Source of the DNA: Sulfurospirillum sp.
Lineage (GTDB): Bacteria > Campylobacterota > Campylobacteria > Campylobacterales > Arcobacteraceae
Assembly: GCA_030491005.1 (NCBI GenBank)
Contig: JAKZMJ010000030.1
Location: 1 to 64,000, forward strand
Length of the DNA stretch: 64,000 nt
Reading direction: 5' to 3'
Shown here: one piece after another, positions 1 through 64,000 of the stretch
How positions within the stretch are numbered: position 1 is the stretch's first letter
How the letters are laid out: every line of letters begins with the position of its first letter
Notes under the pieces: model-generated
What the model saw: only the letters and a program-made list of their open reading frames with translations
The model's database searches: none
Told to the model about the DNA's origin: nothing
Made by a program: the position numbers and the translations under genes

Positions 1-255
1 GCTAATTAGCAAAATAGTGAAGTGGGCTTAGGCAAATATTTGCACATAAGTTTACCATACTTGATGGCTTGGACAATATCTAATCCCTTGATTTTATAGG
101 ATACTAGCCAAAGAAAACAAACAATTTTTTGTAAAGTTTAATTCCAAAAATAGTACAAGTAAACCTTTAAAACTAATTCAATTTGTTCTGATGTTAAGTT
201 TGGATAAGTTTTTAATAACGTTTAATATAATCTTTTCCTAAATTAATAGGATATT
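1..255. other. Intergenic stretch, no gene recognised
   Basis: No convincing reading frame or RNA gene is visible. Two short perfect palindromes occur: a 10-bp one at 1-10 and a 12-bp one, GCAAATATTTGC, at 32-43. The stretch lies downstream of the minus-strand fliS pair, so it probably holds the 3' untranslated region of that transcript, but no clear hairpin plus T-run was found. Confidence 0.5.
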
Positions 256-525
256 CTAATTATCTAAAAAAGATTTTATTTTTTCAAGTTCCAATAAGTT
301 TTGACTTGTATCTAGCTTGTGTTTTTTTAAAAAAATGATATTTTTATAAAAAAGTTCTAACAATATTTCTTCTTCTTCTAAAGTTAAGCCCTCATATACA
401 AAATTATTATTATGAAAATATTTTTTAGCCCACAAGACAAGTGCATCTGCTTTTTTATCTTCGTCTAAAGAATCTGCATATAATAATTCGTCAATTATTT
501 TTATATCCCTGTTTCTTCTTTCCAT
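256..525 (-). CDS. Small acidic protein downstream of FliS (possible FliT-like partner)
   Basis: An 89-residue protein whose start overlaps the fliS stop region by 25 bp, so the two are almost certainly co-transcribed and translationally coupled. It is soluble, charged and predicted mostly helical, with a run of glutamates in the middle (LTLEEEEILLELFY) and no signal peptide or membrane segment. I do not recognise the family by sequence. In many bacteria the gene after fliS encodes FliT, another small helical flagellar chaperone, and the size and position here would fit that, but this is inference from position only. Confidence 0.6.
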   Translation of the reverse strand: MERRNRDIKIIDELLYADSLDEDKKADALVLWAKKYFHNNNFVYEGLTLEEEEILLELFYKNIIFLKKHKLDTSQNLLELEKIKSFLDN

Positions 526-857
526 GCGTCTATTAATCCTTGAACAACTTTAGTTACTTGATCAACTCCATCTATATTATCATTTACACCTGCTAAAAAT
601 AATGTTTCGATTTGATACAAATACAAGCCATCTAAATAATGAGAAACATCTCCACCATCAAAATCAAGAACATTTCTTAATTCATCGAAAATTGATATTG
701 ATTTATTAATATAAGTGAATTTTATTTCAATATCTCCATTACTAATAGAACTTTTTACAAAAGATAAGTATTTTAATAAACCTTCATAAAGTTTTAATAT
801 CAGTATATACGGATCATCAGATATAGCATTTTGTTCTTGATAGGCTTCTATTCCCAT
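501..857 (-). CDS. fliS: Flagellar export chaperone FliS
   Basis: At 118 residues this is the usual FliS length. FliS is a cytosolic four-helix chaperone that binds the C-terminal helices of flagellin, prevents premature polymerisation and delivers it to the export gate. The family pattern is visible: an N-terminal YQEQNA segment, ILKLYEGLLKYL, then ISIFDELRNVLDFDGG in the third helix, LDGLYLYQIETLF, and the C-terminal GLIDAWKEE. The ribosome site TTGGAG lies just upstream of the ATG, and a TATAAT -10 box is at 890-895 (minus strand). Its main client is probably the very large flagellin encoded at about 28 kb; no flagellin gene is adjacent. Confidence 0.9.
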   Translation of the reverse strand: MGIEAYQEQNAISDDPYILILKLYEGLLKYLSFVKSSISNGDIEIKFTYINKSISIFDELRNVLDFDGGDVSHYLDGLYLYQIETLFLAGVNDNIDGVDQVTKVVQGLIDAWKEETGI

Positions 858-881
858 AAATTTAACTCCAAGTATTTCATT

Positions 882-945
882 AAAATATCATTATACTATA
901 TATCAACTTAATAAATTCATAAAAATAATTAAGTAATGATATTTT
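882..945 (-). promoter_or_regulatory. fliS promoter flanked by a 12-bp inverted repeat
   Basis: On the minus strand a perfect TATAAT (plus coordinates 890-895) stands about 32 bp before the fliS ATG. The 12-mer AAAATATCATTA at 882-893 is the exact reverse complement of TAATGATATTTT at 934-945. The left arm overlaps the -10 box, and the arms are 40 bp apart, so a regulator bound at both sites could loop the promoter. The remainder of the 315-bp gap to dctP (858-1172) holds the dctP promoter elements and no gene. Confidence 0.5.
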
Positions 946-1074
946 TTTATGCATATCCTTTATAAAATCCTGAAATCAAAGTTTCTTTTAGTTTTTTTAA
1001 GTCCCTAAATAATTAAGATAATAATTAAGGTTATATTTATAATTATGATTGTAAGATAATTTGTCTTGAATTTT

Positions 1075-1154
1075 ATAAGAAATAAGATATTTTTATTTCT
1101 TATTGCTGTTGTTACAATATATATCTTTGTAATAAAATTTGACTTTTAAAGTCA
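1075..1154 (+). promoter_or_regulatory. dctP upstream region with two inverted repeats
   Basis: A perfect 11-bp inverted repeat, ATAAGAAATAA (1075-1085) against TTATTTCTTAT (1093-1103), is followed by a TACAAT -10-like element (1113-1118). A 7-bp repeat, TGACTTT (1140-1146) against AAAGTCA (1148-1154), comes next. The ribosome site AAAGGA follows at about 1161. The spacing suggests one operator at the promoter and one within the leader, probably for ligand-dependent control of the TRAP operon. The controlling protein is not in the window. Confidence 0.45.
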
Positions 1155-1172
1155 TAATAAAAAGGATAAAGA

Positions 1173-2144
1173 ATGAAAAAGATTATTTTAGGAATCTTAG
1201 TGTCATTGGCAATAATACCTATATCTGCATTAGCTGGTAAAACTCTTAAATGGGGACATGTATATGAAGTGAAAACTCCTTATCATGAAAGTGCATTATT
1301 AGCAGCCAAAAAATTTGAACAATATACAAATGGTAGATATAAAATCAATGTTTATCCTGCTTCTTCTTTAGGAAAAGAATCTGCCTTAGGTGAGAGCTTA
1401 TCTCTTGGTACAGTTGATATTATTAATACTGGTGTGTCTTTTTTAAAAAATTCCTATGCTCCTTTAACTATTTCAGATCACCCTTTTGTATTAAGGGATT
1501 TTAATCATTGGAAAGCTTATTTAAACAGTGATTTATTTAAAGAATTAGCAGGAGAATATACAAAAATTTCTGGAAATCAAATTTTGGGAATGACATATTA
1601 TGGAGCTAGACATGTTACATCAAATTTTGCTGTTCTAAAACCTTCTGATATGAAAAATATCAAAATAAGAGTTCCAAATGCTCCTACATATTTACTTTTT
1701 CCAAGAGCTGTTGGTGCAAATCCCACACCTTTAGCTTTTTCAGAGGTTTATTTAGCATTACAACAAGGAGTTGTTGATGCACAAGAAAATCCATTACCAA
1801 CAATTAAATTTAAAAAATTTTATGAAGTTCAATCTCATATTAACTTAACTGCACATATTACTAACAGTATTGTTACTATTGTTTCTGGAAGTACTTTAGG
1901 TGCTATGTCTAGTGAAGATAAAAAACTTCTAAGTAAAGCAATTAAAGAAGGCTCAGCTATGGCTTCACTTAAAATTAGAACACAAGAAAATAATTTAGCA
2001 CAATGGTTTAGAAGCAAAGGAGTTACTGTAAATATAGTAGATAGAAAACCTTTTATAGCTGCTGTTGCACCTTTATATAAAAGTGGAAAAGATTTACCTT
2101 TTTCAAGCGAAATTTATAATAGATTCATCAAAATTGGACTATAA
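1173..2144 (+). CDS. dctP: TRAP transporter substrate-binding protein DctP
   Basis: A 323-residue periplasmic solute receptor of the DctP family with an N-terminal signal peptide (MKKIILGILVSLAIIPISA, cleavage near ALAG). Typical DctP elements follow: KWGHVYEVKTPYHESA at the mature N-terminus, the ligand-lobe motif around IKIRVPNAP (the Arg usually pairs with a carboxylate) and LALQQGVVDAQENP in the second lobe. It hands a small organic acid to the DctQM membrane unit and is driven by an ion gradient. The substrate cannot be read from sequence. The next gene begins 23 bp downstream, so the three genes form one operon. Confidence 0.93.
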   Translation: MKKIILGILVSLAIIPISALAGKTLKWGHVYEVKTPYHESALLAAKKFEQYTNGRYKINVYPASSLGKESALGESLSLGTVDIINTGVSFLKNSYAPLTISDHPFVLRDFNHWKAYLNSDLFKELAGEYTKISGNQILGMTYYGARHVTSNFAVLKPSDMKNIKIRVPNAPTYLLFPRAVGANPTPLAFSEVYLALQQGVVDAQENPLPTIKFKKFYEVQSHINLTAHITNSIVTIVSGSTLGAMSSEDKKLLSKAIKEGSAMASLKIRTQENNLAQWFRSKGVTVNIVDRKPFIAAVAPLYKSGKDLPFSSEIYNRFIKIGL

Positions 2145-2167
2145 AATAAAATTGCAAAGGATTTATT

Positions 2168-2671
2168 ATGTGTAAAGTTACATATAAAAATATAATAAAA
2201 TTACCCGAACTTACTATATTCTTTATACTTTTTATTATTTTATTTCTACAATTTTTTTCACGATATGTGTTAAATGATTCTCCTAGCTGGACAGAAGAAT
2301 TAGCTAGGTATCTTCTTATATTACTAACATTTGTAGGTGGCATCTCATGCGTGAGAAATAATTCACATATTTACCTTGAGTTTATTTATCGAATGGTATC
2401 TAAAGGAACGGGAAAGTCATTTATATTAATAAGTACTTTTTTATCTATGCTTTTTTATTTCTATACTAGTTATTTAGCAATCGTTTTAAGTGATAAAATT
2501 TCATATCAAAGAATGATATCAATGGATTTACCAAAAAATATAGTTTATTATGCTATTGCAGTTTGTTTATTTATTATGGGGATATACTCTCTTATTCGCT
2601 TATATAAAGGAATAAATACAAAAAAAGAAGACATTTATGAAGTAATGTGTTCACAAAATGAAGGAGATTAA
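2168..2671 (+). CDS. dctQ: TRAP transporter small permease DctQ
   Basis: A 167-residue protein with four hydrophobic segments at about residues 16-33, 48-66, 87-110 and 124-144, the topology of DctQ small subunits. The hallmark SPSWTEELARYLL in the loop before TM2 is present and identifies the family. DctQ bridges and stabilises the large DctM transporter subunit in the inner membrane. Its stop codon abuts the dctM start, giving tight translational coupling. Confidence 0.92.
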   Translation: MCKVTYKNIIKLPELTIFFILFIILFLQFFSRYVLNDSPSWTEELARYLLILLTFVGGISCVRNNSHIYLEFIYRMVSKGTGKSFILISTFLSMLFYFYTSYLAIVLSDKISYQRMISMDLPKNIVYYAIAVCLFIMGIYSLIRLYKGINTKKEDIYEVMCSQNEGD

Positions 2672-3949
2672 ATGGCACTAATTGCTTTATTTATAATTTT
2701 AATGGGTACTTTAGTTATAGGAACCCCAATAGCAATTGCTTTTGCTTTATCTTCCTTGGCTTATATCTTAATTGATGGTTTACCAAGTGTACTATTACTA
2801 CATACTATGCTTGGAGGTATTGATAGTTTTCCTCTTTTAGCTATTCCATTTTTTATTTTTGCAGGTCACCTAATGAATGGTGCAGGATTAACAGATAAGA
2901 TTTTTGATTTTGCGAAATCAATTGTTGGTTGTTTCCCAGGAGGTCTTGGATATGTAAATGTTGGTTCAAGTGTAATTTTTGCAGGAATGTCTGGAGCTGC
3001 TGTTGCTGATGCTGGAGGTTTAGGTTTAGTAGAGATAAAAGCCATGCGAAAAGCAGGTTATGATGATGATTTCTCAGTTGGAATTACAGCTGCATCTTCT
3101 ATTATTGGTCCCATTATTCCTCCTTCTTTACCTATGGTTATTTTTGGAGTAATGGCATCAACCTCAATTGGAAAATTATTTGCTGCTGGAATTATACCTG
3201 GTTTATTAATGGCTTTATCTTTGATGTTTATGGTGTATTATTTATCTAAAAAAAGAAATTATCCTGTAGATAATACATTTTCATTTTCTGTTGTTTGGTA
3301 TTTTTTTAAAAAAGCAATTCTACCTTTATTAATGCCTATTATAATTGTTGGGGGGATTGTTTCAGGAGCATTTACTCCAACAGAAGCTGCGGTATGTGCC
3401 TCTTTTTATGCCTTATTTTTAGGTGTAGTAGTATATAAAAGTTTGAAATTCAAAGATATAATTTCTATTTCAGTAGAAACAATAGAAACAACTTCTTCGA
3501 TTTTATTTATAGTTGCAGGAGCTGCTATTTTTGCATGGATTTTAACGGCTAACCAAGTTGCTAATCTTTTTGCTGATAATTTATTACAAATTACAACTGA
3601 TCCTACTTTAGTATTATTTATTATTATGGGTGTGGTTTTAATTATTGGTTTATTTATGGAAACAATTGCGGCCATTACTATTTTAGTACCTATTTTAATG
3701 CCTATTGCTTTGACTGTTGGTATTGATCCCGTTCATTTAGGAATAGTTGTTATTTTAACCTTAATGTTAGGTTTGTTAACTCCTCCTGTTGGAATGGTCT
3801 TGTATGTACTGTCTAAAGTTGCAAAAGTACCTTTTGAAAGATGTGTTAAGGCAACATCCATTTTTCTCGTACCTTTAGTTATTGTACTTATTTTACTTAT
3901 AATATTTCCAAGTATAGTAATGTATATTCCTAATCTATTTTTTTCATAA
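2672..3949 (+). CDS. dctM: TRAP transporter large permease DctM
   Basis: A 425-residue, about 12-TM protein that carries the ion-coupled transport path. Family motifs are clear: PLLAIPFFIFAGHLMNGAG near the N-terminus, FAGMSGAAVADAGGLG, IIPPSLPMVIFGVMA, GAFTPTEAAV, and the C-terminal GLLTPPVGMVLYVLSKVA. Length and motif order are those of an intact DctM. It ends the dctPQM operon, and a strong hairpin terminator follows within about 35 bp. Confidence 0.94.
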   Translation: MALIALFIILMGTLVIGTPIAIAFALSSLAYILIDGLPSVLLLHTMLGGIDSFPLLAIPFFIFAGHLMNGAGLTDKIFDFAKSIVGCFPGGLGYVNVGSSVIFAGMSGAAVADAGGLGLVEIKAMRKAGYDDDFSVGITAASSIIGPIIPPSLPMVIFGVMASTSIGKLFAAGIIPGLLMALSLMFMVYYLSKKRNYPVDNTFSFSVVWYFFKKAILPLLMPIIIVGGIVSGAFTPTEAAVCASFYALFLGVVVYKSLKFKDIISISVETIETTSSILFIVAGAAIFAWILTANQVANLFADNLLQITTDPTLVLFIIMGVVLIIGLFMETIAAITILVPILMPIALTVGIDPVHLGIVVILTLMLGLLTPPVGMVLYVLSKVAKVPFERCVKATSIFLVPLVIVLILLIIFPSIVMYIPNLFFS

Positions 3950-3981
3950 AGGTAGTTTTTAGATTATTTTGAAGAATGAAT

Positions 3982-4018
3982 ACACCCCTACCCTAAAAGT
4001 ATGGGGTGTCTTTCTTTT
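3982..4018 (+). terminator. Intrinsic terminator after dctPQM
   Basis: ACACCCC (3982-3988) pairs perfectly with GGGGTGT (4003-4009) around a 14-nt loop, and the T-rich tract CTTTCTTTTATT follows. It sits between the convergent dctM and znuA-like genes and is strongest for the plus strand. Confidence 0.8.
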
Positions 4019-4019
4019 A

Positions 4020-4922
4020 TTAATATTTTTGATTTACTAAAGGTATTCTTACAATTTCATTTGCTAGTTTTATTAAATTTTTCTTTATATTAAAAGCTAA
4101 GGGATCCATAAGTACAAGCTTAGTATTAATACTTCTTGCAATAATTTTTGCTTTTTCTTGTGAAAATTGAGGAGAAACAAATATTTTTTTAATCTCTTTT
4201 TTTCTAATCTTTTTGATTAATTGTATTAATTCATTTGCTTTTATTTCTTTACCTTCATTTTGTATTTCTATTTGTTCTAAATTATATCGCTTAGCAAAGT
4301 ATCCCCATGATGGATGAAAAACTACAAATGCTAGATTTGAATGCTTTGTAAAAATATTTATTAAATTAGTATTTAATAGGTCTAATTCTTTTATAAAAGC
4401 AAGATAATTTTTCGTATAAAAAGCTTCATTTTTTTTATCAATTTTTATTAAAGCTTCATACATAGTTTTAGCTTGTATTTTAACTAGCAAGGGGTCTAGC
4501 CAAATATGGGGGTCTTGGGTGTCATTATCTTCCATATCTTTGTGATGCTCTTCATCATTATGATTTTCTTCATTATGATTTTCTTCATGATGATGACCTT
4601 CCATACTTAGTTTTTTAATACCTTTTGAAGTATCTATAAATAATGTTTTAGGAGCATTACTTTTAAATTTAGCTAACCATACAAACTCAAAAGGTACACC
4701 AATAGAAAAATATATTTTTGACTTTGATAATAATTTCATTTGTGAACTTTTTGGTTCATAATTTTCAGGACTAAAGCCTTGTTTTAGCATTACATTTATT
4801 GTAAATTTATTTTGCGTGATTTTTTTAAGTATATACTTTTGGGGTAAAATACTAACGGTAATTTCATTTGAAGAAAATACAAAACTAGTTAATACAAATA
4901 AAGTAATAAAAATAATCTTCAT
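4020..4922 (-). CDS. Zinc ABC transporter substrate-binding protein, ZnuA-like
   Basis: A 300-residue metal-binding periplasmic lipocalin-unrelated receptor of the cluster A-I (ZnuA/TroA) family with a signal peptide (MKIIFITLFVLTSFVFS). Recognisable features are VSILPQKYILKKI at the mature N-terminus, GFSPENYEPK, a His/Glu/Asp-rich loop at about 110-140 (HHHEENHNEENHN), then QDPHIWLDPLL with a metal-ligand His, and VFHPSWGYFAKRY. The flexible His loop is typical of zinc rather than manganese receptors. No ZnuB permease or ZnuC ATPase is adjacent; it follows the aldehyde dehydrogenase by 33 bp on the same strand. It presumably works with permeases encoded elsewhere. Confidence 0.87.
   Translation of the reverse strand: MKIIFITLFVLTSFVFSSNEITVSILPQKYILKKITQNKFTINVMLKQGFSPENYEPKSSQMKLLSKSKIYFSIGVPFEFVWLAKFKSNAPKTLFIDTSKGIKKLSMEGHHHEENHNEENHNDEEHHKDMEDNDTQDPHIWLDPLLVKIQAKTMYEALIKIDKKNEAFYTKNYLAFIKELDLLNTNLINIFTKHSNLAFVVFHPSWGYFAKRYNLEQIEIQNEGKEIKANELIQLIKKIRKKEIKKIFVSPQFSQEKAKIIARSINTKLVLMDPLAFNIKKNLIKLANEIVRIPLVNQKY
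4557..4586 (-). repeat. 15-bp tandem repeat inside the ZnuA histidine loop
   Basis: Plus-strand ATTATGATTTTCTTC occurs twice head to tail (4557-4571 and 4572-4586). Being 15 bp, it is in frame and encodes a repeated five-residue His/Asn/Glu unit of the metal-binding loop, so slippage would change loop length without a frameshift. Confidence 0.8.
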
Positions 4923-4955
4923 CTAAAGCCTTTTAATAAATATCTACACTAAATT

Positions 4956-6347
4956 TTATAATACATCTGATTTAATAACCATTAGTTTTTCTTTGCTCAT
5001 TTCTATCATAGAGTGATGAATTCCACCCATTCCAAGACCACTTTCTTTTGCACCTCCAAATGGCATCCAATCAACTCTAAATGCAGTATGGTCATTTACC
5101 ATTACAGAAGTTCCACTTAATCTTTTAACTGCTTTTAAGGCAGTATCAATATTTTTAGTAAAAATTGAAGCTTGGAAAGACACTTCTAGTTTATTTGCTT
5201 CATCAAAAGCAACTTCTATATCACTATAAGGATAAATACAAACAACTGGTCCAAATACTTCTTTAGTAGACACTAGTGCATCAGAAGCTGGATTTAAAAT
5301 AACAGTTGGTTCATAAGTAGATGCAGAAATTCTTTTTCCACCTGTTAATATTTTCCCACCTTTAGTAATAGCTTCATTAACCCACTCCTCAACTCTATTA
5401 ACTTCATTATGATTAATTAATGGACCAACTTGTGTTTTAGGATTTAATTGATCTCCTACAACTAATTTTGAAGCATAAGTGCTTAATTTAGAAGCTACAA
5501 TATCTACAAGCGATTCATGTACAAATACTCTTTGAACAGATACACAAACTTGTCCTGCATGGTAAAAAGCACCTTTGCCAATTGAAGGAATTAAATCTTC
5601 AATGTTGGCATCAGCTTCAACAATAACAGGTGCAACTCCACCATGCTCTAATGCAACTCTAGTTCCAGATGCAACTTTAGAGTTAAGATACCAACCAACT
5701 TTCCCTGAACCAATAAATGTTAAAAAATTAATTTTAGAAGATGTTGCAAGTAATTCACCAGCCTCTCTTCCACAAACAATAGCTTGAGCCCAACCATTTG
5801 GAAGCCCAGCTTCTTTTAGTATTTCTATTAATTTTAAAGCTGACATAGGAGTTTGTGTTGCTGGTTTAATAATGACTGAACAACCAACAGCAAGAGCAGG
5901 GATTACTTGATGAATTGCTAAGTTAAATGGGTGATTAAATGCTGAAATTGCAGCAACCACACCAATAGGTTCTTTAAAAGTATAAGCCATTCTATTTGCA
6001 CTAGATGCCGTATGTCCCATAGCTATTTCTTTTCCTTCAAATGAACTTAAAGATTCAATAGCAAGTTTAACACCATTTATAGCTCTATGTATTTCAACTT
6101 GTGAATCCATATAAGGTTTACCACCTTCACTTGCACAAAGAATTGTAAGTTCTTCAATTTGAGAACTCATAATCTTTACAACTTTTTCCAAAATTTCAAT
6201 TCTTTTGTATTTAGGAATTGCACTTTTATGGTCATCAAAAGTACTTTTTGCTAAATTAATTGCTGTTTGCATTTCTTCTACACTTGAAAATGGAACTGTT
6301 CCTACTATTTTACCATCAAATGGTGATGTTACTTCTATTGTGTTCAT
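4956..6347 (-). CDS. NAD(P)-dependent aldehyde dehydrogenase family protein
   Basis: A 463-residue soluble ALDH-superfamily enzyme that oxidises an aldehyde to the acid or acyl product. The catalytic Cys is at about residue 268 (HAGQVCVSVQR), the general-base Glu at about 234 (ALEHGG), the conserved Asn in AFNHPFN at about 138, and the cofactor Gly motif is FIGSGKVGW. The family's usual LELGG reads LEHGG here. It resembles glycolaldehyde/lactaldehyde-type members more than betaine or acylating types, but the substrate is not determinable. It lies 27 bp after the ThDP enzyme gene on the same strand, which suggests that the two act in sequence on the same carbonyl metabolite. Confidence 0.88.
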   Translation of the reverse strand: MNTIEVTSPFDGKIVGTVPFSSVEEMQTAINLAKSTFDDHKSAIPKYKRIEILEKVVKIMSSQIEELTILCASEGGKPYMDSQVEIHRAINGVKLAIESLSSFEGKEIAMGHTASSANRMAYTFKEPIGVVAAISAFNHPFNLAIHQVIPALAVGCSVIIKPATQTPMSALKLIEILKEAGLPNGWAQAIVCGREAGELLATSSKINFLTFIGSGKVGWYLNSKVASGTRVALEHGGVAPVIVEADANIEDLIPSIGKGAFYHAGQVCVSVQRVFVHESLVDIVASKLSTYASKLVVGDQLNPKTQVGPLINHNEVNRVEEWVNEAITKGGKILTGGKRISASTYEPTVILNPASDALVSTKEVFGPVVCIYPYSDIEVAFDEANKLEVSFQASIFTKNIDTALKAVKRLSGTSVMVNDHTAFRVDWMPFGGAKESGLGMGGIHHSMIEMSKEKLMVIKSDVL

Positions 6348-6374
6348 TTTTTTCCTTTTACTTTATATAGTTTA

Positions 6375-8021
6375 CTAAATCATACACTGTTTTTTAGCTA
6401 ATAAATCATTTAAAATTGAATGATTTAAAGAATAGTCAACAGCTAAATCAATTAAGTGAACACCTTTTCCATTTACACATTTATCTAAAATTTGTGCAAA
6501 ATCTTCACAAGAAGTTGGTCTATGTCCACTTGCTCCATAAGACTGGGCATATTTAACAAAATCAGGATTACCTAAATCTAAACCATAATTTTCAAATCCC
6601 ATACCTGCTTGTTTCCATTTAATCATTCCATAAGAGTTATCATTTAAAATAATAACAGTCAAATCAAGATTTAATCTAACGGCTGTTTCCATTTCTTGTG
6701 AGTTCATCATAAAACCACCATCTCCACAAACGCAAACAACCTTTGAATTAGGTTTAACCATTTTTGCAGCCATTCCAGAAGGAAGTCCTGCTCCCATAGT
6801 TGCTAAGGCATTATCTAATAATAAAGTATTAGGTAATGCACATCTATAGTTTCTAGCAAACCATATTTTATAAACACCATTATCAAGTGTTACAATATCT
6901 TTATCATCTAATATTTGTCTAATAGTTCTAACTGCTCTTTGTGGTAAAATAGGAAATCTTGTATCACCAAAATATTTACTTAAATGAGTTTTTATTTCAC
7001 TAACCATTCTAATATAATAATCAAAATCCCAATGCTCTTGCTTTGAAATTGCATTAGTAAATGCTTCAATATTTCCAGCAATATCACCTATTACATCTAA
7101 TTGAGGAAAATAAGTATCATCAACTTCAGATGGAAAAAAGTTAACATGCAATACTTCTGTTGCACCTTCGTGATTTTCCATAAAAAATGGTGGTTTTTCA
7201 ATAACATCATGACCTACATTTATAATCAAATCAGCTCGCTCAATTGCACAATGAATGAAATCACCAGATGAAAGTGCAGCTGTACTTAAACAAAGCTTAT
7301 GATTTTCATCAATTACACCTTTTCCCATTTGTGTTGAGAAAAAAGGAATACCTGTTTCATTTATAAAATTTATAAGTGCATCTCCTATTCTATTTCTGTT
7401 TGCTCCTGCTCCTACAAGTAAAAGAGGTCTTTTTGCTTTTTCAATCATTTTAATAGCATCTAATACAGCTGTTTTATCAGCTTGTGGGTATCTAAAATTT
7501 TGCACAGGATAGATATTGTCTTCTACTTCTTCTTCTGCAATATCTTCAGGCAATTCAATATGCACAGCACCAGGTCGCTCAGTTGTTGCTATTTTAAAAG
7601 CTTCTCTTACCATTGATGGAATATTATTTCCATTTACTACTTGTTTTGCATATTTAGTCATGGGCTTCATCATACCAACAATATCAATAATCTGAAATCT
7701 TCCTTGTTTTGACTTTTTAATTGGTTTTTGCCCTGTTATCATAAGCATAGGCATTCCACCTAATTGTGCATAAGCAGCAGCTGTTGCAAAGTTAGTTGCA
7801 CCTGGTCCAAGAGTTGCCAAACAAACACCAACTTTTCCAGTTAGTCTTCCATAAGTTGCAGCCATAAAACCTGCACCTTGTTCGTGTCTTGTTAAAATTA
7901 GTTTAATCTTTGATGTTCTAAGTGATTCTAAGAAATCTAAGTTTTCCTCACCTGGTATTCCAAAAATATACTCTACACCCTCATTTTCTAAGGCCTTTAT
8001 AAATAAATCTGATGCTTTCAT
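6375..8021 (-). CDS. Thiamine diphosphate-dependent enzyme, acetolactate synthase large-subunit family
   Basis: A 548-residue three-domain ThDP enzyme. It shows FGIPGEENLDF at the N-terminus, the catalytic Glu in LTRHEQGAGFMA (about residue 47), ATLGPGATNFATA, and the C-terminal ThDP/Mg signature beginning VCGDGGFMMNSQEMETA and ending NDNSYGMI. The C-terminal LIDLAVDYSLN resembles catabolic AlsS-type synthases, and no regulatory (IlvN) subunit is adjacent, so a catabolic or specialised carboligase or decarboxylase is as likely as amino-acid biosynthesis. With the following aldehyde dehydrogenase it probably forms a two-step pathway of unknown substrate. It is divergent from pxpA across 416 bp. 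Confidence 0.85.
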   Translation of the reverse strand: MKASDLFIKALENEGVEYIFGIPGEENLDFLESLRTSKIKLILTRHEQGAGFMAATYGRLTGKVGVCLATLGPGATNFATAAAYAQLGGMPMLMITGQKPIKKSKQGRFQIIDIVGMMKPMTKYAKQVVNGNNIPSMVREAFKIATTERPGAVHIELPEDIAEEEVEDNIYPVQNFRYPQADKTAVLDAIKMIEKAKRPLLLVGAGANRNRIGDALINFINETGIPFFSTQMGKGVIDENHKLCLSTAALSSGDFIHCAIERADLIINVGHDVIEKPPFFMENHEGATEVLHVNFFPSEVDDTYFPQLDVIGDIAGNIEAFTNAISKQEHWDFDYYIRMVSEIKTHLSKYFGDTRFPILPQRAVRTIRQILDDKDIVTLDNGVYKIWFARNYRCALPNTLLLDNALATMGAGLPSGMAAKMVKPNSKVVCVCGDGGFMMNSQEMETAVRLNLDLTVIILNDNSYGMIKWKQAGMGFENYGLDLGNPDFVKYAQSYGASGHRPTSCEDFAQILDKCVNGKGVHLIDLAVDYSLNHSILNDLLAKKQCMI

Positions 8022-8042
8022 TTTTTCTCCACGATTAATTAA

Positions 8043-8149
8043 TTATTTGTTGTTTAATGTGCATTCTTTCAAAATAATTGTTAAAAATGACTTAATTAAA
8101 ATAATTCAAGTAAAATATTTATATTTGTGGGTAGTTATAGGATATGTGA
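8043..8149. repeat. Dispersed intergenic repeat, copy 1
   Basis: Block 8043-8082 matches 11879-11918 at 37 of 40 positions, and block 8113-8145 matches 11922-11954 at 31 of 33. A 30-nt segment between the blocks here is reduced to 3 nt in the other copy. Both copies have the same orientation and no coding capacity. Confidence 0.75.
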
Positions 8150-8393
8150 CTTAATGAAAAATGTGTACGTAAATTATAACTTTTTATAAAAATTAATTAA
8201 CTAATAAGTATTACCAGTAATTTAAAAACAACTTAATAAATATAAGTTATGTTTAAGTTATTGGTAGTACTTACTAGTGAGTAAGACAACTTTATTCTAA
8301 ATCTTAAAAACATATCTTCTAATAAAAGTAAGATTTATACTCACTGCTTGCACACTTTGATTTATTATAATTTTTTGTTAAAATTAAATAAAG

Positions 8394-8430
8394 ATTAAAT
8401 AAAGATTAAATTCTCTTTATTTAATAAAGG
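8394..8430 (+). promoter_or_regulatory. Inverted repeat abutting the pxpA ribosome binding site
   Basis: ATTAAATAAAGA (8394-8405) is the exact reverse complement of TCTTTATTTAAT (8414-8425) with an 8-nt loop. The ribosome site AAAGG (8426-8430) begins at the foot of the stem. It could be an operator or a leader hairpin that modulates initiation. Confidence 0.5.
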
Positions 8431-8437
8431 TAAAAGA

Positions 8438-9175
8438 ATGAAAATAAAATTAAACTGTGATATGGGTGAGGGTTTTGGTATATATACTTTAGCTAACGAT
8501 AAAGGAATAATGCCTTATATAGATATGGCAAACTTAGCTTGTGGTTTTCATGCAAGTGATGCTTTAAGCATGAGCAAATCTATTGCTTTAGCTAAAAACT
8601 ATAATGTACAAATAGGAGCTCATCCTTCATATCAAGACTTAGTAGGTTTTGGAAGAAGGTCAATGTGCTGTACACAAGAAGAAATAAGTGCAATTATTTT
8701 ATACCAAATAGGTGCATTAAATGCAATATGTAAAAGCCATAATACAAAAATAACCTATGTAAAACCACATGGTGCTTTATATAATGATATGATGAAAGAT
8801 GAAAATATTTTAAAAGCTATATTGTTAGCTATTTCAAAATATGATAAAAATCTTAACCTAATGATTTTATCAAGTCCTAATAATGACAAAAATAAAGCTT
8901 TGGCTTCAACTTATGGTATTAATCTTATTTTTGAAGTTTTTGCCGATAGAAATTATAATGACGATGGAACATTAGTTTCAAGAAATTATTCAAATGCTGT
9001 TATTCATGATATAAATATTGTAAAACAAAGACTTGTTAATTTACAAAAAGGCTATCTTTTAAGTATAAATGAAAAAAAATTAAAAATAAAAGTAGACAGC
9101 TTATGTGTTCATGGGGATAATAAAAATGCTTTAGAATTAATTGTATCATTAAAAGATATTTTAAATGAAGATTAA
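8438..9175 (+). CDS. pxpA: 5-oxoprolinase subunit PxpA (LamB/YcsF family)
   Basis: A 245-residue protein of the LamB/YcsF family. PxpA with PxpB and PxpC forms the ATP-dependent 5-oxoprolinase that reopens pyroglutamate to glutamate in the cytosol. Hallmarks are LNCDMGEGFG at the N-terminus, ANLACGFHASD, IGAHPSYQD, YVKPHGALYND and the C-terminal VDSLCVHGD. Length matches the family (about 245-255). The stop overlaps the pxpB start by 11 bp, so the three genes form one coupled operon. Confidence 0.94.
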   Translation: MKIKLNCDMGEGFGIYTLANDKGIMPYIDMANLACGFHASDALSMSKSIALAKNYNVQIGAHPSYQDLVGFGRRSMCCTQEEISAIILYQIGALNAICKSHNTKITYVKPHGALYNDMMKDENILKAILLAISKYDKNLNLMILSSPNNDKNKALASTYGINLIFEVFADRNYNDDGTLVSRNYSNAVIHDINIVKQRLVNLQKGYLLSINEKKLKIKVDSLCVHGDNKNALELIVSLKDILNED

Positions 9176-9839
9176 AATAGCTTCAGCAGATAGTATAATT
9201 ATATATTTTGGAAATGAAATATCACAAAATGTATTTAAAAATGTAAATAAAACATATCAACATTTATTACAATTAAATACTAAAGGTATTTTAGAACTTA
9301 TTCCCTCATATACAAGTATTTTTCTAAGATATAATATTTTTATTTATGATTTTTCAAGTATTCAAACATATCTTTTAAATATAAAAAATATAGAAAATAT
9401 AAATACCCAAGACGAAAATATTATACAAATAGATGCTTATTATTCAAAAGAAGTTGGCTTTGATTTGGAAAATATTTCTAAACAAACAAAGTTAAGTATA
9501 AATGAGATAATTGATTTACACTCTAATAAAATATATGATATCTATGCTATTGGATTTTTACCAGGTTTTGCATATATGGCAAGTGTAGATAAAAGAATAC
9601 AACTCCCAAGGTTAAAAAGCCCAAGAAAATTAGTACCTAAAGGTTCAGTATCAATTGCAAATGAACAAACATCAATATATCCACAAAACTCACCTGGAGG
9701 TTGGAATATAATAGCAAGAACTGCATTTGTATTATTTGATAAAAATTTAGAAAATCTAAGTCCTTTAAAAGTAGGGAATAAAATAAAATTTAATCCTATT
9801 TCAAAAGAAGAATTTTTAAAACAAGGTGGTGTTTTATGA
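9165..9839 (+). CDS. pxpB: 5-oxoprolinase subunit PxpB
   Basis: A 224-residue protein related to the N-terminal half of allophanate hydrolase subunit KipI/PxpB. It has the typical IYAIGFLPGFAYMASVD motif, LPRLKSPRKLVPKGSVSIA, and QTSIYPQNSPGGWNIIART near the C-terminus. It pairs with PxpC to activate 5-oxoproline with ATP. It overlaps pxpA by 11 bp and pxpC by 4 bp. Confidence 0.93.
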   Translation: MKIKIASADSIIIYFGNEISQNVFKNVNKTYQHLLQLNTKGILELIPSYTSIFLRYNIFIYDFSSIQTYLLNIKNIENINTQDENIIQIDAYYSKEVGFDLENISKQTKLSINEIIDLHSNKIYDIYAIGFLPGFAYMASVDKRIQLPRLKSPRKLVPKGSVSIANEQTSIYPQNSPGGWNIIARTAFVLFDKNLENLSPLKVGNKIKFNPISKEEFLKQGGVL

Positions 9840-10747
9840 GTTTAGAAATACTCAATAATCCAATATTTGCTACAATTCAAGATATAGGAAGATTAAAATA
9901 TACTCATCTTGGAGTTAGTGTGTCAGGTGTATTAGATGAATATGCTTATTTAATGGCAAATAAAATTTTAGATAATGATTTAGATGAAAATATTATTGAG
10001 ATTTTTTTCTCAAATATATCATTTAAGGTTTTAAATAATATTCAAATAGTAATAACAGGAGCTAAATGTGAGTTTTTTATAAATAATAAACTTCATAGAA
10101 CTTGGAAGAACTATATACTTATAAAAGGCGATATTATAAAAATAGGCAAAATCCTTGAAGGTTCTAAAGTGTATTTAGCCATTAAAGATGGTTTTGATAT
10201 TAAAAAAGAATTATTAAGTAATTCTACAACTATAAAAGAGAGCATAGGAGGGTTAGATGGATTTAAGCTTAAAAAAGGAGATATATTAGCCTCTCGTATG
10301 ATTAAACCAACCTATAATAAACATCTTAAGAAAAAGTATATTCCAACTTATAATGGTATTTTAGAACTTAGAGTTGTATTATCATATCAAAATGATTTTT
10401 TTAAGCAAAAAGAACAAAATAAATTTTTTAATAATGTCTATACAATAACTAATGATTTTAATAGAATGGCATGTAAATTAGAAGGTGAAGCTATTTCTTG
10501 TGATATTGGTGGTATTATTTCTGAAGGTATTGCTTTTGGTAGTATACAAATTCCAAGTGATGGAAAACCTATTATTTTATTAAAAGAAAGACAAACAATA
10601 GGAGGGTATCCAAAAATTGGTTCAGTTTTAAATATAGATTGTTTTAAATTAGCACAAAAAAGACCTAATATGCAAGTAATATTTAAAAAAATATCTCTAA
10701 ACGAAGCACAAAATGAAATGAAACAATTTCATAAAATTTTTTATTAA
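9836..10747 (+). CDS. pxpC: 5-oxoprolinase subunit PxpC (biotin-dependent carboxyltransferase-like)
   Basis: A 303-residue protein of the KipA/PxpC family, recognised from the N-terminal FATIQDIGRLKYTHLGVSVSG, an internal ITGAKCEFFIN and the C-terminal LLKERQTIGGYPKIGSV. It is close to the usual length of about 310. It starts by a 4-bp overlap with pxpB and ends the operon. No clear terminator hairpin follows directly. Confidence 0.93.
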   Translation: MSLEILNNPIFATIQDIGRLKYTHLGVSVSGVLDEYAYLMANKILDNDLDENIIEIFFSNISFKVLNNIQIVITGAKCEFFINNKLHRTWKNYILIKGDIIKIGKILEGSKVYLAIKDGFDIKKELLSNSTTIKESIGGLDGFKLKKGDILASRMIKPTYNKHLKKKYIPTYNGILELRVVLSYQNDFFKQKEQNKFFNNVYTITNDFNRMACKLEGEAISCDIGGIISEGIAFGSIQIPSDGKPIILLKERQTIGGYPKIGSVLNIDCFKLAQKRPNMQVIFKKISLNEAQNEMKQFHKIFY

Positions 10748-10778
10748 TATAGTTGTATTTTATTAACGCGGTAAGTAA

Positions 10779-10985
10779 GGTAGTGTTCAAAAACTGTGCT
10801 TTCAAGGAAAGTTTGCTACACAACAGCTATTCTCTACTTTTGCCATTAAAAACAAAGATTTAACCCAAATAAGAAAAGATATAGAAGAATATATCTTGGT
10901 GTTTGGGCCTTATTTGGTTTATTTTTTAAGATATGCTTTTTATTTCCAAATTTCTTCTGAAAAGTTACGATATTTTGAAAAATAA
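10779..10985 (+). other. Start-less open frame, possible gene remnant
   Basis: After a TAA at 10776-10778, one frame stays open for 68 codons to a TAA at 10983-10985. It reads as a plausible helical/hydrophobic peptide (KDIEEYILVFGPYLVYFL, then RYAFYFQISSEKLRYFEK) but has no ATG, GTG or TTG and no ribosome site. I do not recognise the family. It may be the tail of a deleted gene or a chance frame; the 297-bp gap contains nothing else except the inverted repeats listed separately. Confidence 0.3.
10862..10920. repeat. Nested inverted repeats
   Basis: The outer arms AACCCAAATAAG (10862-10873) and CTTATTTGGTTT (10909-10920) pair at 11 of 12 positions. Inside them AAGATATA (10876-10883) pairs perfectly with TATATCTT (10890-10897) around a 6-nt loop. 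A T-rich run (ATTTTTTAAG) follows, so the element could act as a terminator for pxpABC or be the remains of a small mobile element. Confidence 0.5.
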
Positions 10986-11044
10986 CTTTTAAATGACTAC
11001 AAAATTAGCTTATTTAGGACTATTTTCATAGTCTGTACGGCTTG

Positions 11045-11434
11045 TTATGCTTGAAATTCGCTTAACATCTTTTTAGTTACTTGATTATTATAGTCTTGAA
11101 GTATTAATTGAGATTTGAATAATTGAATTAATTCAACTATAAATAACGATAATAACATACCTATACCTATACCAAATAATATATCATTATCTGCAAAAAG
11201 CAATAAGATTCCTATTGAAAATACAACTATATTAATAGTACCATTGAGCCATTTCTTTAAATAAAAATGGTGTATTCCAGCGATAAATAGCCAATTTAGT
11301 ACGGCATAAGTATCGGGATCTTTTATTTCTTTTTCAATTCTTGAATAAAAGATTTTTTTATTGTCACTAGATAATTCTTGAATTTTATTTCTCAGATTAT
11401 TTTCTTCTTTTTCAATTTCTTCTTGATTTTTCAT
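11045..11434 (-). CDS. TM2-domain-like membrane protein
   Basis: A 129-residue protein with a charged, probably coiled-coil N-terminus (residues 1-38, EIEKEENNLRNKIQELS) followed by a TM2-like module: AVLNWLFIAGIHHFYLKKW, then a second hydrophobic hairpin (residues about 68-107). The HHFYLKKWLNG turn matches the G-x-H-x-F-Y-L-G pattern of TM2 proteins, whose function is largely unknown. It starts 2 bp after the stop of the DUF4177-like gene and is clearly co-transcribed with it. Confidence 0.65.
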   Translation of the reverse strand: MKNQEEIEKEENNLRNKIQELSSDNKKIFYSRIEKEIKDPDTYAVLNWLFIAGIHHFYLKKWLNGTINIVVFSIGILLLFADNDILFGIGIGMLLSLFIVELIQLFKSQLILQDYNNQVTKKMLSEFQA

Positions 11435-11436
11435 TA

Positions 11437-11649
11437 TTATTTTCCTAAAGTAATTACAACTGCCTCTCTACTCCAAAATAATAAAAATCTTTTCTTTTCT
11501 ATAATTTGAAATACTACTTCCCAGCCTTCAGATGCTTCTTTATTTAGTGTTGTTTCCATTTTTTTTATAGGTATTCCTGAAGCTCCTAAAAAAATAGTTC
11601 CTAATCCACCTTCTAATATATGTACAACTTTATATTCTGTGTAAGCCAT
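11437..11649 (-). CDS. DUF4177-like small protein
   Basis: A 70-residue protein that begins with YTEYKVVHI and ends with a Glu/Gly/Trp motif (LNKEASEGWEVVFQIIEKK), the usual layout of DUF4177 proteins (YKVV followed by N-x-x-x-x-x-GWE). The function of the family is unknown. A good ribosome site (AAGGAG reading on the minus strand) precedes the ATG. It is the first gene of a two-gene unit with the TM2-like protein. Confidence 0.7.
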   Translation of the reverse strand: MAYTEYKVVHILEGGLGTIFLGASGIPIKKMETTLNKEASEGWEVVFQIIEKKRFLLFWSREAVVITLGK

Positions 11650-12023
11650 TACTTACTCCTTATTTTTTTAATTTTTACTATCTACCTTACTAAAATCTAC
11701 AAATATTAATAGACTCTAGATCCACTTGCAGATTCCCACAAAAACAGCTAATTTAATTTGTAAAACTTTAAAAAAATCTAACAAAAAAGAGATTTAACTT
11801 ATGTCAAAAATTATATCAAGTTTATCAAATATATGGCTTAAAGTTATAAATTTAGAAAACTCACTTTTTCATTAAGTCTTATTTGTTATTTAATGTGTAT
11901 TTTTTCAAAATAATTGTTTTGAAATATTTATATTTGTGTGTACTTATAGGATATTTTGAGTATAAAATAACTAGAACGAGTATTTAAAAATACAAAATAC
12001 GAACTAGTTATATATGAAAAAAA
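11650..12023. other. Intergenic region with dispersed repeat copy 2
   Basis: No gene was found in these 374 bp. The part nearest the DsbC-like stop holds repeat copy 2 (11879-11954). The part nearest the DUF4177-like gene is AT-rich without obvious structure. Confidence 0.6.
11879..11954. repeat. Dispersed intergenic repeat, copy 2
   Basis: Two blocks, 11879-11918 and 11922-11954, match 8043-8082 and 8113-8145 at 37/40 and 31/33 positions in the same orientation. The two copies bracket a 3.7 kb segment containing pxpABC, the remnant at 10.8 kb and the TM2/DUF4177 pair. Confidence 0.75.
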
Positions 12024-12731
12024 TTATTTTACTAAACTTGTCCAGTTTATTGATTTTCCTTGCATATCATAAACGCTTGGAGTTCCTCTAACGCCAAGTT
12101 CTTCTCCCAGTTTTTTACTTTTATTAATTATTGTATTTAATTTACTTATTTCATCATTAGTAAATTTTGCTTTTTTATACTCTGTACTACCTTTTCCTAT
12201 CTCACTTAATCTTTTTGTTTTTGCTTCATTAGTTTTTGCTGATAAAATCCATCTTGACATTGCATTTGCATTTTTATGAAAATCTAAATTAAAGAAAAAA
12301 ACATTTATTTTTACATCTTTTTTGATTTTTTCCCAAGATGCTTCAAATTTATGACAATAAGGGCATTCGGGGTCTGTAAAAACATTTATTTCCCTTTTCC
12401 CAGTTCCATAAGTAAATAATGCCTTACCTTTTAAAATAGATATATCAATAGGAATACTAACTTGCTCTTGTGTTTTTGTATTAATAACTTTATTTGTTAA
12501 AAAAAGATATTTACCATCTTTATCTATTACTACATTAAAAGCTTGTCCTTTAGTATCTTTACCCTCAACTAAATAAAGATCCATATTCTTAGCAATTAAC
12601 ACACTAGATGTAACTTTTGCATTAATTTTTGTAAATGTACCTAATTTACTTAAATCTTCATTGCTTAACGTTTTGGCAAATATCATTGTATGTGCTAAAA
12701 TAATCAAAGATATAACTTTAAATAATTTCAT
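12024..12731 (-). CDS. Periplasmic thiol:disulfide interchange protein, DsbC/DsbG-like
   Basis: A 235-residue protein with a signal peptide (MKLFKVISLIILAHTMIFA), an N-terminal linker or dimerisation-like region and a C-terminal thioredoxin fold. The redox motif is CPYC in VFTDPECPYCHKFEASW (about residues 123-126) and the cis-Pro loop is GVRGTPSVYD near the C-terminus. CPYC with an upstream dimerisation region suggests a disulfide isomerase or reductase rather than DsbA. A partner membrane reductase is not in the window. The gene is monocistronic and divergent from ygiQ. Confidence 0.85.
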   Translation of the reverse strand: MKLFKVISLIILAHTMIFAKTLSNEDLSKLGTFTKINAKVTSSVLIAKNMDLYLVEGKDTKGQAFNVVIDKDGKYLFLTNKVINTKTQEQVSIPIDISILKGKALFTYGTGKREINVFTDPECPYCHKFEASWEKIKKDVKINVFFFNLDFHKNANAMSRWILSAKTNEAKTKRLSEIGKGSTEYKKAKFTNDEISKLNTIINKSKKLGEELGVRGTPSVYDMQGKSINWTSLVK

Positions 12732-12866
12732 TTTTTCCCTTTTGATTTAAATTCTTTGAAACTATATCACAAAAGTGTTTAGTCTTTATAAAAGTTATAT
12801 TATAAAATATTAACTAAATACTTAATTAGCTACAATGGCATAAAATAATGAAGAAGAAAGAAAGAA

Positions 12867-14606
12867 ATGTTTTTACCTACAACAAAAAAAGAATTAGATG
12901 CCCTTGCTTGGGAACAATGCGATATTATACTTATAAGTGGAGATGCTTATATAGACTCGCCTTTTATAGGAGTTGCTACTGTTGGTCGTATTTTAGAAAA
13001 ACTTGGCTATAAAGTTGGAATAATTGGACAACCTAATTTAGAAAATGATGATATAAAAAGATTAGGTGAGCCACGACTTTATTGGGGTGTTAGTGCTGGT
13101 AGTATTGATTCTATGGTTTCAAATTATACAGCAACTAAAAAGTTTAGAAATTCTGATGATTATACTCCTGGAGGTGTAAATGATAAAAGACCCGATAGGG
13201 CTACTTTAGTTTATACGAACTTAATAAGAAGGCATTATAAAAACACAGTTCCCATTGTCTTAGGTGGAATTGAGGCAAGTTTAAGACGCGTTACTCATTA
13301 TGATTATTGGAGTAATAAACTGCGAAAACCATTATTATTTGATGCAAAAGCTGATTATCTGATATATGGTATGGGAGAAATTGCTATTGAAGAATTCTCA
13401 AAAGCACTAAGAGATGGTACTAATCCAAGAGTTGTAAGAGGTGTTTCTTATATCACAAAAGAATTAAATGAAAGCCATTCTACTTATATACAAATGCCCT
13501 CACATCAAGAGTGTCTGGATGATAAAGAAAAATATATAGATTTATTTGATATCTTTTATGACAACAATGATCCCATTTCTGCTAAAGGTTTATACCAAAA
13601 AGTAGACAATAGATATTTAATTCAAAATTCGCCTTGTGATTATTTGGATGAAAAAGAGATGGACGGTATTGCATCTTTACCATATACAAGAGAACTTCAC
13701 CCTTATCATGTTCCACAAGGAAAGGTAAAATGCTTAGAAACTATAAAGTTTTCAATTCAAACACATCATGGTTGTTGGGGTGAGTGTAATTTTTGTGCTA
13801 TTGGGGTTCATCAAGGTCGAACTATACGAACAAGAAGTGAGCAAAATATTCTAAAAGAAGCAAAAGAATTTACTGCTTATAAAGACTTTAAAGGAATTAT
13901 CTCAGATATTGGGGGACCAACTGCTAATATGTACGGATATGAATGTGGCAAAAAACTTAAAAAAGGTACTTGTGATGATATTAGATGTGTAGATTATGAT
14001 AGACTTTGTAAAGTTATGAAAGTAGACCATTCAAGGCATTTAAAACTTTTGAAAAATATAAGAACAGTTCCTGGAATTAAAAAAGCTTTTGTAGCATCTG
14101 GACTTAGATATGATTTTATAGCTGCTGATAAAAAGCATGGCTATGAGTATTTAAAAGAGCTAGTAAATCATCATATTTCAGGTCAAATGAAAGTAGCCCC
14201 TGAACATACTTCTAATAGGGTTTTAAAACTTATGGGAAAACCAGGTAAACAGCCCTTAATAGAATTTAAGAAAATGTATGACAGACTTAATAAAGAAGCT
14301 GGTAAAAAGCAATTTTTAACATATTATTTAATAGCTGCTCATCCTGGTTGTGAAGAAAAAGATATGCATGATTTAAAACACTTTACACAACATGAACTTA
14401 AGATGAACCCAGAACAAGCACAAGTATTTACTCCAACTCCTAGCACTTATTCTGCTGTAATGTATTATACAGAACTTGATCCAAAAACTAGAAAAAAGAT
14501 TTTTGTAGAAAAAGATACGAAAAGAAAAGAAAAACAAAAAGCTATTGTAATTGATAAGACATATTATCAAAGAAGAAAATCAGGAACGGCTGGAATGCAG
14601 AGTTAA
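12867..14606 (+). CDS. ygiQ: YgiQ family radical SAM protein
   Basis: A 579-residue cytosolic radical SAM protein of the YgiQ (UPF0313) family. It has an N-terminal cobalamin-binding-like Rossmann region (DIILISGDAYIDSPFIGVA) and the [4Fe-4S] binding CxxxCxxC in HHGCWGECNFCAIGVHQG at about residue 310, followed by the conserved QMKVAPEHTS and PGCEEKDM motifs. The biochemical role of the family is not established. The length is slightly shorter than the E. coli protein. A purine-rich tract precedes the ATG, and a perfect hairpin terminator follows. Confidence 0.9.
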   Translation: MFLPTTKKELDALAWEQCDIILISGDAYIDSPFIGVATVGRILEKLGYKVGIIGQPNLENDDIKRLGEPRLYWGVSAGSIDSMVSNYTATKKFRNSDDYTPGGVNDKRPDRATLVYTNLIRRHYKNTVPIVLGGIEASLRRVTHYDYWSNKLRKPLLFDAKADYLIYGMGEIAIEEFSKALRDGTNPRVVRGVSYITKELNESHSTYIQMPSHQECLDDKEKYIDLFDIFYDNNDPISAKGLYQKVDNRYLIQNSPCDYLDEKEMDGIASLPYTRELHPYHVPQGKVKCLETIKFSIQTHHGCWGECNFCAIGVHQGRTIRTRSEQNILKEAKEFTAYKDFKGIISDIGGPTANMYGYECGKKLKKGTCDDIRCVDYDRLCKVMKVDHSRHLKLLKNIRTVPGIKKAFVASGLRYDFIAADKKHGYEYLKELVNHHISGQMKVAPEHTSNRVLKLMGKPGKQPLIEFKKMYDRLNKEAGKKQFLTYYLIAAHPGCEEKDMHDLKHFTQHELKMNPEQAQVFTPTPSTYSAVMYYTELDPKTRKKIFVEKDTKRKEKQKAIVIDKTYYQRRKSGTAGMQS

Positions 14607-14625
14607 ATAGACTAAAATATCTAAT

Positions 14626-14655
14626 ACAAAAGCAGAAAACTGCTTTTGTTGTTTA
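14626..14655. terminator. Bidirectional terminator between ygiQ and the YceI gene
   Basis: ACAAAAGCAG (14626-14635) and CTGCTTTTGT (14640-14649) form a perfect 10-bp stem with an AAAA loop, followed by TGTTT. It lies between convergent genes and its arms are rich in A or T on the outer sides, so it can serve both strands. Confidence 0.8.
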
Positions 14656-15219
14656 AATACATTTTGAAGTAATTTGTAAATTAAATTTTATTGGAATATC
14701 TAACCAACCTTTATTTAAGTGTCCTGCTACATTTTTATTTAAAATATTTAAAGCTTTATTTAAATTAAAATCAAGTGCATCAATAACACCTTTTGCTTTT
14801 AGTTCATTATTTGTTGAAAACTTATATTTCATTGGAATTATTTTTGATGTTTCGTTTAAAGTTATTTTGACATCTAAGGTTTTATCGTACACTTTTACTA
14901 TCTTAGCTTGAAGATTTTTGCTTTTCAAATTACTAACAAAATATTTTAGAATATTTGAAGTTTTTATTTTACTTTTAGCATCTATGCTTAGTAAATTTAT
15001 ATTTACACTAGTATTTTCTAAAAGTTTTTTAACACTAGTTGCATTTTTATTTATGACATTTAATTTGATATCATTAAAGTGTCCTGAAACACCAATTTTT
15101 GACAAAGTTTTAAATGATGTCCATTTCACATTTACATCATTTGTATTGAAACAAGAAGCGTATAGTGTCGGTGCAAGTAATACTGCACAAAATATTGAGG
15201 TTTTTAATATGTTTTTCAT
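14653..15219 (-). CDS. YceI family periplasmic protein
   Basis: A 188-residue secreted protein with a signal peptide ending LYAS. The body matches the YceI lipocalin-like beta-barrel, which binds long isoprenoid lipids in known members: VNVKWTSFKTLSKIGVSGHF at the mature N-terminus, then alternating strands and a final LDIPIKFNLQI. It is the gene after the response regulator on the same strand, with an 11-bp tandem repeat in the 84-bp gap, so it may be under control of that two-component system. Confidence 0.78.
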   Translation of the reverse strand: MKNILKTSIFCAVLLAPTLYASCFNTNDVNVKWTSFKTLSKIGVSGHFNDIKLNVINKNATSVKKLLENTSVNINLLSIDAKSKIKTSNILKYFVSNLKSKNLQAKIVKVYDKTLDVKITLNETSKIIPMKYKFSTNNELKAKGVIDALDFNLNKALNILNKNVAGHLNKGWLDIPIKFNLQITSKCI

Positions 15220-15263
15220 TCGAGCCCTTTATAATTAAATTTATAAATAAATTATAATATACT

Positions 15264-15304
15264 CTTGTGTCTTTCTTGTGTCTTTCTTGTGTCTTTCTTG
15301 TGCC
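15264..15304. repeat. 11-bp tandem repeat, about 3.7 copies
   Basis: CTTGTGTCTTT is repeated exactly at 15264-15274, 15275-15285 and 15286-15296, followed by a partial CTTGTGCC copy to 15304, which touches the stop codon (15304-15306) of the response-regulator gene. The unit is about one helical turn, so any bound protein would see each copy on the same DNA face. The array starts 44 bp upstream of the YceI start codon. Confidence 0.9.
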
Positions 15305-15993
15305 TACAAAAAATCATTTGAAATCAAATATCCATGATTTTGAAGATTATTTAAATAGTATTTAGGAAGTTTTTTCCTAATTTTTTTTATAAATTGGCGT
15401 ATTGAATGTTGACTATCAAAGTTTTGGGTTTCTAAGATATTTTCAATTTCTTCATAAGTAATAATAGATTTTTTACTTAAAAGTAGATTTAAAAATTTAT
15501 CTTCTTTATAGCTTAGTTGATACACTTTATTATCATTCATAATTGATTTAGAATTTTTATCAAAAATATAATCTTTTGACAATTGAATTTTAAAATTAAA
15601 TTGTTTTTTGTATAAAAATTTTTGAAACACTAAATTTAATTTTGATTTTGTAATAGGTTTTATAATATATTTTAATAAATTAAGTTCAGTAGCTAATAGT
15701 ACAAAATCTAAGTTTGTATATGCACTTATAATACAAATACAAGTTATATCATCTTTTTGTCTAATGTTTTTTATTAAATCAAGACCTGATAACTTTGGCA
15801 TTTTGATATCTGTAATAATTAGATCAGGTTTATATTTATGGTACATTTGTAATGCTTCTACTCCATCATTTGCTAAATAAGTTTTTTTAAATAGACATTC
15901 TAAAATCTCTTTTATCTCCTCTCTTAATCCTTTTTCATCTTCAGCAAATAAAACACTATACTTATAAAGTTCTTGTATTTCTTTAGTTTTCAT
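15304..15993 (-). CDS. Response regulator with C-terminal winged-helix-type DNA-binding domain
   Basis: A 229-residue protein with an N-terminal receiver: acidic pair in LFAEDE (about 16-20), phospho-acceptor Asp62 in IITDIKMPKLSG, and Lys in KYIIKPITKSKL. A basic C-terminal domain (about 130-229) resembles the OmpR/PhoB winged helix (LSYKEDKFLNLLLSKK, then HSIRQFIKKIRKKLP). It is divergent from its likely kinase. The minus-strand TATAAT at 16000-16005 leaves only 6 nt before the ATG and no ribosome site is visible, so the mRNA is probably leaderless. It is a paralogue of the regulator at 47.8-48.5 kb. Confidence 0.88.
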   Translation of the reverse strand: MKTKEIQELYKYSVLFAEDEKGLREEIKEILECLFKKTYLANDGVEALQMYHKYKPDLIITDIKMPKLSGLDLIKNIRQKDDITCICIISAYTNLDFVLLATELNLLKYIIKPITKSKLNLVFQKFLYKKQFNFKIQLSKDYIFDKNSKSIMNDNKVYQLSYKEDKFLNLLLSKKSIITYEEIENILETQNFDSQHSIRQFIKKIRKKLPKYYLNNLQNHGYLISNDFL

Positions 15994-15999
15994 AAAAAT

Positions 16000-16009
16000 A
16001 TTATATAAT
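16000..16009. promoter_or_regulatory. Overlapping divergent -10 boxes of a two-component pair
   Basis: The minus strand reads TATAAT at 16005-16000 and the plus strand reads TATAAT at 16004-16009, so the two divergent genes share overlapping -10 elements. Polymerase could occupy only one direction at a time. Confidence 0.55.
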
Positions 16010-16047
16010 ATTAATCCGTAATTAAATAAAAAAATTGGAGCAATTAG

Positions 16048-17511
16048 ATGAATTTCTTTTTAAAGAGCAAAATATTAATTTCAATTTGGTTACTTTTTTT
16101 TGTTATCTTGATGAGTTTATTTATTTTAATTCCTTATATAACAGAAAAAAATATAATAGATTTAGTTATACAAAATAATAAACAGATGGTAAATCAAATA
16201 AAATTAACGAGATCTTATTATGTACAATATATTGTAAAAGATATAGAAAATAATTATGATATAACTTTTGATTCACAACATAAAAATGATAATAAAAAGC
16301 TACCTCTTCCTGCTACCATGATACATGAATTAGGAGAGATTTTTAGCAAAGAAGGAGATTATAAATATAAAACATATAGTAATTTTCCTTTTAAAAATAG
16401 ACTAAATAGAGTATTGTCAAAAAATGATAAAAAAACACTAGAAGAAATCAAAAAATCAAATGGCGTATATGTATCAAGAGCTTATATTAAAAATAAACCT
16501 ATTTTAAAAGTTGCTATTGCAGATTATATGAGTGAAGTTTCTTGTGTAAAGTGCCATAATAATCATATAGATAAAACTTGGGAGAATGACAAGTGGAGCT
16601 TAGGCGATATTAGAGGAGTTATAGAAATCACTACATTTTTAGATAAGCCATTTGGGCAAATTATTAAAATGAGAAACGATATTTTATTTGTTGTTGGGGT
16701 ATTATTTATTTTATTTATTTTATATTATTCTTATAAATTAGTAAAAAGAGAAGATGAGTTATTAGAAATGGCTGATTTATTAGATAAAAAAGTTCAAATA
16801 GAAATAGTTAAAAATAAAGAAAAAGAACAGTTATTACTGCAAAAAACAAAACTAAGTTCAATGGGTGAAATGATTAATGCAATAGCCCATCAATGGCGAC
16901 AACCAATATCCGAATTATCTTCTATCCTTATTAATATTGATTTAAAGTACCGTTTAAATAAAATTAATGCACAATTTATGAATACAAAGATTAAAAAAGC
17001 AGAAAATATTTTAGAATATATGTCTGAAACTATTGAAGATTTTAGAAGTTTTTTTAAAAAAGATAAAAAAAAATCTACTTTCAATGTCTGTAAGATGATA
17101 AATAATTGTATTAATATTTCAAATATTTCTTCAGATACAAATAATATAAAAGTAATAAAAAATATAAATAGTGATATTTCTATTTATACACTTCAAAATG
17201 AATTATCACAAGTCATTCTAAGCTTATTAACTAATTCCAAAGAAGCCTTACATTTTAACAATATTCAAAAAGCCTTTATTAGAATTGATGTTCAATACTA
17301 TAAAAACGATATAATGATAAGTATAGAAGATAATGCAAAAGGCATAAATAAGAAAAATATCAAAAAAATATTTAATTCTTCATTTACTACAAAAGAACAA
17401 GGTAGTGGAATGGGACTTTATATTTCAAGATTAATAGTTGAAAAAAACTTAAACGGGCGATTAAGTGTTACAAATTCTAAATATGGAGCTAAATTTATCA
17501 TTTATTTATAA
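16048..17511 (+). CDS. Sensor histidine kinase with periplasmic CxxCH (Tll0287/DUF3365-like) domain
   Basis: A 487-residue membrane kinase. TM1 is at about 7-30, TM2 at about 211-232, and between them lies a periplasmic domain that ends with CVKCH (residues 166-170) and SLGDIRGVIEI, the pattern of Tll0287-like (DUF3365) domains that carry one covalent c-type heme. A coiled linker leads to the H-box AHQWRQP (His about 281), the N-box LLTNSKEAL and the G-box GSGMGLYIS. The heme suggests sensing of redox state or a gaseous ligand. The ribosome site TTGGAG lies before the ATG. The divergent regulator is the likely partner. Confidence 0.9.
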   Translation: MNFFLKSKILISIWLLFFVILMSLFILIPYITEKNIIDLVIQNNKQMVNQIKLTRSYYVQYIVKDIENNYDITFDSQHKNDNKKLPLPATMIHELGEIFSKEGDYKYKTYSNFPFKNRLNRVLSKNDKKTLEEIKKSNGVYVSRAYIKNKPILKVAIADYMSEVSCVKCHNNHIDKTWENDKWSLGDIRGVIEITTFLDKPFGQIIKMRNDILFVVGVLFILFILYYSYKLVKREDELLEMADLLDKKVQIEIVKNKEKEQLLLQKTKLSSMGEMINAIAHQWRQPISELSSILINIDLKYRLNKINAQFMNTKIKKAENILEYMSETIEDFRSFFKKDKKKSTFNVCKMINNCINISNISSDTNNIKVIKNINSDISIYTLQNELSQVILSLLTNSKEALHFNNIQKAFIRIDVQYYKNDIMISIEDNAKGINKKNIKKIFNSSFTTKEQGSGMGLYISRLIVEKNLNGRLSVTNSKYGAKFIIYL

Positions 17512-17546
17512 GCTAAAGTACCAAATGACTATACCCAGTATAATAA

Positions 17547-17705
17547 AGAACTATTATCGTAGATTTTTTATCTAAAATTCATCTACTATATTTAATTGAA
17601 GATGAATTAGAAACGGCAAACTACTTTTATATTATACCTTTCTTTATCATTATAGCATTTATGATTATCAAAAATCTTCAAAAAAATAATAAAGGTAACA
17701 AATGA
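17547..17705 (+). other. Start-less open frame ending on the EI24 gene start; possible small membrane gene or remnant
   Basis: After a TAA at 17544-17546 one frame stays open for 52 codons to a TGA (17703-17705) that overlaps the next gene's ATG, the arrangement of coupled genes. The C-terminal part is a strongly hydrophobic helix followed by a Lys/Asn tail (YFYIIPFFIIIAFMIIKNL). There is no good start codon in frame; an ATG at 17525 lies in another frame and hits a stop. A frameshifted or non-ATG small membrane protein is possible, as is chance. Confidence 0.3.
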
Positions 17706-18529
17706 ATGAATTACAAGTATTAAGACTTAGTTTAAAAGATTTTTTTACAAAAGACATATTAAAAGTAGCCATATTTCCATTAATAATTACTCTTTTTGTA
17801 ATGTTTTTTTTCTTTTTTATTTTAGCTGATATTGTTTATGTAAATCTTCAAGAGTTTATTCAAACAGCACAAAATGGGGAAGAAATAATATTAAGTGATG
17901 ATGCACCTTTTTATTTAATCGCAAGTACTTATATTATAGTATTTTTATTTAAATACACTTTTACCTCTTGGCTTATAGGCATCATATTTTATACACTTGG
18001 AACAATATTTATTATGATGTTTTCCGTTTTTTTAAGTATTATAATAATAGGTTTTTTCACTCCTATGATTTTAAGTATTATTCACAAAAGGCATTATGCT
18101 TCTTTAGAAGTCAATTATTATGGTACTTTTTTATCTTCTATTTGGGTTTTGATAAAAAGTTTTTTATTTATGATTCTTTTTTTTATTCTTCTTAGTCCTT
18201 TATATTTTATTCCCTTGATTAATATCTTAGCGATTAATCTACCTTTTTATTATTTTTTTCACAAACTTCTAACTTTTGATGTATATTCAAATATTTTTAC
18301 AAAAGAAGAGAAAAATATCATTCAAGGTAAATATGCCAGTAGTTTTAGATTAAGAACTTTATTTTTATATATTATTTCTATGATACCTTTTATTACTATG
18401 TTTTGTGCAGTATTTTATATAGTATATTTAGGGCATTCTTATTTCTTAAAATTAAAATTATTAAGAAAACTTAGCTTATCTTCTAACTTAGGAAAAGTAG
18501 AAATTAAGGCAATAAAAAAGGCACCTTAG
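17702..18529 (+). CDS. EI24/CysZ-like integral membrane protein
   Basis: A 275-residue protein with hydrophobic segments at about 21-45, 64-80, 90-125, 143-175 and 220-243. The start (LSLKDFFTKDILKVAIFPL), the central GFFTPMILSIIHKRHY and the following LLSPLYFIPLINI fit the EI24 domain family that includes the sulfate channel CysZ. Family members in related bacteria are annotated only as EI24 domain proteins, and transport of sulfate here is not shown. A hairpin overlaps its stop codon. Confidence 0.75.
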   Translation: MNELQVLRLSLKDFFTKDILKVAIFPLIITLFVMFFFFFILADIVYVNLQEFIQTAQNGEEIILSDDAPFYLIASTYIIVFLFKYTFTSWLIGIIFYTLGTIFIMMFSVFLSIIIIGFFTPMILSIIHKRHYASLEVNYYGTFLSSIWVLIKSFLFMILFFILLSPLYFIPLINILAINLPFYYFFHKLLTFDVYSNIFTKEEKNIIQGKYASSFRLRTLFLYIISMIPFITMFCAVFYIVYLGHSYFLKLKLLRKLSLSSNLGKVEIKAIKKAP

Positions 18530-18541
18530 AAAAGATGCCTT
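18518..18541 (+). terminator. Hairpin overlapping the EI24 gene stop codon
   Basis: AAGGCA (18518-18523) pairs with TGCCTT (18536-18541) around a 12-nt loop that contains the TAG stop (18527-18529). No long T-run follows, so termination would be weak or helped by the convergent fumarase gene. Confidence 0.4.
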
Positions 18542-18698
18542 ATAGGAGAATTGTATTTGAAAATAATTATTTGTATTTATAAGTAGGGTTCGCTTTACTT
18601 ATCTTGTATTAAAAGTATACACTCTAAGCATTAATTATAAACTAACAAAAAGTTAACAAATGATTAATAAAGCTAGTTTTTTCTAAAAATATACAATA

Positions 18699-20189
18699 TT
18701 ATATACTTCTAAATTTAGCTGGTCCAGTTGTATGAATAGAAATACCGTTTGTATCAACTGCCACAGTTACAGGCATATCAACTACATCAAACTCATATAT
18801 AGCTTCCATTCCCATTTCTTCAAAAGCTACGACTTTTGCTTCTTTAATACTTTGAGATATTAAATAAGCAGCCCCACCTGTTGCTATTAAATAAATAGAT
18901 TTATACTCTTTAATTAAGTCAATGGTAGGCTGTTTTCTTTCAGCCTTACCTATCATTCCTAATATTCCTATTTCCATCATATCTTTAGTAAACTTATCCA
19001 TTCGTGTAGCAGTCGTAGGACCTGCTGGTCCAACTGCTTCAGTTCCTACAGGGTCAACGGGTCCCACATAATAAATAAATCTATCTTTTAAGCTAACACC
19101 ATTTGGTAAATCTTTTCCAGCATTTCTATACTCAATAATTTTTTTATGAGCAGCATCCCTTGCTGTTAAAATTTTACCAGTTAACAATAAAGTATCTCCT
19201 GATTTAAATTGTGATAAATTTTCTTTTGTTAAGTCTTTTATATTCACTTTTTTAATAGTATCTATAGGAAGTTCTAAGTCTGGCCATAAATCTAAGTTTG
19301 GTTTTTTAAAAGTAGCAGCTCCCTCACCTTTAAGTTCAAAATGAATATGCCGTGTAGCTGCACAGTTTGGTATCATGGCAACGGGCAGAGATGCTGCATG
19401 ACAGGGATAGTCAAGAATTTTAACATCTAAGACAGTTGTAAGCCCTCCTAATCCTTGGGCTCCTATACCTATCTTATTGATATCTTCATATAGTTTTAGT
19501 CTTAACTCTTCTAAGGCATTCTTAGCACCTCTTTCTTGAAGCTCTTGAATATTAACTGAACTCATTAAAGACTCTTTTGCTAAAAGCATAGATTTTTCAG
19601 GATTTCCACCAATACCTATACCTATTATTCCAGGAGGACACCACCCTGCCCCCATATTTCGTACATTGTCCATCACCCAATCATATATGCTATCACTTGG
19701 ATTTAAAACTGCAAATTTTGCTTTATTCTCACTTCCACCACCTTTAGCAGCAATAGTGATATCAAGAGTATCTCCATTGTTAACGCTTATATGTATAACA
19801 GCTGGAGTATTGTCTTTTGTATTTTCTCTTTTCCCTGCTGGGTCTTTTACTATAGAGTATCTTAAAGTATTTGAGGGGTCTGTATATCCTAAAGCAACCC
19901 CTTCATTTATAATATCCTCTAATTCTTTTGTGATATCTAACTTGGCATTTAATCCTATTTTTACAAACACATTAATAGAACCTGTATCTTGGCAAAGAGG
20001 ACGGTGACCCATGGCACACATCTTAGAATTGATTAAAATCTGTCCTATTGCATTTTTAGCAGCTTGCCCTTTTTCTTTTTCATAAGCTTCAACCATAGAT
20101 TTTACAAAATCTTCAGGATGATAATAAGATATGTACTGAATAGCATCAGCAACACTTTGTTTTATGTCATTTTGTGTAATAGTTTTCAT
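18699..20189 (-). CDS. fumA: Fumarate hydratase, class I (iron-sulfur)
   Basis: A 496-residue class I fumarase that interconverts fumarate and malate in the TCA cycle. The three cluster cysteines are visible in PLCQDTGSINVF, WCPPGIIGIGIGG and PNCAATRHIHFE. The alpha-like half is followed by the beta-like half (LLTGKILTARDAAHKKI, VGPAGPTTATRMD) in one chain, as in FumA/FumB. A minus-strand TATAAT lies at plus 20222-20227, giving a short leader, and the gene is monocistronic. Confidence 0.95.
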   Translation of the reverse strand: MKTITQNDIKQSVADAIQYISYYHPEDFVKSMVEAYEKEKGQAAKNAIGQILINSKMCAMGHRPLCQDTGSINVFVKIGLNAKLDITKELEDIINEGVALGYTDPSNTLRYSIVKDPAGKRENTKDNTPAVIHISVNNGDTLDITIAAKGGGSENKAKFAVLNPSDSIYDWVMDNVRNMGAGWCPPGIIGIGIGGNPEKSMLLAKESLMSSVNIQELQERGAKNALEELRLKLYEDINKIGIGAQGLGGLTTVLDVKILDYPCHAASLPVAMIPNCAATRHIHFELKGEGAATFKKPNLDLWPDLELPIDTIKKVNIKDLTKENLSQFKSGDTLLLTGKILTARDAAHKKIIEYRNAGKDLPNGVSLKDRFIYYVGPVDPVGTEAVGPAGPTTATRMDKFTKDMMEIGILGMIGKAERKQPTIDLIKEYKSIYLIATGGAAYLISQSIKEAKVVAFEEMGMEAIYEFDVVDMPVTVAVDTNGISIHTTGPAKFRSI

Positions 20190-20478
20190 CAGATTAAAGC
20201 CTTTAATATAATTTTACAAGTATTATATCAAAATATTCAAATTTGTTTTTATAGGTCGTATAGAATTTAACTATTACTTTTTGTAATGCTACTATTATTA
20301 TATTTAAAAAAGTAATTTTAAATAAAAAAGAGGGAAAATATAAGTCAAAATAAAGCTATATATTAAAAGATTAAACAATATTAATCTAAACAGAAAAAGA
20401 TGGTAAAAAATTAAAAGATAAAAAATGGCTTTTTTTGGAAGTATAGATAATAAAATTGACAGCTATATTAAATTACAA
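20190..20478. promoter_or_regulatory. fumA promoter and AT-rich spacer before the toxin-antitoxin locus
   Basis: The fumA -10 box (minus TATAAT) is at 20222-20227. The remaining bases to the palindrome at 20479 are AT-rich. One 29-codon ATG frame (20425-20514) runs through part of the palindrome but lacks a ribosome site and is probably not a gene. Confidence 0.5.
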
Positions 20479-20513
20479 TATAATAAAAACACAATAGTTG
20501 TGTTTTTATTATA
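20479..20513. promoter_or_regulatory. Perfect 16-bp palindromic operator of the RelBE-type locus
   Basis: TATAATAAAAACACAA (20479-20494) and its exact reverse complement (20498-20513) are separated by TAG. The left arm contains a TATAAT -10 box, and the right arm ends at the ribosome site (AAAGGA, 20513-20518). Antitoxins and toxin-antitoxin complexes usually autoregulate through such sites, so this is very probably the autoregulatory operator. Confidence 0.8.
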
Positions 20514-20524
20514 AAGGATTAAAG

Positions 20525-20803
20525 ATGATTCAAAAAGTTAGAAGCAATGTATATTTAGATACTAAATTAAAAGCAAGAGCAAAGGAATTGTTTAAATCTT
20601 ATGGACTTAGTTTTAGTGATGGAATTAATTTTTTATTAAAACAAGCAACAGATAAAAATACACCTATGATAAGTTTAGATATAGAAACAATTTATCCTAA
20701 TGACCCTGATTATAAATTAATGCAAGAAGCTAGAGAAAATAGGAAAAATGGAGAAGAAATTCATTCTTTAGAAAAAGTCATGAAAGAATTTAATGAAAAT
20801 TAA
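20525..20803 (+). CDS. RelB/DinJ family antitoxin
   Basis: A 92-residue antitoxin counting from the ATG at 20525, chosen because AAAGGA lies 7 bp upstream; an upstream TTG in frame lies within the palindrome and is unlikely. The N-terminus has the ribbon-helix-helix DNA-binding pattern (SNVYLDTKLKARAKELFKSY, then LSFSDGINFLLKQA) and the acidic C-terminus (from about residue 45) would wrap the toxin. It overlaps the toxin gene by 11 bp. Confidence 0.9.
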   Translation: MIQKVRSNVYLDTKLKARAKELFKSYGLSFSDGINFLLKQATDKNTPMISLDIETIYPNDPDYKLMQEARENRKNGEEIHSLEKVMKEFNEN

Positions 20804-21035
20804 TTTTCAAGATAGTGCCTATAAAGATTTAAAAAAAGTTGATAAAGCTCAGGTTTCTAAAATACTTCAAACAATAAACAAACTTGAGAATTATCCAAAT
20901 GTTACTAATGTAAAGAAATTAACAAATCATTATCCACCATATAGATTAAGAGTTGGAAAATATAGAATTTTATTTGATATAGAGAATAAAGAAATATTTA
21001 TATCTTATATCAAACATAGAAAAGAAGCTTACTAA
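20793..21035 (+). CDS. RelE/ParE family toxin
   Basis: An 80-residue RelE-fold toxin. The N-terminal KINFQDSAYKDLKKVDK, the central KKLTNHYPPYRLRVGKYRILF and the C-terminal YIKHRKEAY match RelE/YoeB-like ribosome-dependent mRNA endonucleases, including the basic Arg/Lys cluster and C-terminal His/Arg/Tyr residues that act in catalysis. It appears complete, in contrast to the decayed toxin at 31.1 kb. Confidence 0.9.
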   Translation: MKINFQDSAYKDLKKVDKAQVSKILQTINKLENYPNVTNVKKLTNHYPPYRLRVGKYRILFDIENKEIFISYIKHRKEAY

Positions 21036-21134
21036 GTGAACTAGCATTTCAGTTATGCTATACTTTCAATAGTAAAATGGTAATTGCCTTTTAGATAGAC
21101 TGATTATCTATTGTGTAAAGGGAAGTTTAAAATT

Positions 21135-21166
21135 AGGGTGCTAGCTTTGCTCTTACCCTTTTTTTA
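21135..21166 (+). terminator. Possible terminator after the toxin gene
   Basis: AGGGT (21135-21139) and ACCCT (21155-21159) could pair around a 15-nt loop, with TTTTTTT following. The stem is short, so it is only a moderate candidate. It sits between the plus-strand toxin and the minus-strand helicase. Confidence 0.45.
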
Positions 21167-21168
21167 CT

Positions 21169-22653
21169 TTAGTATCTTGCCTTATAATCTCTTAAATTTG
21201 TTTTTAAATGTTTTTCTATATATGAATTTAATTTACTTCTAGTTTTAAGTGCCTTGTCATAATCTATAAATAAATCAGGGAACTTATAAGAAAGCCACAA
21301 ATAAAGTGTTATTTTTTTTACCTCATCTTCAACAGCTAGTAAATCTTTTTGACTTAAGTTTTTTTTATTTAAATTGCTTAAGTTCTTATATGTACAAACT
21401 TTACGCAAAGATATACAAAAAACATAATACTCATAAGCCTTAAGAATTAACTCCGATTTTATACTTATAGGAGCTTGGGCGCATAAATACTTGTCTTCTA
21501 AGCTTAAATGCCTCACATTATCTACTATCTTTGCAGCACTTATCATAGATGAGATATTACAAGCGATAAATGGACCATCAAAAGACATATGTTTTTGAAA
21601 ATACCTTAGTATTTGGCTTAAAGATTTTGTTTTTATATGTGAAGACAAGTCTTGTAATTGTTTTGCATTTATCTTTACACTAAAAGGTTCTTTTATAGTT
21701 TTAACTGGTTTTTTATACTCACTTGTAATATGTTCTAATACATCTCGTGAACAAGCTCCTAAATAACCTACTTCAAACTTACCATACCTACCTGCTCTTC
21801 CTGCTATTTGTATAATCTCATTTACTGTTATTTTTCTTTTACTAAAGCCATCAAATTTTGTATGACTGGTAAACAATACCGTTTCAATAGGTAAATTTAG
21901 ACCCAAAGCTATAGCATCAGTTGCTATTAAGATATCACTTTGCCTATGTCTGAATTTTCTAGCTTCTTCTTTTCGCACTTCTGGGGATAAATTCCCATAT
22001 ATCACGGAAACCTTATAATTTTTTTGTAGCTTTTGTTTGAGATTTAGAACATCTCGTCTTGAAAAAGCTATTAAAGCACTTCCTTTTTTTAAATTACTTA
22101 AAGAAGTAAAAGAAGGAAGTATATTTAAAGGTGTTTTTCTTTTATGTTTTATAACTTCTAAGTCCTCACCTAAATATGAAGCTATTTTCTTAATAGCACT
22201 TAAGGCATTAATTGAGCCAGTCATGATAACTTCATTTGCAGGAACGCCTATAATAGCATTAAGCCATGCCCAAGCTCTTTGCGTATCATCTATTAATTGA
22301 ACTTCATCAATAATAGCAATATCCACGTCCATAGAAATATCAAGCATCTCAATAGTAGAGCAGACATAAGAAGCATCTTCGTTTATAATTTGCTCCTCCC
22401 CTGTAATTAAAGAAGCTAGATGTTCATCTTTTTGTAAATTTTCATAAGCCTCAAGAGCTAAAAGCCTCAAAGGTGCAAGGTATACACCTGAGTTTGCATC
22501 TTTTAGCTTTAGCATTGCATTATATGTTTTCCCTGAGTTTGTTGGACCCACATAAAATTTTAATTTTCGTTTCATACTTCGTGCTAATGGGAACAGTGTC
22601 TTAAATTCACAGTTTAAAAGTTTTTGTAATTCATTTTGCCATATATCTTTCAT
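21169..22653 (-). CDS. Suv3-like ATP-dependent RNA helicase
   Basis: A 494-residue superfamily 2 helicase. Walker A is GPTNSGKTYNA (about 36-46), the DExx box is DEVQ within IAIIDEVQLIDD, motif VI is QIAGRAGRYGK, and a C-terminal Suv3-like region follows. Suv3 enzymes unwind RNA for degradation in mitochondria, and a role in RNA turnover is the reasonable inference here. The start codon overlaps the stop of the upstream DNA methyltransferase by 4 bp (ATGA), so it is co-transcribed with the restriction-modification cassette, an unusual arrangement. Confidence 0.85.
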   Translation of the reverse strand: MKDIWQNELQKLLNCEFKTLFPLARSMKRKLKFYVGPTNSGKTYNAMLKLKDANSGVYLAPLRLLALEAYENLQKDEHLASLITGEEQIINEDASYVCSTIEMLDISMDVDIAIIDEVQLIDDTQRAWAWLNAIIGVPANEVIMTGSINALSAIKKIASYLGEDLEVIKHKRKTPLNILPSFTSLSNLKKGSALIAFSRRDVLNLKQKLQKNYKVSVIYGNLSPEVRKEEARKFRHRQSDILIATDAIALGLNLPIETVLFTSHTKFDGFSKRKITVNEIIQIAGRAGRYGKFEVGYLGACSRDVLEHITSEYKKPVKTIKEPFSVKINAKQLQDLSSHIKTKSLSQILRYFQKHMSFDGPFIACNISSMISAAKIVDNVRHLSLEDKYLCAQAPISIKSELILKAYEYYVFCISLRKVCTYKNLSNLNKKNLSQKDLLAVEDEVKKITLYLWLSYKFPDLFIDYDKALKTRSKLNSYIEKHLKTNLRDYKARY

Positions 22654-23441
22654 AATCCTACTAACCTTTCATTTGCCACTTTAATATATTTTTCTTCTAA
22701 ATCACATCCAATAAAATTTCTTTTATTTTTTTTAGCAACAACAGCAGTAGTTCCTGAACCCATAAATATATCTAAGACTAAATCATTTTCATTACTTGAA
22801 GCTAAAACTGCTCTTTTAACTAATTCTTCCAATTTTTGAGTAGGATGAATAGCTCTATTAGTTTGAGGGTCTTTTATTCTTTCTTTTCCTTGACATTGAG
22901 GCAAAGTCCAAACATCTCTCATCTGTCTATTTGTACCATTTTTTGCTTTATCAGGATTTATATCTTTTAATGTCTCATAGTTAAAAATCCATTTTTTATT
23001 TTTTACAGCATAAACAATAAATTCACTTGAATGTGTATATGTTCTTTTTGTTATTGAAGGCATTGGATTTGTTTTTGCCCAAGTTATGATATTCTTTATT
23101 GAGTATCCTACTTGCTTTATTGCCATTGTTACTTCACCAATATTGTGATAAGAACAACATATATATATAGAAGCACCATCTTTTTGAATATCAAATGATT
23201 TTTTTATCCACTGATAAGTAAAGTCAAAGTATTCATCTTCTTTCATAATATCCCAAGTTTCATTCACTTTATAAAAAGCACCACCAGTTTTATTATTCTT
23301 TAAATTTAAGTTTGAACCTGATAGGTTATAAGGTGGATCTGTAAATATTAGATCAGGATGAATATTATTCTTGTGTAATTTATTCAAAAAATCTAAACTA
23401 TCTTGCTTATAGATTTTATTTAACTTTAATGTGTTTTGCAT
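22650..23441 (-). CDS. Site-specific DNA methyltransferase (beta-type), restriction-modification
   Basis: A 263-residue amino-methyltransferase. The catalytic motif IV TDPPYNL lies near the N-terminus (about residue 36) and the SAM-binding motif I DIFMGSGTTAVVA is near the C-terminus with IGCDLEEKYI after it, the beta-class order. DPPY suggests N6-adenine methylation. It overlaps the preceding methyltransferase by 16 bp and the Suv3-like helicase by 4 bp. Two methyltransferases beside an AlwI-like nuclease fit protection of both strands of an asymmetric site. Confidence 0.88.
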   Translation of the reverse strand: MQNTLKLNKIYKQDSLDFLNKLHKNNIHPDLIFTDPPYNLSGSNLNLKNNKTGGAFYKVNETWDIMKEDEYFDFTYQWIKKSFDIQKDGASIYICCSYHNIGEVTMAIKQVGYSIKNIITWAKTNPMPSITKRTYTHSSEFIVYAVKNKKWIFNYETLKDINPDKAKNGTNRQMRDVWTLPQCQGKERIKDPQTNRAIHPTQKLEELVKRAVLASSNENDLVLDIFMGSGTTAVVAKKNKRNFIGCDLEEKYIKVANERLVGL

Positions 23442-24592
23442 ATAAATAATCTTTCATTATGTGTGTCTAGCTTTGTTTTACCAGTTGAAAAAGGTTTATG
23501 TTTGATACTCTCAATAAACAATGTCCCCTTATTTTCCAACACTCTTATAATTTCTTCATCAGACATTCTTGCATTAGAGCGTTCATTACCTTTATTAGCC
23601 ATATCAGAATATGATAATATTATATATTTTGCCTTGGCTTTTATTATTAAATCTTCAAAAGCCTCTATTGCTTTTTTTAAACAATATCTTGAATTATAAT
23701 CTTTTCTATTTAACATTTTTGAAGCAACACCCTCAACTTCTGGCTTATTCCATTGTGCTAAATTCTCAATTAAATGATATGCAGAGATATATTGTCTTGA
23801 ATTATAAGGTGGGTCTAAATATAAAATATCTACTGGTTCAATTTCACTAATTATTTTATTGGCATCATTGTTTAAGATAATATTACCTGTATTATTAGAA
23901 TTATCAATATCAAGATGTTTCATTTTAAAATTATCAGGCATTAATGAGTTTCTTCTAAATGCATCATAATGACCACAAGTATTAGCAATTTTATCAATGG
24001 CATAAATCAAAGAACTTATTAGTATATATTTTTCTTTTTTTGTTAGTTGACTTTTTAAATTTTCTATTTCTTCTCTAATCGTACCAATTTTTTTTGCTAC
24101 ATTTAATGAAAAATACTTATCTCCAAAATTTTTAGAAAAATAATTATCTATAGGGGTAATATTATTAAAATATTCTAATAATTCACTAATTTTATTCTTA
24201 TCATATATATCATCAGAAAAGAAAGCATAATGAATTACATAGTTAGAAAACAACATATCATTTGTAATAATCTTAGTGTTTTTATTATTAAAATGATTTG
24301 CTACAACACCAGTACCTGAAAAAATATCTAAGAAACTATTGTACTTAGGAATATGTTTGTCTATTGATGTTTGTATAAAATTAAGTATTTTAGTCTTAGA
24401 ACCTAAGTATCTTCTATTATTTATAGTAAAATACTCAAAAGCTTTTTTTGATTTATTTGAATAATGATCAAATAGTATTTTCTCAATAGCCGTACTATTA
24501 CTTTTAATGTCATTATTGCTTTTAAAAGTTTGTAAAATATCAAAATAGTTTTGCTCTATTGTAATCTTAATTTCTTTTTTCATAAGAAACAT
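23426..24592 (-). CDS. D12-class N6-adenine DNA methyltransferase
   Basis: A 388-residue Dam-like methyltransferase. It has an N-terminal extension of about 60 residues (possibly target recognition), then NRRYLGSKTKILNFI and FLDIFSGTGVVANHF (motif I), and the catalytic ILYLDPPYNSRQY (motif IV). The motif order (I before IV) is alpha/D12 type. The annotated ATG is at 24592; a second in-frame ATG nine bases in is an equally possible start, and neither has a clear ribosome site. It is divergent from the nuclease gene across only about 60 bp. Confidence 0.88.
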   Translation of the reverse strand: MFLMKKEIKITIEQNYFDILQTFKSNNDIKSNSTAIEKILFDHYSNKSKKAFEYFTINNRRYLGSKTKILNFIQTSIDKHIPKYNSFLDIFSGTGVVANHFNNKNTKIITNDMLFSNYVIHYAFFSDDIYDKNKISELLEYFNNITPIDNYFSKNFGDKYFSLNVAKKIGTIREEIENLKSQLTKKEKYILISSLIYAIDKIANTCGHYDAFRRNSLMPDNFKMKHLDIDNSNNTGNIILNNDANKIISEIEPVDILYLDPPYNSRQYISAYHLIENLAQWNKPEVEGVASKMLNRKDYNSRYCLKKAIEAFEDLIIKAKAKYIILSYSDMANKGNERSNARMSDEEIIRVLENKGTLFIESIKHKPFSTGKTKLDTHNERLFICKTH

Positions 24593-24650
24593 TTTACAAT
24601 ATGCATCATAAAAAGAACTTTAAATGTTGCCTAAAAAGAAGGAAAATAAG

Positions 24651-26468
24651 ATGTCACATAACTGGAGTATATCAACAACACTTAGAAATCCTAATAGAAT
24701 GATTGAGTGGTTAAGAGTTGCAAAAAAATATCTAATTACTACTAAGTGGGATAATGCAAAACAAATTGAATATCAAATATTATTAATAAAACACAAATTA
24801 TATACTCCAAATAATATTACCAAAGCAGAAAAAGAAAAGTTTGATACATTTACAGAAATAATTACTTTCAATGAAGCACAAACGATATTTAATAGACAAA
24901 ACTATAAAGACCCCTCCATGAGAGGTAGAACTTCATTTAGTCCTTTAAAAAAATTTGCTTTAATAAAATTAGATAGCAATAATATTATTAGAATGACTAG
25001 TCTAGGAGAGTATCTTTTATCAGATAATTATGATTTTGGATACTTCTTATTTCGTATTTTTCTTAAATGGGAATATAAAAATCCATTAGAGTATAAAGAA
25101 AATACAAATTTTAATATTAATCCTTTCATTGGAACTATGCACTTGATTAATAAAGTAAATATTATTGCCTATAAAAATAATGAGGTAGTTAAAGGAATAT
25201 CAAAAGATGAATTTATGCTTTTTGTTCAAACTTTAACAAATTATAAAAATATTAATTTTTATGCAAAAGAACTTTTTACTTATAGAAATTTTGTAAAACA
25301 AACAAATAAAAACTCTATCTTATCTCATCGTCAAAAAGAAGAAAAAATAAAAAATAAAAAATTAGCCGTATTAAAAATACTTACGAAAGAAACAAATGAT
25401 AATAAACTAGAAAAACTTCTTAATAATTTAAAAGATTATACAGATAATACTATTAGATACTTTAGAGCGACAAGATATTTGCATATTAGAGGTGGCGGCT
25501 ACTATATTGACTTAGAACCAAGAAGAACAGTTGAAATTGATGTATTATTAGATACCTACGATGGTTCTAGCTTAATATTAAAAAATAAAGACGATTACAT
25601 TGATTACTTAGCAGATGTAAACCTACCAGTACTTCCATGGGAAACAAAACAAAAACTACATAATATTATTGATAGTTTAGCAAAAGAATTAAGCCTCTTG
25701 GAAAAAAAGCTAAATCTTATTCCTACTAATTTTAGTATTCTAAAAGTAAATGATATTGAAGAGTTAAAAACCAACACTCAAAAACTAAGAGATAAAAGAA
25801 AAAAATACTTAGACATGATAACTCATAATGAATTACAAGATATTTCTAAAATCAAAGAGTGCATTTATTCTCTTGAAAATATTAGAGAATTAAAAAATAA
25901 ACCAAGCATAGAACTTGAAAAATGGGCTACTGTTGCACTTATGGCTTTAAATGATACACTAGGTATTAATCCTAACTATCCTGTTGGAGATGATAATGAG
26001 CCTTTATTTACAGCACCTGCAAGAAAAGCTGATATAGAGTGTTTTTATAAAGAATTTAATTCTATATGTGAAGTTACTATGCTTGTTGGAAGAAACCAAT
26101 GGTACAATGAGGGGCAACCTGTAATGAGACATCTAAGAGAGTTTGAAAACAAACACCCTACTAATTCTACATATTGTTTATTTCTTGCCCCTAAATTACA
26201 CCAAGATACAATAAATACTTTTTGGACTTCTACTAAATATGAATATGAAGGAGTAAAACAAAAAATTATTCCTTTAACAATTACTCAATTAGTGCAGTTA
26301 TTACAAATACTCATTAGCATAAAACAAGATAATAAAAAATTATTTCATACTGATATAAAAGATTTATTTGATGATATTGTTCAACTTACAAACAAAGTGA
26401 GTAACTCAAAAAATTGGATATCAGCTATACCATCACTTATTAATAACTGGAAAACTAAACTACAATAA
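24651..26468 (+). CDS. AlwI family type IIS restriction endonuclease
   Basis: A 605-residue protein recognised from the N-terminal HNWSISTTLRNPNRMIEWLR, the signature of the AlwI nuclease family (AlwI cuts outside GGATC). The nuclease core is probably in the last 200 residues, where PARKADIECFYKEFNSICEVTM provides acidic D-(x)n-E-x-T-like residues. The start at 24651 is chosen because AAGGA lies 7 bp upstream; an in-frame ATG at 24624 has no such site. The exact recognition sequence cannot be read. No controller-protein gene was seen. Confidence 0.88.
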   Translation: MSHNWSISTTLRNPNRMIEWLRVAKKYLITTKWDNAKQIEYQILLIKHKLYTPNNITKAEKEKFDTFTEIITFNEAQTIFNRQNYKDPSMRGRTSFSPLKKFALIKLDSNNIIRMTSLGEYLLSDNYDFGYFLFRIFLKWEYKNPLEYKENTNFNINPFIGTMHLINKVNIIAYKNNEVVKGISKDEFMLFVQTLTNYKNINFYAKELFTYRNFVKQTNKNSILSHRQKEEKIKNKKLAVLKILTKETNDNKLEKLLNNLKDYTDNTIRYFRATRYLHIRGGGYYIDLEPRRTVEIDVLLDTYDGSSLILKNKDDYIDYLADVNLPVLPWETKQKLHNIIDSLAKELSLLEKKLNLIPTNFSILKVNDIEELKTNTQKLRDKRKKYLDMITHNELQDISKIKECIYSLENIRELKNKPSIELEKWATVALMALNDTLGINPNYPVGDDNEPLFTAPARKADIECFYKEFNSICEVTMLVGRNQWYNEGQPVMRHLREFENKHPTNSTYCLFLAPKLHQDTINTFWTSTKYEYEGVKQKIIPLTITQLVQLLQILISIKQDNKKLFHTDIKDLFDDIVQLTNKVSNSKNWISAIPSLINNWKTKLQ

Positions 26469-26497
26469 AAAAGAAGACAAATCAAGGAGTAATTAAA

Positions 26498-27631
26498 ATG
26501 AATTGCGAATATTTTGGAAAGTGTGCAAGTTGTACCTTATATAACAAGACATATAAAGAACAATTAGAATATAAAATAAACATAGAAAAAACAAGATTTA
26601 AGGACTTTTTACCCTCAAACTTTGAAGTATATGAAAGTGAAGAGCAAAACTTTAGATATAAAGCTGAGTTTAGACTTTGGAAAAGCTTTACAAATGACAA
26701 CAAACTAAAACTATCTTATGCCATGATTGACTTTGATAAAAAAGCCTTGGAGATAAACACTTGTCATATAGTATCACTAGATATAAAAGAGCTTATGCCT
26801 AAACTTTTAGCCTGTATCTTAGAAGATGACATCTTATCTTTTAAACTTTATGGCTGTGAGTTCTTAAACTCTACAAAAGGTGAGACTATTCTTACTTTGA
26901 TATATCATAAAAAATTAGATGCCAAATGGATAGAAAAAACCAAAGATTTAGAGCTAAAACTAAATATAAAAATAGTAGGAAGAAGTAAAAAACAAAAGCT
27001 AGTACTAAGTGATGATTATATAAATGAAGTTTTAAGCATAAATAATAAAGATATAAAATACATATATAAAGAAAACGCATTTTCACAAGCAAATACAAAA
27101 GTAAATATCAAGATGATAGAATGGATTATAAACAATGCCACACTTTCTAATGACTTATGTGAACTATATTGTGGTTCAGGAAACTTTACAATAGCACTAT
27201 CGCCTTATTTTAGGAAAGTTCTAGCAACAGAGATATCAAAAACTTCTATACAAACAGCTAAGATTAACTGTGAATTAAATGCTATAACAAATATAAAATT
27301 TGCAAGACTAAGCTCCCAAGAATTTGCCCAAGCATACAGCAAAGAGCGAAAATTTAGAAGATTAGAAGATATCAATGTAGATATATCTAGCTATGATTTT
27401 TCAAGTATACTTGTTGACCCACCAAGAATTGGATTAGATAATGAAACAATACAATTCATAGAGCATTTTGAACAAATCATATATATATCTTGTAATACCC
27501 TAAGCTTATATGAAAACCTTTTAAGCTTAAGTAAAAACTACAATATAAAGCATTTTGCTTTTTTTGATCAGTTTGCTTATACTAAGCATATAGAAACAAT
27601 AATTATTTTAGAAAAAAAAGCCAAAAAATAG
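26498..27631 (+). CDS. trmA: tRNA (uracil-5-)-methyltransferase TrmA
   Basis: A 377-residue SAM-dependent methyltransferase that makes m5U54 in tRNA. It starts with the Cys-containing MNCEYFGKCASCTLY, has the SAM motif LCELYCGSGNFTIAL, the catalytic Cys region in IYISCNTLSLYENL, and ILVDPPRIGLD. The length is typical of TrmA (about 366). It follows the nuclease gene by 29 bp with a ribosome site (AAGGAG), so it may be read through from the cassette promoter. Confidence 0.93.
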   Translation: MNCEYFGKCASCTLYNKTYKEQLEYKINIEKTRFKDFLPSNFEVYESEEQNFRYKAEFRLWKSFTNDNKLKLSYAMIDFDKKALEINTCHIVSLDIKELMPKLLACILEDDILSFKLYGCEFLNSTKGETILTLIYHKKLDAKWIEKTKDLELKLNIKIVGRSKKQKLVLSDDYINEVLSINNKDIKYIYKENAFSQANTKVNIKMIEWIINNATLSNDLCELYCGSGNFTIALSPYFRKVLATEISKTSIQTAKINCELNAITNIKFARLSSQEFAQAYSKERKFRRLEDINVDISSYDFSSILVDPPRIGLDNETIQFIEHFEQIIYISCNTLSLYENLLSLSKNYNIKHFAFFDQFAYTKHIETIIILEKKAKK

Positions 27632-27643
27632 ATAATTATTAAT

Positions 27644-27659
27644 CTAATATTAAGAAATG
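27644..27659 (+). promoter_or_regulatory. 16-bp word shared with the flgK upstream region
   Basis: CTAATATTAAGAAATG occurs exactly here, 147 bp before the flagellin start, and at 38506-38521, 33 bp before the flgK start. Its position upstream of two late flagellar genes suggests a common promoter or regulator site, although this copy is rather far from the start codon. Confidence 0.4.
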
Positions 27660-27703
27660 GTATGTCATACTCTTCGTTCAAATTAGGGTTCAATTGATTC
27701 CGA

Positions 27704-27729
27704 AGAAAATAATTTTTTAATTATTTTCT
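27704..27729. terminator. Perfect 11-bp hairpin downstream of trmA
   Basis: AGAAAATAATT (27704-27714) and AATTATTTTCT (27719-27729) pair perfectly around a TTTT loop. A further CGAAGA/TCTTCG pair surrounds the area (27671-27676 and 27701-27706). It could end trmA transcription or lie in the flagellin leader. A clear T-run is missing. Confidence 0.4.
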
Positions 27730-27773
27730 ATGCTTGCTTAAAATCAAGAAGGTTTTTAAAGTGTAAATTATTT

Positions 27774-27799
27774 TACAATGTGTCATAATTAAAAAGGAT
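27774..27799 (+). promoter_or_regulatory. Flagellin promoter -10 and ribosome site
   Basis: TACAAT (27774-27779) follows GTAAATTATTTTAC, which forms a short inverted repeat, and AAGGA (27794-27798) precedes the ATG at 27806. No sigma-28 or sigma-54 type consensus was seen in the upstream region. Confidence 0.5.
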
Positions 27800-27805
27800 T
27801 TTATT

Positions 27806-30475
27806 ATGAGAATTAATACAAATATAGCTTCAATTACTGCTCAAGAAGCTGCTACAAACACAAATAAAAGTATAGGAGCTGCCTTAGAGAAGCTATCAAC
27901 TGGTCTTCGTATCAACAAAGCTTCAGATGATGCTTCTGGTTTAGCAATTGCAGATAAACTAAGAACGCAAGCTACATCTATAAATCAAGGTGTGTCAAAT
28001 GGTAACTCAGCTGTTACTTTACTACAAATAGCTGATAAATCAATGGCAGAACAATCTAATATCTTAAATACCATCAAAGCTAAACTAATCCAAGCTAATA
28101 CTGATACTACATCAGCTGATGGTAAAGAATCTATTAGAAAAGATATCAAAAAATTACTTGAACAGTTAGATAATATAGCTGAGCAAACTAACTACAATGG
28201 TAATTTTTTACTACAAGAGAAAGCTTCTTCTCAAGATGCTTCAAGCCAAGTAAACTTTCAAATTGGTGAAGCAAATACAGATATCATATCAAATTCTGCA
28301 ATTCAGTCTAATACTAAAGGATTGGGTTCAAAGACAGTCTATTCTGCTGGCAATGAAAATAATACTATTGTTTCTGGTTCTTCGCTTACACTTGCAAGTA
28401 CAGGAACTATTTCTTTAACTGCAAAAGCATCTGATGGTTCGCATGTTGCTGAAACTTTAAAATTAAGTGGAGATGTAGATTCTGTTGAATTAAAAACAGG
28501 TATGGTACTATCAGGAATGGATGCAAGTACACAAGCTGCATTTGTAGCACAATTAACAGGTGGAGTAGGAACTGATTATACACAAAGTGGAAATACATTT
28601 ACTATGCTTAAAGATGCTAAGTTAGATTTATCTACTGTTGATAGTGTAACTGCAACTTTAACTACTCCTGCTGAGGCTCCTAGTAAGTTTACTTCTGTTG
28701 CAGGAGATATAATAACTGCTTCAAGTACAAATAAAGACAGTGATTTAGCTAAAGCTTTAGTAGATGATACTAAATTTACAGATAATCAAAATGGTACTTA
28801 TACTGCAAAAACAGCAGATACTATTACTTTAGAAGCTGGTGAATCTGTTAATTTTGAAAGAGCATCACAAGCAACTACATTTGCAACAGGTGCACAGTTA
28901 ACTTTAAGCGCAGATGCTGTAGCAGGAAGCCAATTTGCAAGTGCTTTAGCTAGTACGAGTAAATTTACCTTAGAATCAGGAACAGCTGGAAAGAGTGGTG
29001 CTGTTTATACAGCTAAGGCTCCTGCAGGAATTATAAATATAGCAAAAAATGAAACCTTTAAAATTGACACTCCAACAGACACAGGAGCTATAAAAGTTGG
29101 AGATATGATTACTTTAAAAGCAGACACGGTTGCTGGTTCTGATTTAGCTACTGCATTAGCAGATACAACTAAATTCAAACTAACTGACGGAACTGCTGGA
29201 ACGACTGGAGCAGTTTATAAATCACTATTAGATACCAATGGAGGTATTTCTTTAAAAGCAACAGAGTCACTTTCTAAAGCAGTTGCTACTCAAGTTGATA
29301 TTGGTAAAACAAGTGCAGTTTCTGATGGTTCAACTATAACTTTAAATGCAGATGTTGTTAAGGGATCTGATTTAGCTAATCAATTAAATGATGTAGCAGT
29401 AGGTGGACAAAAGAAATTTAAATTAACATCTGGAATCGCTGGAGAGAGTGGTGCTAAGTACACGGTTAATAAAGATTTTACAACAAATAACTTAAAGATT
29501 GTTGATACTGAATCAATTACTATTACTAAAGCAATCGCGATAACTGATAATATTGGCGTTCAAAAGGGAGAGATTTTAAATGCTAAGCTTGATGGTAAGG
29601 ACTTAAATGTTGGTGTTGACAATGCTTTAACAGTAAAGACTACACCTGCTACAGTACCTCCTACAGTTGCTAGAGCATCAAGTCCAGTAATTTTAGAATT
29701 TGATGTAAAAGCGAAATTAGCTACTGATACATTTGAATATAAAACAGGCGATACGATAAAAGTTACTGATGATAAAGCTAAAACTGGAACGACTAAATCT
29801 CTTGTTGAAAGTGGGGATTTTATAGATAATGGTGATGGTTCATATACTGCAACTAAAGATGCTCTCACTGGAGAAGGTATTGAATTCGATGAAAAAGATG
29901 ATATAATCAGTGTAAAAAGAACAGTTGGAAGTACAGAAACACCAGTAACTACAGCTGGATTGGCTGCTACTGATATAAAAAGAATTGCTTCAGATGTGAT
30001 AGGTACTTCTGATACTTCTACTGTTTCTCCATCTGATCCTATTTCTGTTGATCTAACTACAAATTCAACTATGAAAGTTGAAAATAATGGTAAAACAAGT
30101 GATACTTTAAGTATTACAGGAAAAGAAGAGATTTCAAATGGTGGAACTCAATTATCTGCTTTAGCAGCCGTTGGTAATGGTGAGATGACTAGTGCTTTAG
30201 CTTCTTCTTTCCAAGCAGTAGTTGATGATGCGATTACTGATCTGAATGCTTTTAGAGGGGATATAGGTTCTACTCAAAATCAAGTTGAATCAGCTGTTAG
30301 AAACTTGATGACTCAGTCTACTAATGTAAGAGCTGCTGAGTCTATTATACGAGATGTTGATTATGCTTCTGAGAGTGCGAACTTTAATAAGCAAAATATC
30401 ATAGCCCAAGCTGGTACTTATGCTATAAGTCAAGCAAATGCTAGTGCTCAAAATGTATTAAGATTATTACAATAA
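27806..30475 (+). CDS. fla: Flagellin, very large (889 aa) with repetitive central domain
   Basis: The N-terminal D0/D1 (MRINTNIASITAQEAATNTN, RINKASDDASGLAIADKLR) and the C-terminal D1/D0 (NVRAAESIIRDVDYASESA, ending QNVLRLLQ) are canonical flagellin, the filament protein. Residues about 190-790 form a Ser/Thr/Ala/Asp-rich surface domain, which makes the protein much larger than typical flagellins of about 500 residues or fewer. At least five divergent repeats begin near residues 300, 362, 432, 507 and 648; each has a G-x-x-I-T-L opening, a DLA-x-ALADTTKF-like middle and a ITL/ISL-x-A-x-E-S end. A strong terminator follows. Confidence 0.95.
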   Translation: MRINTNIASITAQEAATNTNKSIGAALEKLSTGLRINKASDDASGLAIADKLRTQATSINQGVSNGNSAVTLLQIADKSMAEQSNILNTIKAKLIQANTDTTSADGKESIRKDIKKLLEQLDNIAEQTNYNGNFLLQEKASSQDASSQVNFQIGEANTDIISNSAIQSNTKGLGSKTVYSAGNENNTIVSGSSLTLASTGTISLTAKASDGSHVAETLKLSGDVDSVELKTGMVLSGMDASTQAAFVAQLTGGVGTDYTQSGNTFTMLKDAKLDLSTVDSVTATLTTPAEAPSKFTSVAGDIITASSTNKDSDLAKALVDDTKFTDNQNGTYTAKTADTITLEAGESVNFERASQATTFATGAQLTLSADAVAGSQFASALASTSKFTLESGTAGKSGAVYTAKAPAGIINIAKNETFKIDTPTDTGAIKVGDMITLKADTVAGSDLATALADTTKFKLTDGTAGTTGAVYKSLLDTNGGISLKATESLSKAVATQVDIGKTSAVSDGSTITLNADVVKGSDLANQLNDVAVGGQKKFKLTSGIAGESGAKYTVNKDFTTNNLKIVDTESITITKAIAITDNIGVQKGEILNAKLDGKDLNVGVDNALTVKTTPATVPPTVARASSPVILEFDVKAKLATDTFEYKTGDTIKVTDDKAKTGTTKSLVESGDFIDNGDGSYTATKDALTGEGIEFDEKDDIISVKRTVGSTETPVTTAGLAATDIKRIASDVIGTSDTSTVSPSDPISVDLTTNSTMKVENNGKTSDTLSITGKEEISNGGTQLSALAAVGNGEMTSALASSFQAVVDDAITDLNAFRGDIGSTQNQVESAVRNLMTQSTNVRAAESIIRDVDYASESANFNKQNIIAQAGTYAISQANASAQNVLRLLQ

Positions 30476-30542
30476 TATAACAAAAAGTATTATGTAAAAA
30501 TCTAGTCTTTATATTGGACACAATTAAAGCAAAGAGACAAGA

Positions 30543-30575
30543 GGGGCTTAGGAAAATTCCCAAGCCCCTTTTTTT
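30543..30575 (+). terminator. Intrinsic terminator of the flagellin gene
   Basis: GGGGCTT (30543-30549) pairs with AAGCCCC (30562-30568), extended by GG/CC within, and TTTTTTT follows (30569-30575). This is a textbook rho-independent terminator. Confidence 0.95.
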
Positions 30576-30800
30576 ATTGAGTAAAACTACGATATATTTT
30601 CTTTTATCCAACATTCTAAATTATAGATATATTTAACTAAACTTTATTGCCTAAGTAATGTGTCACTTTATATCAAGATTGACCTTGAAGTGCTAATGTA
30701 AATTATGATTTGATTTTAATAATTTCTACTATCCTACGATTTAGCTTCCATCCATAAAAATTTGTAATATTGTATCTATTTTCTACAAAATAATTATAAA
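30576..30800. other. AT-rich spacer
   Basis: Apart from a small TCAAG...CTTGA hairpin near 30680-30700, no gene or structure was recognised in these 225 bp between the flagellin terminator and the palindrome of the following antitoxin locus. Confidence 0.5.
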
Positions 30801-30839
30801 TCAAAACTTAAGTGAATTTCACTTAAGTTTTGATACAAT
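30801..30839. promoter_or_regulatory. Perfect 16-bp palindromic operator of the orphan antitoxin
   Basis: TCAAAACTTAAGTGAA (30801-30816) is the exact reverse complement of 30818-30833 with one spacer base. TACAAT (30834-30839) follows directly as a -10 box, so a bound repressor would cover the -35 region. This is the usual layout of an autoregulated antitoxin gene. Confidence 0.75.
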
Positions 30840-30868
30840 AATATATAAATAAATTATTGGAGTTCATT

Positions 30869-31126
30869 ATGCAAACAATGGCAGTACAAATTAAAGATAA
30901 CTATGTACAAAACTTTATGAGTTATGTTAATAATCATAGTGAAAATATCACTATAACAAAAGATAAAAATTTAGAATATGACCCATATTTTTATGAAAGA
31001 CAAAAAGAATTACAAGAAATAAGAAATAATATAAAGAATGGTAATAGTCAATTAACATCATTTGAAGATTTTGAACATAAAACAAATCAATTTGAAAAAG
31101 AACTAGAATTAAAATATGCAAATTAA
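30869..31126 (+). CDS. Antitoxin-like protein, orphan
   Basis: An 85-residue protein from the ATG at 30869, chosen because GGAG lies 6 bp upstream. The opening MQTMAVQIKDNYVQNFMSYV and the acidic helical rest (YDPYFYERQKELQEIRNNI) resemble antitoxins that precede RelE-like toxins in Campylobacterota. The palindrome upstream supports autoregulation. The toxin that should follow is truncated, so this is an orphan antitoxin. Family assignment is by pattern only. Confidence 0.7.
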   Translation: MQTMAVQIKDNYVQNFMSYVNNHSENITITKDKNLEYDPYFYERQKELQEIRNNIKNGNSQLTSFEDFEHKTNQFEKELELKYAN

Positions 31127-31143
31127 ACTATGCAAATTAAACT
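31116..31143 (+). repeat. 14-bp tandem duplication at the antitoxin/toxin junction
   Basis: ATGCAAATTAAACT occurs twice head to tail (31116-31129 and 31130-31143). The first copy contains the antitoxin stop codon. The second copy provides the apparent toxin ATG. Before the duplication the toxin start would have overlapped the end of the antitoxin gene. Confidence 0.9.
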
Positions 31144-31261
31144 TGATAAAAAGTTTGAAATATATTTAACAAAAATAAACCGTCATAGTAAGACAGATAC
31201 AACAAATCAGAGGAAGAAGACAAGATTACCTTGCGAAAATACCGAGCTCTTTTTATTCTAG
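31130..31261 (+). pseudogene. Truncated RelE-like toxin remnant
   Basis: A 43-codon frame starting MQIKLDKKFEIYLTKI resembles the N-terminus of RelE/mRNA-interferase toxins. After about residue 16 the similarity stops and the frame continues with unrelated residues to a TAG (31259-31261). The RelE core with its catalytic Arg/His residues is absent here and in the 98 bp that follow. Thus the toxin seems to have been lost by deletion while the antitoxin remains. The assignment rests on a short segment. Confidence 0.55.
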
Positions 31262-31347
31262 TTTATCGTGTATTCTTTTTGTATCTAGTAGTAACTTTAA
31301 TTTTTATTTAGTCTTTATAGTGGCTTTCTTTTCTCCAAAATTTTTAC

Positions 31348-31353
31348 TATAAT
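31348..31353 (+). promoter_or_regulatory. -10 box of the Y-family polymerase gene
   Basis: TATAAT ends 5 bp before the ATG at 31359. With the normal spacing the transcript would start at or beside the start codon, which predicts a leaderless mRNA. No ribosome site is visible upstream. Confidence 0.5.
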
Positions 31354-31358
31354 AGCTT

Positions 31359-32621
31359 ATGATTTTACACCTTGATTTAGATTGTTTTTTTGTATCAGCA
31401 CATAGAACAATAGATAATAATCTTTTTAATATTCCTGTTGCAGTTGGAGGGAGATCAAACTTAAATATTTTTAATAAACAAAAACAAAAAAGATTTATCT
31501 CAAATAACAAAGGTGCTTTTGTATCTAGCATACTCTCAAATACAAAAGAGAATGATAAAGAATATTTCATAGATAAAAATGGTCGCATAAGAGGCATAAT
31601 CACGACATCTTCTTATGAAGCAAGAGCCTTAGGTGTTAGAACTGCTATGAGTGTAAATGAAGCATTAAGATTGTGTCCTTCTTTAAAAATGATTGCACCA
31701 CAATACCCTTTATATCATGAGCTTTCTTATAAATTAGGGGAGTTTTTAAGAGCTAGAACTCCAGAAGTTGAACAGGCTTCTATAGATGAGTATTTTGTTG
31801 ATTTAAGTATTTTTATAAAAGATGAAGATGTAGAAACTTTTGCAATGGATTTAAAAAATGAGATTATGGATAAGTTTAAACTTCCTATATCCATAGGAAT
31901 AGCAAATAGTAAATATATTTCAAAACTTGCAACAAATGAAGCAAAACCATATGGAATAAAATTCATTCAAAAAAGTGAATTAAATGCCTTTATAGAAGAT
32001 ATGCCGATAAATAAATTTACAGGTATAGGAAAAAGTTACGAAAAAAAACTAAAATCTTACGGTATATCTACACTTGGAGATGTAAGAAGAAAAAAAGAGC
32101 TTTTATATTCATGGAATAAATCAGGAATAAAACTTTATAATAGAATATGTGGGATAAATGACTTTAAATTAGAGAAGGCAAAAGATGCACAATCTATTGG
32201 GATAGGAAGAACTTTTGACCCTATTTTAAATAGAGATGAAATAAAAAGAAGACTTATCATCCTAGCTAGATACTTAGCATATTTAGTATATAAAAAGAAA
32301 GTAAATCCTCAAAACTTTTTTTTAAAAATAAAATATGAGTTTAATATAAAATCAAAAGCAAATATCAGTATCAATAGAGTATTTTCTGAAGGTTTATTTC
32401 AAACAAGCATTTTAGAGTTATTTGAAAAAAATGACATTCATCCAAGTCATAGTATAGTTCAAATAAATCTAATTGTAAGTGCTTTTATGGAAAACAAAAT
32501 GGACACTTATAACTTATTTGAGTATGAAGAAGATTTAAAATTACAAAAATTAAATGCTTCTATAAATAAATTAAGAGATAAGTTTGGCATTGATATTATT
32601 AAAACAGCCAAGGAGCTTTAA
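31359..32621 (+). CDS. dinB: DNA polymerase IV-like Y-family polymerase
   Basis: A 420-residue translesion polymerase. The first catalytic acidic motif is LDLDCFFVSAHR at the N-terminus and the second SIDEYFVDL at about residue 142; ISIGIANSKYISKLAT and FTGIGKSYEKKL (helix-hairpin-helix) follow, and the C-terminal little-finger domain is present. An insertion relative to the E. coli enzyme lies at about 34-72, before TTSSYEARALGVR. The ATG is chosen because the conserved LHLDLDCFF starts immediately after it. Whether it is SOS-controlled cannot be seen; no LexA-like box was noticed. Confidence 0.9.
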   Translation: MILHLDLDCFFVSAHRTIDNNLFNIPVAVGGRSNLNIFNKQKQKRFISNNKGAFVSSILSNTKENDKEYFIDKNGRIRGIITTSSYEARALGVRTAMSVNEALRLCPSLKMIAPQYPLYHELSYKLGEFLRARTPEVEQASIDEYFVDLSIFIKDEDVETFAMDLKNEIMDKFKLPISIGIANSKYISKLATNEAKPYGIKFIQKSELNAFIEDMPINKFTGIGKSYEKKLKSYGISTLGDVRRKKELLYSWNKSGIKLYNRICGINDFKLEKAKDAQSIGIGRTFDPILNRDEIKRRLIILARYLAYLVYKKKVNPQNFFLKIKYEFNIKSKANISINRVFSEGLFQTSILELFEKNDIHPSHSIVQINLIVSAFMENKMDTYNLFEYEEDLKLQKLNASINKLRDKFGIDIIKTAKEL

Positions 32622-32643
32622 GCTTCTATACTTTTGTATTTGC

Positions 32644-33756
32644 CTAAAATTTCTTTTTTCCAGATGTAGCTTTATCTTTTAATAATCTTTTTATATTTTC
32701 ACTACTTATTTTTGCTTGTTTAATTCTTTCTTCATTCATATCTCTTAAGATACTTAGTGTTTTTTGTTTTTCATGGTCTACATTTGATGTGATTTGTATG
32801 GCTTTTCTATTATTAGATGTTCCTGAAACTCCTAAGAATTTTTCACTATTATTTATATAAATCTTTGAAACTGAACTTGTGGCATTTTTGTTAAACAAAA
32901 TAATATCATCTTTTTTTAAAATTAAAATATCAGAAATCAAAAGTTCAGTCTCTGCAATAATAGCTTCGATTTTCATCTTAGACCCAGCAATAAGAGTAGT
33001 GATATCTTTCTTTTTACTGATAATTCTATTTTTTCCTTCATTAAATATTTTTTTAACAATTTTATCCAATAAAGACTCTATATAAGAAATAGGGTAACAA
33101 ATAGATAAAAAACCTGATTCATCATCTATGGTTATTTCAAGTACAACTAATAATACAATCTCATGATCTGAGATAATCTGAATTGCATTCGCATTCGTAT
33201 CTTTTGTTTCGATTTTAAAATTCAACGGGCTAACCTCATACCAAGACCTATATAAGTGCTTCACAAACATTGAATAAAAATGATCAAAAATTTCAACTTC
33301 TATTTCAGTAAATTCTCTATCAATATTATCATGAGAAGAAACAGCTCCACTTCCTAATAATTCCGAAATTATTTTATTTGCAATTCCAGGATTACACTCG
33401 ATGATAATCCTACCTTCAAGTGGTCTAATAGATAAAGTATTCAATGATGTTAATTGAGGAATGGATAAAATAAACTCTCCATAAGTCATTTGTTCAATAG
33501 AATAAAGTTTTATATCAACAATTTTACGCAACATTGCTGATAAATCAGTTATAAGGTCTCGTAGCATTTTATCATGTAATGTTGAAAATGCTTTTAATTG
33601 TTCTGCTGAAATTCTGTTTGGTTTTTTAAAATCATATATTGAATAATTTTTTTCTTTTGATACTACATTCTCTTCTGGTTTAGATTCAATATCCTCACCT
33701 TGTTCGGCGATATCTAAAAGAGCATCAATCTCGTCTTGACTTAAAAATTCTGCCAT
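32644..33756 (-). CDS. fliM: Flagellar motor switch protein FliM
   Basis: A 370-residue C-ring component that binds CheY-P and reverses rotation. The N-terminal FLSQDEIDALL is the conserved CheY-P-binding motif. It is followed by an acidic linker, then YDFKKPNRISAEQLKAF, a CheC-like middle domain (IECNPGIANKIISELLGSG) and a C-terminal SpoA-like domain. It begins 1 bp after the flgI stop, so the two are one operon. A FliN or FliY gene is not adjacent. Confidence 0.94.
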   Translation of the reverse strand: MAEFLSQDEIDALLDIAEQGEDIESKPEENVVSKEKNYSIYDFKKPNRISAEQLKAFSTLHDKMLRDLITDLSAMLRKIVDIKLYSIEQMTYGEFILSIPQLTSLNTLSIRPLEGRIIIECNPGIANKIISELLGSGAVSSHDNIDREFTEIEVEIFDHFYSMFVKHLYRSWYEVSPLNFKIETKDTNANAIQIISDHEIVLLVVLEITIDDESGFLSICYPISYIESLLDKIVKKIFNEGKNRIISKKKDITTLIAGSKMKIEAIIAETELLISDILILKKDDIILFNKNATSSVSKIYINNSEKFLGVSGTSNNRKAIQITSNVDHEKQKTLSILRDMNEERIKQAKISSENIKRLLKDKATSGKKKF

Positions 33757-33757
33757 C

Positions 33758-34810
33758 TTATTCTCTTATTTCAATGTCTGCATCAATTGCACCCATTTGT
33801 TTTAGCATTTTTATAGTATCTATGATTTCTAGTATTGGTAGCTTCATTATCTTCATAGCTCGTACAAGATCTGAAATAGTTGGAGTTTGTTTTGAGTTCA
33901 TTAGAGTATGGTTTATATTAATTGTTAATGGTTTATTATCAAGTCTTATATCATCACCTATATTAGTACCTTTATTGATTTTTTTGTCTTCCCATTCTAA
34001 GTTAGTTAGTGGTGATTTTTTAATTCTTATTGTAAAGTTTTCTTTGGCAATTGTTACTGTTGATATTTTTATATCAGCTCCTGCAATTATGGTTCCATTG
34101 ATAAGATTTATTATGATTTTTTTCTTAAAAGAAGAGTCTAGTTTAATATCTTGTACTTCGTATATGAATTGTACTATGGACATATTGCTTGGCTTCATAA
34201 TTTTTACTGTTCTTGTGTCTATTGCTTTTGCAATATTTTGATTAAATGTTTTATTAATTTCTTTTTGAATTTTAAAAGCTTGTTTTGCATCGTTTTTAAA
34301 TAAACTTAGTGTTATTGATTTTTCATTTTCCAAAGGGTAATCAACTTCATTCTCAATAGTAGCTCCATTATAAATAGAACCAGTTGTTGCATTTTGTAAA
34401 GAAGAGACAATAGTACCTTGTGCTAAAGCATATACTTGTCCATCAACTGCTTTTAATTGTGTTAATAATAATTGACCATGATTAATAGATTTAGAATCAC
34501 CAATGGCCGATATCTTAATATCTATTTTATCTCCTTGCTTTGAAAAAGCTGGTATCTCTCCTGTAACCATCACTGCTGCTATGTTTTTTGATTTTATAGA
34601 CGATGTTGGTATTTTAATATAAGAATTTCTTAAGAGATTTTGTAAAGACTGCATTGTAAATTTAGATTTATCACCCGTACCTGCAAGACCAACAACTAAA
34701 CCATAACCAATAAGCTGATTATTTCTAATACCAACTATGTTGGACACGTCTTTTATTTTTTGAGCATAAATAGTACTAATAATAAGTATTAAATATATAA
34801 TAAATTTCAA
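33758..34810 (-). CDS. flgI: Flagellar P-ring protein FlgI
   Basis: A 350-residue periplasmic P-ring subunit with signal peptide (LIYLILIISTIYAQ-like N-terminus). Family motifs are KDVSNIVGIRNNQLIGYGLV, VGLAGTGDKSKFT, and AVMVTGEIPAFSKQGDKIDI. The length matches the usual 350-370. The start codon is TTG (34810-34808), supported by a well-spaced AGAAGG ribosome site. It is the first gene of the flgI-fliM unit and divergent from the fliQ operon. Confidence 0.95.
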   Translation of the reverse strand: MKFIIYLILIISTIYAQKIKDVSNIVGIRNNQLIGYGLVVGLAGTGDKSKFTMQSLQNLLRNSYIKIPTSSIKSKNIAAVMVTGEIPAFSKQGDKIDIKISAIGDSKSINHGQLLLTQLKAVDGQVYALAQGTIVSSLQNATTGSIYNGATIENEVDYPLENEKSITLSLFKNDAKQAFKIQKEINKTFNQNIAKAIDTRTVKIMKPSNMSIVQFIYEVQDIKLDSSFKKKIIINLINGTIIAGADIKISTVTIAKENFTIRIKKSPLTNLEWEDKKINKGTNIGDDIRLDNKPLTININHTLMNSKQTPTISDLVRAMKIMKLPILEIIDTIKMLKQMGAIDADIEIRE

Positions 34811-34866
34811 TATATTACCTTCTATATAATTAAGACTATTTTATCTAAAATTTTATAAAATATAGG

Positions 34867-34893
34867 TATAATCTGTAAATAATAATTTTAAGG
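34867..34893 (+). promoter_or_regulatory. Promoter and ribosome site of the fliQ-fliD run
   Basis: TATAAT (34867-34872) and AAGG (34890-34893) precede the first gene. The AAGG touches a TTG at 34894 but lies 6 bp before a second in-frame TTG at 34900, so the latter is the better start. Confidence 0.55.
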
Positions 34894-34899
34894 TTGTCT

Positions 34900-35682
34900 T
34901 TGAACATTTATATATATGGAAGTGGTAATTTTAAAGAAGAGATTCATTTGATTTTAAAGAACTCTAATATCAAAGCAAAACTTGATAAAAGTTCTAGTAT
35001 TCAAGATTTAAAATCTCTTACTAAGCTTAAGAATGCGATTAAAAACAATCCAAACGATATATATTTAATAGATGAAGATAAAATATTTAGAAACAATATG
35101 TTTAATAAAAAAATAAAATTTTTCAAGGCAAAAGACTGTATAGAAGAGGAATATTTGCTAGACTATGGCATAGGCGATATTAGCATTAATAATACTAAAG
35201 ATTTAGTAGAGCATATTGTAAAAAAACTAGACAATTCTTCAAATGAGCAGAATATAGAAGAAAGCATAATAGATATTGTAAACAAAGCATATAAAGAAAA
35301 AACAGTACAAGAAGTTCAAGCTGATGATATAGAAGATGAAGACTTAAGCAAACAATTAAGTAAAAAAGAAGATAAAGAAGATAATAATTTAGATAGAATA
35401 AATAGCAATGAAGCTAATGATATTCAAGGAGATAGTATGACTGATGAATTTTCACAATTTGATAGTTTGAATGAAGATGATGTGTTAAGTGCATTGGCAA
35501 ATATTGATACAAATACTAATAATAGTGATACTATCTTAGATAAGAAAGTATCAAAAAGTAATACAAGCAATATTGTAGTTGCTAAAAATTCTGATGTGTC
35601 TAATGTGAATGATATTGCACAATTAATAACACAGTTGTTGAACAATAAAACTTTGGAGATAACTATAAAAGTTAAAACTTAA
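34900..35682 (+). CDS. Conserved-looking protein of unknown function, first gene of a flagellar operon
   Basis: About 260 residues from the TTG at 34900 (preferred by ribosome-site spacing; 34894 is the alternative). Residues 1-110 look like an alpha/beta fold, vaguely receiver-like (YIYGSGNFKEEIHLILKNS, DIYLIDEDKIF), but lack a convincing phosphorylation site. Residues about 115-225 are acidic, low-complexity and probably disordered, and a short beta-like tail (LEITIKVKT) ends the protein. It is 1 bp from fliQ, so a flagellar role is very likely, perhaps at the export apparatus, but I do not recognise the family. Confidence 0.7.
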   Translation: MNIYIYGSGNFKEEIHLILKNSNIKAKLDKSSSIQDLKSLTKLKNAIKNNPNDIYLIDEDKIFRNNMFNKKIKFFKAKDCIEEEYLLDYGIGDISINNTKDLVEHIVKKLDNSSNEQNIEESIIDIVNKAYKEKTVQEVQADDIEDEDLSKQLSKKEDKEDNNLDRINSNEANDIQGDSMTDEFSQFDSLNEDDVLSALANIDTNTNNSDTILDKKVSKSNTSNIVVAKNSDVSNVNDIAQLITQLLNNKTLEITIKVKT

Positions 35683-35683
35683 T

Positions 35684-35944
35684 ATGGATTTAGTTGGAAT
35701 TTCACAAAATACAGTAAAAATAATTCTTATTTTAGGCTTGCCTTCTTTATTAGTAAGTATGATAATTGGATTATTGATTTCTATCTTTCAAGCAGTAACA
35801 CAAGTTAGTGATGCTTCTTTATCTTTTGTTCCCAAGATGGTCTTTGTATCTATTTTTATTTTAATATCTTTACCTTGGATTGGTGATAATATTGAAGTTT
35901 ATGCAAAAGATTTGTGGGATATCATCTTAATCTTTGGTAAATAA
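35684..35944 (+). CDS. fliQ: Flagellar export gate protein FliQ
   Basis: An 86-residue membrane protein with two hydrophobic helices (about 14-38 and 50-68) and the conserved GLPSLLVSMIIGLLISIFQA and TQVSDASLSFVPKM between them. FliQ is part of the FliPQR export gate complex. It lies between an unknown flagellar gene and the FliJ-like gene, separated by 1-2 bp. Confidence 0.95.
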   Translation: MDLVGISQNTVKIILILGLPSLLVSMIIGLLISIFQAVTQVSDASLSFVPKMVFVSIFILISLPWIGDNIEVYAKDLWDIILIFGK

Positions 35945-35946
35945 AT

Positions 35947-36345
35947 ATGATAGATAAATTATATAAACTAAAGAAAAATCAAAAAAATCAAAAAATGATG
36001 GAAAAGGCACAAATAGCAAATAAGATATCTCATATTCAAAGTGAAATAATATTTACAAACAATAAAATCACCAGTACAAGTGTAGATAAATACGGGGCTA
36101 TTAGTGATTTTGCTGTTTTAGAAATACATAAAAATACTATGAAAATCCATATCAATAAACTTAAACTAGAAATAAGTAAGCTTAACATTGACTTAGAAAA
36201 AACGACAAATGATATATTTGAACTAGAAAAAGAAACACAACAATATAAATATATATTAGATGAAGAAAAAAAAGAACGAATTAACCATATCCTAACAATG
36301 GAAGAAAGAGAAGCAAGTGAATATATACAAAATAAGTATCTATAA
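35947..36345 (+). CDS. FliJ-like coiled-coil flagellar protein
   Basis: A 132-residue, almost wholly helical, Lys/Glu-rich protein without a signal peptide (KISHIQSEIIFTNNKI and LKLEISKLNIDLEKTTND). Size, coiled-coil character and position between export-gate and stator-associated genes fit FliJ, the stalk of the export ATPase. Sequence conservation of FliJ is low, so the assignment rests on position and structure. Confidence 0.65.
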   Translation: MIDKLYKLKKNQKNQKMMEKAQIANKISHIQSEIIFTNNKITSTSVDKYGAISDFAVLEIHKNTMKIHINKLKLEISKLNIDLEKTTNDIFELEKETQQYKYILDEEKKERINHILTMEEREASEYIQNKYL

Positions 36346-36363
36346 ATTGAAGGAAATGATTTT

Positions 36364-36825
36364 ATGAAATTATTTAGTATTTTACTTATATTCTGCATTG
36401 CCCTTACGGCAAATGAAACAAAAGAAAAATTAGAAATCATAGAATTAAAAAAAGAATTAAATGATTTTTATAATAAAAAAGAATTACAATATGATAAAAG
36501 CAAGAAAGATTTAGAAGCAATATTCACAAGTATAGAAAAAGAAAAATTGGCAATTAAAACCTTAAGAGATGAAAATTTAAAGATTTTACAAGATATAAAA
36601 GGTACAATTGAGAGTAAAACTACAAAAATATATAATAAAATGAAATCTAAAATTGCTGCATCTATTTTTGAGCAAATGATTAAAGACGGAGATATTGACC
36701 TTGTTTTTGATATAATTATAAAATTAAAAGAAAAAAATGTTACAACTTTAATGAAATTTTTAAGTCCTAAAAGTGCTTCAATGATAACTAAAAGACTACA
36801 AGAGTTTAAATCTAATAAGGGTTAA
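36364..36825 (+). CDS. MotE-like periplasmic coiled-coil protein
   Basis: A 153-residue protein with signal peptide (MKLFSILLIFCIALTA), a central coiled coil (about 25-95) and a C-terminal helical domain (AASIFEQMIKDGDIDLVFDI, then LMKFLSPKSASMITKRLQEF) that resembles the MgtE-N/MotE fold. MotE-type proteins are chaperones for stator or motor components. It sits between a FliJ-like gene and fliL in the same run, which fits a stator role. Confidence 0.7.
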   Translation: MKLFSILLIFCIALTANETKEKLEIIELKKELNDFYNKKELQYDKSKKDLEAIFTSIEKEKLAIKTLRDENLKILQDIKGTIESKTTKIYNKMKSKIAASIFEQMIKDGDIDLVFDIIIKLKEKNVTTLMKFLSPKSASMITKRLQEFKSNKG

Positions 36826-36828
36826 TTT

Positions 36829-37368
36829 ATGGCAGATGAAGAAAATGTAGAAGAAATAAAAAAAAGTTCTGGTTCAAAAGGTATGATGATTGTATTGATT
36901 GTTTTAATAGTCCTTTTATTCTTAGGGCTTGGTGGACTTGGTTATTTTGTATATTCAAAAGGATTATTAAGCAATGATCCATCAAGTGACACGGCAGTAA
37001 AAGTTGAAGAAAAAGAAACAAAAGATAAATCTGAGATGTTTAAAGCTACTATTGAAGACTTGGTATTAAATATTACGAATGCAAAAGGTAGAGAAAAGCT
37101 AATGAAGCTATCTTTTACAATTAAAAGTGTAGAGCCTTCAATAGTAGAAATAGTTGAGAGCAATAAGGCTGAGATTATTGATATAGTTATTGCACAAATT
37201 AGTGCTAGAACTTCTGAAGAGCTTTTAACAGTTGGTGGGAAAACTTTATTAAAAGAAGAATTAAAAGAAGAAATAAATAAGATTATCAATGAAGTTGTAG
37301 CAAGTGATGAAGATATTGAACAAAATAATGTTAAGAAAATATTATTTACAACTTTTGTAATTAAATAA
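36829..37368 (+). CDS. fliL: Flagellar basal body-associated protein FliL
   Basis: A 179-residue bitopic inner-membrane protein: a short cytosolic N-terminus, one TM (MMIVLIVLIVLLFLGLGGL, about 20-40) and a periplasmic FliL domain (DLVLNITNAKGREKLMKLSF, EIIDIVIAQISARTSEELL). FliL rings surround stator units and raise torque. Its stop is followed by the next gene after 1 bp. Confidence 0.92.
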   Translation: MADEENVEEIKKSSGSKGMMIVLIVLIVLLFLGLGGLGYFVYSKGLLSNDPSSDTAVKVEEKETKDKSEMFKATIEDLVLNITNAKGREKLMKLSFTIKSVEPSIVEIVESNKAEIIDIVIAQISARTSEELLTVGGKTLLKEELKEEINKIINEVVASDEDIEQNNVKKILFTTFVIK

Positions 37369-37369
37369 G

Positions 37370-37798
37370 ATGATAATAAGCTTTAAGGCAAAAAACAAAA
37401 AACAAAAAATCATAAAAATAGTATCTTTACTAGCATTAGTTTTTATGTTAGTTATATATTATTTTTATATGAGTGATCAATTTTCAAAAGCAAATACTAA
37501 AACGCAATTACAAAAAATATCTACAAATCAGACAATTGCTAATAAAAAGAAAAAGAAAAAACTAGAAAGATTGATATATAAGGAAATAGAAACTTTAGTT
37601 GATATTATAGGACAGAAACATATTAAAAAGATTAAGGTTATATCAAATAAAGTCCTAATATTATGTGATGCTAATACAAACTTAGATGCTTTAAAAGTAA
37701 GATATGGAGTGATGGCACTTATTAAAAAAACATCAAAAAATATACAAATATCTATAAATGTACAAAAAATTATTCAAAGAAAATATAATGTCAAATAA
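37370..37798 (+). CDS. Bitopic protein of unknown function in the flagellar operon
   Basis: A 142-residue protein with a basic N-terminus, a single TM (about 16-34, IVSLLALVFMLVIYYFYMS), a Lys-rich linker and a C-terminal alpha/beta-like segment (KVISNKVLILCDANTNLDAL). It overlaps flgH by 11 bp, so it is translated with it. I do not recognise the family. Position between fliL and flgH points to the flagellar basal body. Confidence 0.65.
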   Translation: MIISFKAKNKKQKIIKIVSLLALVFMLVIYYFYMSDQFSKANTKTQLQKISTNQTIANKKKKKKLERLIYKEIETLVDIIGQKHIKKIKVISNKVLILCDANTNLDALKVRYGVMALIKKTSKNIQISINVQKIIQRKYNVK

Positions 37799-38495
37799 AT
37801 ATATATTATTGTTTTTAATAAGCTTATTGTTTATAAGCTGTGCAAAAGAAGAAAAAATAGCATTTATAAAACCTTCAATGCAAATTCCCAAAAAACCCGT
37901 AGTTGTTAAAAAAAGAAAAGGTTCATTGTATGCTTCAAAAGGTGCGTCATTGTTTTCTGATAAAAAAGATTTACAAATTGGGGATATCTTACAAGTTAAT
38001 ATTAATGAAGCATTAAACTCTAAGACTAAAAGCAAAAGAGAATTAAGTAGTGCAAGAAATAGTAATCTTGGTGGTGGATTGTTCTCATCTACTAATGAAA
38101 ATATACGAAAATCAGGTTTTGTAAATAAAGTTACAGATAAATTGAATTCTAATTTTGGAGTTGATTTTAAAACAACAAGTACCTCATCAAGTAAAGGAAA
38201 TGTAAGCTCACAATTAGATGAATCATTTAAAACTAAACTTTCTGTAATCATAGAAGAAATTTATCAAAATGGGAATTATTTTATCAAAGGCATTAAAGAG
38301 ATATTAATAGATGGACAAAAACAATCACTTATCTTAACAGGTGTCATTAGACCTTATGATATTAGTCCTGATAATAGTATTCCTTCTTCACAAATAGCAA
38401 ATTTAAAGTTGCTATATAAAAAAGGTGGAACAGAACAAGATATCTTACAAATACCTTGGGGAATAAAAATATTAAGTAAATTTTGGCCATTTTGA
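37788..38495 (+). CDS. flgH: Flagellar L-ring lipoprotein FlgH
   Basis: A 235-residue outer-membrane lipoprotein. The start at 37788 places a signal peptide and lipobox in order (KYILLFLISLLFISC, Cys at about 18); an in-frame ATG at 37758 would add ten charged residues in front and is less likely. The body has SLYASKGASLFSDKKDLQIGD, LGDILQVN-like DILQVNINEALNS, and the C-terminal ITGVIRPYDIS-like LTGVIRPYDISPDN. With FlgI it forms the LP ring. Confidence 0.93.
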   Translation: MSNKYILLFLISLLFISCAKEEKIAFIKPSMQIPKKPVVVKKRKGSLYASKGASLFSDKKDLQIGDILQVNINEALNSKTKSKRELSSARNSNLGGGLFSSTNENIRKSGFVNKVTDKLNSNFGVDFKTTSTSSSKGNVSSQLDESFKTKLSVIIEEIYQNGNYFIKGIKEILIDGQKQSLILTGVIRPYDISPDNSIPSSQIANLKLLYKKGGTEQDILQIPWGIKILSKFWPF

Positions 38496-38505
38496 TTTAT
38501 TTAAG

Positions 38506-38521
38506 CTAATATTAAGAAATG
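38506..38521 (+). promoter_or_regulatory. 16-bp word shared with the flagellin upstream region
   Basis: CTAATATTAAGAAATG is 33 bp before the flgK ATG, followed by TAATGTAATAAT. An exact copy is at 27644-27659 upstream of flagellin. The gap flgH-flgK is 58 bp, the largest in this run, so an internal promoter is plausible. Confidence 0.4.
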
Positions 38522-38553
38522 TAATGTAATAATAATTATGATAAAGGGATATT

Positions 38554-40419
38554 ATGTTGAATGCTCTAAATGTTGCACATACTGGTTTAATAGCTGCAAA
38601 AACAGCAGTTGAAGGTGTATCAAACAATATTGCTAATGCACATACCAAAGGCTATAAAAAGCGTGTAGTAGAATTAACTGAATTAGCAAGTACTAGCTCT
38701 TCTTTAATAGGTAGAGGTGTAATTAGCAATAATGTATATAGAGTTACATCTGAATATATGTATGATAATTTACTTGCAGAAACTAGTAAAGCTAATTATT
38801 ATGGCGAAATATCAAGAATGATAGGCAATATTGAATCTGTCTTTAAAGAAACTGATACTAGTGGACTTTCTAGTGATTTAAATAGATATTTTCAAGCTAT
38901 TGAAAATCTTCGTTCAAACCCAAATTCTCAAATTTATAAAACTACACTAAAAACACAAGCTAAAGTAGTTGTTGAAACTATCAAAAATCTATATACAGCA
39001 ATAGAAAAAGAAGAAGCTTCAACTAGAAAATCCTTAGATGATAATGTCAAAGATGTTAATACATTAATAAATGAAATAAAACAAATTAATAAAGAAATAC
39101 AAAAAAGTTCAACAGTACCAAATGATTTACTTGATAGAAGAGATGAGCTAGAAGTTAAGCTTTCAAAATATCTTGATATTGATGTTCGTAGAGGAAATGA
39201 CGATTATCAACTACGAATTGGTGGACAAATCGCTATTAGATATAATACAAATACAAGAGATGTTCAAGTACTTGAAACTAAAACATATCAGATTAATAAA
39301 TATAATGTATTAGATGTAAATGAAAATCCAATTAGTATAACTAATAAAGTAGCATTTGACAATAATGACACTTTTACATTCAAATTAAATAATGAACATC
39401 AAGTTTCAGTTACAAATGGAACTTATATTGTTGATGCAAATGGTAATAATGTTGATTTAGACGGTGATGGAACAGCAGATTTAGTAGATAATAGTAATTA
39501 TATACGAGCTTTAAAATATAAAATTAATAATGATAAAGAAATGTCACAATTAGTAAATGCTTATAATGGTAATTATGCCTTTGACACAAATAAAAATAAA
39601 GTTGATGATAATTCTTCTGATAAATTTTTAGTACTTGAATCTAATATTAAAGGCTTAGAAGGCAGTTTTAATGGGCGATTAAGCTTAGTTGAAAAGACAG
39701 GAGCAGTTGTATCAAATAGAGATACTTTTTATAAAACTGATATTGATAGCAAGGAAGCTACTAGAAGTGTAGCTGTTTATATTTTTGGAAGAGAAGCTTT
39801 ACTAAAAAAAGGTATTATAAAAGCCCAAAGTGAAAACTTAACAAGTACATCACCTCACAATAAAATAATAGATTATAAAAATAAATTAGACAATCTAGCA
39901 AGAGCATTAAGTGATATAACAAATAAGTATGTAAGACTTGATAATAATAGTAATTATGTATATGGACATGCTGCAAGTGATGAATATAGTGGAAGTAAAA
40001 ACATTAAAAATCTTGGGCTTTTTAGTGGTTCAGATGTAAAGACATTAAAATTTAATGAGAATTTAGTGAATGATTTAAAACAAAAAGATTTAGATTATTT
40101 GTCAAAAATTCAATGGAAAAAAGATATAGGCTTTGATGGAAAAGCACAAGATGGTTTACATAAATATGCAACATCATTTAGAGAATTTTTACAAGAAATT
40201 AGAGTGAATGTGGCATCTGATAAAGAAAATAATGAATTTTTATTAACAACTCAAAAGGCAATTAGACAATCTTTACAAAATTCTTATGATAAAATTGTTA
40301 AGGTTGATAAAGATGAAGAGATGATAGATTTGATGAAATTTCAAGCAGCATATACAGCAAATGCAAAGATAATAACAGTTGTAGATGAAATGTTAGATAC
40401 ATTACTTAGAATGAGATAA
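38554..40419 (+). CDS. flgK: Flagellar hook-associated protein 1 FlgK
   Basis: A 621-residue hook-filament junction protein. The N-terminal rod-like domain (GLIAAKTAVEGVSNNIANAH, TKGYKKR) and C-terminal domain (DEEMIDLMKFQAAYTANAKI, EMLDTLLRMR) are canonical. The central region holds a calcium-binding-like DANGNNVDLDGDGTADLVD loop (about 301-320). It is followed 11 bp later by fliD, so the two late structural proteins are co-expressed. Confidence 0.95.
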   Translation: MLNALNVAHTGLIAAKTAVEGVSNNIANAHTKGYKKRVVELTELASTSSSLIGRGVISNNVYRVTSEYMYDNLLAETSKANYYGEISRMIGNIESVFKETDTSGLSSDLNRYFQAIENLRSNPNSQIYKTTLKTQAKVVVETIKNLYTAIEKEEASTRKSLDDNVKDVNTLINEIKQINKEIQKSSTVPNDLLDRRDELEVKLSKYLDIDVRRGNDDYQLRIGGQIAIRYNTNTRDVQVLETKTYQINKYNVLDVNENPISITNKVAFDNNDTFTFKLNNEHQVSVTNGTYIVDANGNNVDLDGDGTADLVDNSNYIRALKYKINNDKEMSQLVNAYNGNYAFDTNKNKVDDNSSDKFLVLESNIKGLEGSFNGRLSLVEKTGAVVSNRDTFYKTDIDSKEATRSVAVYIFGREALLKKGIIKAQSENLTSTSPHNKIIDYKNKLDNLARALSDITNKYVRLDNNSNYVYGHAASDEYSGSKNIKNLGLFSGSDVKTLKFNENLVNDLKQKDLDYLSKIQWKKDIGFDGKAQDGLHKYATSFREFLQEIRVNVASDKENNEFLLTTQKAIRQSLQNSYDKIVKVDKDEEMIDLMKFQAAYTANAKIITVVDEMLDTLLRMR

Positions 40420-40430
40420 AAGGATATATT

Positions 40431-41765
40431 ATGGCAGGTGTTTTAGGATTAGCAAGTGGGCAAGGAGCATCTTTAAATCAGGATTTAATAGATAAGCTAA
40501 AAGCTGGTGATACAAAAGCTACAATAGGTCCCTTGAGCAAAAAATTAGAAAATATCGGTTTAGAGAAAGAAAAAATAACAGAGATTATTAAAAAAACAAA
40601 TGAGCTTCTTGAAACTATAAAATCTTTTGATCTTTTTGTATCAGGAGGAATAAGTGCTTTTGATCAAAAAGTTGCAAATACCACAGGTGATTCTGTTCTT
40701 TTTAATGCAATAAATGAAAAACAATTAAGTGTAGGAATTAATAATATTGAGGTTAAAGAATTAGCAACAAGAGATGTATATAATTCAAAAAATATTAGTA
40801 GTAATCCAACTAGCACTAAGATGACAAGTGGAACATTAAATATTAAAATTAATGGAAATGATTATACATTTAATAGTGCGGACAAAACATATACACAATT
40901 TGCTAAAGAGATAAATGCAAAAGAAGATTTATCTGCTTCAATGGAAGAAGTAAAAGATGGTGTTTATAAATTAGTTATAAAAAGTGCTAAAACAGGAGTA
41001 AGTAATAAGTTAGATATATCAGGCACTCTTAGTACTTCTTCAGAACTATCTATAAATAATGTCCAACCTGCTACTAATTCTTTGATAAAAATTAACAATA
41101 TTGATTATAGCCGTTCTTCAAATAAAATTACTATTGAAGGAGGATTAAAAATTACAGCCGTTCAATTAGGCATATCAACAATTTCTATTGAAAAAGATAC
41201 GACTAAAATTGCTCCATCTTTAGAAAAATTTGTAGAAAAATATAATGAGCTTGTTACTCTTGTAGATGATGAGTTATATTCAGGAAAGAGTAATATAAAT
41301 GACAAAGCTAGTTTGCGCTCAATGCTTGAATCTATCAAAGATAAACTTTTTTCTACCTATGGGAAAGATGATAAATTGAGTATTTTTAATTTTGGTTTTG
41401 ATTTAAATAAATCTGGTTTCCTAGTATTAGACAAAGATAAACTAGATACTGCAATTAATGATAAGTTTGATGACTTAAAATCACTTTTTTTAGGTGTAGC
41501 TGAAAAAGAGGGATTAGGAACACAATTAAAAACAATAATTGATAATATGGATTCATTTTCAGGCATATTAACAAACTATCAAAATTCTATGGATTCAAGA
41601 GAAAGTGAATTGGAAAAAGACAAAGAAAAAGCAATTGAAAGTTTAGATAATAGATACAAATTATTATCTTTACAATTTTCTGCTTATGGAGTAATGATTA
41701 ATCAGTTTGAGGCTGCCTTTGCTGGATTAAAATTAACAATTAGTCAGTCAACAGCTAGAAATTAA
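40431..41765 (+). CDS. fliD: Flagellar filament cap protein FliD
   Basis: A 444-residue filament cap. It begins GVLGLASGQGASLNQDLIDK, has a coiled N-terminal region, the D2/D3 middle with a flagellin-hook-IN-like strand (KISAVQLGISTISIEKD-like region) and the C-terminal coiled coil (ESLDNRYKLLSLQFSAYGVM) typical of FliD. The length fits the family (about 450-480). FliS, at the start of the window, is in many bacteria located right after fliD but is elsewhere here. Confidence 0.93.
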   Translation: MAGVLGLASGQGASLNQDLIDKLKAGDTKATIGPLSKKLENIGLEKEKITEIIKKTNELLETIKSFDLFVSGGISAFDQKVANTTGDSVLFNAINEKQLSVGINNIEVKELATRDVYNSKNISSNPTSTKMTSGTLNIKINGNDYTFNSADKTYTQFAKEINAKEDLSASMEEVKDGVYKLVIKSAKTGVSNKLDISGTLSTSSELSINNVQPATNSLIKINNIDYSRSSNKITIEGGLKITAVQLGISTISIEKDTTKIAPSLEKFVEKYNELVTLVDDELYSGKSNINDKASLRSMLESIKDKLFSTYGKDDKLSIFNFGFDLNKSGFLVLDKDKLDTAINDKFDDLKSLFLGVAEKEGLGTQLKTIIDNMDSFSGILTNYQNSMDSRESELEKDKEKAIESLDNRYKLLSLQFSAYGVMINQFEAAFAGLKLTISQSTARN

Positions 41766-41867
41766 TCGAATATATTATAATTTTGATATTTTTTGTGTGC
41801 ATTTACACTATAAGTCGTTATGCTTTTTAAATTATTATTTATGGGTAGTTTTGTTTAAAGGAAAATT

Positions 41868-42362
41868 TTGTTAAAGATAAAAAATTTAAAAGAAAATGTG
41901 CTGGAATATATTTATGTTATTTCTAAGCAACCTATTTTATTAAGAGATTTACTAATTGCAAATAGACAATATAATGAAGGTATGCATGTTGAATCTGCAA
42001 AGTTAGGTTTTAGATTGATTTTGTCAAGAGCATATTTTGTTTATACACTATTTATTTTATTTATTTTATTACCTGTTTTTGTCTTAACTCATCAACAATT
42101 AGCATACATAGACTCACATATATCAATCATGGGAGCAGTTGTAATAACTGCTATAATTTTTATGGGTTTTAACTTTTTTAAATCAAAATTAAGAGATGTT
42201 ATTACTTTAAAACTTATACAAAGATCTTGGAAGCTTCATTTTCCTTATTTTTCTTATGAAGAATACTCTTTTAAAATAGAGGCAATTTTTGAAAAATCAT
42301 TGAAAAATGAAATTTCAAAACGAAATCTTGAAAAATATATTTTAGATAGTCTTTCTACTTAA
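41868..42362 (+). CDS. Two-TM protein of unknown function
   Basis: A 164-residue protein starting at TTG (41868), supported by AAAGGA at 41857-41862. It has two membrane helices (about 57-76 and 88-108) and cytosolic charged ends (LRDLLIANRQYNEGMHVES; SKLRDVITLKLIQRSWKLHF). No family is recognised. It lies 102 bp after fliD; whether it is part of the flagellar operon is uncertain. Confidence 0.6.
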   Translation: MLKIKNLKENVLEYIYVISKQPILLRDLLIANRQYNEGMHVESAKLGFRLILSRAYFVYTLFILFILLPVFVLTHQQLAYIDSHISIMGAVVITAIIFMGFNFFKSKLRDVITLKLIQRSWKLHFPYFSYEEYSFKIEAIFEKSLKNEISKRNLEKYILDSLST

Positions 42363-42407
42363 AAAGCTATTCACACTTAAAGTGTAACAAAACCACCTAA
42401 ACTTAGG

Positions 42408-42498
42408 ATACTTAATGCCCTTATCAAACTTAAATAATGAACAATTAAATCATACTTACCAAAGTATTTTTAATACTACTATATTTGTTTTTATTTAA
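42408..42498 (+). pseudogene. Duplicated 5' fragment of the UvrD-type helicase gene
   Basis: Bases 42408-42450 match 45053-45095 at 42 of 43 positions, including the helicase ATG and its first 12 codons. The fragment's frame begins at 42415 (MPLSNLNNEQLN) and then runs into unrelated sequence, stopping at 42496-42498. It is therefore a partial copy, not a functional gene. The 43-bp direct repeats bracket the trpD2-msrP-msrQ block. Confidence 0.8.
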
Positions 42499-42515
42499 TT
42501 AAACCAAATTTTCTG

Positions 42516-42521
42516 TATAAT
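42516..42521 (+). promoter_or_regulatory. -10 box of the TrpD2-like gene
   Basis: TATAAT lies 34 bp before the ATG at 42556, with a ribosome site (AAAAGG) near 42542-42548. This is a probable promoter for trpD2-like and msrPQ. Confidence 0.5.
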
Positions 42522-42555
42522 AAATATGAAAGTTAAGATAAGAAAAGGTAAATAA

Positions 42556-43449
42556 ATGGATTTTCAAACATATATTAGAGCTGTAGGAACTGGACCTAAA
42601 CTAAATAGAGAACTTACAAAAGAAGAAGTATACGATGCAATTACACAAATATTAGAGAAAAAAGTTTTATCTGAGAGAATATGTGCATTTTTATTAGGTT
42701 GGAGGGTTAGGCTTGAAAGCAATGAAGAATTAAAAGCTACACTTGAAGTATTTGATAAATATATTATTAAAAAGAATATTCCAAACTCAATAGAGTTAGC
42801 TTATCCCTATGATGGTAAAGCAAAAACTCCTTATTTGTTTCCTTTATATGCAAAATATTTAAAACAATTTGATTTAAGTCTAATAATATCAGGGGATTAT
42901 TTACAACCTGCAAAAAAAGGAATAACTACAAAAGATATATGCACTAATATCATTTTAGATGAGAATATAAAGTATTTTGATAGAAAAGATTATTTTATAG
43001 AATTAAGCAATTTAACAAAAATTAGAAATATTTTAGGATTAAGAACCATCTTTAATACTTGTGAAAAGCTTTTAAATCCTGCAAATTCCGATTTTGCTAT
43101 TGTAAGTGCTTTTCATAAACCTTATGTAGAAAAATATAATACAATATTTGCAAATAGATATAAACAATTAAGCATTGTTAAAGGCAGTGAGGGAACGGCT
43201 GAAGTATTTGCTAAGTGTAGATATTGGATAAATAAAAATAATGTTTTAGAAGAGTACACAATAGACCCACAATATTTTGGTATAAAATATGAAAGTGTTG
43301 ATAATAAAATATCTCTTGAACAATCATTAGATTTTATAAATAATCCATCGCCCACATTAGAAAAACTTGCCAAATTAAATGTAGCTTTATTACTACATAG
43401 TGCAAATAAAGTAAAAAGTATAAATGAAGCTTATGAGATGTTAAATTAA
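42556..43449 (+). CDS. TrpD2/YbiB-like anthranilate phosphoribosyltransferase-family protein
   Basis: A 297-residue protein with the nucleoside-phosphorylase/TrpD two-domain fold: helical N-terminal domain (FQTYIRAVGTGPKLNRELT, then ERICAFLLGWRVRLES) and an alpha/beta part with AYPYDGKAKTPYLFP in place of the PRPP-binding GTGGD motif of true TrpD. YbiB homologues lack the enzyme activity and bind nucleic acid. Hence tryptophan synthesis is unlikely. It shares the strand with msrPQ but is 48 bp apart. Confidence 0.82.
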   Translation: MDFQTYIRAVGTGPKLNRELTKEEVYDAITQILEKKVLSERICAFLLGWRVRLESNEELKATLEVFDKYIIKKNIPNSIELAYPYDGKAKTPYLFPLYAKYLKQFDLSLIISGDYLQPAKKGITTKDICTNIILDENIKYFDRKDYFIELSNLTKIRNILGLRTIFNTCEKLLNPANSDFAIVSAFHKPYVEKYNTIFANRYKQLSIVKGSEGTAEVFAKCRYWINKNNVLEEYTIDPQYFGIKYESVDNKISLEQSLDFINNPSPTLEKLAKLNVALLLHSANKVKSINEAYEMLN

Positions 43450-43497
43450 TAAGTCCAAATAAAATGTTAAAAGATAAAAATGTGAAAGGATAACAAA

Positions 43498-44475
43498 ATG
43501 AAAAAGAAATCATGGCATATAAGTGAAAACGAAGTAACTCCTGTAAATATCTTTAATAAAAGAAGAGATTTTTTAAAATTAGGAATTGCAAGTGTACTTA
43601 CAAGCTCATATATATTTGAATCTTTTGCACAAGAAACTTCAAAAATACAAACTTCAAAAGTAAAAGGTGACATAAAAAAACTGCTATTTAAAAAAGATAA
43701 GAACTTAAAAAACTTAGATTTAAATACCTATAAACAAATTACTTCATATAACAACTTTTATGAATTTACAACGAATAAAGAAAGAGTTAAAAAACTATCT
43801 CATACTTTAAACACAAATAATTGGAAAATACAAATTGATGGATTAGTAGAGAAACCTTTTAGTATAGATATTGAAAGTTTAATTAAAAAATTTACATTAG
43901 AAGAAAGAATTTATAGATTTAGATGTGTTGAGGGTTGGTCTATGGTTGTGCCTTGGATTGGTTTTTCTTTATCAAGTTTAATAAAATTAGCAAAACCACT
44001 TTCTAAAGCAAAATATATTAGATTTGAAACAAAATTTGATGATGAAATGTTTCCAGATCAAGCACGAGGAGTTTTTGCTACTATGGATTATCCTTATGTT
44101 GAAGCTTTACGAATGGATGAAGCTATGAATGACTTAAGCATTTTAGCTCTTGGATTATATGGTTCCTTAATGCCAAATCAAAACGGAGCTCCTATTAGAC
44201 TAATAGTGCCTTGGAAATATGGCTTTAAGTCTATTAAATCTATCTCAAAAATAAGTTTTGTGGAAAAAGAACCTATAAATTCTTGGCAAAAAGCAAATTC
44301 AAAAGAATATGGATTTTATGCTAATGTTAATCCAAATGTTGATCACCCAAGATGGTCACAAAAAAAAGAAAGAGTTTTAGGAAAGTTTTTTAAACAAAAA
44401 ACACAACTATTTAATTCTTATGAAAAAGAAGTAGCACATCTTTATAAAAATATGGATTTAACAAAATATATTTAA
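43498..44475 (+). CDS. msrP: Protein-methionine-sulfoxide reductase catalytic subunit MsrP
   Basis: A 325-residue molybdenum-dependent periplasmic enzyme that reduces oxidised methionine in envelope proteins. It has the Tat signal KRRDFLKLGIASVL (about 20-40), the Mo-coordinating Cys in YRFRCVEGWSMVVPW, GLYGSLMPNQNGAPIRLIVPW and the C-terminal NPNVDHPRWSQ. It uses electrons from MsrQ, whose gene begins at its stop codon (1-bp overlap). Confidence 0.95.
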   Translation: MKKKSWHISENEVTPVNIFNKRRDFLKLGIASVLTSSYIFESFAQETSKIQTSKVKGDIKKLLFKKDKNLKNLDLNTYKQITSYNNFYEFTTNKERVKKLSHTLNTNNWKIQIDGLVEKPFSIDIESLIKKFTLEERIYRFRCVEGWSMVVPWIGFSLSSLIKLAKPLSKAKYIRFETKFDDEMFPDQARGVFATMDYPYVEALRMDEAMNDLSILALGLYGSLMPNQNGAPIRLIVPWKYGFKSIKSISKISFVEKEPINSWQKANSKEYGFYANVNPNVDHPRWSQKKERVLGKFFKQKTQLFNSYEKEVAHLYKNMDLTKYI

Positions 44476-45035
44476 TGAAATATTTTTTTATTTTTGCCCT
44501 CTTATTAGCTCCTTTAGTTTTTCTATTTGTAAAACTTTTTATTATTGAAGTAAATGACCCTATAAAGTATATATTTAGTATAAGTGGTGCAACGGCTATT
44601 GTATTATTACTTATAAGTATTAGTATACCATTGATAAAAAAATGGATAAACTTATTAAAATACAGAAAAACTGTTGGTTTATTTGCTTTTTTTTATGCAC
44701 TTTTGCATTTATTAAACTTTGTTATCTTAGATGCAAAATTTAATATAATGTTTATCATAGAAGAGAGTTTAGATAAACCTTTTGTATATTTAGGAATGAT
44801 ATCATTTTTTATATTATTATTTATGGCTCTAAGTTCAAGGGCAAAACTTTTTAAAAAATATAAAAAATATCATCAATTCGTATATTTAGCTTTATTTTTA
44901 GCTTGTGTGCATTTTATTATGGCACAAAAGTCATTGTCAATTTTACAATATATTAATATATTTCTTATTGTTATAATCTTTACTTTTAAAATCAAACAAA
45001 AAATAAATAAAATTTATGCTAAAATTCCAAAATAA
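44475..45035 (+). CDS. msrQ: MsrQ heme-binding membrane subunit
   Basis: A 186-residue protein with five or six membrane helices and heme-ligand histidines in FFYALLHLLNFV, YKKYHQFVYLALFLACVHF. It passes electrons from the quinone pool to MsrP. The length is close to the family's 190-210. It overlaps the msrP stop by one base. Confidence 0.9.
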   Translation: MKYFFIFALLLAPLVFLFVKLFIIEVNDPIKYIFSISGATAIVLLLISISIPLIKKWINLLKYRKTVGLFAFFYALLHLLNFVILDAKFNIMFIIEESLDKPFVYLGMISFFILLFMALSSRAKLFKKYKKYHQFVYLALFLACVHFIMAQKSLSILQYINIFLIVIIFTFKIKQKINKIYAKIPK

Positions 45036-45052
45036 AAACCAATACAAGATTA

Positions 45053-45095
45053 ATACTTAATGCCCTTATCAAACTTAAATAACGAACAATTAAAT
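45053..45095 (+). repeat. 43-bp direct repeat, intact copy at the helicase start
   Basis: This copy covers 7 bp upstream of the ATG and the first 12 codons of the UvrD-type helicase. It matches 42408-42450 at 42 of 43 positions; the single difference is T/C in a third codon position. Confidence 0.9.
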
Positions 45096-47099
45096 GCAGC
45101 TAAATGTGAACAAGGTTACAACCTAATAATTGCTAGTGCAGGAACGGGAAAAACTTCTACGATTGTTGGAAGAATTGGTCACTTATTAAATATAGGTGTT
45201 AAACCAGAAGAAATATTATTATTAACTTTTACAAATAAAGCTGCAAGTGAGATGATAAATAGAATATCTAGTTTTTTTAGTAAAGAACTTGCAAAAAGAA
45301 TTATGGCTGGTACTTTTCATTCTGTATCATATAAATTATTAGAACAGTTAAAAATAAAAATCATATTAAAACAAACAAATGAATTAAAAACTTTGTTTAA
45401 ATCTCTTTATGAAAAAAGAGTTTTTTATGATAGAGATGATAAAACAAATCCTTATGATGGTTCTTACTTATATGACTTATACTCTTTATATTTAAATTCA
45501 AATAATGACGAAGAATTTGCAGAATGGATACTAGAAAAAAATTCTGCACACCACTTATATACCATGATTTATGAAGATGTTATATTAGAATTTAATGAAC
45601 TTAAAGAACAATACTCTTATGTAAATTTTGATGATTTATTATTAAATATGTTAAAAGCACTGGAAAATAATACTTTTAATTTTCAAGAAATTCTTGTTGA
45701 TGAATATCAAGATACAAATTCTTTACAAGGTAAATTATTAAATAAATTCAATGCAAAAGCTTTATTTTGTGTTGGAGATTATGATCAAAGTATTTATGCT
45801 TTTAATGGTTCAGATATCAATATCATTTCTAGCTTTTCAAAAAGATATCAAAATGCCCAAGTTTTCACACTTACAAAAAATTATAGATCAACAAAATCTA
45901 TTTTAGACTTAGCAACAAAAGTTATCTCACATAATGAGAGAATATATGATAAAAAACTAGAACTTATTAGAAATACAAGTGATATAAAACCAAAACTTTT
46001 AGCTTTTAATGAGTCGTTTTCACAATATGAACATATCTCAAAACTCATATCCCAAAGTACAAACTCACATGATGAAATAGCTGTTATTTATAGAAATAAT
46101 TCAAGTGCTGATGGTATTGAAGCAAATTTAAGAGAATACGAAATACCTTCTAAAAGAAAAGGAGGTATGTCTTTTTTTGATTCAATTGAGGTTAGATTTG
46201 TGATTGATATTTTATTAATGCAAATATCCAATAATGATATGATGGCTTTTATACATATCTTAGAACACGGAAAAGGTATAGGAAAAGCTATTTCAAAAGA
46301 TATTTTTGATGCTTTGATTAAGTTAGGCAAAGGTAATATTTTTGAAGGTTTTTTTAATCCAGATATAAATATTAAAAATCCTTATGAATCTAATAAAATA
46401 AAAAATATCCAGCTTGGACTTTTTGATGATTTTTTAGAATTAGGCTCTGTTTCAAAATTTAAAAATTGTAGTTTTAGTGAGGCATTTTTGGGTAACCCCA
46501 TATTAAAACATCCAAAATTAAATATAGATGGGGCTAAATATATATATGATTTTTATTTATTATTAAAACATCTAAAAAAGACAAAAAATCCTCTTACTTT
46601 AGTTACAAATATTTGTTCGTCCATGATGTACTCAAAGTTAAAAGATTCACTAACAACAAAAAGGGCTAGTTTAAAAGATGGTTCTATTGATACCATGCTT
46701 AAAACAAAATCATTAGCAAAGATAAATAGAAAAAGTTTTATTTTAAAAAATATTGCTAAAAAATATACAAGGCTAGATAAGTTTATTAATTCAATGATTT
46801 TAGGAGCTTCTGAGATGGCACAAGGGGAGGGAGTAAATCTTTTATCTATTCATGCTTCAAAAGGATTAGAATTTAAAGAAGTTTATATCATAGACTTAAT
46901 GCAAGGAAGATTTCCAAATAATAAACTAATCAGTAAAGGTGGTAGTTTAGAAGAAGAAAGACGCTTGTTTTATGTGGCAGTTACACGAGCTAAAGATATA
47001 TTATATTTATCTTTTGCTAGATATGACAAAATTAAAAAAATGAATTATGTACCATCTGTATTTTTAAAAGAAGCTAGTTTAATAAAAAGTGATGATTAA
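45060..47099 (+). CDS. UvrD/Rep-type ATP-dependent DNA helicase
   Basis: A 679-residue superfamily 1A helicase. Walker A is ASAGTGKTSTIVGRI (about 26-34), motif II is VDEYQDTN, motif III VGDYDQSIYAFNG, motif IV LTKNYRSTKSI, motif V LLSIHASKGLEFKEVYII and motif VI RRLFYVAVTRAKD. It translocates 3' to 5' along single-stranded DNA in repair or restart. The first 12 codons are duplicated at 42.4 kb. It begins 24 bp after msrQ without a clear ribosome site. Confidence 0.92.
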   Translation: MPLSNLNNEQLNAAKCEQGYNLIIASAGTGKTSTIVGRIGHLLNIGVKPEEILLLTFTNKAASEMINRISSFFSKELAKRIMAGTFHSVSYKLLEQLKIKIILKQTNELKTLFKSLYEKRVFYDRDDKTNPYDGSYLYDLYSLYLNSNNDEEFAEWILEKNSAHHLYTMIYEDVILEFNELKEQYSYVNFDDLLLNMLKALENNTFNFQEILVDEYQDTNSLQGKLLNKFNAKALFCVGDYDQSIYAFNGSDINIISSFSKRYQNAQVFTLTKNYRSTKSILDLATKVISHNERIYDKKLELIRNTSDIKPKLLAFNESFSQYEHISKLISQSTNSHDEIAVIYRNNSSADGIEANLREYEIPSKRKGGMSFFDSIEVRFVIDILLMQISNNDMMAFIHILEHGKGIGKAISKDIFDALIKLGKGNIFEGFFNPDINIKNPYESNKIKNIQLGLFDDFLELGSVSKFKNCSFSEAFLGNPILKHPKLNIDGAKYIYDFYLLLKHLKKTKNPLTLVTNICSSMMYSKLKDSLTTKRASLKDGSIDTMLKTKSLAKINRKSFILKNIAKKYTRLDKFINSMILGASEMAQGEGVNLLSIHASKGLEFKEVYIIDLMQGRFPNNKLISKGGSLEEERRLFYVAVTRAKDILYLSFARYDKIKKMNYVPSVFLKEASLIKSDD

Positions 47100-47130
47100 C
47101 ACTTGTACCATTAACCAAATTCTAGTTTTT

Positions 47131-47775
47131 TTAAGCCAATAAGTTTAATAAATCAGGAAAAGAATTTAAAAAATATTTAGCCGTAGTAAAATCATGTGTT
47201 TTTGTAAAGTCATTTTTAATTATGATACAAGAAATACCTGCATTATTAGCAGAGATTAATCCTCTTTGCGAATCTTCTATAATAAAAATCTCTTCTTTTC
47301 TAGCCTTAAATTTTTTTAAAGCACTAAGATAAGGATCTGGATGTGGCTTTGCATAGCTATAATCTTCTAAGCATAAAGCAAAATCCATATATGAAAGTAT
47401 ATTTGTTTTTTGATGAATAAGTTCAAAGTCCACTCTTCGTGAAGTTGTAACAATAGCCATCTTGTATTTTCTTCTTAATTTTTTAAGAACTGCTTCTACA
47501 TTCTTAATGCTTAAGTCTTTTGTTTTTAAAAAATCTTGATAATATATATCTCTTTTTATTCTCAAATCTTGGATAATATCTTCACTAACTCCTTGCTGTA
47601 AAGCAACTTCCCAAGCATTCCCACCTTTTGCCATAATTTTTTGATAAACATCTTCTTCTAAGTTTATATTTATAAGCTTTAAAGCTTTTACATTTGCTTT
47701 GAAATACCATTTTTCTGTTTCAACTAATACTCCGTCATTGTCAAAAAGTAGGTATTTTTTATTGTCATTTTTCAA
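47131..47775 (-). CDS. HAD superfamily hydrolase, beta-phosphoglucomutase-like
   Basis: A 214-residue cytosolic phosphatase or mutase. HAD motif I is LLFDNDGVLVETE (nucleophile Asp at about 8), motif II is VTTSRR, the Lys is in YAKPHPDPYL and motif III is IFIIEDSQRGLISANNA. The helical cap is class C1. The substrate is unknown. Its ATG overlaps the stop of the response-regulator gene by 4 bp, so it is co-transcribed with that regulator. Confidence 0.88.
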   Translation of the reverse strand: MKNDNKKYLLFDNDGVLVETEKWYFKANVKALKLININLEEDVYQKIMAKGGNAWEVALQQGVSEDIIQDLRIKRDIYYQDFLKTKDLSIKNVEAVLKKLRRKYKMAIVTTSRRVDFELIHQKTNILSYMDFALCLEDYSYAKPHPDPYLSALKKFKARKEEIFIIEDSQRGLISANNAGISCIIIKNDFTKTHDFTTAKYFLNSFPDLLNLLA

Positions 47776-48455
47776 AATAATAGCCTATATCCTAAACCTT
47801 GAATATTATTTAAAGAATCTTTTGGTAGTTTTTTTCTAAAATTTTTTATAAATACTCTTAAAGCATTTTGACTCATAACGTTGTTTTCATTCCAAATTAA
47901 ACTCTGTATTTCTTCATAAGAAATAATTCTATTCTTTTTTATTAAAAGTTTTAAAAAAATATGTTCTTTTTTTGTAAGTTTATATACTTCTTTTTGATTT
48001 ATAATTTGGGATTTTCCTTCATCAAAAAGATAATTATTTGCTAATTTATAAATGACATTATCTTTATAAGTATTTAAAAAAGCTTCTAAGGCTTGGTTTA
48101 GTTTTGTCTGATTTATAGGTTTAACTATATATTTTACTAAGTTTAACTCTGTGGCATCTAACATATAGCTTAAGTCTGTATGTGCTGATGTTATGATAAT
48201 TCTTATTTTTGTATTGTCTTTTCTAATTCTTTTTATTAAATCTATTCCGTTATCTCTTTTTAGTCTTATATCACTTATGATTAAGTCTAGTTTTTCACTT
48301 AAAAAAATAGAATAGGCATCTTGGGTGTTTGCTACTAAGTATACTTTTTTAAACATATCTTTAAGTATCGTTCCTATATTTTCTCTAATACCATCTTCAT
48401 CTTCAATATATAATAAAGTAAAGTTTTTTAATTTACTTATAAATTCTTTATTCAT
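47772..48455 (-). CDS. Response regulator, paralogue of the 15.3-16.0 kb regulator
   Basis: A 227-residue protein. The receiver has YIEDEDG, phospho-acceptor Asp62 in LIISDIRLKRDNG and Lys in VKYIVKPINQTKL. The C-terminal winged-helix-like domain is LTKKEHIFLKLLIKKN and LRVFIKNFRKKLP. The architecture and many segments (ELNLVKYIVKPI versus ELNLLKYIIKPI) match the first regulator, so the two pairs are products of duplication. A ribosome site (AAGGA) is present upstream. Confidence 0.88.
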   Translation of the reverse strand: MNKEFISKLKNFTLLYIEDEDGIRENIGTILKDMFKKVYLVANTQDAYSIFLSEKLDLIISDIRLKRDNGIDLIKRIRKDNTKIRIIITSAHTDLSYMLDATELNLVKYIVKPINQTKLNQALEAFLNTYKDNVIYKLANNYLFDEGKSQIINQKEVYKLTKKEHIFLKLLIKKNRIISYEEIQSLIWNENNVMSQNALRVFIKNFRKKLPKDSLNNIQGLGYRLLF

Positions 48456-48520
48456 TAATGAACATTCCTTATAATTAAATATATGTTATGATATCAAAAT
48501 ATTTTATATTTAGGATTATT

Positions 48521-50086
48521 TTGAATTTTATTACAGAAAAGAATGTATCAAGAATTATTATCTATTTATTTATTATAATATTTACTTCTATGACTGTAAT
48601 GATTTCTTATGTTTATGTTCAAAATACCTACGAAGACTTTGATATACAGATGAAAAAATTTGAAACTACTTATTATGATACTCAAAAACAAATCTTAGAA
48701 AAAGAAATTAAGATTGTCATTGATATAATTAATTATCATGTAATTATAAGTAAATTAGGAAAAAAAGCATTAAAGCAAAAAATAATAAGACTTATAAATA
48801 ATATCTCTTTTGAAAGAGAAAAAAGCAATTATATGTTTGTATATGATATTAAAAACTTTGAAGGTGGTGATGATTTTGCACGCTTATTAGTCAATCAAAA
48901 TAGACCTGATTTAGTAGGACAGATGATATCAAGTAATTATAAAGATGCAAATGGTAAAAAATTTAGAGAAGAATTTCTTAAAAATATCAGACTTTATGGG
49001 CAGTCATATACAAGCTATGTATATATTAAACCAATAACTAACAAAATTGAAAAAAAATTATCGTATTTTAAATTATATCCTAGATGGAATTGGGTTATTG
49101 CTGTTGGTATTTATTTAGATGGTATAGAAAAAGAAATAAAAGAACAAAAGAAGAGTTTAAAGAAAAGAGTTACAAATCAGATTATTCAAAATATTGTATT
49201 TTTTCTATTATTTTTATCTATTGCTATTGTTGCTTCTTTTTTAATATCTGATAAAATAGATGAAGTTTTAAAAAAATATCAAGATAAAGTAAAGCTCAAC
49301 TCAAAAGCACTAGAAGAGTTAAATGAAACCTTAGAAATAAGAGTAAAAGAAGAAATAGAAAAAAATAGAGAAAAAGAACAAGTGTTAGTTCAAAAATCGC
49401 GATTTATAGCCTTAGGTGAGATGATATCAAATATAGCCCATCAATGGAGACAGCCTTTAAGTGAGCTTTCTTCTATTATTATGTATATACAATTTAAATA
49501 CAAGCAAAAACAATTAGATCAAAGCATAATGGATAAAAAAATACTTGAAGCAGATAGTGTCATTGAATTTATGTCTCATACTATTGATGATTTTAGAAAT
49601 TTTTTCATCTCAAAAAAAGAAAAAGAAGAGTTTTGTTTATATATAGTTTTAAACTCAGTTATGACTATCATTTCAAGTACTTTAGCAAATAATAATATTC
49701 AAGTTGAAATTAATGTAAATAAAGAATTAAAAGTTTATTCATATATCAACGAATATGAACAAGTGATTTTAAATATAATATCAAATGCAAAAGATGCTTT
49801 GATTTCTAATAATATTTCTAATCCTTTAATTAAAATCTATACAAAAATTACGAAAAAATATATTATTTTATGTATAGAAGATAACGGATATGGAATAAGT
49901 ATTGAACCTATAAATAAGATATTTGAACCATATTTTACTACAAAAAAAGATGATGAGGGTACAGGTATTGGTCTTTATATGTCAAGTATTATAATAAATA
50001 AAAATATGAAAGGGAAATTAGAAGTACAAAATACTAAAGATGGTGCTTTATTTAGTATTTGTATTCCTAAGAATTTAAAAGCATAA
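48521..50086 (+). CDS. Cache-domain sensor histidine kinase
   Basis: A kinase of 521 residues from TTG at 48521, chosen because AGGA lies 5 bp upstream; an ATG at 48488 gives 532 residues but has no ribosome site. TM1 lies near the N-terminus, followed by a periplasmic single Cache (sCache_2-type) domain with NYMFVYDIKNFEGGDD and YPRWNWVIAVGIYLDGIE, a second TM (about 220-245), the H-box IAHQWRQP and ATPase boxes ISNAKDAL and GTGIGLYMS. Cache domains bind small organic ligands. The divergent regulator 32 bp away is the likely partner. Confidence 0.88.
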   Translation: MNFITEKNVSRIIIYLFIIIFTSMTVMISYVYVQNTYEDFDIQMKKFETTYYDTQKQILEKEIKIVIDIINYHVIISKLGKKALKQKIIRLINNISFEREKSNYMFVYDIKNFEGGDDFARLLVNQNRPDLVGQMISSNYKDANGKKFREEFLKNIRLYGQSYTSYVYIKPITNKIEKKLSYFKLYPRWNWVIAVGIYLDGIEKEIKEQKKSLKKRVTNQIIQNIVFFLLFLSIAIVASFLISDKIDEVLKKYQDKVKLNSKALEELNETLEIRVKEEIEKNREKEQVLVQKSRFIALGEMISNIAHQWRQPLSELSSIIMYIQFKYKQKQLDQSIMDKKILEADSVIEFMSHTIDDFRNFFISKKEKEEFCLYIVLNSVMTIISSTLANNNIQVEINVNKELKVYSYINEYEQVILNIISNAKDALISNNISNPLIKIYTKITKKYIILCIEDNGYGISIEPINKIFEPYFTTKKDDEGTGIGLYMSSIIINKNMKGKLEVQNTKDGALFSICIPKNLKA

Positions 50087-50113
50087 GTTTCATAATTTTA
50101 ATTTATGCACTTA

Positions 50114-51238
50114 TTAGATATGGCACTGCACTACATAATCTCGCATCAAAGGTGGGATTTCAAAATAATTTTCATCAGCAACTGAAACCTTTAAAGTATT
50201 ATCTTCATTTGTTTTTGTGATGATTTTATGAGAATCATTTTTTGATTCAAAACCCGTGGCTACAATAGTTATTTTTACTTCATCAACTGCTAAGCTAGTA
50301 TCAGTTGTAGTTCCAAAAATCACTTGTGCATTTGAGTCTATGGTTTCATGAATGGTTGACATAACATCATTGATAGCTAAAAGCGATACTTGAGGATTTA
50401 TATTAAAATGTATAAGTATACCTTTTGCACCACTAAGAGATACTTTATCAAGTAAGGGAGAGATAATAGCATTGTTCAAGGCTTCTTGAGAGGCATTCTC
50501 ACCTTTTGCTTTTCCAATACCCATTAAAGCTATACCTCTGTGTTGCATTATAGTTTTAACATCAGCAAAATCAGTATTTATAACTCCTGAGTTTAAGATA
50601 ACTTCACTCATACCATGAACTGCTTGATATAAAATATTATCTACTATTCTAAAAGCATCTTTCATACCAACATCTTTATCAATAATCTCTAAGAGTTTGT
50701 CATTTGGTACAATGATAATAGAATCAGAAATCTTCTTTAACTCTTCTAAGCCTAAGTTAGCAGAACCTGCTCTATTTTTTCCTTCCCAAGTAAAAGGTTT
50801 TGTTACAACAGCAACTGTTAAAGCTCCTATTTCTTTCGCAGCTTTTGCAATAATAGCAGCAGCTCCTGTACCAGTACCCCCACCTAAACCAGCAGCTATA
50901 AAGATAATATCAGAATCTTTTAAAGCATTTTTTATTTCTTCATAACTTTCAATTGCAGAATCTCTTCCAATCTCAGGTTTCATTCCTGCACCTAATCCTT
51001 TGGTTAGTTTAATTCCTAATTGGATTTTTTTAGGTGCTTTTGAAGATTGAAGTACTTGAAGATCTGTATTTGCAGCAATTAAATCTATTCTATAAGTGCC
51101 TTCATCTATCATATGATTAATCATATTACAACCACCACCACCTACTCCGATGACAGATATTTTAGCTACATTTTCTATTAGTATTTTATTTGGCATCTCA
51201 ACAGTTATATCATCTACTTGAAATAAGTTTTCATTCAT
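50114..51238 (-). CDS. ftsZ: Cell division protein FtsZ
   Basis: A 374-residue tubulin homologue that forms the Z-ring. GTP-binding elements are GVGGGGCNMINHM and the tubulin signature GLGGGTGTGAAA; the T7 loop follows NTDFADVKTIM. The linker after the globular part is very short (about 25 residues) and the C-terminal peptide reads FEIPPLMRDYVVQCHI instead of the usual D-x-PAFLR type with basic tail. It is the last gene of ppiD-ftsA-ftsZ on the minus strand, 1 bp after ftsA. Confidence 0.95.
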   Translation of the reverse strand: MNENLFQVDDITVEMPNKILIENVAKISVIGVGGGGCNMINHMIDEGTYRIDLIAANTDLQVLQSSKAPKKIQLGIKLTKGLGAGMKPEIGRDSAIESYEEIKNALKDSDIIFIAAGLGGGTGTGAAAIIAKAAKEIGALTVAVVTKPFTWEGKNRAGSANLGLEELKKISDSIIIVPNDKLLEIIDKDVGMKDAFRIVDNILYQAVHGMSEVILNSGVINTDFADVKTIMQHRGIALMGIGKAKGENASQEALNNAIISPLLDKVSLSGAKGILIHFNINPQVSLLAINDVMSTIHETIDSNAQVIFGTTTDTSLAVDEVKITIVATGFESKNDSHKIITKTNEDNTLKVSVADENYFEIPPLMRDYVVQCHI

Positions 51239-51239
51239 A

Positions 51240-52625
51240 TTAAAACCACTCAGACATTTTATTCCAAAATTTCAAAACCATTCCTTGTCCTTTTTTATTT
51301 TTTTGGATTTTTGGTAAAATTTCATTTTCATTATGTGAAAGTTTTACATCTTTTATATCAGTTTTTTCTATATGTACTTTATCTATCTTATGATTAGCAT
51401 CACCTAAAGACATAACTTTTTCTTTTTGAATTTTTTTAACTAAGCTTTTACTTGAATCTAATTCAAAATTCCTATTTGTATCCAAAGAAAACAATATAAG
51501 TCCTACAATGGTTGACATATTTGGTTCTTCAAAAGAAATATGACCATTTTTTATATTAACAGGATTTGAGATTTTAACAGGCATTTTGTCAAACACCAAG
51601 GAAGCCAATTCTTTTAATCCATTTAATTCACAAATACCACCCGTAATTACTATACCAGCTCCCAAATTATCGTTAATACCACTAGAATCTATTTTCGCTT
51701 TAATTAAAAACAATATCTCTTCTACTCTTGCATGAATGATAGTTTTTATATATTCTAAAGATACTTCTGAACTACTTTGTTCATCACCAATACGAGGAAC
51801 TCTTACTTTTTTGATAGATAATTCTTCCTCATTTTTATCTTTTAAAAGATTTCCATATTCAGTTTTTATCTTCTCAGCTGCTTGCAAAGGAGTATGTACC
51901 ATAACTGATAAATCATTTGTAATATGATGTGAGCCAATAGAAATAAAATCATTGAAAATAAGTGAATTACCTTTATAACAAACTATTTGTGTAGTTGTAG
52001 CTCCTATATTAATGACCGTTGCCCCAAATTTCTTTTGTTGTTCATCTAAAACAGCAATAGCTGTAGCATATCCATCTAGCACAAAGTTAGTAACTAATAT
52101 ACCTGCTGATTTTAATGTTGATTTTATATTTGTTAGAGAAGTTTTTTTAGCAGTAACTATATAAACAGATGCTTCAAGTCTTGAACCATTCATATCCAAA
52201 GGATTCTCAACATCAACAGTATCATCTATTTTAAAAAAGATAGGTACTACATGAACTACTTCATATTCAGGCACTATTGTTTTATTATATAAAGCCATTT
52301 GCAATACTTGATCAATTTCATTTTCAGTAATTAAGCCATTTTGAATATTAACACTACCCTCACTTCTGAAACTTTTTGTATAAGCTCCTGATATAGACAC
52401 AACAGTTGAATCTATATTTTCTGTAGTATTTCTCCTAGCAAGTAACACAGCTTCTTGTATACATTGTGAAGCAAGTTCAATATTTGAAATAACTCCCTTG
52501 TTGATACCTTCACTTTGTTTAGTACTAGTTCCTAATATATTAATACTATAATCTAAGTTATGTTGAGCAATCACAACTTTTATATCAGATGAGCCTATGT
52601 CCATTGCTAGAAAAGTTTTGTTCAA
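51240..52625 (-). CDS. ftsA: Cell division protein FtsA
   Basis: A 461-residue actin-like Z-ring membrane anchor. ATP-binding motifs are AMDIGSSDIKVVIA and GATVINIGATTTQIV, and GAGIVITGG is the adenosine loop. The C-terminal amphipathic helix (MVLKFWNKMSEWF) is the membrane-targeting sequence that tethers FtsZ. It overlaps ppiD-like by 4 bp and leads into ftsZ. Confidence 0.94.
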   Translation of the reverse strand: MNKTFLAMDIGSSDIKVVIAQHNLDYSINILGTSTKQSEGINKGVISNIELASQCIQEAVLLARRNTTENIDSTVVSISGAYTKSFRSEGSVNIQNGLITENEIDQVLQMALYNKTIVPEYEVVHVVPIFFKIDDTVDVENPLDMNGSRLEASVYIVTAKKTSLTNIKSTLKSAGILVTNFVLDGYATAIAVLDEQQKKFGATVINIGATTTQIVCYKGNSLIFNDFISIGSHHITNDLSVMVHTPLQAAEKIKTEYGNLLKDKNEEELSIKKVRVPRIGDEQSSSEVSLEYIKTIIHARVEEILFLIKAKIDSSGINDNLGAGIVITGGICELNGLKELASLVFDKMPVKISNPVNIKNGHISFEEPNMSTIVGLILFSLDTNRNFELDSSKSLVKKIQKEKVMSLGDANHKIDKVHIEKTDIKDVKLSHNENEILPKIQKNKKGQGMVLKFWNKMSEWF

Positions 52626-54091
52626 TTATTATCCCTAGTGTTAATCAAGGTTTTGACTTTATAGGTATTTTCTAAGCTTTTTACTAAATTACCTATTAAT
52701 TCTTCTCTTAGTAAATTATCTAGTCTTGATTTTATTGCTTCTTCTTTTGTTTTATCAAATACGGCTAATTTTGATGAGTTTATTTTATATACTATAATCT
52801 TATTTGCTAAAGATATTCTACCTTTTTTAATATCTGAAGAAAATAATTGTTTTAAAAATTCTTTCGTTTCATTTTGCTTTAGACCTTTTATTTCTTGTGT
52901 CAAAGACTGCGAAACATATCCTATGTTTTTTCCTTTAAAATTCTTCAATTCATCTTTAGCTAACTTATTTAATCTATCCATTTTTATTTCTTGTTCATAA
53001 TCGCTTCTAAGTTTAGTTAAAGCCTTAGTAAAGCTTAATGCTTTTGGTTTTATCTTTTCTATTACTTTAATAGTTGTATAAGAATTGTTATCATAAAACG
53101 GTTTTAATATTTTTCCTAAAGTAGCATTAATAATTTTAGTGTTATTTTCTCTTGAAAATACTAATTCATTAACAAATAAAGTTTCTTTTTTAAGAAATTT
53201 TTCTTCGCCCTTTTTCAATTTCAAATACTTTTTAAGTGCTAGTTTTTTTGTAGCTTTTTTTGATAAAGCCAAGATCACATCTTCTTTTGCCTCATCACTA
53301 TTTTTAATTTTTCCATCACTTTTTCTAAAGTCATTTTTATATTTTTTATAGTGTTTTAAAATCTCTTCTTTACTAAAGTCTTTTTTTACTAAAGTAAGAG
53401 TATCTATTTCATAAGTAAAAGCATTTAATGACATATAATTATTTGTATTTTTTTCCCAATATATTTTTAACTCTTTTTCATTTGCTACAAAATTAATATC
53501 AGCTATATTAAAAACACTAATACTTATATTGTCTTGTGCGAATAATAAAGTATTTAATAAGTTTAGTTCGTTTTTGCTAGCTTCAACTTGAAATAAATTT
53601 AAGACTTTTTCTAATAAAATATTTCTTTTTATGCTTTCTTCAAAAGTTTGGGGATTTGTTCTGTTTTGATTTAGAACTCTTATATAAGTTTTTTTGTCAA
53701 ACTTTCCATCAATAATAAAAGCATCCATTTTTACAAGTTCTTTTGCAATTTCTTCATCATTTACATTAAAGCCTAAGCTATTTGCATAAGATAAAAAAAG
53801 ATTTTTTTGAATAGTTCTTTGAAATGCTTGGTCTTTAAGATTTAGTTTATCTGCCATTTCTTGGTTAAACTGCTCTCCAAAGATACGAGAGTAGTTATCA
53901 TATAAAGATGAATATTCTCTTTGATACTCTTCTACGCTAACTTCTCTATCTCCAACAAGTGCAACTGTACCATCAGACTTACCATAATCGTATGAACCCC
54001 AGCCTACAAAACCAGCTCCTACAAATGCTATTGTACTAATCCAAATAGTTACAATGAGCCATTTTTTATGTTTTTGCATCCAAGTTATCAT
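52622..54091 (-). CDS. Periplasmic peptidyl-prolyl isomerase, SurA/PpiD-like
   Basis: A 489-residue protein with an N-terminal TM anchor (WLIVTIWISTIAFVGAGFVG) and a SurA-N-like chaperone domain (VALVGDREVSVEEYQREYSS). The C-terminal region, where parvulin would be expected, is divergent and I see no clear catalytic motif. This matches PpiD, whose isomerase domain is often inactive. It would assist folding of envelope proteins. Its operon with ftsA/ftsZ is common in Campylobacterota. It overlaps ftsA by 4 bp. Confidence 0.85.
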   Translation of the reverse strand: MITWMQKHKKWLIVTIWISTIAFVGAGFVGWGSYDYGKSDGTVALVGDREVSVEEYQREYSSLYDNYSRIFGEQFNQEMADKLNLKDQAFQRTIQKNLFLSYANSLGFNVNDEEIAKELVKMDAFIIDGKFDKKTYIRVLNQNRTNPQTFEESIKRNILLEKVLNLFQVEASKNELNLLNTLLFAQDNISISVFNIADINFVANEKELKIYWEKNTNNYMSLNAFTYEIDTLTLVKKDFSKEEILKHYKKYKNDFRKSDGKIKNSDEAKEDVILALSKKATKKLALKKYLKLKKGEEKFLKKETLFVNELVFSRENNTKIINATLGKILKPFYDNNSYTTIKVIEKIKPKALSFTKALTKLRSDYEQEIKMDRLNKLAKDELKNFKGKNIGYVSQSLTQEIKGLKQNETKEFLKQLFSSDIKKGRISLANKIIVYKINSSKLAVFDKTKEEAIKSRLDNLLREELIGNLVKSLENTYKVKTLINTRDNN

Positions 54092-54134
54092 AATTGTCCT
54101 CTGAATTTTTAATTATAATACTAAAAAAATGCTT

Positions 54135-56423
54135 TTATTTCAATAAATCATTTATGACAGATTCTCTTTTTGTACTCTCAATCTTCTTACAAGCACTTTT
54201 AAATGCCTCTTCTTCGCCTATAATATAACACATTTTTTTAGCTCTTGTAATTGCTGTATACAATAGCTTTGTATTGTGCATAATAGAATGCGAAAAGCTC
54301 ATAGGAATTAAAGCATTTTCATATTCCATTCCTTGTGTTTTATGAATAGTTAAACAATAAGCTAGATTTAATAAGGTATTTAGACTATCAAAATCATAAA
54401 ATACAACTAAATCATCATTTGGATACAAGACTATACATTTGTTATTTTCAAAATCTAGTTTAATGATAAAACCTAACTGCCCATTAAATATTCTTTTTTC
54501 TAAAAATTGTGTTGAGTTATCCTTGTACATAGTCATATTTTGGGCTTTCATATTTTCATTTTTAATATGAATTACCTTATCTGTTAATTTATATTCATAT
54601 AATTTTGTAGCATAACCCTTACCTTTTGTTGTATTAAAAAGTTTTTGCAGTTGAATGTTAATATTAATCACTCCTAATATTCCAGCTTTCATAGGAGTTA
54701 TAACCTGATAAAGACTAAGTGCTTTTGCAATATTTTTATTTTTAATAAAATCATAATATTGTTTAATGTACAAAACTGAAATATTTAGAATATTAGTTAA
54801 AATATCATTTGAATTATTAACGCGTTCATCAGAGTATTCATAAGAGTTTAATGTGCTTTTATTAGAATAATGATTAGGAATTGAAACATTTATAAATTTA
54901 AAATCTTCATATTCTTCATCATATTTTGGTATTTTTCCTTGCCTTATTTCGTTTGCTATTGTAGTTATTGCTTGTTTATTATTTTGTCTATGTATTTGTG
55001 TTAGTTTACAAATAGGAGCTAATTCAAAATTGATAGAATCACAAAGAACATTTCCAGCACCAATGGCAGGGAGTTGCCCATCATCTCCTACGATTACAAA
55101 GATACAATCATCACTTATTTTTGAAATTATTTTATAAAACATTACACAATTTACCATAGAAGCTTCATCAAGTAATATAACTTTATATGGGAAAAAGTCA
55201 TCTTCTTTATGTTTTATTAACAAAGACTGAATAGTAGCACTTTTGTATCCTGTGGTATCTGCTATTCTTTGACTAGCTATTCCACTTAAAGCTATAGTTA
55301 TAATATCATCATAAGAGTTCACTTCTTGTAACAAGTCTAGTATAGCCCTACTTGAAGTAGATTTACCAGTTCCTGCATATCCTATTAAAAAAAGTGTTTT
55401 ATGACCTTCATTTACAAGCTTAACGGCTTGTTTTTGTTCTTTATCTAATTTGAATTCCAATTTGCTTTTTTTGTTTTCTAAGTATTTATCTAATTCATTT
55501 ATAATTTTTGGATTTTTATCATTTTTTCTCATATCAAAAAAATTCATAATTTTCTTTTCTGCAAAATAAAGCATAGCAGGTGAGTATCTATTGGCAGTCG
55601 TTTGGTGTATTTCTTCTTGTGCTAACATATCAAGTAAAGATATTTCGTATAATGTTTCTTCATTTGTAAAGTGTAATAAATCATCTAATAATTTAAATAA
55701 ATCTTTTTTAGCTATTGAAGAATTTCCATTTTTATCACAATGTTCATTTAGTGAATAAAGCAAACAAGCCTTAATTCTAAAATCTGACTTTTCATCTATA
55801 TCTAGTAATCTAGCTATTTCATCGGCTCTTCTAAAACCTATGCCTTTAATTGCTACAAGAATATAAGGATTTTCTTTTATTTTGTCAATTAAATTATCAA
55901 GTTCTAAAAAATGTGAATATATTTTATTTATTAAGTTTGAGCTAATATTATATTGAGATAAAAAAGTACCTAAAAGTCTTAAGTGTTTAAACTTTTTCCA
56001 AGATAATATAATAGTTTTTAATTTCTTCTCTTTTATACCTTTAAATTTTAATAAAACATTGGGGTCATTATCTAAAATATTTATCAATTCTTCTTCTGTA
56101 TATTTTTTCAATAATTCTTTTGCAAACTTCTTACTTATTCCTTTAACAATTTTTGTTAAAAAAAAGAACATTTCAGCTTCATTTACTACTAAAGTGTTAA
56201 ATTCAAATTGAATGCCATATTTTTTATGCTTTATCCAATTTCCTTCTAAGACAATCTCTTCTCCTACAATTTTATCAATTTGTGCATCAAAATATACACC
56301 ACATATTTTTTGGTCATTTTCTAAAACTGCAATAATATATTTATTTTCTTCATTTTTATAAAGAACTTTTTTTAATATTCCTGTTAATTTAAAACTTTGT
56401 TCCAAAGTATTTTGTTCATTCAT
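54135..56423 (-). CDS. RecD2-like AAA/SF1B helicase
   Basis: A 762-residue superfamily 1B 5' to 3' DNA helicase without RecB/RecC partners nearby. An N-terminal OB-like domain (1-90) and helix-hairpin-helix region precede Walker A IGYAGTGKSTSSRAI (about 336-350), DEASMVN, GDDGQLPAIGAGN, and the C-terminal motifs LAYCLTIHKTQGMEYE and LLYTAITRAKK. The RecD2 type is the best fit. Its ATG overlaps the stop of the upstream small gene by one base. Confidence 0.9.
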   Translation of the reverse strand: MNEQNTLEQSFKLTGILKKVLYKNEENKYIIAVLENDQKICGVYFDAQIDKIVGEEIVLEGNWIKHKKYGIQFEFNTLVVNEAEMFFFLTKIVKGISKKFAKELLKKYTEEELINILDNDPNVLLKFKGIKEKKLKTIILSWKKFKHLRLLGTFLSQYNISSNLINKIYSHFLELDNLIDKIKENPYILVAIKGIGFRRADEIARLLDIDEKSDFRIKACLLYSLNEHCDKNGNSSIAKKDLFKLLDDLLHFTNEETLYEISLLDMLAQEEIHQTTANRYSPAMLYFAEKKIMNFFDMRKNDKNPKIINELDKYLENKKSKLEFKLDKEQKQAVKLVNEGHKTLFLIGYAGTGKSTSSRAILDLLQEVNSYDDIITIALSGIASQRIADTTGYKSATIQSLLIKHKEDDFFPYKVILLDEASMVNCVMFYKIISKISDDCIFVIVGDDGQLPAIGAGNVLCDSINFELAPICKLTQIHRQNNKQAITTIANEIRQGKIPKYDEEYEDFKFINVSIPNHYSNKSTLNSYEYSDERVNNSNDILTNILNISVLYIKQYYDFIKNKNIAKALSLYQVITPMKAGILGVININIQLQKLFNTTKGKGYATKLYEYKLTDKVIHIKNENMKAQNMTMYKDNSTQFLEKRIFNGQLGFIIKLDFENNKCIVLYPNDDLVVFYDFDSLNTLLNLAYCLTIHKTQGMEYENALIPMSFSHSIMHNTKLLYTAITRAKKMCYIIGEEEAFKSACKKIESTKRESVINDLLK

Positions 56424-56776
56424 TAATAATCATCATTAAATTTTGAATTTTTATGCTTATCTTTTGTATACATATTTCTATTTTTTTCTTTTTGTAGTAA
56501 ATTGGCATTTCTTAATAAAGTATTTCTTTCTTCTTTAAAAGAAGAAGAGTGGTGTTCTAAAAAATTAAGAGTTTGATTTATAAAAGCTTTTAAAGCAATA
56601 AAATACGAAGATGTAAGAATAATTGAATCTAATTTTAATATATTCTTATAGTTTTTTTCTGTTCTTATTTTAAACAAAACAAAATCAAAATTATGAAGCT
56701 TCAATAAATTAATTGTTTTTTTGAAAAAAGTCTCAAGTGCTCTTATATATCTAATTCTTAATTGTTTTTTGTGCAT
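56423..56776 (-). CDS. Small basic helical protein of unknown function
   Basis: A 117-residue protein, very basic (KQLRIRYIRALETFFKKTI) and helical, without signal peptide or TM. It begins 8 bp after fliW and overlaps recD2-like by one base, so it belongs to a ruvC-fliW-recD2 run. No family is recognised. Confidence 0.6.
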   Translation of the reverse strand: MHKKQLRIRYIRALETFFKKTINLLKLHNFDFVLFKIRTEKNYKNILKLDSIILTSSYFIALKAFINQTLNFLEHHSSSFKEERNTLLRNANLLQKEKNRNMYTKDKHKNSKFNDDY

Positions 56777-56784
56777 ATTATACT

Positions 56785-57159
56785 TTATTCTTTAGCTAAA
56801 AGCTCATCAATATTGTCTATTCCTAGCTCTTTTGAATCTAAATGCACTTGTCCCATCTTTTTTGATTTGTGGTTAAATACCAAAGGAGATAAAATATTCA
56901 TAGTTGATTCAGATACTTTTGCTTGAAGAAGAAAAATATAAAAAATCGAAACATCTTTTATATCATCAATTTCTAATTTCTCTTTAAAATCATTAGGAAT
57001 TTTAAATACTAAAGAATGTAAAGCTCCAAAGTGCATTAATCTAAATTGTTTTTTTGTTTTTGTACCTTTAATTACTGAAAAAAAATCATCCATTTTATTT
57101 AGTTCAAACTCTTCTTCTTCTTCACAACCATCAATTTTGGCTACAACATCGTATAACAT
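56785..57159 (-). CDS. fliW: Flagellar assembly factor FliW
   Basis: A 124-residue protein of the FliW family. FliW binds flagellin and CsrA; when flagellin is exported FliW sequesters CsrA and flagellin mRNA is translated. Family motifs are MDDFFSVIKGT, FRLMHFGALHSLVFKIP, VSIFYIFLLQAKVSESTMNI, LSPLVFNHKSKKMGQVHLD and the C-terminal GIDNIDELL. The position between recombination genes is far from the flagellin gene, and no csrA is in the window. Confidence 0.88.
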   Translation of the reverse strand: MLYDVVAKIDGCEEEEEFELNKMDDFFSVIKGTKTKKQFRLMHFGALHSLVFKIPNDFKEKLEIDDIKDVSIFYIFLLQAKVSESTMNILSPLVFNHKSKKMGQVHLDSKELGIDNIDELLAKE

Positions 57160-57233
57160 AGTTTATCCTTGGCTTTATATGGCACCATCTTACTTTAAAT
57201 TATATCCATTGTCAAATAAAAATTTATAGTAAT

Positions 57234-57704
57234 CTAGCTTTTTATTCTTTGAGAATGAGTTATTGCAATTGCTATTGCATCTGTAATATCCAAAGGTTTT
57301 ATTTCTTTTTTTATTCCTAATAATCTTTTAACCATAAAAGAAACTTGCTCTTTAGTAGCTTTTCCATTTCCTGTAACTGCTTTTTTAACTTGTAAAGGTG
57401 TATATTCTGCAAAATTGCCAAAAGCTTGTAATACTTTTAAAGAAATAGCACCCCTAAATTGTGCTAATTTTATAACTGTTTTTGGATTAAAAGCATAAAA
57501 CATATCTTCTATTGAAACTTCATTTATAGTATGTTTTGAAAAAATTAAATCCAAACCTTCTGTCATCTCTACTATTTGTTCTTGAAGTATTTTCGTCTTA
57601 ATTTTAATTAGACCTGCTTCTATTAATTTTAAAGAATTTCTATTTTTTTCAATAATTGCATAACCACAATTTATTGTTCCTGGATCAATTCCTAAGATTT
57701 TCAT
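57234..57704 (-). CDS. ruvC: Crossover junction endodeoxyribonuclease RuvC
   Basis: A 156-residue Holliday-junction resolvase. Catalytic acidic residues are visible: Asp7 in [15 protein letters not shown], Glu in [12 protein letters not shown], and Asp pair in [14 protein letters not shown]. The length is the usual 155-170. It leads a minus-strand run that continues with fliW. Confidence 0.95.
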
Positions 57705-57824
57705 ACATAAACCTACTTATAATATTTTTTATCTTTGATTTGCCATTTTCAAATGTGTTTGTATATTTAAGAGATTTCAAATAAATCAATAAGTGTTATT
57801 TGAAATATATTTTTAAAATTTATT

Positions 57825-57859
57825 TAAGCAAAAAGTCATAAAAAGATATGACTTGCTTA
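57825..57859 (-). terminator. Hairpin after the cytochrome c gene
   Basis: TAAGCA...AGTCATA (57825-57840) pairs with TATGACTTGCTTA (57847-57859) with a 3-nt bulge and an AAAAGA loop. On the minus strand it lies just after the cytochrome c stop and the downstream sequence is T-rich, which fits a terminator. Confidence 0.55.
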
Positions 57860-57869
57860 ACAAATATTA

Positions 57870-58148
57870 TTAAAATGCAGCTATTTGTTTAGATAATTCA
57901 GCTATATCAGCATCACTTAGTCTAGCAACTTGACCTTTCATAAGACCTTTCATAGCCCCACCATAAGAACCATCTTTATAACCTTTTAATGCAGCTTCAA
58001 CTTTAGCAACATCCCAACCTTTAATTACAGCAGACTTTCCTAAAGCTTTTTTGCTTCCATCTACACCGTGGCAACCTGCACAGGGTGCATAATTTGCTGC
58101 GAATAAAGAAACAGCAGTAACTATAGACAATAACATAATTTTTTTCAT
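57870..58148 (-). CDS. Cytochrome c553-like small periplasmic cytochrome
   Basis: A 92-residue protein with signal peptide (MKKIMLLSIVTAVSLFA) and one CxxCH heme motif in YAPCAGCHGVDG. The Met ligand is probably in GLMKGQVARLSD. Such c553 proteins shuttle electrons from the bc1 complex to terminal oxidases in this phylum. A minus TATAAT (plus 58176-58181) and AAGGA-type ribosome site precede it; the gene is monocistronic. Confidence 0.93.
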   Translation of the reverse strand: MKKIMLLSIVTAVSLFAANYAPCAGCHGVDGSKKALGKSAVIKGWDVAKVEAALKGYKDGSYGGAMKGLMKGQVARLSDADIAELSKQIAAF

Positions 58149-58175
58149 TAATAATCCTTTTTTTTTAATTAAATT

Positions 58176-58181
58176 ATTATA
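58176..58181 (-). promoter_or_regulatory. -10 box of the cytochrome c gene
   Basis: The minus strand reads TATAAT here, 28 bp before the ATG at 58148. Confidence 0.55.
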
Positions 58182-58311
58182 GCTAATTTTTTTTAAACAA
58201 ACAGCTAAGTTTTAATAAAAGTATAAAAATAAATAATAATTTTAAATTAATGTGTAAATTTGGTAGATTTAAAGCCTTTTTTTTATATAGTGAAAATAAA
58301 AAAGAATAAAA

Positions 58312-58920
58312 ATGTCCCAAGACTATGTATTAAATATTAATAATCTATCTTTTTCATATACAAAACAACAAAGCATTTACAAAAATTTTAATTTAAAAGT
58401 AAAAATTGGTGAATTAGTTTGCATAGTTGGTTCAAGTGGTAGTGGTAAAAGTACATTGTTTGAGCTAATTTCTAAAAATTTAAAAGCTTCTAGTGGAACT
58501 ATTGTATCATCAAGTCTTAGTTTGATATTTCAAGACCCTTATAGTTCTTTTCATCCATCATATTCAATACTAAATCAAATAAAAGATGTAGTAGATTATG
58601 AAAATAATTCTTTTAAAAAAGATATTAAGAACTATTGTAAGGAATTAAATTTAGACATAAATTTATTAGATAAAAAAGTTTTTGAATTAAGTGGTGGGGA
58701 GATTCAGCGTTGTTCAATATTAAGGGCTTTATTAATGAAGCCAAAGTTATTATTAGTTGATGAACCAACTTCTTCTTTAGATAATATCATAGCTTATGAA
58801 GTTATGACTTTGCTTATTAAATGTTTGGATAAATGTGCCATTATCTTAATAACTCATGATATGGATTTAGCAAAATGGTCTAGTAATAACATTATAAATT
58901 TGGAAGGTATAAATGAATAA
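58312..58920 (+). CDS. Solitary ABC transporter ATP-binding protein (peptide/nickel-type)
   Basis: A 202-residue ATPase with Walker A GSSGSGKST (about 39-47), the Q-loop FQDPYSSFHPSYSILN typical of oligopeptide/nickel importer ATPases (Dpp/Nik), signature LSGGEIQRCSILRAL and Walker B LLLVDEPTSSLD. It is shorter than Dpp/Nik ATPases (about 260-330) and lacks their C-terminal extension. No permease or receptor gene adjoins it. It overlaps hemH by 8 bp. Confidence 0.88.
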   Translation: MSQDYVLNINNLSFSYTKQQSIYKNFNLKVKIGELVCIVGSSGSGKSTLFELISKNLKASSGTIVSSSLSLIFQDPYSSFHPSYSILNQIKDVVDYENNSFKKDIKNYCKELNLDINLLDKKVFELSGGEIQRCSILRALLMKPKLLLVDEPTSSLDNIIAYEVMTLLIKCLDKCAIILITHDMDLAKWSSNNIINLEGINE

Positions 58921-59845
58921 AAAATACAAAAAAGCATTGATTTTACTAAATATGGGTGGAGCTAGAAATAAAGATGAATTAAAAACATTTTTATCAAATA
59001 TGTTTCAAGATGAAAATATTGTAGATATTAAAAGTGGGTTTTTAAGATACTTACTATCTCGCTTTATAGTTTATAGAAGATTAAATATTGCTTGGGAGAA
59101 TTATAAACAAATAGATAATAAATCACCAATTAATGATTTAACTAAACAGTTAGTAAAAAAACTTGAAGATACCTTTGAAGATGTTTATATAGACCAAGTT
59201 ATGAGATATACACCTCCATTTGCAAATGAATGTATCAAAAAATTAAAAGATAAGGGTATTAAAGATATTGTCTTACTTCCTTTATACCCACAATATTCTA
59301 CGACTACAACTAAATCATCTATTGAAGACTTTTTAAAAGTAGCAAAAGAAGAGTTTAATATACAAACAATTGAAGAATTTTATGAAAATTCAACTTTTAA
59401 TGATGCACTAATAGAAGAAATAACAAATAAAAATTTAGATTTTGAAGAATATAATTTAATATTTTCAGCCCATGGTTTACCACAAAAAATCATAAATAAA
59501 GGTGATCCATATCAAAAACAAATCATCTCTCATGTAGAGATTTTAAGTAAAAAACTAAAAGATAAAAATATAAAATTTATGTCTACTAATTTAGCATATC
59601 AGTCAAAAATAGGACCTTTAAAATGGCTAGAACCATCTTTAGAAGATATGCTTAAAAACTTTAAAGATAAAAAAATATTAATCTATCCTATTTCTTTTAT
59701 CATTGATAATGCAGAAACCTATTTTGAATTAAGTATAGAGTATAAAGAAATAGCAAAGAATTTAGGTATTATTGATTATCAAGTTTGTTCTTGTGTTAAT
59801 AGTTCTAATAAATTTATAGAATTTATAAAAGAAATTATAAGGTAG
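58913..59845 (+). CDS. hemH: Ferrochelatase HemH
   Basis: A 310-residue enzyme that inserts Fe(II) into protoporphyrin IX, the last step of heme synthesis. It has ALILLNMGGARNKDELKTFL, LLPLYPQYSTTTTKSSIED, the catalytic His in FSAHGLPQKIINKGDPYQ and the C-terminal PISFIIDNAETYFELSIE. It is placed between the ABC ATPase (8-bp overlap) and the AMMECR1 gene (3 bp), so all four genes are one operon. Confidence 0.95.
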   Translation: MNKKYKKALILLNMGGARNKDELKTFLSNMFQDENIVDIKSGFLRYLLSRFIVYRRLNIAWENYKQIDNKSPINDLTKQLVKKLEDTFEDVYIDQVMRYTPPFANECIKKLKDKGIKDIVLLPLYPQYSTTTTKSSIEDFLKVAKEEFNIQTIEEFYENSTFNDALIEEITNKNLDFEEYNLIFSAHGLPQKIINKGDPYQKQIISHVEILSKKLKDKNIKFMSTNLAYQSKIGPLKWLEPSLEDMLKNFKDKKILIYPISFIIDNAETYFELSIEYKEIAKNLGIIDYQVCSCVNSSNKFIEFIKEIIR

Positions 59846-59848
59846 AAA

Positions 59849-60397
59849 ATGGATTTAAGAATATTACTTGATATTGCTAGAAAAAGCATTTTAACAAGTT
59901 TTGATAATAGCTTATTATTAAATAAAGAATTTTATTTAAATAATTTTAAAGATTTAAATAAAATTAGTGCAAGTTTTGTAACCTTAACAATAGATGAGAG
60001 ATTAAGAGGCTGTATAGGAACGCTACAAGCTAAGAAAATGCTTTATGATGATGTCTTTGATAATGCTAAATTATCAGCTTTTAAAGACCCACGGTTTAAA
60101 GCTTTAAGCTATCAAGAATATCTAAAAATCAAAATTGAAATTTCTGTTTTAACCCCTTTTAAAAAACTTGACTACTCAAATATGGCAGATTTAAAAGAAA
60201 AACTAATTCCAAATAAACACGGGGTAATACTTCGATATAAAAATGCAAATGCTACATATCTTCCCCAAGTTTGGGAACAAATACCAGTATTTGAAGACTT
60301 TATAAACTCTTTATGTGCAAAAGCAAAGCTAGACCCATCTATTTTAGATGAAACTCCTGATATATATACTTATGAAGCATTAAAAGTTAAAGAGTAA
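59849..60397 (+). CDS. amrA: AmmeMemoRadiSam system protein A (AMMECR1 domain)
   Basis: A 182-residue AMMECR1-family protein. The conserved LRGCIGTLQA motif occurs in the middle (TIDERLRGCIGTLQAKK), followed by SAFKDPRFKALSYQEY, KIEISVLTPFK, and HGVILRYKNANATYLPQVWEQ. Its catalytic role, if any, is unknown. It is encoded 19 bp before the radical SAM/MEMO fusion, the usual three-component set. Confidence 0.88.
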   Translation: MDLRILLDIARKSILTSFDNSLLLNKEFYLNNFKDLNKISASFVTLTIDERLRGCIGTLQAKKMLYDDVFDNAKLSAFKDPRFKALSYQEYLKIKIEISVLTPFKKLDYSNMADLKEKLIPNKHGVILRYKNANATYLPQVWEQIPVFEDFINSLCAKAKLDPSILDETPDIYTYEALKVKE

Positions 60398-60416
60398 GAT
60401 TTTTAAGGATGAAACC

Positions 60417-62192
60417 GTGACAAGTTTTTATAAAAAAAAAGATAATAAATTAATCTGTACACTTTGTAATCATTATTGTGAATTAGATACAAATCAAACT
60501 GGACTTTGTGGTGTTAATAAAAATACAGGCGACAAAGTAGAGTGTTTAGTATATGGGCATATTAGTGCTTTTAATATAGACCCTATTGAGAAAAAACCTC
60601 TTTATCATTTTTTGCCACAAAGTAAGTCTTTATCTTTAGGAACAGTTGGGTGCAACTTCAAATGTTCTTTTTGTCAAAATTGGGGTATATCACAAGAAAA
60701 AAAAATCAATAAAGAAAAGTATACAAGCCCCCAAGAAGTTGTAGCACACGCTGTTAGAAACAATTGTTTGTCTATTTCTTATACATATAATGAACCTACA
60801 ATTTTTTATCCTTATGCAAGAGATATAGCAATTGAGGCTAAGAAATATGGTATAAAAAGTGTTTATGTTTCTAATGGTTTTGAATCAAAAGAAGTTATAG
60901 AAGATATGAAAGGCATTATTGATGCTATAAATGTTGATTTAAAATGTTTTAACGATAAATATTATAAAAAACTAGGTGGTAGTTTAGATAAAGTTTTAGA
61001 AAACTTAAAAGCATTTGTAAAAAATAAAATACATTTAGAAATAACCACATTAATAGTTCCTACAAAAAATGACACAAAAGAAGAATTAAGCAAAATTGCT
61101 TCTTTTATAAAAGAAGAATTAGGCGATAATATTCCTTGGCACTTAAGTGCTTTTCATCCAGATTATAAAGAACTAGATTTGCCTAGAACTTCACTTAGCA
61201 CTTTAGAAATGGCGTTAGATATTGGTAAAAGTATGGGCTTAAACTATGTATATATAGGAAATGCTGGATTTGACAATCATACAAAATGCAAGAAATGCAA
61301 AAACATTTTAATAAAAAGACAATATTTTAACACTTTGGAAAATAATCTTATAAATTCTTCTTGTCCAAATTGTTACGAAAAATTAGATGGTGTATTTGAA
61401 GAAAACACTAGAAAAGCGTCATTTAGTGGAAGTTTTTATCCAAAAGAGAAAACTGAACTTTTAAGATATATAGAACATTTTAATAAATCTTTTTCGACAA
61501 ATAAAATAAATATCAAACCAAGAGCTATAATATCACCACATGCAGGATACATATATAGTGGATTTACAGCAAACCTAGCTTACAATCTTTCTTCAAAAAT
61601 GACTAATTTTAAGCGTATTATAGTTATAGGTCCATCTCATAAAGTATATTTAGAAGATGTTTCAATTGCTTTATATAATGACTATGAAACTCCTTTGGGA
61701 AATATCAATATAGACCTTTCTTATTCTCATTTGTTAAAAAATAAATATGATTTTATAAATTTTACAAAAAAAGCACACAAGGAACACTCAACAGAAACCC
61801 AAGCACCTTTTATAAAAAATTATTTTAATAACTCTTTAATAGTAGAGCTTGTTTATGGAAAAGTTTCTTATGAAAAATTAAGCATATTAATTGATGATTT
61901 ATTGCAAGATAAAGATAATTTTATAGTAATAAGTACAGATTTAAGTCATTTTTATGATTTAAAAAAAGCAAATGAACTTGATAATATTTGTTTAAATGCT
62001 ATTGTAAAAAAAGACTTAGCACTTTTTGATAAAGGTTGTGAAGCTTGTGGAATGACAGGAGTTAAAGCTATGATTAATTCATCTATTAAATACAAACTTA
62101 AAACTCATTTTTTACATTATTGTACTAGCTATGATAATACTAAAGATGATAAAAGTGTTGTTGGTTATGCTTCTGTACTTATTGGCGAATAA
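60417..62192 (+). CDS. amrS: AmmeMemoRadiSam fusion: radical SAM enzyme + MEMO domain
   Basis: A 591-residue fusion starting at GTG (60417; AAGGA 7 bp upstream). Residues about 1-330 are the radical SAM enzyme, with the N-terminal Cys pairs LCNHYCELDTNQTGLCG, the cluster motif CNFKCSFCQNWGI and a C-terminal CxxC pair (CKKCKN...CPNCYEK). Residues about 335-591 are the MEMO domain: PHAGYIYSG, VIGPSHKVYLEDV, DLSHFYDL, CGMTGVKAM; His/Cys ligands of MEMO proteins are conserved. Usually these are separate proteins, so the fusion supports direct coupling. The reaction is unknown to me. Confidence 0.9.
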   Translation: MTSFYKKKDNKLICTLCNHYCELDTNQTGLCGVNKNTGDKVECLVYGHISAFNIDPIEKKPLYHFLPQSKSLSLGTVGCNFKCSFCQNWGISQEKKINKEKYTSPQEVVAHAVRNNCLSISYTYNEPTIFYPYARDIAIEAKKYGIKSVYVSNGFESKEVIEDMKGIIDAINVDLKCFNDKYYKKLGGSLDKVLENLKAFVKNKIHLEITTLIVPTKNDTKEELSKIASFIKEELGDNIPWHLSAFHPDYKELDLPRTSLSTLEMALDIGKSMGLNYVYIGNAGFDNHTKCKKCKNILIKRQYFNTLENNLINSSCPNCYEKLDGVFEENTRKASFSGSFYPKEKTELLRYIEHFNKSFSTNKINIKPRAIISPHAGYIYSGFTANLAYNLSSKMTNFKRIIVIGPSHKVYLEDVSIALYNDYETPLGNINIDLSYSHLLKNKYDFINFTKKAHKEHSTETQAPFIKNYFNNSLIVELVYGKVSYEKLSILIDDLLQDKDNFIVISTDLSHFYDLKKANELDNICLNAIVKKDLALFDKGCEACGMTGVKAMINSSIKYKLKTHFLHYCTSYDNTKDDKSVVGYASVLIGE

Positions 62193-62341
62193 TAAGATAT
62201 CAAATTAACTAAAAGAATAGTCATACATTCCACAGCAGTTACTATACTACCCCATTTTTCATTAAGTCAATTAATCTAAAAAATGATTTACTCACACTTT
62301 TTTAGAAGAAACCATAATATATTGATATTACTAAAATACTA
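62193..62341. other. Convergent intergenic gap
   Basis: These 149 bp separate convergent amrS and hypA. A 14-mer TTTTTCATTAAGTC (62255-62268) also occurs at 11865-11878. No clear terminator hairpin was found. Confidence 0.4.
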
Positions 62342-62683
62342 TTATTCTAATTCCAACTGCATTAGCATCAAATCTTCACCATCAATGACATCTAATTCCA
62401 CACTTTTACATTTTGGACAAGCATAGTCACTTTTTTCTAATTCACTCGTTGTATCACAGTCTAAACATTTTATTTTTATTTTTTGAATATTTTGGATATA
62501 CTCACAATCTTCACATATCGTACCTTCTTTAAAAGTATCAAATGCAGTTTTTAATAAATCAGGTTCAACTCCACTCATTACACCAATCTTTACAACAACT
62601 CTTAAAACTTTTGTAGAATTATTAGCTTTAACATTTTCTTCACATTGGTCTAATAAACTTTGAACTATACTATATTCATGCAT
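62342..62683 (-). CDS. hypA: Hydrogenase maturation nickel-insertion protein HypA
   Basis: A 113-residue HypA. Nickel binding uses the N-terminal MHEYSIVQSLL; the zinc finger is KCLDC...CPKC near residues 73-93. HypA delivers Ni to [NiFe] hydrogenase, and in this phylum also to urease. It overlaps hypX by 8 bp (minus strand), so the pair belong to a hydrogenase maturation operon that continues outside the window. Confidence 0.93.
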   Translation of the reverse strand: MHEYSIVQSLLDQCEENVKANNSTKVLRVVVKIGVMSGVEPDLLKTAFDTFKEGTICEDCEYIQNIQKIKIKCLDCDTTSELEKSDYACPKCKSVELDVIDGEDLMLMQLELE

Positions 62684-64000
62684 TTTTATTTTCCTTATAT
62701 TTTAATCTTTTAGGTGTTGAAGTTTGACATATTTTATGAACAAATTCATATCTTAGTTTATGAAAGACAGAATCTTTATTCCAAAATTCATCATACATTA
62801 TAGTTATTTCATTTTTACGATATTGTTCTATTTGTGATTGATTTTCTTCTAAATAATCTTCTTTATTCCAAAGTATATTATCAAACTCGTCTTCATTATG
62901 TATTAGGTTTTGACAATAATTTTCTAAATCACTGTTATAAGTTTTTATACCAAAAACTTCATCTACTAAATTTATCTTTTTAGCTTTTAAAGCTGATATA
63001 GGTAAACAATTATCCAATAGTTTACTTGCAATATCTTTATTTACTCTTTTATATAATGAATAAATATGGTATTCACTCCCACTTAATCCTAATGATTTGT
63101 AATGTGGATTAAATATTGTTGTATTTGATGATATAACTTTATCACAAGCAGTTGCCAAAAAAACTCCGCCTGCACCTGCATTTTTACTAACAGATGCCAC
63201 TGTTATAACTTCACTAGCAAATATTATTGATTTTAATAAATCATTAATGGCATTGATATTACTCCAGCCATCTTCACCATTTTTTTTACTATCTTCTAAA
63301 ATATTTAGATTTATTCCATTAGAAAAGAAATCATCACCTCCCATAAGCACTAAAACTTTTACTTGAGTTTTAATATATTCAATAGCATATTTTAATCTCA
63401 TACATTGCTCAGCTCTAAATGCACCATTGTGAAAATTAAAATACAAATAAGCAATATCATTTTTTATATCACAAGATATTTCATAAAATGTTTTATAACT
63501 TTTATCAAATATCAAAGGCAATCTATGCTCTTTAATCCCTTTTAATTTGTTTTTTAATACATAAGTCGCAGGAAGCTTAAATTTATCTATCTCTTTTAAA
63601 TGACTTATCCAAATTGCACCATCAATAGTACCCAAACAAATTGCACCATCTCTTTTTGCAATTATCTTTTTTGGTTTATCACTATATAATTTTTCTTCTA
63701 TCCAAGCTCCAAATAAAAAGTACTTCATACCTAATATCTCATCTAAAATCCCAGGGAAACTATCAAGAATATTTATTTTATTAACTATCTCTTGTGATGT
63801 GTCTTTTTGCCAATTTATTTGTAAATTTGGTTTGTTATTTAGTGGATTTAATATTTGTTTTGTATAAATAGCATCTTTAAAATTTATAAACAAATCATCT
63901 AATGTAGCATAAAAACTATTGTTTACTTCATTTCTATATATACTTGCCTTTGTGGTTTGTCTTATCTTAAAATCATAATTTGTGTATATATCTCCACCAT
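62676..64000 (-). CDS. hypX: HypX-like hydrogenase maturation protein (3' part, truncated by window)
   Basis: The frame is open to the window edge; the first codon after an internal TTG at 63893 is not the real start. The visible about 440 residues begin GGDIYTNYDFKIRQTT and SIYRNEVNNSFY, which match the end of the N-terminal formyltransferase-like domain. The following enoyl-CoA hydratase/isomerase-like domain has GAICLGTIDGAIWISH, LMGGDDFFSNGINLN, NAGAGGVFLATACDKV. HypX makes CO ligand for [NiFe] hydrogenase under oxic conditions. The 5' part is missing. Confidence 0.85.
   Translation of the reverse strand, partial: GGDIYTNYDFKIRQTTKASIYRNEVNNSFYATLDDLFINFKDAIYTKQILNPLNNKPNLQINWQKDTSQEIVNKINILDSFPGILDEILGMKYFLFGAWIEEKLYSDKPKKIIAKRDGAICLGTIDGAIWISHLKEIDKFKLPATYVLKNKLKGIKEHRLPLIFDKSYKTFYEISCDIKNDIAYLYFNFHNGAFRAEQCMRLKYAIEYIKTQVKVLVLMGGDDFFSNGINLNILEDSKKNGEDGWSNINAINDLLKSIIFASEVITVASVSKNAGAGGVFLATACDKVISSNTTIFNPHYKSLGLSGSEYHIYSLYKRVNKDIASKLLDNCLPISALKAKKINLVDEVFGIKTYNSDLENYCQNLIHNEDEFDNILWNKEDYLEENQSQIEQYRKNEITIMYDEFWNKDSVFHKLRYEFVHKICQTSTPKRLKYKENKNA

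Follow-up and report, generated by a model that had tools for sequence, protein, structure and literature searches.

A block of three genes, trpD2-msrP-msrQ, is flanked by 43-bp direct repeats in the window, the whole stretch of 64,000 nucleotides that was analysed (G000:C30:1-64000). Gene order in relatives indicates that the unit trpD2-msrPQ-helicase is native and that the derived side is the left one, where a new junction has replaced the ancestral napA-trpD2 boundary. The best, though tentative, explanation of the left repeat is that it represents a non-functional relic of the helicase start, left at this rearrangement junction by homology-facilitated illegitimate recombination (HFIR). Such a relic would make a clean case of direct repeats that resemble the scar of an insertion and derive from a rearrangement, readable here because synteny was combined with a profile of synonymous divergence. 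The assembly of 2.69 Mb comprises 33 contigs and was compared with one other genome of the genus (G001). We take the names trpD2, msrP and msrQ from an earlier note on this DNA, and Pfam matches back the corresponding folds. According to ORFs and Pfam, the block contains these three metabolic genes only, with neither a transposase nor a recombinase.

A repeat search of the 64-kb window recovered the pair exactly as the earlier note had described it, with 42 of 43 nucleotides identical, position 31 (T/C) being the only one that differs, and a spacing of 2645. Exact direct repeats in the window reach 30 nt, compared with 17-20 nt in 60 order-2 Markov simulations of 64 kb. Therefore, the 43-bp repeat is no chance match. 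A whole-genome search with the 43-mer returned only two significant matches, which were the two copies themselves. In an alignment with the congener, G001 agrees with the right copy at position 31 and the left copy deviates; in the preferred reading, the left copy has since acquired one silent C-to-T change. The content ascribed to the left copy was read in the same way by us (Table 1). Its ATG opens an ORF of 27 codons with a stop at 42498, and the motif AGGA lies just upstream.

Table 1 Features at and around the trpD2-msrPQ block. Positions are those of the window, except in the last line, where they are those of the named loci.
Feature	Position	Strand	Remark
Segment carrying the "hypothetical" gene	41801..42363	+	gene at 41868-42362
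Truncated copy of dispersed repeat	42368..42403	+	model positions 10-45 of 75
Left 43-bp copy	42408..42450	+	7 bp upstream and first 12 helicase codons (including ATG)
Filler, 54 bp	42451..42504	+	A+T-rich; genome search
ATACTTA, first 7 nt of the repeat	42452..42458	+	recurs one base after the end of the copy
Native trpD2 leader	42505..42555	+	homologous to G001 C120 from 11760 on
Stretch of low synonymous divergence from G001	42505..45864	+	right edge near helicase codon 268, approximate
trpD2-like gene	42556..43449	+	Pfam Glycos_trans_3N and Glycos_transf_3
msrP-like molybdopterin oxidoreductase gene	43498..44475	+	Pfam Oxidored_molyb
msrQ-like haem membrane subunit gene	44475..45035	+	Pfam Ferric_reduct
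Right 43-bp copy	45053..45095	+	functional helicase start, native context after msrQ
Helicase gene, UvrD/Rep-type, 679 aa	45060..47099	+	ORFs, Pfam
Other copies of dispersed repeat	L225, L226 and L227 near 1490-1565; L231 near 1467-1541

Contig C120 of G001 shows the order napA (divergent), trpD2, msrP, msrQ and helicase, without the left 43-bp copy. In the family, 15 of 20 loci have msrP and msrQ on the helicase strand and upstream of that gene, nine of them within 500 bp; the five remaining loci are L165 (only 2.5 kb upstream covered), L169, L170, L172 and L173. The same order occurs in both of the named MAG loci; among the matches listed in a contig scan, two loci from near relatives were used (L079 and L081). 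At the cut-offs used, fliD, trpD2, napA and the hypothetical gene were found in none of these 22 loci. The gene napA is the divergent neighbour of trpD2 in 12 of 30 trpD2 loci, one of the 30 being a second copy of the block on contig C21. Thus, this genus brings together two old neighbourhoods, napA-trpD2 and msrPQ-helicase, with the block being native to the helicase.

On the left, the G001 matches to the window run to 41789, after fliD, where the G001 contig ends. The segment 41801-42363 matches a different contig, and the next match begins at trpD2, at 42505. This segment lies between ispH and bioF in G001, not after fliD, and its context varies in other genera. The nap operon of G000 sits elsewhere, on contigs C2 and C23. 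The hypothetical gene itself is present in 36 of the 37 family genomes searched. It stands immediately downstream of the same helicase in G006, G011, G013, G023 and G035, and directly upstream of it in none of the 37. The earlier note had proposed a search for relatives in which the helicase directly follows the fliD-linked hypothetical gene; none of the 37 family genomes has this order, and the two genes are neighbours only in the opposite one. An ancestral adjacency from the hypothetical gene to the helicase was rejected on the same grounds.

The earlier note had proposed that the block was inserted next to the helicase and duplicated its target site, 43 bp long, or that it is a deletion-prone cassette. 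The geometry, a gene block between two direct repeats, resembles a transposon target-site duplication, and the prediction that the helicase would survive recombination between the repeats held: in silico removal of one repeat unit gives an empty site whose helicase does not differ from the present protein of 679 aa. However, the adjacency of block and helicase is native, as seen in G001 and in the msrPQ-helicase order of the family, the block genes include no transposase, the empty site was not found in relatives (37 family genomes searched), and the ends of the C21 block copy do not match the repeats. In addition, 43 bp is far longer than the usual target-site duplication of transposons, and the block has its native place beside the right-hand copy. 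We therefore consider this model highly improbable. The left copy is indeed a scar, as had been suggested, but its formation through target duplication by an inserted block is contradicted by the native synteny. Synteny also led us to reject the idea that foreign DNA entered as a block upstream of the helicase, next to the hypothetical gene. Also highly improbable is a reversible cassette, in which recombination between the repeats would drop the block and give the restored helicase a better ribosome-binding site (AGGA before the left ATG), the block would survive on C21, and populations would switch between the states. If that held, genes for the repair of methionine sulfoxide would be turned on and off together with helicase expression. 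No excised form of the block was found in the genomes searched (the family genomes and the congener G001); the repeats could still serve occasional deletion.

The left junction is a mosaic, in which the isolated hypothetical gene is followed by half of a dispersed repeat, the 43-bp helicase start, the filler and the native trpD2 leader. The dispersed repeat is an intergenic element of about 70 bp. In a model search its window copy had an E value of 1.5e-4, and there were 10 further matches in G000 at E <= 1e-4, including four training copies and two in the stretch common to C2 and C23. The best match of the model in G001 reached only 0.03, with none strong, and no Rfam match was found in the four loci examined. 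The filler has no convincing match in its own genome. With G001 synteny breaking at 42505 and a filler lacking a convincing source, the left junction is of the non-homologous kind that belongs to HFIR.

The heptamer ATACTTA is found at the left end of the 43-bp copy and again just after its right end, with an extra C at the point of return, and the second occurrence doubles as the left arm of a hairpin, ATACTTACCAAAGTAT. Recurrence of the first 7 nt within 0-3 nt after a 43-nt stretch was seen at 78 of 63940 window positions, a background of 0.12%. The heptamer is best accounted for by a short templated insertion, in which a repair or replication strand at the napA-trpD2 breakpoint would have switched via the 7-nt microhomology ATACTTA to the start of the helicase gene, 2.6 kb distant, and returned after copying about 36 nt. 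This explanation is possible and is a close rival of the HFIR reading. It needs a single event only for the 43 bp, and an A that is common to the left and right copies and absent from G001 makes the left copy fit descent from the helicase of this same genome. Against it, the extra C is unaccounted for, the left edge of the copy lies within 4 bp of the truncated end of the dispersed repeat, suggesting a larger breakpoint, and the edge of low divergence inside the helicase would be unexplained. Short-patch double illegitimate recombination (SPDIR) and microhomology template switching produce short ectopic copies of genomic DNA with microhomology at the edge, and the left copy may resemble these. 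It differs from them in that the 43 bp adjoins a large rearrangement, the return junction carries an extra base, and the pre-insertion sequence was not seen.

The comparison of synonymous codons between G000 and G001 revealed a stretch of low change comprising trpD2, msrP, msrQ and helicase codons 1-267 (120/979, 12.3%). The change was 23.4% (266/1139) in the genes on its left (flgH, flgK, fliD and the hypothetical gene; Fisher's exact test: p ~3e-11) and 21.9% (641/2929) on its right (helicase 3′ part and seven genes; p ~1e-11). Four-fold divergence was 0.21 for trpD2, 0.15 for msrP and 0.15 for msrQ, and within the helicase it was 0.12 for codons 1-235 and 0.30 for the remainder. A change-point test, which scans every split point that leaves 40 or more sites to either end, located the helicase break at codon 268 (p = 0.0073 from 20000 permutations). 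The 43 within-genus control pairs gave no value below 0.01, the lowest being 0.04. The ratio of 5′ to 3′ divergence in the helicase, for a split at codon 235 chosen post hoc, was 0.49 here versus 0.71-1.36 in the 43 control pairs. Relative to the helicase 3′ part, napA (0.59), trpD2 (0.76) and msrP (0.62) lay below all control pairs having the gene (n = 3, 7 and 17, respectively), and msrQ (0.80) lay inside the control range.

These divergence data mark a recombination tract relative to G001, covering trpD2, msrP, msrQ and the helicase up to about codon 268. The common ancestor of this tract and its G001 counterpart is more recent than that of the sequence around it. G001 could itself be the recipient. 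Since divergence is also low for napA, which is contiguous with trpD2 in G001 only, the tract once extended past the left junction and included napA; its left edge is therefore no proof of a one-sided insertion here. The tract may rescue the insertion idea of the earlier note, and it fits one-sided homologous joining.

In the preferred HFIR reading, a fragment with trpD2-msrP-msrQ and the 5′ part of the helicase would have met a resident helicase gene. Homologous recombination inside the resident gene would have formed the right side, and a non-homologous join after codon 12 of the resident helicase the left side. As a result, trpD2 would be preceded by the first 43 bp of the resident gene and the block followed by a single intact helicase, a product that HFIR is expected to give. 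This route would also explain why the tract has an edge within the helicase, which would be the homologous junction, with either G001 or G000 as the recipient. HFIR is known from naturally competent bacteria. The events recovered in one study include partial gene duplications (PMC3240628). Compared with these events, the present case is drawn from one genome and one congener, and neither the direction of transfer nor the resident state was seen. Further points weigh against HFIR: none of the 37 family genomes has the arrangement of hypothetical gene and helicase that the model needs as the resident state, the copies differ at 1 of 43 bp versus about 3 expected by our own estimate for lineages at background divergence, and the recurrence of ATACTTA is left unexplained. 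No paper on this junction was noticed among those listed by a literature search. The case also suggests that operons in the family may be shuffled by one-sided homologous joining, with core genes kept intact.

A second trpD2-msrP-msrQ was found at G000:C21:70434-72911 (L002, and L035:8423-10896), identical to the window copy at 2439 of 2478 positions (98.4%), without the helicase and amid insertion sequences. Its trpD2 is identical to that of the window, and nearly all differences are in msrPQ. It matches the window from 42540, 16 bp before trpD2, to 45017, 18 bp short of the msrQ stop. G001 carries the window variant at 22 of the 39 differing positions, the C21 variant at 15 and neither at 2. 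The C21 copy may come from another strain or be a true paralogue, because the assembly has alternative contigs at about 98.4% identity. We rejected it as a product of excision and reintegration, since its two ends lie between the repeats and its trpD2 leader is more like that of G001 than that of the window. L035 also carries, at 3855-7971, nucleotidyltransferase-, E2/E1- and JAB-like genes broken by an insertion sequence, a putative CBASS-like defence operon.

An unlikely explanation of the 43 bp involves this copy. A tandem duplication of trpD2-msrPQ-helicase (5′ part) would have been rearranged in the first msrQ-helicase junction, leaving the 43 bp as a remnant and C21 as the other product. 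C21 indeed stops short of the msrQ stop and lacks the helicase, and its msrPQ differs from the window about as much as the left repeat differs from the right. However, the near-even split of its differences relative to G001 may reflect alleles of two strains in one bin, its match begins only shortly before trpD2, and several events are required. An assembly artefact of a two-strain bin is very unlikely. Near-identical alternative contigs do exist: C23 and C2 are 100% identical over 40254 bp and 98.4% beside it (nap region), and C23 and C15 are 98.5% identical. However, the hypothetical gene, the helicase and the left junction are each single in the bin, and a misjoin at a 43-bp repeat would not make the junction of 43 bp and filler. 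Contigs C2, C23 and C15 show that the assembly mixes strains or contains large duplications.

Among 448 kb of own sequence, 11 short pairs of dispersed duplications were listed, and no second case of a gene start copied into an intergenic junction was recognised among them. A broken gene, presumably of an integron-type integrase by resemblance, lies beside both nap copies (L047:3117-4325; L048:135-725 and 3200-4379), and its G001 match spans its whole length (C212). On C23, a second copy of the 5′ part of this integrase gene lies 3 kb upstream, with about 2.5 kb of other genes in between, which makes another gene-start repeat around a block.

Follow-up and report, generated by a model that had tools for sequence, protein, structure and literature searches.

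A fused AmmeMemoRadiSam system in a family-specific hemH operon of the Arcobacteraceae, in which AmrS may depend on an AMMECR1/MEMO core

The window, a 64,000-nucleotide stretch of a Sulfurospirillum sp. contig from an Arcobacteraceae genome, contains four forward-strand genes between positions 58,312 and 62,192. The first encodes a solitary ABC ATPase of 202 amino acids (58312..58920) with intact Walker A, Q-loop, signature and H-loop motifs. It overlaps by 8 nt with hemH (58913..59845), which encodes a ferrochelatase of 310 amino acids. This protein scores 263 bits with TIGR00109 (cut-off 124.6), and the catalytic residues His187 and Glu268 lie in conserved columns. After a 3-nt gap, amrA (59849..60397) encodes an AMMECR1 protein of 182 amino acids with the invariant RGCxG motif (R53-G57). 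The fourth gene, amrS-amrB (60417..62192), has a GTG start, with AAGGA upstream at 60405-60409, and encodes an AmrS-MEMO fusion of 591 amino acids. All four open reading frames lie where the first-pass annotation placed them, as overlapping or adjacent genes. A small cytochrome c gene on the reverse strand (57870..58148) is divergent and, in the neighbourhood comparison, a conserved upstream neighbour outside the system. On the downstream side, hypA (62342..62683, reverse strand) is the end of a convergent hyp/hydrogenase operon and an incidental neighbour that is absent from the sister locus, L069. A promoter and terminator scan gives a signal no better than chance.

The curated NCBIfam cut-offs define the components A (AMMECR1), B (MEMO) and rS or S (AmrS) of the AmmeMemoRadiSam system. 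AmrA matches TIGR04335 with 170.4 bits (cut-off 99). In the adjoining protein, TIGR04337 matches residues 6-332 with 341.7 bits (cut-off 220) and TIGR04336 matches residues 332-588 with 226.4 bits (cut-off 26). Both models therefore exceed their cut-offs in one open frame, which bears out the radical SAM-MEMO fusion reported in the first-pass annotation. The AmrS domain occupies 60417..61406 and the MEMO domain 61407..62189. By comparison with split gene pairs, the junction (61395..61418) is linkerless and reads GVFEEN followed by TRKASFSGSFYP. The fusion is present in one copy in this genome. With all three models (A, B and rS) over their cut-offs, the locus is classified by sequence as an AmmeMemoRadiSam system, and its components are adjacent and co-directional as in that system. 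It differs in that AmrS and MEMO form one polypeptide and in its genomic setting, with hemH on one side and, among relatives, ElyC and ZnuBC-like genes on the other. The system itself is already known and uncharacterised; in line with the first-pass annotation, the literature searched reports no reaction for it. The Memo-Ammecr1-radical SAM linkage was described by Burroughs et al. (2019), as cited in PMC7159879. The search found no description of the S-B fusion or of the nested retention described below, though Burroughs et al. (2019) may report fusions.

The AmrS domain has the CX3CX2C motif of the radical SAM superfamily (C79, C83 and C86, at 60651-60674) and a predicted PflA-like fold. Its closest match is the pyruvate formate-lyase activating enzyme (PDB 3C8F, 8FO0), with a TM score of 0.80 by target and a shared radical SAM core. 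AmrS differs from that enzyme by eight additional cysteines in an N-terminal set (C14/C17/C21/C31) and a C-terminal set (C291/C294/C316/C319), by its fusion to MEMO, and by the lack of a partner, as no cognate glycyl-radical enzyme is encoded at this locus. The AmrS cysteines are conserved in 85-88 of 89 alignment rows. Scores with the PflA-type activase models are below cut-off (TIGR02493, 51 bits versus 232; TIGR02494, 45 bits versus 174).

In the MEMO domain, residues H375, H408, C544, H511 and D508 correspond to H49, H81, C244, H192 and D189 of human MEMO1, whose metal-ligand residues are known (PMC11081632). C544 is outside the local alignment to the human protein and is matched to C244 by position. 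The domain is predicted to have the same fold as human MEMO1 (PDB 7KQ8, 7L5C, 3BCZ; TM 0.77 by target) and appears to have the same metal-ligand pattern. The two differ in that their identity is approximately 25% and the fusion adds an N-terminal radical SAM domain. Metal data are available for human MEMO1 (PMC11081632, PMC9477392), an iron-binding protein with a link to iron homeostasis (PMC11081632). The His-His-Glu site of class III extradiol dioxygenases (LigB) was considered and rejected, as the third ligand here is a cysteine (C544), as in MEMO1 (PMC11081632). AmrA is homologous to archaeal AMMECR1 proteins that were solved as hypothetical proteins (PDB 1VAJ, 1WSC, 1ZQ7).

The MEMO ligands are invariant or nearly so in 94 alignment rows, 22 of which are from genomes without AmrS. 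The AMMECR1 columns that are invariant in full systems have at most one deviation in AMMECR1-MEMO genomes and up to five in AMMECR1-only genomes. This retention indicates that MEMO and AMMECR1 are, as judged from residue conservation, still under constraint where AmrS is absent. In the AlphaFold2 model of the fusion (pLDDT 91.7, pTM 0.74) both domains fold confidently; at this pTM their mutual placement is uncertain.

Assembly error can be ruled out as the source of the fusion, which also occurs in a sister genome (89% identity) and in 16 further Arcobacteraceae genomes. AmrS is present in approximately half of the 104 Arcobacteraceae genomes sampled and is fused to MEMO in 18 of them. The remaining AmrS genes are separate and usually overlap or abut MEMO, with the members of a pair a few bases overlapping or a few bases apart. 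Fusion junctions are linkerless, and the methionine that once started MEMO is still present in several fused homologues; the fusion therefore resembles a plain read-through of adjoining genes. The first-pass annotation had proposed a neighbourhood survey of amrS fusions. Run within the Campylobacterota for the fusion and the hemH link, it finds a recurrent S-B fusion; in the 397 genomes of the phylum sample, AmrS frames of ~590-605 amino acids at cut-off strength are seen in the Arcobacteraceae only. One contig scan gave close relatives and one distant match. The fused or split state changes at least six times on the hemH-ATPase-CcoI tree and at least five times on the AmrS and MEMO trees; all of these trees come from quick searches and have partial branch support. 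A single fused clade is rejected by the AU test for both domain trees (p 0.0004 and 0.0007).

MEMO is also fused to AMMECR1 in other families, with lengths of 476-485 amino acids in loci L207, L208, L210 and L218 and 478 amino acids in L186. In locus L209 the order is reversed (AMMECR1-MEMO, 439 amino acids). The recurrence of S-B fusions together with B-A and A-B fusions points to MEMO as the hub of the trio. Four of these loci (L207:5114-6556, L208:4718-6166, L210:5767-7224 and L218:4570-6000) contain the MEMO-AMMECR1 protein as a second paralogue in another family. In three of the four it has a hydrophobic, signal-peptide-like start, which would place it outside the cytoplasm, and in three loci pdxA/pdxJ-like genes are nearby. 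Locus L198 (6024-7832) encodes a 602-residue protein with an AmrS-like radical SAM domain, under the AmrS cut-off, and a Peripla_BP_2 (BtuF-like) domain; it is flanked by two methyltransferase-like genes. In L047, L053, L056 and L068, a response regulator/PAS protein of ~610 amino acids sits between amrA and amrS.

The presence of the three components is nested, with AmrS found within the MEMO-bearing genomes and MEMO within the AMMECR1-bearing genomes. Among the 104 family genomes, 49 have all three, 21 have AMMECR1 and MEMO, 6 have AMMECR1 alone, 26 have none and two are fragmentary. In the phylum sample, MEMO accompanies AmrS in all 132 genomes that have AmrS, and AMMECR1 does so in 131; in the remaining one (G303), MEMO lies at a contig end. 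MEMO occurs without AmrS in 16 genomes. AMMECR1 occurs without MEMO in 6, with weak AMMECR1 matches in two of them, and MEMO without AMMECR1 is seen once, in the contig-end case above. Mapped onto the family tree, AmrS shows at least seven changes within the MEMO-bearing rows, and every row with AmrS also has MEMO; by parsimony the changes may be losses or gains. The Fisher test on the phylum table gives p 6e-88 with relatedness ignored. Taken alone, the independent-pairs sign test is not significant (median p 0.125), since pairs that differ in both are too few; the case for asymmetry is made by the seven-to-nothing count together with the phylum table. In six genomes (G010, G011, G021, G022, G026 and G030; loci L060, L061, L066, L067, L070 and L071), AmrS is far more alike than is the MEMO or hemH region of the same genomes. 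Close relatives of these genomes have no AmrS, so amrS may have entered the operon recently by transfer. Locus L179 (also G115, G137 and G440) contains tandem duplicated standalone AmrS genes at a distance from MEMO and AMMECR1; these genes form a clade of their own.

The nesting, together with intact MEMO ligands in genomes without AmrS, suggests that AmrS depends on MEMO and AMMECR1 and not vice versa. AMMECR1 and MEMO would then form a core, putatively as a physical complex, in which MEMO is predicted to bind Fe(II) or Cu(I) with two histidines and one cysteine as ligands. AmrS, as a PflA-like radical SAM enzyme, would generate a 5'-deoxyadenosyl radical and use it on the product of MEMO or on a residue of MEMO or AMMECR1; it would thus act on MEMO or later than MEMO, but not ahead of it. 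The fusion would keep the two active sites together. If AmrS were the source of the MEMO substrate, MEMO would depend on AmrS; the reverse is seen, and from the distribution we infer action on or after MEMO as the simplest reading. Burroughs and colleagues reportedly proposed, in 2019, nucleotide-base and isoprenoid substrates. Against AmrS acting on or after MEMO, nesting shows dependence and not chemistry: AMMECR1 and MEMO might have another, unrelated role in species without AmrS, with AmrS acting upstream of MEMO elsewhere. AmrS also looks to have been recently transferred among some genomes of one genus (g2). Since a double role for MEMO or a replacement of AmrS would fit as well, a core on which AmrS depends, acting on or after MEMO, is a tentative reading that falls somewhat short of probable.

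A bolder reading, which is rather doubtful, takes AMMECR1 and MEMO together as a two-protein metalloenzyme module that is complete in itself and that animals share. AmrS would have been added as a dispensable, last-acting radical step or as an anoxic activator. MEMO1 and AMMECR1 are linked to disease in humans. The strict nesting, the MEMO-hub fusions and the metal site retained without AmrS make the order of action testable, and closely related bacteria differ naturally in just the AmrS step. If AmrS is an add-on, the Arcobacteraceae offer natural versions of one operon with and without it, in which comparative metabolomics or proteomics could reveal the function of human MEMO1 and AMMECR1.

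The first-pass annotation took the fusion to imply that MEMO processes the radical SAM product. Part of that claim stands: every genome with AmrS also has MEMO (132 of 132), so the fusion marks a real functional coupling. The order is weakened, as MEMO is retained with all its ligands where AmrS is absent. In an AmrS-first pathway, a different and perhaps oxygen-dependent enzyme would supply such genomes with the intermediate. Repeated fusion of two proteins that are never found as AmrS alone is what consecutive steps would give. Animals have MEMO1 and AMMECR1 and, to our knowledge, no AmrS, which also fits. However, a replacement enzyme would be needed in every lineage without AmrS, across at least seven changes, and none is found at the locus, which makes this order unlikely.

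AmrS could instead be an activase whose target, a residue of AMMECR1 (the RGCxG motif) or of MEMO, receives a modification or radical, after which the target protein works. PflA and the glycyl-radical activases are the nearest characterised relatives of AmrS by sequence and fold, AMMECR1 has an invariant Gly/Cys motif, and S depends on A and B. However, AMMECR1 and MEMO are conserved without AmrS, motif included, so the modification cannot be essential, and neither protein has a glycyl-radical domain. An activase role is accordingly quite improbable.

The preferred reading, of an AMMECR1/MEMO core on which AmrS depends, places HemH and the ATPase outside the system as operon companions. The usual gene order in the family is CcoI, CcoS, cytochrome c (divergent), ATPase, hemH, amrA, amrS, memo, ElyC, ZnuC-like and ZnuB-like. 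Where amrA and this hemH occur together in an Arcobacteraceae genome, amrA comes directly after hemH in 59 of 64 cases; these include 12 of 16 genomes without AmrS and 6 of 6 without MEMO. The locus hemH is the only hemH of this genome; many relatives have a second copy elsewhere. The CemR paper on C. jejuni and A. butzleri mentions hemH in C. jejuni only.

The first-pass annotation read the hemH linkage as a sign of a metal- or tetrapyrrole-related role. The 59 of 64 adjacencies, the CcoI (copper) and ZnuBC-like metal transport genes among the neighbours, and the iron binding of MEMO1 with its link to iron homeostasis (PMC11081632) would all suit a heme or tetrapyrrole function. However, none of 40 amr loci of other families has hemH nearby, hemH is universal in the Arcobacteraceae and the amr genes are not, and 8 sampled genomes that lack all amr genes still have the hemH-ATPase pair. 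Of the refuting conditions named in the annotation, non-conservation of the hemH link is half borne out: the link is conserved in the Arcobacteraceae and not beyond. Because the link persists without AmrS or MEMO and is absent from the 40 loci of other families, it is a family-level gene order, and a heme role is very improbable. The nested distribution of AmrS and MEMO is more informative about how the trio works than is the neighbouring heme gene.

In 67 of 72 Arcobacteraceae genomes the ATPase gene lies just upstream of hemH, and these include all 8 genomes that lack amr genes altogether; by gene order the ATPase appears to belong with hemH. It matches ABC_tran (E 2.9e-25), and its ATPase motifs are invariant in a 66-row alignment. 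Its description as an orphan ATPase of the peptide/nickel type holds in that no permease lies beside it and its Q-loop reads FQDPYSSFHP. However, it reaches no NCBIfam subfamily cut-off (NikE, 99.7 bits versus 332; NikD, 98.7 versus 319) and is conserved beside hemH. It was rejected as a missing subunit of the genome's peptide importer, whose operon (G000:C32) already has both ATPases. Permease genes with identical scores on two contig pairs (G000:C15/C26 and G000:C2/C23) suggest redundant contigs or duplication in the assembly.

A role in nickel or hydrogenase maturation, prompted by HypA/HypX downstream, a hyp operon that ends 150 bp from the fusion and the nickel-type ATPase, is rejected as highly implausible and the linkage as incidental, since the sister locus has no hyp neighbour, the sister genome has no NiFe hydrogenase, and AmrS occurs in 7 genomes without one, with no correlation across the 104 genomes (Fisher p 0.44). 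Positions 62676-64000 of the window (reverse strand) and locus L211 also contain hypX, with formyltransferase C-terminal and enoyl-CoA hydratase domains, and a full hyp/NiFe-hydrogenase operon.
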